Notes under the pieces: model-generated
Told to the model about the DNA's origin: nothing
The model's input: the letters and a program-made list of their open reading frames with translations, nothing else
Database searches by the model: none
Shown: in pieces, positions 1-20,519 of the stretch
Layout: each line of letters starts with the position of its first letter
Numbering within the stretch: the stretch's first letter is position 1
Virus record (IMG/VR): IMGVR_UViG_3300045910_000106
Coordinates: 1 to 20,519 of that record
DNA from: a virus
Length of the DNA stretch: 20,519 nucleotides
Direction: 5' to 3' (one strand)
Position numbers and translations under genes: made by a program

Positions 1-424
1 TTATCAGAAGCCGGGGCTGTTGGTGCGCCTGGCTTATCAAACGGCGCCGGTGCACGTTGGTGCCATGGACGTGGATGTGCCGCTGGATTCGTTCCACAGC
101 GATGGGACGACGACCCTGATCGACCCTGTGGCGGGTATCGGGCTGTGGCGGGAGGCGCGGCGGGTACGCGACGCGCAGGCCGTGCTGGCCAGGGAGCGGT
201 CGCAGGTCGACAAGGTGCTGAAGGCGGTGCTGGGGGACGGGGTGTCCCTTGTGACCACGGATGGCGTGGGCCTGGCCCTGATCACGTTGAGCACCAGGCG
301 GTCGTTGGACCGGGCGGCGCTGATGAGGGCGCTGGGTGTGCCGAACCTGTCCGGGTTCGAGATGGCCCATGAGGTGCGGGCGCTGGACATCGCCGCGTCG
401 ATCCCGATGGACTACCAGCCGTGA
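1..424 (+). CDS. Small early protein of unknown function, 5' end continues from 20296
   Basis: This is the 3' part of a gene cut by the window edge. The frame is open to base 2, and on the circular molecule it joins the segment beginning with GTG at 20296, giving about 158 residues. If the window were truly linear, the first available start would be TTG at 20. The C-terminal part has an amphipathic helix (DAQAVLARERSQVDKVL) followed by a block with STRRSLDRAAL. That block resembles the tail found after YqaJ-type phage exonuclease domains, but no nuclease domain is present, so the resemblance is only suggestive. It overlaps the next gene by GTGA, so the two are probably translationally coupled in an early operon with the ParB-like region. 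Function unknown. Confidence 0.75.
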   Translation, partial: YQKPGLLVRLAYQTAPVHVGAMDVDVPLDSFHSDGTTTLIDPVAGIGLWREARRVRDAQAVLARERSQVDKVLKAVLGDGVSLVTTDGVGLALITLSTRRSLDRAALMRALGVPNLSGFEMAHEVRALDIAASIPMDYQP

Positions 425-642
425 GGCCGAAATGGTGGGTACTGGTGAACGACCCCGACTCCCATGACTTCGTGGCTGAGGGGATGGAAGCTCAGGTGGA
501 TCACCACCGGCGCCAACTGGACCGCTCCCGCGAGTACCTCAGCGAAGCTCAGAGCGACGTTGCCCACTTCACAGCGCAGATCCGCGAATCGGAGCTGGCG
601 ATCGCCCAGATCGAGCATGCCCTCGCCGAGCGCCTGGCATGA
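421..642 (+). CDS. Small coiled-coil protein, function unknown
   Basis: This 73-residue protein starts at GTG 421, which overlaps the previous stop as GTGA. The short N-terminal segment contains WWVLVNDPDSHDF. From about residue 22 to the end it is charged and helical with heptad-like spacing (EAQVDHHRRQLDRSREYL, then ESELAIAQIEHAL), which suggests a coiled coil or a helical hairpin that dimerises. There is no signal peptide or membrane segment. It sits between the split gene and the DUF7352-like gene with 4-base overlaps on both sides, so it is part of the same coupled early operon. I do not recognise a named family. Size and coupling suggest an accessory or regulatory role, but this is inference. 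Confidence 0.7.
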   Translation: MRPKWWVLVNDPDSHDFVAEGMEAQVDHHRRQLDRSREYLSEAQSDVAHFTAQIRESELAIAQIEHALAERLA

Positions 643-917
643 GAACGATCTGGAAGGCGGTGCTGCCGATCCACAACCATGTGCCTCTGGTCTTGCCTGT
701 GGGATCGATTCCGTTGTCGGTGCAGGCACAGAGCGAGCAGCTGTGCCTCTGGTTCATATGCGACAGCGAGTGGCCTCTCGAGGACCGGGTCGTGAAGATC
801 TACGGCTCGGGGCATGATGCGCGGGACCTCGATATCTTCCGCGACCAGTATCTCGGCACCGTGCAGATGCTGAGCGGCACCTTCGTGGTCCACGTGTTTC
901 TCGCGCCGGCGCCATAG
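639..917 (+). CDS. DUF7352-like small phage protein
   Basis: This 92-residue protein starts at ATG 639, overlapping the previous stop as ATGA. Its layout matches a small protein family widespread in tailed phages (I believe DUF7352). An opening strand of the form TIWKAVLP is followed by a central block of the type LSVQAQSEQLCLWFICD, then VVKIYGSGHDARD, and it finishes with YLGTVQMLSGTFVVHVF. The predicted fold is a compact beta-rich domain with no membrane segment. The biochemical role of the family is unknown to me. It is the last gene before the hairpin terminator at 993-1025, so it closes the early transcript. The family match is from memory of the conserved pattern. Confidence 0.8.
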   Translation: MRTIWKAVLPIHNHVPLVLPVGSIPLSVQAQSEQLCLWFICDSEWPLEDRVVKIYGSGHDARDLDIFRDQYLGTVQMLSGTFVVHVFLAPAP

Positions 918-992
918 GATGGGGCTTGTCGATGCGCATCGGCAGCCAAGGTCTTCAACCATTCGGGTTGAGTCAGCTGCTCTCGGCTGATT

Positions 993-1025
993 GAAGGGCT
1001 CAGGGTCTCCCGCCCTGGGCCCTTC
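993..1025 (+). terminator. Strong hairpin terminator of the early operon
   Basis: A 13-bp stem pairs 993-1005 (GAAGGGCTCAGGG) with 1013-1025 (CCCTGGGCCCTTC) through one G-T wobble, with a 7-base loop. It lies 75 bases after the DUF7352-like stop. It has no T run, which is usual for actinobacterial terminators. It separates early genes from the packaging and structural genes. Confidence 0.75.
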
Positions 1026-1056
1026 ACCTTTCCATGCCTCTGCGTGATCGCTGGGT

Positions 1057-1062
1057 TACGTT
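1057..1062 (+). promoter_or_regulatory. Possible -10 element (TACGTT) giving a leaderless transcript
   Basis: TACGTT fits the actinobacterial -10 pattern TAnnnT and ends 8 bases before ATG 1071, the position expected for a leaderless mRNA. No convincing -35 is seen. The same hexamer stands 7 bases before the portal ATG. Confidence 0.3.
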
Positions 1063-1070
1063 GCGCTGGT

Positions 1071-1304
1071 ATGGGCCGGGTGTCGGCTGAGCAGGTGTCC
1101 GCGCTGTGCGACGTGTGGTGGGCGCGGCGGGCGGCCGGCCTGTCCCTGGCACAGGTGCGCGAGCTGCTCGGGGATCCGGCCAGACCGGTCAGCGACTGGC
1201 CGCCCGCGGTGATCCGTGCCCTGGCCGGCGCTATCGCCTCAGGGGCGAAGACCCCGGGTGCGGTGCGGGCATGGCGGCCGCCGTTCACCAGGCCGAAGCC
1301 GTGA
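1071..1304 (+). CDS. Small helical protein at the small-terminase position, function unknown
   Basis: This 77-residue protein starts at ATG 1071; an in-frame GTG at 1044 would add nine residues. I prefer ATG because the TACGTT hexamer just upstream would make a leaderless message and no Shine-Dalgarno is seen. The sequence is helical with a helix-turn-helix-like spacing (VSALCDVWWARRAAGLSLAQ, then VRELLGDPARPVSDWPP) and a second helix, VIRALAGAIASG. It ends in a basic, proline-rich tail. Small terminases are usually encoded just before the large subunit and carry an N-terminal HTH, so this is a candidate TerS or other DNA-binding packaging protein. It is shorter than typical TerS proteins (about 130-180 residues). 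No specific family is recognised. Confidence 0.6.
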   Translation: MGRVSAEQVSALCDVWWARRAAGLSLAQVRELLGDPARPVSDWPPAVIRALAGAIASGAKTPGAVRAWRPPFTRPKP

Positions 1305-1486
1305 CCGCAGACGGGCCCCCTCGGTGCGACTGCGTGAGGGTGACGATCAGGAGCATGGACCTCCAGTGGTGCGAGCCGTCGCTGCTGGATGTGCTCCGGG
1401 GCCCGGCTCCGGTGTGCTGGGCGTGGGGCCTGCCGGGCGGGAGCGGTGATGGCCAGGACAGCGACCGGGCACCGGGCCAGCCGTGA
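1301..1486 (+). CDS. Small cysteine-containing ORF of unknown function
   Basis: This 61-residue ORF starts with GTG 1301, overlapping the previous stop as GTGA, and its 3' end runs 38 bases into the terminase gene in another frame. It contains a PPRCDCVRV segment, two tryptophans (QWCEP and CWAWGLPGG) and a glycine- and aspartate-rich tail. No domain is recognised. The overlaps and phage-style packing support its being real, but codon evidence is weak in such GC-rich DNA, and it may be a spurious frame filling the gap before the HNH-terminase gene. Confidence 0.45.
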   Translation: MTADGPPRCDCVRVTIRSMDLQWCEPSLLDVLRGPAPVCWAWGLPGGSGDGQDSDRAPGQP

Positions 1487-3269
1487 CCAGCGGCGCCGCC
1501 GGCTAGCGATCGGGAGGGCGGCCGGGGAGCCGTGCTGCCGCTGCGGCCGGCCGATCGACTACGACATGGCGTGGGACCCGCGCGCCTACCAGCCGGGGTA
1601 CCCGAGTGTGGACCACCTCGACCCGCCCGGGCTGGGGGGCAGCGAGCTGGCGCCGATGGACCGGCTTGCTCCGGCGCACCTGGACTGCAACAGCAGGGCC
1701 GGCGCCCGGCTGGGCGCGGCGCTGAGGTCCGCGCGCCGCCGCGGCCCGAAGGTGAGCGACCCAACCGCGGAGGTGAGTGACACAAGCGCGGAGGTGAGTG
1801 ACCGGGGGCGCGTTCTTGGGGGCGGCTTGGCAGCCCCGGCTCGCCCCCTTCCACAAAAAAAGGCGGCCGGAACCCGCAGGAATCGGCCGATCCGGCCGAA
1901 GTTCCACCCGCACGGATTCGTGCTGCCCCGGATATGGCCCAAGAAGCTGCCCAGGGGCGATTACTCCATGGGGGACGCGTTCCTGGCCTGGTCGGACGGC
2001 AAGGAGTGCCCAGGGCCGCCTCTGACGCCGTGGGAGCGGCACTGGGCGCGGGAGCTGCTGGTCCGGGTGGACGGCCGGCAGCGGTACACCAGGGCCGTCC
2101 TACGGGTGGCCAGGCAGCAGGGCAAGACGTACGTGGTGCAGCGGGTGCTGCTGTGGCTGCTGGTGCACGGCCACGAGTGGCTCGGCGAGCCGCAGCGCAT
2201 CCTCAACACCCACTTCGACGGCATCCAGGCCGTGGGCCTGATGGAGCCGATGGCCAGGGCCTGCGGGTACGGCGCCAAGGGCCTTCCCGGCCTGAGGTCC
2301 CAGACCTACATGGCGGTATGGCACCCCGGCGGGGAGGAGGACGGCCTCGCCGCGGTGTGGATGGCCCGCGCGATGACCACCAACGCCCTGACCGGCAACC
2401 AGGGCATCACGGTCTCCTTCGTCGACGAGCTGCAGGACGCCAAGCGGCGGCAGGTGCAGGAAGGGCTCGGCGGGTCCATGTCCGGCGCCCGGATCGCGTG
2501 GCGGCTGCGGATCTACGCCGGCACCGGGGAGAAGGAGGACAGCGACCTGCTGCGCGAGCTGCGCAAAGCGATCGGCGACCCGTCGATGTTCTGGTCCGAG
2601 TGGTCCCTGCCTCCCGGCGCGGATCCCGATGACGAGGGCAACTGGCCGTGGGCGTCCCCGGACTGGTCGGACGCTCGCCTGGCCTACCTGCGGGAGGAGA
2701 AGGGCTCGATGCCGCTGGACGAGTTCCAGCGCAACTACCTGCTGCTCGACGGCCACCAGGTGCAGAACCCGGACGCGCTCGTCGCCGCCGACGTCTGGGA
2801 CGCGCTGCGGGCCCCGCAGCCGCAGCAGTGGGCCGCGGCCGCGGTCGAGGCCGGGCCCGGCGCATCCCCCGTCGTAGCCCTCGCAGCCCACGACCAGCAC
2901 ACCGGCGCAGCAGTCGTCTCGGCGCGCCGCGCATCCTCGACCGCGGAAGCGGTCCAGTGGTGCCAGCAGGCCGACGAGCCGCCGATCGTCGGCAAGAGCC
3001 TGCTCGCCGACCCGGCATGGGCGGCGGCGGCCGCGGTGCCGGCCACCGGCAGCGTCCCCGAGGCCTGCGGCCAGCTGCTCGCCCTGATCCGCGACGGAGT
3101 CCTGCGCCACGACGGCGGCGAGCTGCTGGCCGAGCAGGTCACCCGCACCACCGTGGAACACACCGCGGACGGGCTGCGCATCACCTCCAGGGGCCGCGTC
3201 GACGCCATCAAAGCCGCGGTCCGCGCCGTCCACGCCGCCCGACAGTCGCAGGACTGGTTCAGCTACTGA
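1449..3269 (+). CDS. Terminase large subunit with fused N-terminal HNH endonuclease
   Basis: This 606-residue protein starts at ATG 1449, five bases after a GGGAG Shine-Dalgarno. Residues 29-90 form an HNH nuclease: zinc cysteines C29 and C32, the DH pair at 55-56, and the H77-x2-C80-N81 end. Residues 101-121 are three 7-residue repeats starting VSD. The large terminase follows from about residue 150. Its Walker A is ARQQGKT (221-227, K226) and its Walker B is TVSFVDE (D326, E327). A C-terminal RNase H-like nuclease probably spans 470-600, where D482, D521 and D585 are candidate metal ligands but the classic first Asp is not clear. TerL pumps DNA into proheads, and HNH proteins assist cos cleavage in HK97-type phages; they are normally separate genes. 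The codons for Q136-K137-K138 contain the slippery heptamer A AAA AAG. Confidence 0.92.
   Translation: MARTATGHRASRDQRRRRLAIGRAAGEPCCRCGRPIDYDMAWDPRAYQPGYPSVDHLDPPGLGGSELAPMDRLAPAHLDCNSRAGARLGAALRSARRRGPKVSDPTAEVSDTSAEVSDRGRVLGGGLAAPARPLPQKKAAGTRRNRPIRPKFHPHGFVLPRIWPKKLPRGDYSMGDAFLAWSDGKECPGPPLTPWERHWARELLVRVDGRQRYTRAVLRVARQQGKTYVVQRVLLWLLVHGHEWLGEPQRILNTHFDGIQAVGLMEPMARACGYGAKGLPGLRSQTYMAVWHPGGEEDGLAAVWMARAMTTNALTGNQGITVSFVDELQDAKRRQVQEGLGGSMSGARIAWRLRIYAGTGEKEDSDLLRELRKAIGDPSMFWSEWSLPPGADPDDEGNWPWASPDWSDARLAYLREEKGSMPLDEFQRNYLLLDGHQVQNPDALVAADVWDALRAPQPQQWAAAAVEAGPGASPVVALAAHDQHTGAAVVSARRASSTAEAVQWCQQADEPPIVGKSLLADPAWAAAAAVPATGSVPEACGQLLALIRDGVLRHDGGELLAEQVTRTTVEHTADGLRITSRGRVDAIKAAVRAVHAARQSQDWFSY
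1756..1806 (+). repeat. Tandem 21-bp repeats in the HNH-terminase linker
   Basis: Three copies of a 21-bp unit with the core GGTGAGYGAC lie here, the third incomplete. They are in frame and encode three heptads beginning VSD. The second and third copies contain GGAGGTGA, a near-perfect Shine-Dalgarno sequence, so the repeats could either be only a flexible protein linker or help an internal start produce a terminase without the HNH part. Confidence 0.6.
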
Positions 3270-3320
3270 CCCCACAGAACCGGGGTGGTCCGGAACGGTG
3301 CCACCTGACAGAACCCGCTC

Positions 3321-3326
3321 TACGTT
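3321..3326 (+). promoter_or_regulatory. Possible -10 element before the portal gene
   Basis: TACGTT ends 7 bases before portal ATG 3334, which would give a leaderless or near-leaderless message. It sits in the 64-base gap after the terminase stop. A CTGA tetramer 16 bases upstream is also seen 16 bases upstream of the TACGTT at 5091, but a standard -35 is absent. Confidence 0.3.
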
Positions 3327-3333
3327 GGGCGGG

Positions 3334-4539
3334 ATGGCAGTCCGACCGGACACCTACCGACGACTGTCGGCAAGCCGCGGCCCGCATCTGCGCCGCCCCA
3401 CCAGGTCAGGCCGCAATCAGGCGCTGCAGCTGCTGCTCGCCGGCGATTCCCTGCCGCCCCAGAAGCCCCGCGCCACCCGCGACGAGGCGGTCGAGTACCC
3501 GCCGTACGAGCGGTGCGTCGACCTGGTCGCAGGGAGCCTGGCGAACATCGACATCCGGGCCGGGCGCGACGACCCCGAGCTGAACGTGTGGATGCGGTTC
3601 AAGGAGCAGGACCAGCCCCGGTTCCTGCTGGCGCCGGACCCCGAGTCCGATGCCTGGCAATGGCGGTACTCCTGCGTCCGGGACCTGGTCGAGTACGGCA
3701 ACAACATCGCCCTGCTCGGGGACATCGACCACCGCACCGGCCGGGCCGCCTGGTGCCTGCCGCTGCCGCCGGAGCACCTGGGGATCGTGGAGTACGGCGA
3801 CGGCGCCTGGGACTACGTGTACGGCGGGATGGTGCTGGACCGCGGCTCCGTCCTGCACATCAAGCGCGGCGGCCTGTCCGGGGAGCTGCTCGGCCGCGGC
3901 GCAAGCGACCAGTTCGCCCGGTCCCTGCGGATCGCGCTGACCGCAGAAGAATGGGCGGGCCGCTACCTGGAGGGCGGCGGCGTCCCCCCGGCGATCATCC
4001 AGACACAGGCCAACATCGGGCCCGCGAAGGCCGCAGCGTTCAAGAACGATTGGCGCAGGATGCTGGACAGCGGCGAAGCGCTCCTGCTGCCCGCCAACGC
4101 GACGGTCACGCCCCTGGTCTCCGACGCGCAGCGGCAGCAGCTGATCGAGGCCCGGCAGTGGAACGCGCACCTGGCCTGCCAGATGGTCGGGGTGCCCACC
4201 TACAAGCTCGGGCTCGAAGGCCCATCCATGACCTACCAGAACGTCGAGCAGGCCGGGATCGACTGGCGCATCGACACCCTCGACCGCTACGGCCAGCCCA
4301 TCGCGAACGCGATCAACAAGTACCTGATGCCCAACGGCACCACCTGCAGATGGATGTGGGCACAGGTGGAGCGCACCGACGCGCAGACCCAGGCCACGGT
4401 CACCGGGACGCTGTACAGCTCCGGGGTGATCGAGCGGGACGAGGCCAGGGCACGCATCGGCTACGCGCCGGCGGCGAAGACCATCGAGGAGGGCGGCACC
4501 CCGCAGGGCGTCCCCGAGCCGGGTCCGCAGGAGGTGTGA
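3334..4539 (+). CDS. Portal protein, HK97 family
   Basis: This 401-residue protein forms the dodecameric ring at the capsid vertex through which the terminase pumps DNA and to which the tail attaches. Typical portal features are visible: an N-terminal region with a conserved PPYERCVDLVAGSLANIDI helix, the wing region with YGNNIALL, a clip/stem-like EWAGRYLEGGGVPPAII segment, and the conserved stretch QMVGVPTYKLGL...SMTYQNVEQ, followed by a C-terminal crown helix. The length is normal for compact HK97-type portals. I chose ATG 3334 because it lies just downstream of TACGTT. GTG 3298 is an in-frame alternative that would add 12 residues with no visible ribosome site. The prohead protease follows immediately after an AGGAGG sequence at the end of this gene. 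Confidence 0.93.
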   Translation: MAVRPDTYRRLSASRGPHLRRPTRSGRNQALQLLLAGDSLPPQKPRATRDEAVEYPPYERCVDLVAGSLANIDIRAGRDDPELNVWMRFKEQDQPRFLLAPDPESDAWQWRYSCVRDLVEYGNNIALLGDIDHRTGRAAWCLPLPPEHLGIVEYGDGAWDYVYGGMVLDRGSVLHIKRGGLSGELLGRGASDQFARSLRIALTAEEWAGRYLEGGGVPPAIIQTQANIGPAKAAAFKNDWRRMLDSGEALLLPANATVTPLVSDAQRQQLIEARQWNAHLACQMVGVPTYKLGLEGPSMTYQNVEQAGIDWRIDTLDRYGQPIANAINKYLMPNGTTCRWMWAQVERTDAQTQATVTGTLYSSGVIERDEARARIGYAPAAKTIEEGGTPQGVPEPGPQEV

Positions 4540-4540
4540 C

Positions 4541-5104
4541 ATGGACATGATCGAACGCGCGTTCGCGGTCGACGACGTCGCCGTCAAGGAGCGGATCGTG
4601 GTGCTCCGCGCCGTCCCCTACAACCGCCCCTCCTGGGTGAGGGACAAGCTGCCCGGCGGCGGCTACGGGAAGCCGTACCGCGAGTCGTGGGAGAAGGGCG
4701 TGTTCCGCAACGACGTGAAGGCCCCGAACCGGGTGAAGCTGATCGTCGGCACCCACCAGCAGAGGCACGACCGCAACCCCGCCGCCGACGTCGGCCACGG
4801 CATCGAGCTCGTCGAGCGCGACGACGGGCTGATCAGCAGCCTCAAGGTGACCGCCTCCATGTTCGGCGACCACCTGCTGGCGAAGCTGGACGACGGCGAG
4901 TGGCAGGGGGTGTCCGTGGGCACCGTCCCGCTGCGCTCCCGCACCGACCCCGACGGCACCGTGGTACGCACCCTGGCGCACCTCGATCACATCCTGCTCA
5001 CCGACGACCCGCAGATCCCCGGCGCCCAGGTCCTCGGGGTCCGCGACGACCCGTCGTCCCGGCTGGCTGGCTGGCTGAAGAAATACCCCCTACGTTCGGC
5101 CTGA
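4541..5104 (+). CDS. HK97-type prohead maturation protease
   Basis: This 187-residue protein starts at ATG 4541 with an AGGAGG site at 4529-4534. It belongs to the S78/HK97 prohead protease group, which cleaves scaffold (delta) domains of the capsid protein inside the prohead and then itself. The N-terminal domain carries the AVPYNRPSWV strand and the ESWEKGVF segment. The likely catalytic histidine is in VGTHQQRHDR (H72 or H76) and the serine is in WQGVSVGTVP (S125). The beta strand HLDHILLTDDPQIPGAQV is typical of the family. Order portal-protease-capsid is the standard HK97 arrangement. The capsid protein next door has a coiled N-terminal region suitable as the cleaved delta domain. Confidence 0.92.
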   Translation: MDMIERAFAVDDVAVKERIVVLRAVPYNRPSWVRDKLPGGGYGKPYRESWEKGVFRNDVKAPNRVKLIVGTHQQRHDRNPAADVGHGIELVERDDGLISSLKVTASMFGDHLLAKLDDGEWQGVSVGTVPLRSRTDPDGTVVRTLAHLDHILLTDDPQIPGAQVLGVRDDPSSRLAGWLKKYPLRSA

Positions 5105-5234
5105 GAAGCCGCACCCCGCGGCCCACCGGAAGCAAGCGGCACCCCGCGCAGTCCGAAGCGGCACCCCGCACCGGTGCAGGGCCCACGCGACACCCGGCAG
5201 ACAACCCACCCATGTCTGCAAACGGGAGCGCATC
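5105..5234 (+). promoter_or_regulatory. Leader of the major capsid gene with three direct repeats
   Basis: This 130-base gap is the largest within the structural genes. It contains three near-identical copies of AAGCSGCACCCCGC (5106-5119, 5134-5147, 5156-5169) spaced 28 and 22 bases apart. TACGTT at 5091-5096, inside the end of the protease gene, could be a -10 element for a capsid transcript starting at about 5103. GGGAG at 5224-5228 is the capsid ribosome site. The repeats may bind a protein or stabilise the capsid mRNA; that is inference. Confidence 0.5.
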
Positions 5235-6494
5235 ATGCCCACCTACCTCGAACGGCTCCAGGAGGAGTTCGACCAGATCACCGCCGGCATCGAGGCGACC
5301 CTCGAAGGCGCGGCCGAGGCCAACCGCGACCTCACCGACGACGAGCAGGGCAGCATCGACCGCGACGACACCCGCCGCGGCGAGCTGGAAGCCGCGATCA
5401 AGCACTACACCGAGGTCGAGCAGCGCCGCGAGCGCGTCGACAAGCTCCGCGGCAGCATCCCCGCGGCCCGCCGGGTCGAGCGGGACGGCGGCGGCGCACA
5501 GCCCGACATGTCCGCCGACGTCAAGGCCGCCCTCGAGGGGCTGAAGATCCTCGGCGCCACGCCCGGCGCGTACGCCTACCACCAGCGCAGGGCACAGGTG
5601 GAGCGCTCCCGCGAATCCATCGAATGGATGGAGCGCGTGGACGGCCTGGTCGAGCGGGCCACCGCACACCAGACCACCACCGACAACCCGGGCATCATCC
5701 CCCGGCCGATCGTCGAACCGGTCGTGGACCTGCTGAAGGGCACCCGCCGCACCGTCGACTCCTTCGGGACGAAGGCCGCGCCCGCGGGCGGCTTCGACCG
5801 GCCCCACGTGACCCAGCACGTCGCGGTCGGCAAGCAGGCGACGGAGAAGACCGAGACCGCCAGCCAGAAGATGGTCATCGGCAAGATCCCGGTCGCGCTG
5901 GAGACGTTCGCCGGGCATGTGAACCTGTCCAAGCAGGACGTCCGATGGACCAGCCCCGCCCTGCTGAACATCATCTACGAGGACTTCCTGAAGGTGTACC
6001 GCAAGGTCACCAACGCCGCCGCCGCGGCCGACCTGGCCGCCGGCGCCACCGTGACCGTCATCGGCGACGTGACCACCATCGCCGGGTTCGACGCGTGGCT
6101 GGCGGCCGCCGACGCCGCGATCCTCACCGCCGCCGACCAGTCCCCGGACCACCTGTGGATGTCCCTGGACATGCGCACGTCCCTGGCACAGCTGCGCACC
6201 CCGCTCGGCGGCAAGGCGTACAACCTGCCCATCGTCGGGGAGGGCGGCGACGTGGAGGGCCTGATCCCCGTAGTCGACCCCGCCCTTCCCGCCGGGACCC
6301 TGATCGCCGGGATCGCCGAGTACGGCGAGGTGTGGGAGGACCTCGAAGGGTTCCTCACCGTCGAGGAGCCCAACGTCCTGGGCCAGCTCGTCGGATACGC
6401 CGGCTACCTCGACACCGTCGTCACCGACGCCGGCGCGTTCGCCAAGCACGACGACGGCGTACCGCTGGCAGCCACGGCCACCAGGCGCAAGTAG
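5235..6494 (+). CDS. Major capsid protein, HK97 fold
   Basis: This 419-residue protein starts at ATG 5235 with GGGAG six bases upstream. Residues about 1-80 are strongly helical and charged (LERLQEEFDQITAGIEATLEG and on), typical of the delta scaffolding domain removed by the prohead protease. From about residue 135 the HK97 fold begins, with PGIIPRPIVEPVVDLL leading into the N-arm and E-loop region, the spine-helix region around FAGHVNLSKQDV and LLNIIYEDFLKVY, an A-domain including AILTAADQSPDHLWMS, and the P-domain-type ending LVGYAGYLDTVV. It forms the icosahedral shell. Its leader region is unusually long and repeat-bearing, consistent with independent high-level expression. Cleavage may fall near residues 90-110, but the site cannot be read exactly. 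Confidence 0.93.
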   Translation: MPTYLERLQEEFDQITAGIEATLEGAAEANRDLTDDEQGSIDRDDTRRGELEAAIKHYTEVEQRRERVDKLRGSIPAARRVERDGGGAQPDMSADVKAALEGLKILGATPGAYAYHQRRAQVERSRESIEWMERVDGLVERATAHQTTTDNPGIIPRPIVEPVVDLLKGTRRTVDSFGTKAAPAGGFDRPHVTQHVAVGKQATEKTETASQKMVIGKIPVALETFAGHVNLSKQDVRWTSPALLNIIYEDFLKVYRKVTNAAAAADLAAGATVTVIGDVTTIAGFDAWLAAADAAILTAADQSPDHLWMSLDMRTSLAQLRTPLGGKAYNLPIVGEGGDVEGLIPVVDPALPAGTLIAGIAEYGEVWEDLEGFLTVEEPNVLGQLVGYAGYLDTVVTDAGAFAKHDDGVPLAATATRRK

Positions 6495-6502
6495 GCCCGG
6501 CG

Positions 6503-6838
6503 ATGGCCGTCGCGATCACAGCGGAGGACATCAAGGGCGCGATCGGCGTGGGCTTCGCGTCCGCCGCCGACCGGGCCTGGGCCGACCTGTGCGCGGCGGC
6601 CACCAACGCCTACGTCAACGATCTGCCCATCGCCGGACTCGCCGAGAAGACGGCGATGGCGCAGCTCGGCGCCACCATGCTCGCCACCGACTGCTACAAC
6701 CGGCGGCCCGGCGGGCAGATCGCCCCCGACTTCCAGACCGCCGAGTCCCTGGTCGTCTCCTCCCCGAACGGGGCCCTGTGGCCGGTCATCTCCCGGCTGC
6801 TGGAGATCGGCGCCAACGAGCCGCTGTGGGCGGCCTGA
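6503..6838 (+). CDS. Head-tail connector/adaptor protein
   Basis: This 111-residue protein begins at ATG 6503, eight bases after the capsid stop, with no strong Shine-Dalgarno. It is mostly helical: an opening ITAEDIKGAIGV, a helix DRAWADLCAAATNAYVND, and another, EKTAMAQLGATMLATDCYN. The pattern of helices and the ending PVISRLLEIGA resemble the gp6/gp15-type adaptor rings that dock under the portal. Position right after the capsid gene is where this protein is expected. Identification therefore rests on gene order plus secondary structure, not on diagnostic residues. The next gene starts two bases after its stop. Confidence 0.75.
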   Translation: MAVAITAEDIKGAIGVGFASAADRAWADLCAAATNAYVNDLPIAGLAEKTAMAQLGATMLATDCYNRRPGGQIAPDFQTAESLVVSSPNGALWPVISRLLEIGANEPLWAA

Positions 6839-6839
6839 C

Positions 6840-7220
6840 ATGACCGTCATCGAACCAGCAGAGCGCCCCGCCTGGCTGCCCGCCGCGGCGGCGAAGGCCT
6901 GCGACGCGCTGGAGGCCGCCGGTATCCGTGTCGCCTTCGACGTGCGATCGGTCAGCCCCCCGATCGTGCTGGCCCTGCCGATCACCCGCACGCCGCAGAC
7001 CGAGTGCCTGGACGCCGTCGCCGTCCAGTTCGTCGGACTGCCCTCCGGCGGCAAGAACGCCGACGCCATCGGCTGGCTGTGGAACGAGGTCGCGCCCGTC
7101 CTGTGCCAGCACTGCGACGTGGAGGCCACCGTCTACGACGGCGGGTTCATCGGCATCGAGGGGGAGATCGAGGGCACCGTCCCAGCCGCATACCCGCAAC
7201 CCACCCAGGAGGAATCATGA
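6840..7220 (+). CDS. Probable tail terminator or head-closure protein
   Basis: This 126-residue protein begins at ATG 6840. The N-terminal helix PAWLPAAAAKACDALEAAG is followed by alternating strands (VAFDVRSVSPPIVLALP, then CLDAVAVQFVGLP). A later helix, AIGWLWNEVAPVLCQHCD, leads to a final strand, ATVYDGGFIGIEGEIEGTV. This alpha/beta layout fits tail terminator or minor tail proteins that cap the tail tube at its head end. Its place between the adaptor and the tail tube gene agrees. It overlaps the tail tube start as ATGA, and its last codons include the AGGAGG that serves that gene. I do not see motifs that separate terminator from head-closure function. Confidence 0.7.
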   Translation: MTVIEPAERPAWLPAAAAKACDALEAAGIRVAFDVRSVSPPIVLALPITRTPQTECLDAVAVQFVGLPSGGKNADAIGWLWNEVAPVLCQHCDVEATVYDGGFIGIEGEIEGTVPAAYPQPTQEES

Positions 7221-7684
7221 CCCACCAGACCTTCGTCGAATTCCGGTTCGAGTTCGACGGCACTGAGTACTCCTGCAAGCTGATCAACCCCGAGCACATC
7301 CCGCCCGCGCACAGCTACACGACCACCGTGACCATGACCGCCTGCCCGGACGGGGAGGAGACCGAGGAGACGGCCAGCTGGACCGTGGGCAGCCTCAAGA
7401 GCGACGTGTTCGGCGACAGCCTGGACGCGGGCATCTCCTGGGCGCTGCGCACCATCCAGCACACCAAGGCCAAGGTGCCCTACACCATCACCCACTTCCC
7501 GGAGCTCGGCGCCACCGGTGCGATCGAGGAGACGGGGGAGGCCCGCGTCAACTCGTTCACGTACGGCGCGTTCGCCCGCACCGGGACGTGGAAGCACTCC
7601 ATCGACGTCGCCCTGCTGACCACCAGCGGACCCACCCGGCCAGCCGCGCCGTTGAAGGCCGGCTCCCGGAAGGCGGCCGTGTGA
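7217..7684 (+). CDS. Major tail tube protein
   Basis: This 155-residue protein starts at ATG 7217 with AGGAGG at 7208-7213. It is beta-rich: FVEFRFEFDGTEYSCKLI, then SYTTTVTMTAC, then ASWTVGSL, then VPYTITHFPELG and GTWKHSIDVALLTT. The size and predicted beta sandwich fit siphovirus tail tube subunits that stack as hexameric rings around the tape measure. It lies between the probable tail terminator and the tape measure region, as expected. The presence of a ribosome site among otherwise coupled genes suggests high expression. The assignment depends on position and fold pattern; no signature residues are available. It shares its stop with the next gene (TGATG). Confidence 0.72.
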   Translation: MTHQTFVEFRFEFDGTEYSCKLINPEHIPPAHSYTTTVTMTACPDGEETEETASWTVGSLKSDVFGDSLDAGISWALRTIQHTKAKVPYTITHFPELGATGAIEETGEARVNSFTYGAFARTGTWKHSIDVALLTTSGPTRPAAPLKAGSRKAAV

Positions 7685-7908
7685 TGGCCCGCACAGACGA
7701 GCAGCTGACCCACGACTTCACCTACCACGCCCCCGACGAGGCGACCCGCGGCTGGCACGAGGATGTCCGGTACAGGTTCCGGGGGCTGGCGCTGGACGTC
7801 AACCAGCTGCCCGAGAGCAGGGAGAAGGCCCTGGCGCTGACCAAGCTCGAAGAGGCCTCGTTCTGGGTGCACGCCGCACTGGCCCGCAACGGGGCACCGG
7901 AGCGCTGA
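7684..7908 (+). CDS. acb2: Acb2-like cyclic-nucleotide sponge (anti-CBASS/anti-Thoeris type)
   Basis: This 74-residue protein starts at ATG 7684, overlapping the tail tube stop as TGATG. It matches the Acb2/Tad1 hairpin family (DUF7681): an FTYHAP motif at 12-17, a middle helix VRYRFRGLALDVNQL, and the highly conserved run PESREKALALTKLEEA ending in AALARNG. In characterised Acb2 proteins, a tyrosine in the FTYH-type motif helps bind the ligand; here it is Y14. Known Acb2 proteins are hexamers that sequester cyclic di- and trinucleotide signals and so silence CBASS and related defences. Its place between the tail tube and tape measure genes is unusual for an early-acting protein. Family membership is confident; ligand and activity here are inferred. 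Confidence 0.88.
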   Translation: MARTDEQLTHDFTYHAPDEATRGWHEDVRYRFRGLALDVNQLPESREKALALTKLEEASFWVHAALARNGAPER

Positions 7909-7911
7909 GCG

Positions 7912-8406
7912 ATGCTGCGGGTCGAGGGCACCAACGAGCTGCGGTTCGCCGCGGCGTACTTCGGGCGCCTCGACAAGCCCACCAAGGCCGCGATCCGCAA
8001 GGAGGCCCGCACTTGGGGCCCGCTGCTGGTCCGCGAAGCGATCGTGGGCGCCAGCTCGCGGGACAAGGTCAGCGTCGCCGTAGCTCAGTCGGGAAAGGTC
8101 ACCTCCAGCAACAGGGGCCTGGTCGCCACGTTCGGGTCCACAGGCCGGTACAAGGGCCGCACGCCGTTGGCGAACCTCGCCGCGCCGTACGAGTTCGGCG
8201 GGGACCGGGAGAAGGTCGAGACCTACTATGCCCGGCACCGGATCTCCCGCCGCGCCATGAAGGTGTCCCGGCACGCGCAGCGGCAGCTGTCGCCCCGCCG
8301 CCGCAAGGGCTACTTCATCATGTCCGCCGTCGCCGACACCACACCGACCCTGGTCGGGATGTGGGTGCGGGCCATCGCCGACGTCGCGAGCGAGGCCACC
8401 TCATGA
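7912..8406 (+). CDS. HK97 gp10-like tail-completion/minor tail protein
   Basis: This 164-residue basic protein starts at ATG 7912, six bases after the Acb2 stop. The first 45 residues are helical (LRFAAAYFGRLDKPTKAAIRKEAR) and lead to a GPLLVREA segment. This is followed by a glycine-rich beta region with ATFGSTGRYKGRTPLANLAAPYEFGG, reminiscent of the HK97-gp10-like proteins that assemble at the head-tail joint. An arginine-rich stretch (RRAMKVSRHAQRQLSPRRRKGYF) precedes a final helix. HK97-gp10-like genes usually lie before the tail tube gene, so its position after it is slightly odd. It overlaps the tape measure gene by ATGA. Confidence 0.65.
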   Translation: MLRVEGTNELRFAAAYFGRLDKPTKAAIRKEARTWGPLLVREAIVGASSRDKVSVAVAQSGKVTSSNRGLVATFGSTGRYKGRTPLANLAAPYEFGGDREKVETYYARHRISRRAMKVSRHAQRQLSPRRRKGYFIMSAVADTTPTLVGMWVRAIADVASEATS

Positions 8407-9641
8407 CCAAGCCGATCAGCATCGAGTTCATCGCCGAGGTCGCCCAGTACCTGCGGGAGACCAAGAAGCTCGAGGTCTCCACCGACGACATCGCCGAGGC
8501 CCTCATCGGCGTCACCAACTCCAGCGACGACCTGGAGCGGAAGCTGTCCCGCGCCATGCGGGACAGCTCCAAGGACGTCGGCACCCTCGAACGGGCGATC
8601 AAGGACCTCCCGAAAGCCACCGACGACGCCGCGGACAAGGCCGCGCGGGACTTCGACCGGATGGGCGACAAGGCAGGCGACGCAGGGAAGGACATGGGCG
8701 GGGACTTCCGCCAGTCCCTGGGCGAATCGCTGTCCAGCGGCGGCACTGACCTGTCCGAGGTCATCAGCGAGACGTTGGGCGAAGCGGTCGGGTCCGCGCC
8801 GCTGCCTGTCGCGGCTATTGGCGTGCTGGCGCTCGGCATCTACGCGGTGTTCCGGGCGCAGGCGGAGAAGGAGAAGGCGGAGCTCGCGGAACTGTTCGAC
8901 ATGACCGACCTGATGACCGGGGCCATCGAACAGGTCGACCTGTTCAACAACGCGCTGGAAGAGATCGGTGGCGGTGACAAGGGCAAGGGCGCGGAGAAGC
9001 TCGCGAAGATGGCCGAGATCACCGGGGTGTCCGTCGGCGAGCTCGCCGCCGTCATCACCGGCGAAGTGAACCCCGCGGTCGAGGCGACCATCGCCGGGCT
9101 GGAACAGCAGAACAGGGTCATCGCCGACAACGCGCGGGAGACCAACCACATCAGCGACGAGGACAAGAAGCGGCAGCAGACCAACCTGGAGATCCTCGAC
9201 ATCCACAACAAGCAGGCCGGGCAACTGGAGACGAACGCGGAACGCGCCGCGACCTGGAAGGCCGGGCTGGACGGCGTCGTCGGGACGGCGCTGGACCTGA
9301 ACACGGCGATGGAGAAGATCGACGCGAACCAGGACAACGTCATCGATGGCACCGACAAGCTCGCCGTCAAAGCCGCTGACGTGGACATGGACGGGATGCT
9401 CTCCCACACCGAGCTGGTGAACGCGGGCCTCCTCGACATCATCACCAAAGCCGGGCTGATCCCCGACCCGGGCATGCCGAACACGAAGAGGGACGCGCAG
9501 GAGATCAGGACCATCGTGGCCGGGCTGGACGGCAAGAAGGTGAACGTGACCATGACCTTGAAGTCGCAGCAGGCGGGTGCGGTCACGCAGCTGATCGGGT
9601 CCGCGCACCAGACCCAGAACCGGGCAGGGGGGCCGCCCTGA
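8403..9641 (+). CDS. Tail tape measure protein with EF-hand-like calcium loops
   Basis: This 412-residue protein starts at ATG 8403 (ATGA overlap). The N-terminal 105 residues are charged and helical, as in tape measures that set tail length. At about 0.15 nm per residue this predicts a tail of roughly 60 nm, short for a siphovirus. A hydrophobic segment at 132-150 (APLPVAAIGVLALGIYAVF) could insert into the host membrane. Residues 307-318 (DANQDNVIDGTD) and 326-337 (DVDMDGMLSHTE) each fit the 12-residue EF-hand calcium loop, with acidic or amide ligands at 1, 3, 5 and 12. They are only 19 residues apart. I see no pair of tail-assembly chaperone genes with a slippery frameshift upstream, which is unusual. 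The identification rests on length, composition and position. Confidence 0.85.
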   Translation: MTKPISIEFIAEVAQYLRETKKLEVSTDDIAEALIGVTNSSDDLERKLSRAMRDSSKDVGTLERAIKDLPKATDDAADKAARDFDRMGDKAGDAGKDMGGDFRQSLGESLSSGGTDLSEVISETLGEAVGSAPLPVAAIGVLALGIYAVFRAQAEKEKAELAELFDMTDLMTGAIEQVDLFNNALEEIGGGDKGKGAEKLAKMAEITGVSVGELAAVITGEVNPAVEATIAGLEQQNRVIADNARETNHISDEDKKRQQTNLEILDIHNKQAGQLETNAERAATWKAGLDGVVGTALDLNTAMEKIDANQDNVIDGTDKLAVKAADVDMDGMLSHTELVNAGLLDIITKAGLIPDPGMPNTKRDAQEIRTIVAGLDGKKVNVTMTLKSQQAGAVTQLIGSAHQTQNRAGGPP

Positions 9642-10369
9642 TGGCTCTCGCAGCGACAGCGGCCGAGGTACCGGGGAAGTGGGCCGTGCGGCTCACCGCC
9701 ACCGGCGGGACGGGCACGCCCACATGGTGGCGCGATCAGGCCGGCCGGGCCACCCTCATCGGCGACGGCGCGGACATCGTGGACCGCGGCATCCCCCTGA
9801 ACACCGAGGTGACGTACTTCGCCGTCGACGACACCGACACCGAGGTGACCGCCCCGATCACGGTGGCCAGCAGCCACCCCGTCCTGTCGTCCAGCATGTA
9901 CGGCACCGCGTTGCAGGTAACGGTCACCGGGCAGGCCCCCAACCGGTGGAACGGCCGCTCCGTATGGCATCCCGTCATCGACCGCTCCGAGGGCCCCGTC
10001 GTGTCCATCTTCACCGCCGAATGGCGCAACGGCACGGTCACCCTGGACCTGCCCGACAGGGCGACCAGGTCCGCGCTGCTGCACATGCTCATGCAGGGCG
10101 ACCCGCTGATCCTGAGAGCGACCTGCCCGGACAGGGTCGACGACCTGACCATCCTCCCCGTCTCCTGGTCGGACCCGTGGACGGTCGAGGGGCAGTGGGA
10201 CTCCGGGCAAAGGCTGATCATCGAGTACCAGGCCGTCAGCCCCGAGCCGCCCGCCTGGTCCCCGCCGCCGACATGGACCTACCAGGACGCCCTCAACGCG
10301 CACGCCTCCTACACCGAATGGCTCGGCACGTACAGCACCTACGGGGCTCTGCTGGCGGGCATCCCATGA
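9641..10369 (+). CDS. Distal/minor tail protein
   Basis: This 242-residue protein begins at ATG 9641, overlapping the tape measure stop (TGATG). The N-terminal 90 residues form an Ig/fibronectin-like beta domain (WAVRLTATGGTGTPTWWR, then NTEVTYFAVDD, then EVTAPITV). The later part contains LQVTVTGQAPNRWNGRSVWHPVI, a TLDLPDRATRSALLHML helix and a strand ending LIIEYQAVSP, similar to the tail proteins that follow the tape measure in many actinophages. It probably forms part of the tail tip ring, between the tube and the hub protein encoded next. No catalytic motif is seen. The C-terminal 35 residues are aromatic- and proline-rich. Confidence 0.75.
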   Translation: MALAATAAEVPGKWAVRLTATGGTGTPTWWRDQAGRATLIGDGADIVDRGIPLNTEVTYFAVDDTDTEVTAPITVASSHPVLSSSMYGTALQVTVTGQAPNRWNGRSVWHPVIDRSEGPVVSIFTAEWRNGTVTLDLPDRATRSALLHMLMQGDPLILRATCPDRVDDLTILPVSWSDPWTVEGQWDSGQRLIIEYQAVSPEPPAWSPPPTWTYQDALNAHASYTEWLGTYSTYGALLAGIP

Positions 10370-11445
10370 TCGCCTGCAGCCAGGCGATGAAGGACGCCGC
10401 CGCCCAGTCCCACGCCCCCGCCTGGTCCCTGACAACCAGCGACGGCCAGGACTGGGCGGGACGCCTGCTGCCCGGAAATCTGACCCGCGCCTCCGGGAAC
10501 AGCCCCCGCTCCCGGCTCGGCATCACCATCCCCGAAACCGGGCGGCCGTCACTCATCGACCAGGGGATGCTCCCCACAGGCAGGGACCTGCACCTGTCGT
10601 ACCGGCAGCACCCCACGACGGAGACCATCCGCCTGTTCACCGGGAGGCTGGTCGAGTCCACCCTGCAGCGCACCGCGTCCACATGGACCATGGACGCGGT
10701 CGGGCACGAGGCCGTGGTCGCCGCAGACCAGATCAGGCCCGGCGACGTCGCGGTCCCGGCGAAGGTGGCAGACCTCGTGCGGGCGCTGGTGTCCCGCACC
10801 CTCCCGACAGCCGTATTCGCCATCACCGGCCCCGCGCTCACCGCGAACGTGCCCGCCGGCATCGACATGGACGGCGACCCGTGGCAGATCGTCGACAAGG
10901 CGTGCCAGTCCTGCGGGTCCGAGGCCTACTTCGACCCGGAGGGCATCTGCGTGGTCCGCGCCGAACCGTCCCTCGCGCAGCCGGGGGACCACCTGCGGGT
11001 CGGGCCGGGGGGCACGGTCACCGGGTACCGGGCCGGGCACGAGGCCGCGTACTCCCGGGTGGAGCTGCGCTACGAGGACAAGGCGGACCCGCCGAACGTG
11101 CGGTACGGGGTATGGGAGGACCACCGCCCCGACTCCCCCACATCCGTGGAGCGCATCGGCCGGACGACGCTTCGGGAGGACTACGGCAGCCTGCTGGGCC
11201 TCCCCCCGCAAGCCGCGGCCGACGCATCCGCCGCGGCGCTGGCGGCACGGGCCGCGGGCCGCGGCCGGGCGCTCGCCGTGTGGCACATCCCCCGCCCATG
11301 GCTCGAACCGGGCGACACCGTCGAGGTCACCCTCTCCGGGGGACCCACAGAGGCGCAGATGGTCGCATCGGTCGACATCCCCATCGGGCCCGGCATCCAG
11401 GTCACAACCATGCGGAACACGGCCTACCGGATCGAGGCAGCATGA
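10366..11445 (+). CDS. Tail tip hub protein, DUF5047-like
   Basis: This 359-residue protein starts at ATG 10366 (ATGA overlap). It reads as the baseplate-hub-type protein found after the distal tail gene in many actinophages, resembling DUF5047. The N-terminal part has VRF-like beta strands (AWSLTTSDGQDWAGRLLPG, then SRLGITIPETG). The middle holds LFTGRLVESTLQ, WTMDAVGHEAVVAADQI and a helix VADLVRALVSRTLP. The C-terminal half has repeated beta strands and the ending YRIEAA. Residues around ACQSCGSEAYFDPEGICVV are characteristic of the hub domain, which often sits over the tape measure end. No peptidoglycan-hydrolase motif is present. Function is by context and pattern only. Confidence 0.75.
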   Translation: MIACSQAMKDAAAQSHAPAWSLTTSDGQDWAGRLLPGNLTRASGNSPRSRLGITIPETGRPSLIDQGMLPTGRDLHLSYRQHPTTETIRLFTGRLVESTLQRTASTWTMDAVGHEAVVAADQIRPGDVAVPAKVADLVRALVSRTLPTAVFAITGPALTANVPAGIDMDGDPWQIVDKACQSCGSEAYFDPEGICVVRAEPSLAQPGDHLRVGPGGTVTGYRAGHEAAYSRVELRYEDKADPPNVRYGVWEDHRPDSPTSVERIGRTTLREDYGSLLGLPPQAAADASAAALAARAAGRGRALAVWHIPRPWLEPGDTVEVTLSGGPTEAQMVASVDIPIGPGIQVTTMRNTAYRIEAA

Positions 11446-12125
11446 ACAGCACCAGACCCCCCGAGCAGTGGACCGCGCGGGAGTATTCCCTCCTACCGCT
11501 GGAGGTGGCGCGGAAGCTGCGCCGCGCCTGGAGGCAGATCGCCGGGCCGCTGGCGACCACGCCGAACGGCGCGCCGTTCCCGCTGCGGGAATGGCCCCCC
11601 GACGCCGCCATCGACATCCAGGCCCTCGCGGAATGGGTCGACCCGCTGGTCCCCACAGGCGCGATCATGTCCTGGGCCGGCAGCGCCGCCCCCGCGGGCT
11701 GGGCGCTGTGCAACGGGGCTCTCCTCAAACGGGCCGAGCACCCGAGGCTCTTCCAAGCCATCGGTGTCGCCTACGGCATCGGCGACGGGGCCACGACGTT
11801 CGCCACCCCGAACCTGGCAGGGCGGGTGATCCTCGGCGTCAGCGGCTCGCACGCGCTGAACACGACCGGCGGCGCGGAGACCCACGACCACGACCTGGGC
11901 ACCCTGGGCCACGCGAAGGTCACGCTGAACACGACGAACCCGGGCCGCACCGAGATTGCGCGGGTCACAGTCCCGTCGTGGAACGCGAGCCACAAGGCCG
12001 AGACCACGGGAAGCGTCAGCACCGGCGACACCGGGATGACCACCGCGTCCAGCCTCGGCGGGACGACGAACACAGCCAACGGGATGCCCCCGTACCTGAC
12101 CCTCAACTACATCATCAAGCTCTAG
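11442..12125 (+). CDS. Tail-collar domain protein, probable tail fibre/receptor-binding protein
   Basis: This 227-residue protein starts at ATG 11442 (ATGA overlap). Residues 71-133 carry the phage tail-collar motif: VPTGAIMSWAGSAAPAGWALC, followed by LFQAIGVAYG and FATPNLAGRVILG. This domain is typical of short tail fibres that trimerise and contact the host surface. The N-terminal 65 residues are helical and basic and could attach it to the tail tip. A His/Asp-rich strand, ETHDHDLGTLGH (146-157), matches the metal-binding histidine repeats common in such fibres. The rest is threonine-rich beta structure ending in LTLNYIIKL. The size is small for a complete receptor-binding protein, and no other fibre gene is present. 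Confidence 0.88.
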   Translation: MNSTRPPEQWTAREYSLLPLEVARKLRRAWRQIAGPLATTPNGAPFPLREWPPDAAIDIQALAEWVDPLVPTGAIMSWAGSAAPAGWALCNGALLKRAEHPRLFQAIGVAYGIGDGATTFATPNLAGRVILGVSGSHALNTTGGAETHDHDLGTLGHAKVTLNTTNPGRTEIARVTVPSWNASHKAETTGSVSTGDTGMTTASSLGGTTNTANGMPPYLTLNYIIKL

Positions 12126-12133
12126 GAGGAGCC

Positions 12134-12439
12134 GTGTACCTGACCCAGAGCATCGTCGCCGACGACCCCTACATGCGGCTGCGGGTGGCCAGCGCCGCCG
12201 CGCAGGAGGGATGCGCCACCGAGAGCGGCATCGACCCCGACGAGTGGACCTTCCAGTGGCGCCGGGTCTGGGCGGCCGCGCCCGGATGGTCGGACGCGTG
12301 GGAATCCGCCGCGGCCGCCGGCGTCGCGGACCCGGGGTCCGACCCTGCAGTCATCACCGACGCCATGATCCTCAGCCAGCTCCAGGCGATGCAGCCGTTC
12401 ACCCGCGTCGCCGATCACGCCCCCGAGCCGGACGAATGA
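12134..12439 (+). CDS. Conserved small actinophage protein, function unknown
   Basis: This 101-residue acidic protein starts at GTG 12134, a few bases after an AGGAGGA site at 12124-12130. The pattern GIDPDEWTFQWRRVWAAAPGWSDAWESA followed by DPGSDPAVITDAMILSQLQ resembles small proteins I recall next to tail and lysis genes in several actinophage groups. The function is not known to me. It is helical, has no signal peptide or membrane segment, and overlaps the downstream holin-like gene by ATGA, so it is probably expressed with the lysis genes. A chaperone, tail accessory or lysis role are all possible. Confidence 0.75.
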   Translation: MYLTQSIVADDPYMRLRVASAAAQEGCATESGIDPDEWTFQWRRVWAAAPGWSDAWESAAAAGVADPGSDPAVITDAMILSQLQAMQPFTRVADHAPEPDE

Positions 12440-12597
12440 TGCCCCCGCGGCCCTGGTTGCTCGCGGCCGCCGCGGTCCTGCTGACCGCGGGCGGGGCGCT
12501 GATCGGCGACCAGGGCGGCAGGGCGCTGGGCGCCACCGCGCTGCTCGCCCTGGGCAGCGTCTGCCTGGGCGCGTGGATCGCCCGCAACGACGGCTGA
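12436..12597 (+). CDS. Holin-like small membrane protein
   Basis: This 53-residue protein starts at ATG 12436 (a second in-frame ATG is at 12439). Two hydrophobic segments are visible, about residues 8-24 (LLAAAAVLLTAGGALIG) and 31-47 (LGATALLALGSVCLGAW), joined by a short GDQGGRA turn. The N terminus is MMPPRPW and the C terminus RNDG. This is the plan of a small two-helix holin that makes holes in the membrane for lysis. It lies immediately before the endolysin, with 10 bases between them that include the endolysin ribosome site. Holins share no conserved motif, so this rests on topology and position. Confidence 0.72.
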   Translation: MMPPRPWLLAAAAVLLTAGGALIGDQGGRALGATALLALGSVCLGAWIARNDG

Positions 12598-12607
12598 AGG
12601 AGGACCG

Positions 12608-13216
12608 ATGACCGCACCGGTGCGCGGCGGGCACATCACCCAGGAGTACGGGGTGCCCGGGAACTACTCGGCCGGCTACCACACCGGCCGCGACTGGGCC
12701 GGGGGCAGCGGCGAGCTCGTCGCCGTCCGCGCCGGCAAGGTGACGTTCGCCGGCTGGGCCGGCGACTACGGCAACCGCATCGAGATCCACACCGACGGGA
12801 TCCAGCACTCCTACTCGCACTGCGACTGGTCCGGCGTCCGCGCCGGGCAGCAGGTCGCCCAGGGCCAGGTCATCGGCTCGATGGGGTCCACGGGCCAGTC
12901 GACCGGGCCGCACTGCCATTACGAGGAGCGCCACGGGCCCGGCTACGGCTACTACGACGACAGGCGTCCCGTATGGGACACCACCGACACCGCAGATGAG
13001 GAGACCGATATGGCCGCGAACCTGGTCGCGTTCTTCGTGTACGACGACGGCTGGTGGGAGGCGAACCTGGCCGCCGGCACCTACCACGGGTTCGCCAACC
13101 CGCAGGACCTGTCCGATCGCAGGCACGTGCTCACCAAGTCCGGGGTGCCGTGGTTCAACTGGAACGGCGGCGCGGTTGTGGCGAACCCCGAAGCGTTCGG
13201 CCTCCGCGTCGGCTGA
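12608..13216 (+). CDS. M23-family peptidase endolysin with C-terminal binding domain
   Basis: This 202-residue protein starts at ATG 12608 after AAGGAGGA. Residues 1-115 form an M23 zinc endopeptidase, which cuts peptidoglycan cross-bridges or stem peptides: H25 and D29 in YHTGRDW and H104 in HCH bind zinc, while H71 (YSHCDW) and H102 are catalytic. Residues 116-134 are an acidic linker (DTTDTADEETD). Residues 135-202 form a compact aromatic domain (FFVYDDGWWEANLAAG, then NPEAFGLRVG) that probably binds the cell wall. M135 is also preceded by GAGGAG at 12998-13003 with ideal spacing, so a separate 68-residue binding domain could be translated from inside the gene. No signal peptide is present, so release depends on the holin. 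Confidence 0.92.
   Translation: MTAPVRGGHITQEYGVPGNYSAGYHTGRDWAGGSGELVAVRAGKVTFAGWAGDYGNRIEIHTDGIQHSYSHCDWSGVRAGQQVAQGQVIGSMGSTGQSTGPHCHYEERHGPGYGYYDDRRPVWDTTDTADEETDMAANLVAFFVYDDGWWEANLAAGTYHGFANPQDLSDRRHVLTKSGVPWFNWNGGAVVANPEAFGLRVG
12998..13012 (+). promoter_or_regulatory. Internal ribosome site and start inside the endolysin gene
   Basis: GAGGAG (12998-13003), a 6-base spacer and in-frame ATG 13010 lie exactly at the boundary between the peptidase and the C-terminal domain. Translation from here would give a free 68-residue binding domain. Several known endolysins use such secondary starts to assemble with extra binding domains. Expression from it is inferred. Confidence 0.6.
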
Positions 13217-13226
13217 TCCGTGTGCC

Positions 13227-14087
13227 ATGCCCCCGGACGGCGCCTGGGCGGACCTGCGCGGCTACCTTGACTGGTTGGCCGCGCGGTTCAGCCCTCTCAC
13301 GGTGAGGCAGCGGACCTGGCAGCTGAACAGGTTCGCGGCCGCGCACCCCGCCGGCCCGTGGTCGGTCGACCTCGACCAGGTGGAGAAGTGGCTCGCCGCG
13401 CAGCACGCCGAGGCCTCCCGCCTCAGCGAGCTGTCCGCCCTGAAGCGGTTCTACGACTGGGCCCGCCGGCACGGCCGCTGCCCGGCATCATGGACGGACC
13501 CCACCGCCGACGTCCTGCCGATCCGGGTCCCCGACCCCGGCGTGCTGCCCTGCCCCCAGGACGCGTTCTGGGCGGCCGAGGACGCCGCCGACGAGGACAG
13601 CGAGCTGATGCTCCTGCTCGCTGCGCACTGCGGGCTGCGGTGCGCCGAGATCGCCGCCGTGAGCACCCGGGACGTGGTCGGCGACATGCTCCGGATCCGG
13701 GGCAAGTTCGGCAAGGTCCGGCTCGTCCCCCTGCCCAAGCAGATCGCCCAGCTGATGGGCGAGCGGCCGGCCGGGCAGCTGTTCCCCGGCCGCCTTCCCG
13801 GCACCTGCATCAAGCCCGGCACCGTCTCCGGCAGGCTCTCCCGGCTGCTGCCGGCCGGGTGGACCGCGCACACCCTGCGCCACGCCTACGCCACCAACGC
13901 CTACCTCGAGCTGCGCGACATAGTCGCCGTGCAGCAGCTGCTGGGCCACGCGTCCCCCGCCACCACGAGGCGGTACATCGCCGCAGCCAACGCCGCCGTC
14001 CTGCAATCGGCGGCAGGGGCGGCGACCCGGATGCCATCGCGTCGCCGACTGCGCATCGTCCCACCACCCCCCGACAGCGCCGCCTGA
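13227..14087 (+). CDS. Tyrosine recombinase (integrase), first copy
   Basis: This 286-residue protein starts at ATG 13227, 10 bases after the endolysin stop, with no clear ribosome site. Residues 1-100 form the SAM-like core-binding domain (LTVRQRTWQLNRFAAAH, then LSALKRFYDWARR). The catalytic domain from about residue 105 carries the full set: R138 in CGLRCAE, K163 in GKFGKVRL, H215-x2-R218 in AHTLRHA, H241 in LLGHAS and the nucleophile Y250 in RRYIAA. It cuts and rejoins DNA through a 3' phosphotyrosine, as XerC/D and phage integrases do. It is short and lacks an arm-binding domain. Its C terminus is a proline-rich tail ending DSAA. It is about 3.2 kb from attP. Having two integrases is unusual: this one may act at another site or resolve multimers. 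Confidence 0.9.
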   Translation: MPPDGAWADLRGYLDWLAARFSPLTVRQRTWQLNRFAAAHPAGPWSVDLDQVEKWLAAQHAEASRLSELSALKRFYDWARRHGRCPASWTDPTADVLPIRVPDPGVLPCPQDAFWAAEDAADEDSELMLLLAAHCGLRCAEIAAVSTRDVVGDMLRIRGKFGKVRLVPLPKQIAQLMGERPAGQLFPGRLPGTCIKPGTVSGRLSRLLPAGWTAHTLRHAYATNAYLELRDIVAVQQLLGHASPATTRRYIAAANAAVLQSAAGAATRMPSRRRLRIVPPPPDSAA

Positions 14088-14157
14088 CACCGCTAGTTCC
14101 AGACGAGATGAGCCAGGTCCCGGGACCGTGGGTCGGTATACCCGCAGGTATACCGAC
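14088..14157. repeat. Convergent intergenic with paired GGTATACC palindromes
   Basis: Between two converging genes stands a perfect 10-bp inverted repeat (14132-14141, GTCGGTATAC, with 14148-14157, GTATACCGAC) with a 6-base spacer. It includes two copies of the 8-bp palindrome GGTATACC (14135-14142 and 14147-14154) centred 12 bp apart. It could be a bidirectional terminator without a T run, or a two-site binding element. I see no other GGTATACC in the window. Confidence 0.6.
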
Positions 14158-14457
14158 TCAGCTCCACTTCGCGACCAACTCCGCGTGCCCGGCCAGCGCC
14201 TCAGTCTTGGTGGTGTACCGCCGCACGTCGAGTTCTGGCCCGACCCCGACCTCGGTCCGGGATGCGAACACCATCGTCTCGAAGATCAGCGGCGCGTCAT
14301 ATCGGCCCCAGCTGTGGTCGATCCCCAGCCACACCGTGGACACGAGGATGCCTTCGCGCACGGTCTCCTGCGCCAGCAGGCGGTCGCTCTCGAACCGCGC
14401 GAGCCACTCCAGCCGGTCGATGGGCTCCCCGTCCATCCCGTAGTACGGCAGGCTCAC
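14158..14457 (-). CDS. Conserved small actinobacterial phage/prophage protein, function unknown
   Basis: This 99-residue protein starts at GTG 14457, overlapping the upstream minus-strand stop as GTGA. The sequence follows a pattern I associate with a widespread actinobacterial family: YYGMDGEPIDRLEWLARFE, then REGILVSTVWLGIDHSWG, and PLIFETMVFASRT with a C-terminal YTTKTEALAGHAELVAKW. The predicted fold is a small alpha/beta domain with no membrane segment. The function of the family is unknown to me. It is the second gene of a two-gene minus-strand unit lying between the two integrases, and it converges on the first integrase. Confidence 0.82.
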   Translation of the reverse strand: MSLPYYGMDGEPIDRLEWLARFESDRLLAQETVREGILVSTVWLGIDHSWGRYDAPLIFETMVFASRTEVGVGPELDVRRYTTKTEALAGHAELVAKWS

Positions 14458-14684
14458 GGCCCGGCCGCCCGCCGCCGGAGCTCGCACGACGCGCACAGCG
14501 GCGACCCCGTCGGCCCGTAGCGCACCGTCGTCCGCCTGCACGACTGGCAGGGCCCGACTTCCACCATCACGGCACCCACCGCCAGAAGGTCCCCGGCCGG
14601 CCAGTCCTGGGGGGATGGACGGCGGCCGGCGCGGGGAGTCTGTGCGGCCCGCACGATGTGGGCCCGGTCGGACCCGTGCCCCAC
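14454..14684 (-). CDS. Small zinc-ribbon protein
   Basis: This 76-residue protein starts at GTG 14684; a GTG-ATG pair further in (before VEVGPCQSC) is a possible later start giving about 36 residues. The C-terminal half is a four-cysteine zinc ribbon, CQSC...CASC, in the order CxxC - 13 residues - CxxC. The N-terminal half is basic and rich in R and P, and it may not be translated if the later start is used. It is divergent from the second integrase, whose start is 84 bases away, so a shared promoter region is likely. Possible roles include DNA binding or an excision factor. No family is recognised. Confidence 0.6.
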   Translation of the reverse strand: MGHGSDRAHIVRAAQTPRAGRRPSPQDWPAGDLLAVGAVMVEVGPCQSCRRTTVRYGPTGSPLCASCELRRRAAGP

Positions 14685-14767
14685 GATTGATGGCGGGCCG
14701 GCCGGGAGCGGGAACTCCAGACCGGCCCTGACCCACCAATCCGATCAGTGCGGAAAGGGGGGCTGAC
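14685..14767. promoter_or_regulatory. Divergent intergenic region between the zinc-ribbon gene and the second integrase
   Basis: These 83 bases should contain promoters for both directions. A 7-bp inverted repeat (GGGCCGG at 14695-14701 with CCGGCCC at 14722-14728) is present. An A/G-rich GGAAAGGGGGG tract (14752-14762) is the integrase ribosome site. No clear -10 or -35 pair is seen. Confidence 0.4.
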
Positions 14768-15883
14768 GTGAGTCTGCCCGAAACCGATACCAGGATCATC
14801 GCCGGGTGGCTGCTGTCGCACCGCGGCGCCAAACCCGCCACCCTCGCCAATTACGGCAAGACCGCGCGGCTGGCGTGCGAGCACGGACTCGAACTGCTGA
14901 CCAGCACCGCGCGGGAAGTGGCCTGCGTCCTGGACGCCACGTGGCGCACCGACGCCGGCCGCGGCGCCGCGGGCCGGGTGCTGCGCCGCCTGTTCGCGTG
15001 GATGGTCTCCACCGGGCTGCGCGAGGACAACCCCGCACCCACCCGCACCGGCCGCGCCGGCTACGGCCCGATCCGCGACGAGCACGTCCCCGGGCCGTGG
15101 GCCCGGCCGCTGGCGGACTGGTACGCGTGGATGGTCGCCGCCGGTCGCGCCGCCGGCACCATCGAGTCCCGCCGCCGGTCCCTGACCGCGTTCGCCCGAG
15201 CCAACCCCGGCGGGCCCGCCGGTCTGGGACCGCAGCATGTCGTGGACTGGTTCGCCGCCCACCCGCGCTGGAAGCCGGCCACCCGCCGCCGGGAGCTGTG
15301 CGCGCTGGCCGCGTTCTGGGCGTGGGCGATCCAGTTCGGACGGGTCGAGAACGACCCCACCGGGGCGCTGGGCACCATCCGCGTCCCCAAGGGTGTGCCC
15401 CGCCCGATCGGCGACGCCCTGTTCGCGCAGGCCCTGGCCCGCGCCCAGGGGCCCGACCGGCTGATGCTGCTGCTCGCCGCGCACTCGGGGCTGCGCCGCG
15501 CCGAGATCGCCGCGGTCCGCCGCGAGGACGTCACCGACCACGGACTGGTCGTGACCGGCAAGGGCGGCCGCACCCGGCTCATCCCCCTCACCGGTCGGCT
15601 GCGCCGCGAGCTGCTCGACCGGCCGGACGGCTGGATCTTCCCCGGCCGCAGCGGCGGGCACCTGCGGCCCTGCACGGTCGGCGCGCACCTGACCGCGCTG
15701 ATGGACGGGAAGGGCACCGCGCACCAGTTGCGGCACAGGTTCGCGACCAAGGCGTGGGAGGGCACCCGTGATCTGCGGGCCGTGCAGCAGCTCCTGGGCC
15801 ACTCCAGCCCCGCCGTCACCGCGATCTACCTCGGCGTCGCCGACCAGGACCTCGTCCGCGCGGTCGAGGCCGCGGCCGCGTGA
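14768..15883 (+). CDS. int: Tyrosine recombinase (integrase), second copy, with extra N-terminal domain
   Basis: This 371-residue protein starts at GTG 14768 after a GAAAGGGG ribosome site. The catalytic domain (about 205-371) has R243 (SGLRRAE), K265 (TGKGG), H319-x2-R322 (AHQLRHRF), H345 (LLGHSS) and nucleophile Y354. Residues 105-200 form a core-binding domain resembling that of the first integrase. A further N-terminal module, residues 1-95 (LLSHRGAKPATLANYGKTARLA, then LRRLFAWMVSTGLREDNPA), reads like a second SAM-like core-binding domain and may bind arm sites. The C terminus is AVEAAAA, like an ssrA-type degradation end. It is the closer integrase to attP (17262-17296), so it is the more likely phage integrase. 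It probably promotes insertion at a tRNA-Arg gene. Confidence 0.92.
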   Translation: MSLPETDTRIIAGWLLSHRGAKPATLANYGKTARLACEHGLELLTSTAREVACVLDATWRTDAGRGAAGRVLRRLFAWMVSTGLREDNPAPTRTGRAGYGPIRDEHVPGPWARPLADWYAWMVAAGRAAGTIESRRRSLTAFARANPGGPAGLGPQHVVDWFAAHPRWKPATRRRELCALAAFWAWAIQFGRVENDPTGALGTIRVPKGVPRPIGDALFAQALARAQGPDRLMLLLAAHSGLRRAEIAAVRREDVTDHGLVVTGKGGRTRLIPLTGRLRRELLDRPDGWIFPGRSGGHLRPCTVGAHLTALMDGKGTAHQLRHRFATKAWEGTRDLRAVQQLLGHSSPAVTAIYLGVADQDLVRAVEAAAA

Positions 15884-16052
15884 GGACGGGCGCCCCGGGA
15901 CCGCGCGGGGGATCGCGGTCCCGGGGCGGTCCGAGCGCCGGGTCGCCCGAGAGCGAGACGGGCCCCGGCTGCCGGTGATAGCCCCCCATTCCAAGGGAAG
16001 GGCTCCGCGCTCCGCCGGCTGACGCGCCATCACGATCACAAGCCCGGCCTGG
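15884..16052. other. Convergent intergenic region with terminator
   Basis: No gene is seen. This stretch separates the second integrase from the converging five-gene minus-strand operon and contains the strong hairpin at 15891-15928. The rest of the sequence has no clear repeats. Confidence 0.5.
15891..15928. terminator. Perfect 15-bp hairpin, bidirectional terminator
   Basis: Arms 15891-15905 (CGCCCCGGGACCGCG) and 15914-15928 are perfectly complementary, with an 8-base loop. It begins 8 bases after the integrase stop and stands between convergent genes, so it can stop transcription from both sides. No T tract is present. Confidence 0.8.
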
Positions 16053-16409
16053 TCACCGCAGCGACCCCGACGGGACACCGCCGAGGCGGTGGCACGGGCA
16101 TCGGCACAGCACCGTCCCGCACCGGTCGGCGTGGCCCGCCCGGCACCAGACGGGCTGCTCCCGCAGGTCGATCACGTTCGGCAGGGACTCTTGCCACGCC
16201 ACCGCGCACGCGTACCCGCGGAGCATCGCCTCCTCAGCGGAGTCGCCGGGCCGCAGGCACCCGTCGACCAGCACCCCGATCCCCATCAGCAGCCCGCCGA
16301 GCATGCCTGACCGGTCGTCCCCTCCGCCGAGCACCTTCGCCGACCACACCGCCTCGCACAGAAGGTCGATCGCGGCGTCCCGGTCCGTCCTCGTCGCCTC
16401 CACCGTCAC
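16053..16409 (-). CDS. Cysteine-rich protein, last gene of the repressor operon
   Basis: This 118-residue protein starts at GTG 16409, overlapping the previous stop as GTGA. The first 95 residues are helical (DRDAAIDLLCEAVWSAKVLGG, then MLGGLLMGIGVLVDGCL), with a mildly hydrophobic central helix. The C-terminal end, WCRAGHADRCGTVLCRCPCH, has five cysteines and two histidines in a probable zinc knuckle. No family is recognised. It ends the operon that starts with the repressor (17503), and every junction in this operon is a 4-base overlap. Upon integration at attP it would lose the repressor promoter, so it may be needed before or independently of lysogeny. Confidence 0.72.
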   Translation of the reverse strand: MTVEATRTDRDAAIDLLCEAVWSAKVLGGGDDRSGMLGGLLMGIGVLVDGCLRPGDSAEEAMLRGYACAVAWQESLPNVIDLREQPVWCRAGHADRCGTVLCRCPCHRLGGVPSGSLR

Positions 16410-16576
16410 CACCTGTCCACACGCACAGGCTGGCAGCCGCGGGGGCAGGGCACCGGATGCCCGGCCGCCCGGCCGATGCAGAACACGGGCGACTCGCAGT
16501 GCGTGCAGCACGCGAACGCGGGCATCGGCCGCCATCCCGTCCCGGCCATCGGCTGAGCGGCCGCCTGCGCGGTCAC
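16406..16576 (-). CDS. Very small zinc-finger-like protein
   Basis: This 56-residue protein starts at GTG 16576 (GTGA overlap upstream, and another at its own stop). After a short N terminus it has FACCTHCESPVFC, then GHPVPCPRGC, giving a compact six-cysteine ribbon that could hold one or two zinc ions. Proteins this small with such ribbons are common in actinophages and often have no assigned function. Its reality is supported by the paired 4-base overlaps and the conserved-looking cysteine spacing. Confidence 0.68.
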   Translation of the reverse strand: MTAQAAAQPMAGTGWRPMPAFACCTHCESPVFCIGRAAGHPVPCPRGCQPVRVDRW

Positions 16577-16950
16577 TCCCTGTGGTCCGTGAGAGCGTCC
16601 AGCAGCGACTGCTTGCCATTCGTGTCCAGGCGCCAGTACTGCTGCTCCAGCTCCCCGCAGCACAGGGACCGCGCGAGGATCCAGGCGGCCCGCGCGCCGT
16701 TGGACGCCCCCGCCATCGCCTCCGCGAACAGCTCGCCGGTGTCGTCCTCGAAGAAGTCGAGGTATGCCCAGCACGCCTCGTCCCCCCGCCAGGTCACGTT
16801 GATCAGGGGATGCCCGGGCCGCAGCTGCCCAGCATCGCTGAGGAACTGTACGGCGGCCTGGTACGGCAGCAGGCCCGCGGACCAGGCATCGAGCAGCACC
16901 CGCAGCCGCTCCGCGTCCAGGCGACGGCCGATGTGCGCCGCGGTGCTCAT
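16573..16950 (-). CDS. Helical protein of unknown function in the repressor operon
   Basis: This 125-residue protein starts at ATG 16950, which overlaps the preceding stop as ATGA; a longer frame upstream to 17073 is only the shadow of the 93-residue gene. It is mainly helical with helices LDAERLRVLLDAWSAGLLPYQAAVQFL and EDDTGELFAEAMAGASNGARAAWILARSL. A tryptophan-rich middle (VTWRGDEACWAYLDFFEDD) separates them, and a last helix follows (EQQYWRLDTNGKQSLLDAL). No motifs, signal peptide or membrane segment are seen. Third gene of the operon that begins with the repressor. Confidence 0.75.
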   Translation of the reverse strand: MSTAAHIGRRLDAERLRVLLDAWSAGLLPYQAAVQFLSDAGQLRPGHPLINVTWRGDEACWAYLDFFEDDTGELFAEAMAGASNGARAAWILARSLCCGELEQQYWRLDTNGKQSLLDALTDHRE

Positions 16951-17228
16951 GCGGCGGCCATGTCGCGGACCAGGTCGCTGAGAAGCGCCGACAGGCAGCC
17001 GCAGTCCTCGCCCGAGTCGTGGTGCTCCCCGATGCAGCGGTCGTCCGGGCACCCGCACGAGTCCCCGGTCCATACCAGGCGCTTGTTCATGCCGTAGCCC
17101 CAGGAGCGCTCGCCGTCGTGGTGGCGGATGTACGCGGCGATGGTCAACGACTGGCCGGAAGGCAACAGCGTCCCCTTGATCTCCTCCCGCGCGGACTGGT
17201 CCAGGCCGCGGTACACGGGCCCGCTCAT
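16947..17228 (-). CDS. Cysteine-containing small protein directly downstream of the repressor
   Basis: This 93-residue protein starts at ATG 17228, overlapping the repressor stop (17225-17227) as ATGA. A beta-rich first half (YRGLDQSAREEIKGTLLP, then LTIAAYIRHHDGERSWGYG) leads to a cysteine cluster, DSCGCPDDRCIGEHHDSGEDCGC, with five cysteines and two histidines, a likely zinc site. The protein ends DMAAA. Its translation in the phage depends on coupling with the tail end of the long repressor form. Because attP lies in the repressor, integration separates this gene from the repressor promoter. No family is recognised. Confidence 0.75.
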   Translation of the reverse strand: MSGPVYRGLDQSAREEIKGTLLPSGQSLTIAAYIRHHDGERSWGYGMNKRLVWTGDSCGCPDDRCIGEHHDSGEDCGCLSALLSDLVRDMAAA

Positions 17229-17503
17229 GCCGCGGCCTCCGTCTCGGACTCGGAATCAGACCAGAAGGTTAGGGGTTCGAATCCCTTCGGGCGCGCTGGC
17301 CTCAACAGGCCGATATCAACCTTGAAGGCGTCGGCGTAGCGCACCATCGTCTCGAAGTCGGGGAGGTTGTCCCCCCGCAGGTGGCTGCGCACCGTGATAA
17401 CGGGGAGATCCATAATCTCCGCCAACTCTGCTGTCGTCAGGCCTGCCTCGTCGCGAGCGAAACGCATCCGATTCCCAACTGCTTTCTTGAACTCGATGAC
17501 CAT
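17225..17503 (-). CDS. XRE-type phage repressor with attP inside its 3' end
   Basis: This 92-residue protein starts at ATG 17503; TAGAGT at 17510-17515 fits a -10 element placed for a leaderless message. Residues 10-65 hold a Cro/CI-type helix-turn-helix (GLTTAELAEIMDLPVITVRSHL is the core). The C-terminal part ARPKGFEPLTFW (70-81) is encoded by tRNA-Arg-like DNA, and the end is WSDSESETEAAA, resembling an ssrA degradation tail. If the host has the usual T before the shared core, integration turns W81 into a stop and leaves an 80-residue form lacking the tail. In mycobacteriophage BPs such truncation makes the repressor stable and active. It is the first gene of a five-gene operon and divergent from the replication gene. 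Confidence 0.9.
   Translation of the reverse strand: MVIEFKKAVGNRMRFARDEAGLTTAELAEIMDLPVITVRSHLRGDNLPDFETMVRYADAFKVDIGLLRPARPKGFEPLTFWSDSESETEAAA
17262..17296 (+). other. attP core: 35-bp match to the 3' half of tRNA-Arg
   Basis: Reading on + from CAGAAGG (17262-17268), the segment has the tRNA T-arm: stem AGGGG, loop TTCGAAT, stem CCCTT, followed by the acceptor strand CGGGCGC and a discriminator base. Upstream there is no acceptor 5' strand or D-arm, so this is not a whole tRNA gene. It agrees with the 3' half of actinobacterial tRNA-Arg (ACG) as I remember it, the usual kind of attB for tyrosine integrases. It lies inside the repressor coding sequence. Confidence 0.85.
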
Positions 17504-17509
17504 GAGAGC

Positions 17510-17515
17510 ACTCTA
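17510..17515 (-). promoter_or_regulatory. -10 element of the repressor operon (TAGAGT)
   Basis: On the minus strand TAGAGT stands 6 bases before ATG 17503, fitting TAnnnT and a leaderless start. No good -35 is seen; a dyad, CCGACAATCGTCGG, at 17525-17538 lies where a regulator could cover the promoter. Confidence 0.5.
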
Positions 17516-17524
17516 GCAGATGGT

Positions 17525-17538
17525 CCGACAATCGTCGG
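17525..17538. promoter_or_regulatory. Dyad between repressor and rep genes
   Basis: CCGAC-AATC-GTCGG is a 5-bp inverted repeat with a 4-base spacer, centred about 19 bases upstream of the repressor -10. It may be an additional operator, for example for self-regulation. Confidence 0.45.
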
Positions 17539-17543
17539 TTCAT

Positions 17544-17578
17544 CTGGACGTTGGTGGCATCCGATCTGATACTGTCAC
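17544..17578 (+). promoter_or_regulatory. Promoter of the replication gene with overlapping operator
   Basis: CTGGAC (17544-17549) and GATACT (17568-17573) are spaced by 18 bases as -35 and -10. The -10 lies inside CTGATACTGTCAC (17566-17578). Read on the minus strand this is GTGACAGTATCAG, matching the perfect dyad at 18561-18573 in 11 of 13 positions. Repressor binding here would block rep transcription. Confidence 0.6.
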
Positions 17579-17631
17579 GGCCTATGACGCAACGTAGCGG
17601 TGCTGCCCCCCAAGGTGATCGGGAGGACCCC

Positions 17632-18543
17632 GTGGAACCCAGCGAAGTCGAGCCCATGAAGCCTGTGATGTGGAGGAACCTGGCTCTCGACGATGTCCGA
17701 CTGGGGGCCCGCGCCCGCCACATGCTGATGCACATCCAGGAGTTCGCCTGGAAGCACTCCAGGAAGCCGCACTACGGCGGCGGCGATTCGGCTCTCTGGG
17801 TCGCGATCAGGTACGACGACCTCGCCGATGCAGCCGGCGTCTGCCGTGACACGGCGAGACGTGGGATTGCCGACCTCATCGAGGCCGGCTGGCTTGAGAG
17901 GGATCCCCAGTTCCGGGGCGGGTGGCAGCGGCAGAACCACTACCGGTGGAAACGCCCAGATCAGCCGAATCTCGCGGTGCAAATTTCCACGCGATCTGCA
18001 CCGCGATCTGCACCGCGATCTGCACCGCGATCTGCACCGCGATCTGCACCGCGATCTGCACCGCGATCTGCACCGCGATCTGCACCGGCAAGTACTAAAG
18101 AGGAATTAGGAATTAGGAAGGGGGAAAGTCAAGTCAATGTCGGCGCGGAAGTTGAGATGGGCGGAGACCTTGACTTGACCGATTCGACGAGTGAGGCAAG
18201 AGCCTTCCTGATGGCGCTGGGCGCGATGGTGAGGCGCGACCTCGCCCCGAACGACTCGGCCATCAGCGCGGCCAAGCACGCGATCGGTATCGGCTACTCG
18301 GCAAGGACAGCCGTGAAGACCCTGGAGGGGATGGGCCACAACCTCACCAAGGCGAAGAGCGGCGGCATGGTCCTCCGGCTGCTCCGCGAGCTGCCCGCGG
18401 ATCCGGAGCTCGAATGGCGCAGCAAGCTCCCCGTCCAGTGCCCGCACGGCAACGAGGCGGCGAACCTGTGCAAGCCGTGCCGGCTCGACGCCGGCGACCC
18501 GCGCGAGATCGAGCGGGCGATCCGGGAAGGACTGGCATCCTGA
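17632..18543 (+). CDS. Winged-helix replication initiator with internal iteron origin
   Basis: This 303-residue protein starts at GTG 17632, placed five bases after GGAGG. ATG 17584 is an in-frame alternative (319 residues) for a leaderless message. Residues about 14-107 form a winged helix like phage and plasmid initiators (LGARARHMLMHIQEFAWKH, DDLADAAGVCRDTARRGIADLIEAGWL). Residues 121-152 are eight RSAP repeats encoded by 12-bp iterons. The C-terminal domain is helical (ARAFLMALGAMVRR, SARTAVKTLEGMGHNL) and ends with a zinc-like CPHGNEAANLCKPC. This is the plan of lambda O: DNA-binding domain, origin inside the gene, and a C-terminal part that may recruit the host helicase. No helicase, primase or polymerase is encoded here, so host enzymes are needed. 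The name is by analogy. Confidence 0.82.
   Translation: MEPSEVEPMKPVMWRNLALDDVRLGARARHMLMHIQEFAWKHSRKPHYGGGDSALWVAIRYDDLADAAGVCRDTARRGIADLIEAGWLERDPQFRGGWQRQNHYRWKRPDQPNLAVQISTRSAPRSAPRSAPRSAPRSAPRSAPRSAPRSAPASTKEELGIRKGESQVNVGAEVEMGGDLDLTDSTSEARAFLMALGAMVRRDLAPNDSAISAAKHAIGIGYSARTAVKTLEGMGHNLTKAKSGGMVLRLLRELPADPELEWRSKLPVQCPHGNEAANLCKPCRLDAGDPREIERAIREGLAS
17973..18135 (+). other. Probable replication origin: iterons plus AT-rich element
   Basis: An inverted partial iteron (CGCGGTGCA, 17973-17981) and AAATTT precede eight 12-bp iterons (17991-18086). An A-rich stretch at 18087-18135 follows, with the direct repeat GAATTAG twice, the most AT-rich stretch I notice in the window. This is the arrangement of lambda-like origins, with initiator sites next to a melting region inside the initiator gene. 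Confidence 0.75.
17991..18086 (+). repeat. Eight perfect 12-bp direct repeats (iterons)
   Basis: The unit GCGATCTGCACC is repeated eight times without a mismatch or spacer. The 12-bp length keeps the reading frame and codes for RSAP each time. There are no spacers, so this is not a CRISPR array. One repeat per helical turn (about 1.1 turns) suits stacked binding by an initiator. Confidence 0.92.
18128..18179. repeat. 10-bp inverted repeat next to the origin
   Basis: GTCAAGTCAA at 18128-18137 and TTGACTTGAC at 18170-18179 are perfect inverses, 32 bases apart, just after the AT-rich part of the origin. They could bind a dimeric protein or form a stem in the rep mRNA. The role is unknown. Confidence 0.5.
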
Positions 18544-18676
18544 ACGCGACCCCCTGATTAGTGACAGTGTCACCACGCTGTATCGTCAAGGGCGCCAACG
18601 AAAAGCGATCCCCAGGGTTCGGCTCGCATCCAAGCCCCGGGGACCTTGACAAGTCCTCGACGAAGGAGAACATGCC
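18544..18676 (+). promoter_or_regulatory. Promoter and leader of the ParB-like operon
   Basis: The perfect dyad GTGAC-AGT-GTCAC (18561-18573) lies just upstream of TATCGT (18581-18586), a good TAnnnT -10; the -35 is unclear. The leader of about 85 bases can form an imperfect hairpin between TCCCC at about 18611 and GGGGA at about 18649. AAGGAG at 18663-18668 is the ribosome site. The dyad matches the operator at the rep promoter, so the repressor probably controls both transcripts. Confidence 0.6.
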
Positions 18677-19648
18677 ATGACCGAATCATCCGACCTGCCG
18701 GGCGATATCGTCCAACGCAACAGCCAGGCCGAAGCGATCTTCGACAACTGGAGGCTCGCGTACAGGCTGGATCCCTCCTTCCCGATCGAGAAGATCGAGG
18801 ACGGCGCCACGCAGCAGGTCCGCGACCAGGCCAACCGCGCCAACCGCCAGTACGTCGAGGAGTACTTCCAGCAGCACGAGGCGGGCGCTGTCTTCCCGCC
18901 GATCGTCCTGCGCGACACCAACTTCTCGCTGATCGACGGCAACACCCGGCGGGCCATGTGGATCAAGGCGAAGCGGCCCACGGTGCCCGTCTACCTGGTG
19001 AGCCTGCCGTCCGCAGACCTTGCCCGGGCCCTTGGGGCACAGCTGAACCAGATCGCGGGTGTTCGGCTCACGCCGGACGAGTCAGCCAGGCAGGCGCTGG
19101 CGATGATGGAGGAGGGCACGTTCGACGACCAGCAGATCGCGAGGATCGTGGGCCGCTCCCGTACGCAGATCACCCGCTGGCGCCAGGAGCGGGAGTTCAC
19201 CGCGCGCGCCGAGCGGTGCGGCGTCTCCGACATGGCGAAGCGGGTACCCGACGCGCAGCGCCGCATCCTGTCGAAGGTCGTCCAGGTGAAGCCGTTCACC
19301 GAGCTGACCAGGCTGGCCGGATCCCGGAAGGTGCAGAACAGCGACCTGAACGCCCTGGTCGACAAGGTGCTCGCCGCGGAGAGCGAGGAGGCAGCGCTCG
19401 ACGCGGTCACGATCGCAGGAGCCGAGATGCACCCGATAGGCCCGGACGGGCGCGCCGTCGCATCGAACCCGAAGGCGAAGCGGATGCGCATGGTGCTGCC
19501 GCAGGTGCTCAACCTCGCCCCGGCGGAGGAGTTCTACGAGCCCGAGAAGGCGGTGGCCGACCGGGCGATGTGGCTGCAGATCAAGATCGCTGCGGAGAGC
19601 GCCCTGGCCATGTACGAGCGCTACGACGCCCCGGGGAGCGCGGCATGA
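18677..19648 (+). CDS. ParB-like DNA-binding protein (ParB/Srx domain plus HTH)
   Basis: This 323-residue protein starts at ATG 18677 with AAGGAG 8 bases upstream. Residues 35-110 form a ParB/sulfiredoxin-like domain (FPPIVLRDTNFSLIDGNTRR, then VPVYLV), with DGNTRR at 87-92 in the place of the ParB GxxR nucleotide-binding motif. Residues 148-172 are an HTH (FDDQQIARIVGRSRTQITRW), and the rest is helical and charged. Chromosomal and plasmid ParB proteins need ParA, which is absent from this genome, so partition is doubtful; a phage regulator, replication helper or nuclease is more likely. A 13-bp-arm inverted repeat in the next gene (19881-19915) is a candidate binding site. It overlaps the next gene by ATGA. 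Confidence 0.88.
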   Translation: MTESSDLPGDIVQRNSQAEAIFDNWRLAYRLDPSFPIEKIEDGATQQVRDQANRANRQYVEEYFQQHEAGAVFPPIVLRDTNFSLIDGNTRRAMWIKAKRPTVPVYLVSLPSADLARALGAQLNQIAGVRLTPDESARQALAMMEEGTFDDQQIARIVGRSRTQITRWRQEREFTARAERCGVSDMAKRVPDAQRRILSKVVQVKPFTELTRLAGSRKVQNSDLNALVDKVLAAESEEAALDAVTIAGAEMHPIGPDGRAVASNPKAKRMRMVLPQVLNLAPAEEFYEPEKAVADRAMWLQIKIAAESALAMYERYDAPGSAA

Positions 19649-20184
19649 AAGAGGCCAGCGAGGAGACCGTCGCGCTGTTTCGGTGGGTGCACAACCATCC
19701 GCGGTCGACGTTCGACGACATCGTGGCGAAGGCGCTGCCGCCGGCCATGCGCCATGCCGCCTACCAGGCATTCACGGCCAACCGCGGCCAGGACGGCGAG
19801 GAGCTGCCGGAGGAGTGGTTCAAGATCGAGGGCAACAAGGACCTGGCCTGGCGCTGGTGGGTCGGGGAACTGGTTCACGCGAGCGTCAACACTAAACGAT
19901 TGAGTGTTGACGCTCCGGATGGCGGCAGCGCTCGGGGAAAGCGGCGGGAGCAGCTGCTCTACTCCGCGAAGACCGCGCCCATGGTCAAGACCGAGGATGG
20001 AAAAGTCGTCCGCTGGTCGCCCGAGTTCGACCAGGCATACGAGCGGGCCGTCGCCGCGATGCGGGTCACTCAGCGCGCGAACCTGGCGATCAACGACCTC
20101 ATGGGCGACAAGCCGACCCGCAAGCAGCTCGACGGCGCTATCCAGGTCCTCAAGGACGCGCTGGAGGCGCTGCGCGTCTCCTGA
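19645..20184 (+). CDS. Early protein of unknown function containing a large inverted repeat
   Basis: This 179-residue protein starts at ATG 19645 (ATGA overlap with the ParB-like gene). The N-terminal part is helical with tryptophans (LFRWVHNHPRSTFDDIVAKA, then EEWFKIEGNKDLAWRWWVGEL). A charged middle (DGGSARGKRREQ) and a helical C-terminal half (SPEFDQAYERAVAAMRVTQRA, and RKQLDGAIQVLKDALEAL) follow. No family is recognised and there are no catalytic motifs. Residues around 80-90 are encoded by the dyad at 19881-19915. The stop is followed by a hairpin at 20194-20241. Coupling to the ParB-like gene suggests a joint role in replication or regulation. Confidence 0.78.
   Translation: MKEASEETVALFRWVHNHPRSTFDDIVAKALPPAMRHAAYQAFTANRGQDGEELPEEWFKIEGNKDLAWRWWVGELVHASVNTKRLSVDAPDGGSARGKRREQLLYSAKTAPMVKTEDGKVVRWSPEFDQAYERAVAAMRVTQRANLAINDLMGDKPTRKQLDGAIQVLKDALEALRVS
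19881..19915. repeat. 13-bp-arm inverted repeat inside the coding region, candidate ParB-like site
   Basis: GAGCGTCAACACT (19881-19893) and AGTGTTGACGCTC (19903-19915) are perfect inverses with a 9-base spacer. The AT content is clearly higher than in nearby coding sequence. A long perfect dyad in coding DNA directly after a ParB-like gene suggests a parS-like binding site or operator. Confidence 0.7.
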
Positions 20185-20193
20185 CCGGAGGTT

Positions 20194-20241
20194 CCGAAGT
20201 TCCAGGGTGCACTCGCGCGGCCAAACCCCTGGAACCTTCGG
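20194..20241 (+). terminator. Long imperfect hairpin after the unknown early gene
   Basis: CCGAAGTTCCAGGG (20194-20207) pairs with 20227-20241 apart from one bulged C, with a 19-base loop. It begins 10 bases after the stop. It may stop or attenuate the ParB-operon transcript before the split gene begins at 20296. Confidence 0.6.
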
Positions 20242-20295
20242 GAGTCGTCAGGCCATAGCCAATTCCTTGATAGTTGAGTAGCCGGTTCGGGTCTT
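20242..20295 (+). promoter_or_regulatory. Possible promoter region of the split gene
   Basis: TTGATA at 20267-20272 could be a -35, but no convincing -10 follows at 17 bases; GATAGT at 20269-20274 could instead be a -10. A stop codon at 20275-20277 limits the reading frame upstream. No clear ribosome site precedes GTG 20296. Confidence 0.3.
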
Positions 20296-20519
20296 GTGAG
20301 GGATCTGTACGGCACGGGCGCGTACAACGTTGGTGTGGAGCTGCGGGTTTATCAGAAGCCGGGGCTGTTGGTGCGCCTGGCTTATCAAACGGCGCCGGTG
20401 CACGTTGGTGCCATGGACGTGGATGTGCCGCTGGATTCGTTCCACAGCGATGGGACGACGACCCTGATCGACCCGGTGGCGGGTATCGGGCTGTGGCGGG
20501 AGGCGCGGCGGGTACGCGA
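20296..20519 (+). CDS. 5' part of the split early gene, continues at window base 1
   Basis: The frame opens after the TGA at 20275-20277; the first likely start is GTG 20296 (RDLYGTGAYNVGVELRVYQ), with GTG 20335 as a weaker option. From 20349 on, the sequence repeats bases 1-171 and the reading frame stays the same, so the protein continues to 424 on the circular molecule. The single mismatch at 20475 changes CCT to CCG, both proline. No Shine-Dalgarno is visible, so the start is uncertain. Confidence 0.65.
   Translation, partial: MRDLYGTGAYNVGVELRVYQKPGLLVRLAYQTAPVHVGAMDVDVPLDSFHSDGTTTLIDPVAGIGLWREARRVR
20349..20519. repeat. 171-bp terminal repeat marking a circular genome
   Basis: This segment matches bases 1-171 in 170 of 171 positions. 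Together with the gene running across the junction, it indicates a circular or circularly permuted genome of about 20,348 bp rather than two separate copies. Confidence 0.9.

What the first reader, a model, noticed from the sequence alone, without database searches (positions are those of the whole stretch)
17225..17503. Integration-dependent immunity switch: attP within the repressor gene
Seen: a 35-bp tRNA-Arg-like core (17262-17296) lies in the repressor coding region, and the free-phage protein is 92 residues ending in EAAA. Known: in mycobacteriophages such as BPs, attP inside the repressor means integration removes an ssrA-like tail and yields a stable repressor; BPs also uses a tRNA-Arg. 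Inference: if the host tRNA has T before CAGAAGG, the codon TGG for W81 (17261-17263) becomes TGA, giving an 80-residue lysogenic repressor that ends exactly at the core boundary. A whole switch of this kind in a 20-kb phage, with a one-base difference setting the stop, appears new for this genome.
Basis: partly seen in the sequence, partly recalled or inferred. Interest (0 to 1): 0.92.

Follow-up and report, generated by a model that had tools for sequence, protein, structure and literature searches.

The report
BPs-type integration-dependent immunity switch variant
This small actinobacterial phage places its chromosome-insertion site inside its repressor gene, so that inserting into a host tRNA gene turns one codon into a stop and should yield the lasting repressor; this trick is already known from mycobacteriophage BPs, and only the placement and number of the integrase genes is unusual here.

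Summary
The 92-residue HTH repressor (17225-17503, -) carries 35 bp (17262-17296) identical to the 3' part of actinobacterial tRNA-Arg(ACG). The conditional step also holds. Of 297 actinomycete genomes sampled, 30 carry the core, always with T before it and never A, C or G. Joining such a host to the window restores the tRNA and gives an 80-residue repressor ending ...RPKGFEPLTF*. A natural lysogen (Jiangella muralis) shows both products: TGA at attL, and at attR a remnant with TGG and a tail ending AVA.

The novelty claim fails. BPs has the same tRNA-Arg, a 35-bp core, and a published one-base change (Cys TGT to TGA) at the same position. UmaThurman and prophiGD43A-5 even share the TGG codon. 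Gordonia phages of about 17 kb already have the system.

What differs is the layout. In the 12 reference phages read, the integrase lies directly downstream of the repressor on the same strand. Here two paralogous tyrosine integrases lie on the opposite strand, and a small-gene operon follows the repressor. The degron is plausible but weak on its own: 7 of 23 window genes end in AA. Protein stability and immunity are untested.

The parts
17225..17503 (-). Repressor, free-phage form, 92 aa, HTH_3 domain at residues 14-66, ends SETEAAA
17306..17464 (-). DNA-binding HTH domain (residues 14-66), entirely upstream of the att core
   Evidence: Pfam HTH_3; still found in the 80-aa form
17262..17296 (.). 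attP common core, 35 bp, identical to tRNA-Arg(ACG) from position 40 to just past the 3' end
17261..17263 (-). Switch codon W81 TGG; becomes TGA when host T (tRNA position 39) replaces C17261
17225..17260 (-). Rest of the C-terminal extension after the switch codon (SDSESETEAAA plus stop), lost on integration; candidate ssrA-like degron
17225..17228 (-). ATGA overlap: repressor stop and start of the next leftward gene
16947..17228 (-). 93-aa gene downstream of the repressor, no family match; would be cut from the repressor promoter by integration
16573..16950 (-). 125-aa gene, no family match, coupled to the preceding gene by ATGA
16053..16409 (-). Likely small leftward gene (start uncertain), no family match
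   Evidence: GC by codon position
14768..15883 (+). Tyrosine integrase 2 (371 aa, GTG start), ends VEAAAA; 41-43% identical to Barebow and Rahul integrases, 38% to BPs-type
13227..14087 (+). Tyrosine integrase 1 (286 aa), ends PDSAA; 41% identical to integrase 2, about 40% to Gordonia CW-type integrases
17518..17545 (.). Candidate operator: 28-bp dyad AGATGGTCCGACAATCGTCGGTTCATCT between the repressor and the divergent replication gene
   Evidence: 10 of 12 pairs; 36 of 2000 shuffles of the 80-bp region have as good a dyad
17584..18543 (+). Divergent early gene, replication initiation (O-like) protein, the likely target of repression
   Evidence: PHROG 270, 9.8e-9

Best explanation
The element is an integration-dependent immunity switch that works like that of mycobacteriophage BPs. 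Shown: the free phage encodes a 92-residue HTH repressor whose gene contains the attP core; the core equals the 3' part of host tRNA-Arg(ACG); hosts with that core always have T next to it; recombination anywhere within the core restores the tRNA and converts TGG (W81) into TGA, giving an 80-residue repressor with the HTH domain intact and the 12-residue tail removed. Inferred: one of the two tyrosine integrases carries out the recombination; the tail (ending EAAA) marks the free-phage repressor for proteolysis; the 80-residue form is stable, binds the repressor/replication-gene intergenic region, shuts off early genes and confers immunity. Unlike the canonical layout, the integrases are not in the repressor operon, so integration should cut a set of small unknown genes, not the integrase, from the repressor promoter.
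For: Exact core and tRNA identity. T before the core in 30/297 genomes, other bases in 0/297. In-silico attL with 107 host loci always gives the same 80-aa protein, and in the five examined ARAGORN finds tRNA-Arg(acg) at attB and attL but not attP. Natural lysogen in Jiangella muralis: attL repressor ends GFEPLTF*, attR remnant reads GLEPLTFWLGA...RFSRAVA*. Two more proviruses have HTH repressors ending exactly RPKGFEPLTF*. Repressors of named phages with the same core in frame: Bipper, Typha, UmaThurman, Angel, Barebow; with a related core, Coeur and Rahul. Both window integrases group with integrases of phages that have attP in the repressor, not with three outgroup integrases. Repressors of 11 such phages end in AA in 7 cases against 2 of 127 other genes. 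Published mechanism for BPs (PMC4557955; PMC9262239).
Against: No lysogen or close relative of this phage was found. No experiment shows that the 92-aa form is unstable or the 80-aa form active. C-terminal AA is common in this genome (7 of 23 genes), 4 of them through GCATGA start-stop overlaps, the repressor included. The integrases end 1.4 kb and 3.2 kb from attP on the other strand. No sigma-70-like promoter was found in the intergenic region.
Confidence: 0.82

Rival explanations
1. attP lies in the repressor and integration truncates it, but the tail is not a degron: both forms are active, and the -AA end only reflects the GCATGA overlap with the next gene. The architecture would then serve to restore the tRNA or to uncouple the downstream operon.
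For: 7 of 23 window genes end in AA, 4 by GCATGA overlap including the repressor. The tail is short and acidic and shares only AA with classical ssrA tags (own knowledge).
Against: Across 11 phages with attP in the repressor, repressors end in AA far more often than other genes, 7/11 vs 2/127. In BPs the tail is shown to cause degradation and A135E stabilises it (PMC4557955).
Confidence: 0.13
2. The core is a remnant of a past att site or a tRNA gene fragment. The present integrases act elsewhere or serve genome resolution, and the repressor is an ordinary one of 92 residues.
For: Integrases are not next to attP and are on the other strand. There are two of them and no arm-type sites were recognised.
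Against: The core is 35/35 identical to living host tRNA genes, so it is under current selection or very recent. Both integrases belong with those that use attP-in-repressor sites. Arm sites are not needed in such systems (PMC9262239). The frame stays open only because the base at tRNA position 39 differs from the host.
Confidence: 0.05

Closest known systems
Mycobacteriophage BPs / Angel (cluster G) integration-dependent immunity, repressor gp33 (136 to 103 residues)
   Same: Same kind of host tRNA (tRNA-Arg), 35-bp core, same reading frame (GFEPPTF before the stop), same third-base change to TGA at the core edge, HTH repressor, BPs-like tyrosine integrase (38% identity).
   Different: Switch codon is Cys TGT there and Trp TGG here; tail is 33 residues there and 12 here; in Angel the integrase is directly downstream of the repressor on the same strand, here two integrases lie on the opposite strand.
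Gordonia phage UmaThurman and M. abscessus prophage prophiGD43A-5
   Same: 36 bases identical around the core, including the C that makes TGG; the remnant in prophiGD43A-5 ends EADAA.
   Different: Genomes of 50-77 kb; integrase next to the repressor on the same strand; the UmaThurman tail is longer and ends IPA.
Small Gordonia and Curtobacterium phages Coeur, Rahul, Emperor, GMA5, McGonagall, Barebow (16-18 kb)
   Same: Small genome with a complete attP-in-repressor switch; their integrases are among the closest to both of the window's.
   Different: Single integrase downstream of the repressor; several use another tRNA (tRNA-Lys for GMA5 and McGonagall per PMC5559632); three read the core in another frame.
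22-kb prophage of Jiangella muralis
   Same: Lysogen with the same core; attL repressor ends GFEPLTF* and the attR remnant starts with TGG and ends AVA; integrase 39% identical to window integrase 2.
   Different: Repressor sequence not closely related beyond an HTH; single integrase in canonical position.
Gordonia phages with two integrases (Bowser, Howe)
   Same: Two integrases in one genome.
   Different: In Bowser no attP could be found (PMC5559632); there the two integrases are not described as sister paralogues.

Membership tests
Integration-dependent immunity system (BPs type) | attP common core lies inside the repressor coding sequence | tested here: met
Integration-dependent immunity system (BPs type) | attB overlaps a host tRNA gene that is restored at attL | tested here: met
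   in silico, host of this phage unknown
Integration-dependent immunity system (BPs type) | Host sequence at the junction introduces a stop that shortens the repressor | tested here: met
   In silico with 107 hosts; T in 30/30 genomes with the core; natural example in a relative
Integration-dependent immunity system (BPs type) | Free-phage repressor ends in an ssrA-like tag (-AA) | tested here: inconclusive
   Ends EAAA, but 7 of 23 genes in the window end in AA; family-wide enrichment 7/11 vs 2/127
Integration-dependent immunity system (BPs type) | Repressor and integrase cotranscribed in one operon | tested here: not met
   Both integrases are on the + strand, the repressor on the - strand; 12 of 12 reference phages have the canonical order
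Integration-dependent immunity system (BPs type) | Integrase is a tyrosine recombinase of the kind found in these phages, with a C-terminal tag | tested here: met
   ends SAA and AAAA; the tag function itself is not testable here
Integration-dependent immunity system (BPs type) | Long form degraded and inactive, short form stable and immune | not testable with these tools
   Needs expression and superinfection assays

The most novel reading that the evidence does not exclude
A rewired integration-dependent switch: the integrase function, split between two paralogous tyrosine recombinases, has left the repressor operon and is controlled on its own, while integration severs a set of small unknown genes from the repressor promoter, so that the lysogeny decision and excision no longer follow the BPs logic of one shared rep-int transcript.
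Probability: 0.3. Interest if true: 0.5.

Novelty: new variant of a known kind. Interest (0 to 1): 0.33.

Why it matters
It extends the BPs-type switch to a 20-kb phage lineage with no close relative in the collections searched, and it is a natural test of which parts of that switch are essential. The att core, frame and stop are kept exactly, while the rep-int operon, thought central to the lysogeny decision, is not. The family-wide counts (T at tRNA position 39 in all sampled hosts with the core; repressor ends in AA in 7/11 against 2/127) also support the general model.

Tried and rejected
Close relatives of the repressor and integrase 2 in IMG/VR: none. Integrase 2 in 85k genomes: none. 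Relatives of the portal and capsid exist at 24-46% identity but carry neither the repressor nor the integrases in the DNA held. The only relative of integrase 1 found in IMG/VR was distant (26%). Sigma-70 promoters and intrinsic terminators near the switch: none. Rfam: none. The tRNA-Pro call at 1649-1742 lies inside the terminase ORF and is probably false. The dyad at 14129-14160 was considered as a recombination site because it can be read as 11-6-11; it sits between convergent gene ends and is more simply a two-way terminator. Corynebacterium phage Poushou matches the core outside any annotated gene and was left out. BPs itself is not in the phage collection under two accessions tried; its near relative Angel was used.

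Full report
Observation. The window is a virus record of 20,519 bases whose first and last 171 bases match with one mismatch, so it looks like a circular, free genome of about 20.35 kb with attP intact. The ORF 17225-17503 (-) encodes 92 residues with an HTH_3 domain at residues 14-66. The 35 bases 17262-17296 match exactly in six other virus records. In one of them (L005) the sequence to the left completes a tRNA-Arg(ACG) gene.

The conditional step. I tested this without assuming T: of 297 genomes drawn from the class of Jiangella, 30 hold the core preceded by T and none holds it preceded by A, C or G. The reason is visible in the tRNA: that base is position 39, the first base of the 3' strand of the anticodon stem, and pairs with A31 (inference from the sequence). 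Joining 107 of these hosts to the window in silico always gives the same 80-residue protein ending RPKGFEPLTF. In the five cases checked, ARAGORN finds tRNA-Arg(acg) at attB and at the repressor-bearing junction and none at attP. The HTH domain is intact in the 80-residue form.

Natural lysogens. In Jiangella muralis a prophage lies between a perfect core (227182-227217 of contig 5) and a core with one mismatch (204682-204713). The first junction holds a full tRNA-Arg and a repressor ending GFEPLTF*. The second holds the remnant GLEPLTFWLGA...RFSRAVA*, with TGG at the switch codon. Two further proviruses (L005, L006) have HTH repressors ending exactly at that TGA; L007 matches the Jiangella prophage itself. 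The predicted switch therefore exists in nature in related systems, though no lysogen of this phage was found.

Known kind. The closest repressors and cores in named phages are immunity repressors. Angel, a near relative of BPs, has a 136-residue repressor whose 33-residue tail begins with Cys (TGT) right after GFEPPTF, which fits the published 136/103 pair (PMC4557955). [quoted passage not shown] UmaThurman and prophiGD43A-5 have the same TGG codon as the window. Integration-dependent immunity in 17-kb Gordonia phages is published (PMC5559632), and I read the att core inside the repressor directly in Coeur, Rahul, Emperor, GMA5, McGonagall and Barebow. The claim of a new one-base switch, or of a new small-phage switch, does not stand.

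The tag. In 11 phages with attP in the repressor, 7 repressors and 5 of 11 integrases end in AA, against 2 of 127 other genes nearby. This supports the tag across the family. In the window itself the signal is weaker: 7 of 23 likely genes end in AA, and in four of these, the repressor included, the last codon is part of GCATGA, where the stop overlaps the next start. The tail SDSESETEAAA may be a degron, but sequence alone does not settle it.

What is different. In the 12 reference phages read, the integrase follows the repressor on the same strand. In the window the repressor is followed, through an ATGA overlap, by small leftward genes without family matches. Two tyrosine integrases lie on the other strand at 13227-14087 and 14768-15883. 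They are 41% identical to each other and pair in a tree with moderate support (93/94) among integrases of phages with attP in the repressor. Since cotranscription of repressor and integrase is listed as a feature of the system (PMC9262239), this is a variant rather than a standard member. By inference, integration would not separate the integrases from their own promoter but would cut the small genes from the repressor promoter.

Regulatory region. Between the repressor and the divergent O-like replication gene lies a 28-bp dyad at 17518-17545. Dyads as good occur in 36 of 2000 shuffles of the region, so it is a fair but unproven operator.

Verdict. The remaining interest is the uncoupled, doubled integrase.

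Noticed in passing
17990-18140: Eight perfect tandem copies of a 12-bp unit (CGCGATCTGCAC) inside the O-like replication gene, followed by an A+T-rich stretch; looks like iterons of a lambda-type origin lying within the initiator gene.
   Followed up: partly
1389-3269: Large terminase ORF of 626 aa whose N-terminal part (residues 20-116) matches HNH endonuclease families, so it looks like an HNH-terminase fusion.
   Followed up: no
13227-15883: Two paralogous tyrosine integrases separated by leftward ORFs (stops at 14158 and 14454), each followed by a strong dyad (14129-14160, 15896-15923) that probably ends transcription.
   Followed up: partly
18677-19648: ParB-like protein (PHROG 1033, 5.9e-9) in the early region; could mean partition or a nuclease/regulator role.
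   Followed up: no
1-171 and 20349-20519: Near-identical ends (171 bases, one mismatch at base 127), so the record is probably a circular genome with one ambiguous base.
   Followed up: partly
L164 2501-2541: Corynebacterium phage Poushou carries a tRNA-Arg-like stretch including the host-side CTACGGAT outside any annotated gene.
   Followed up: no
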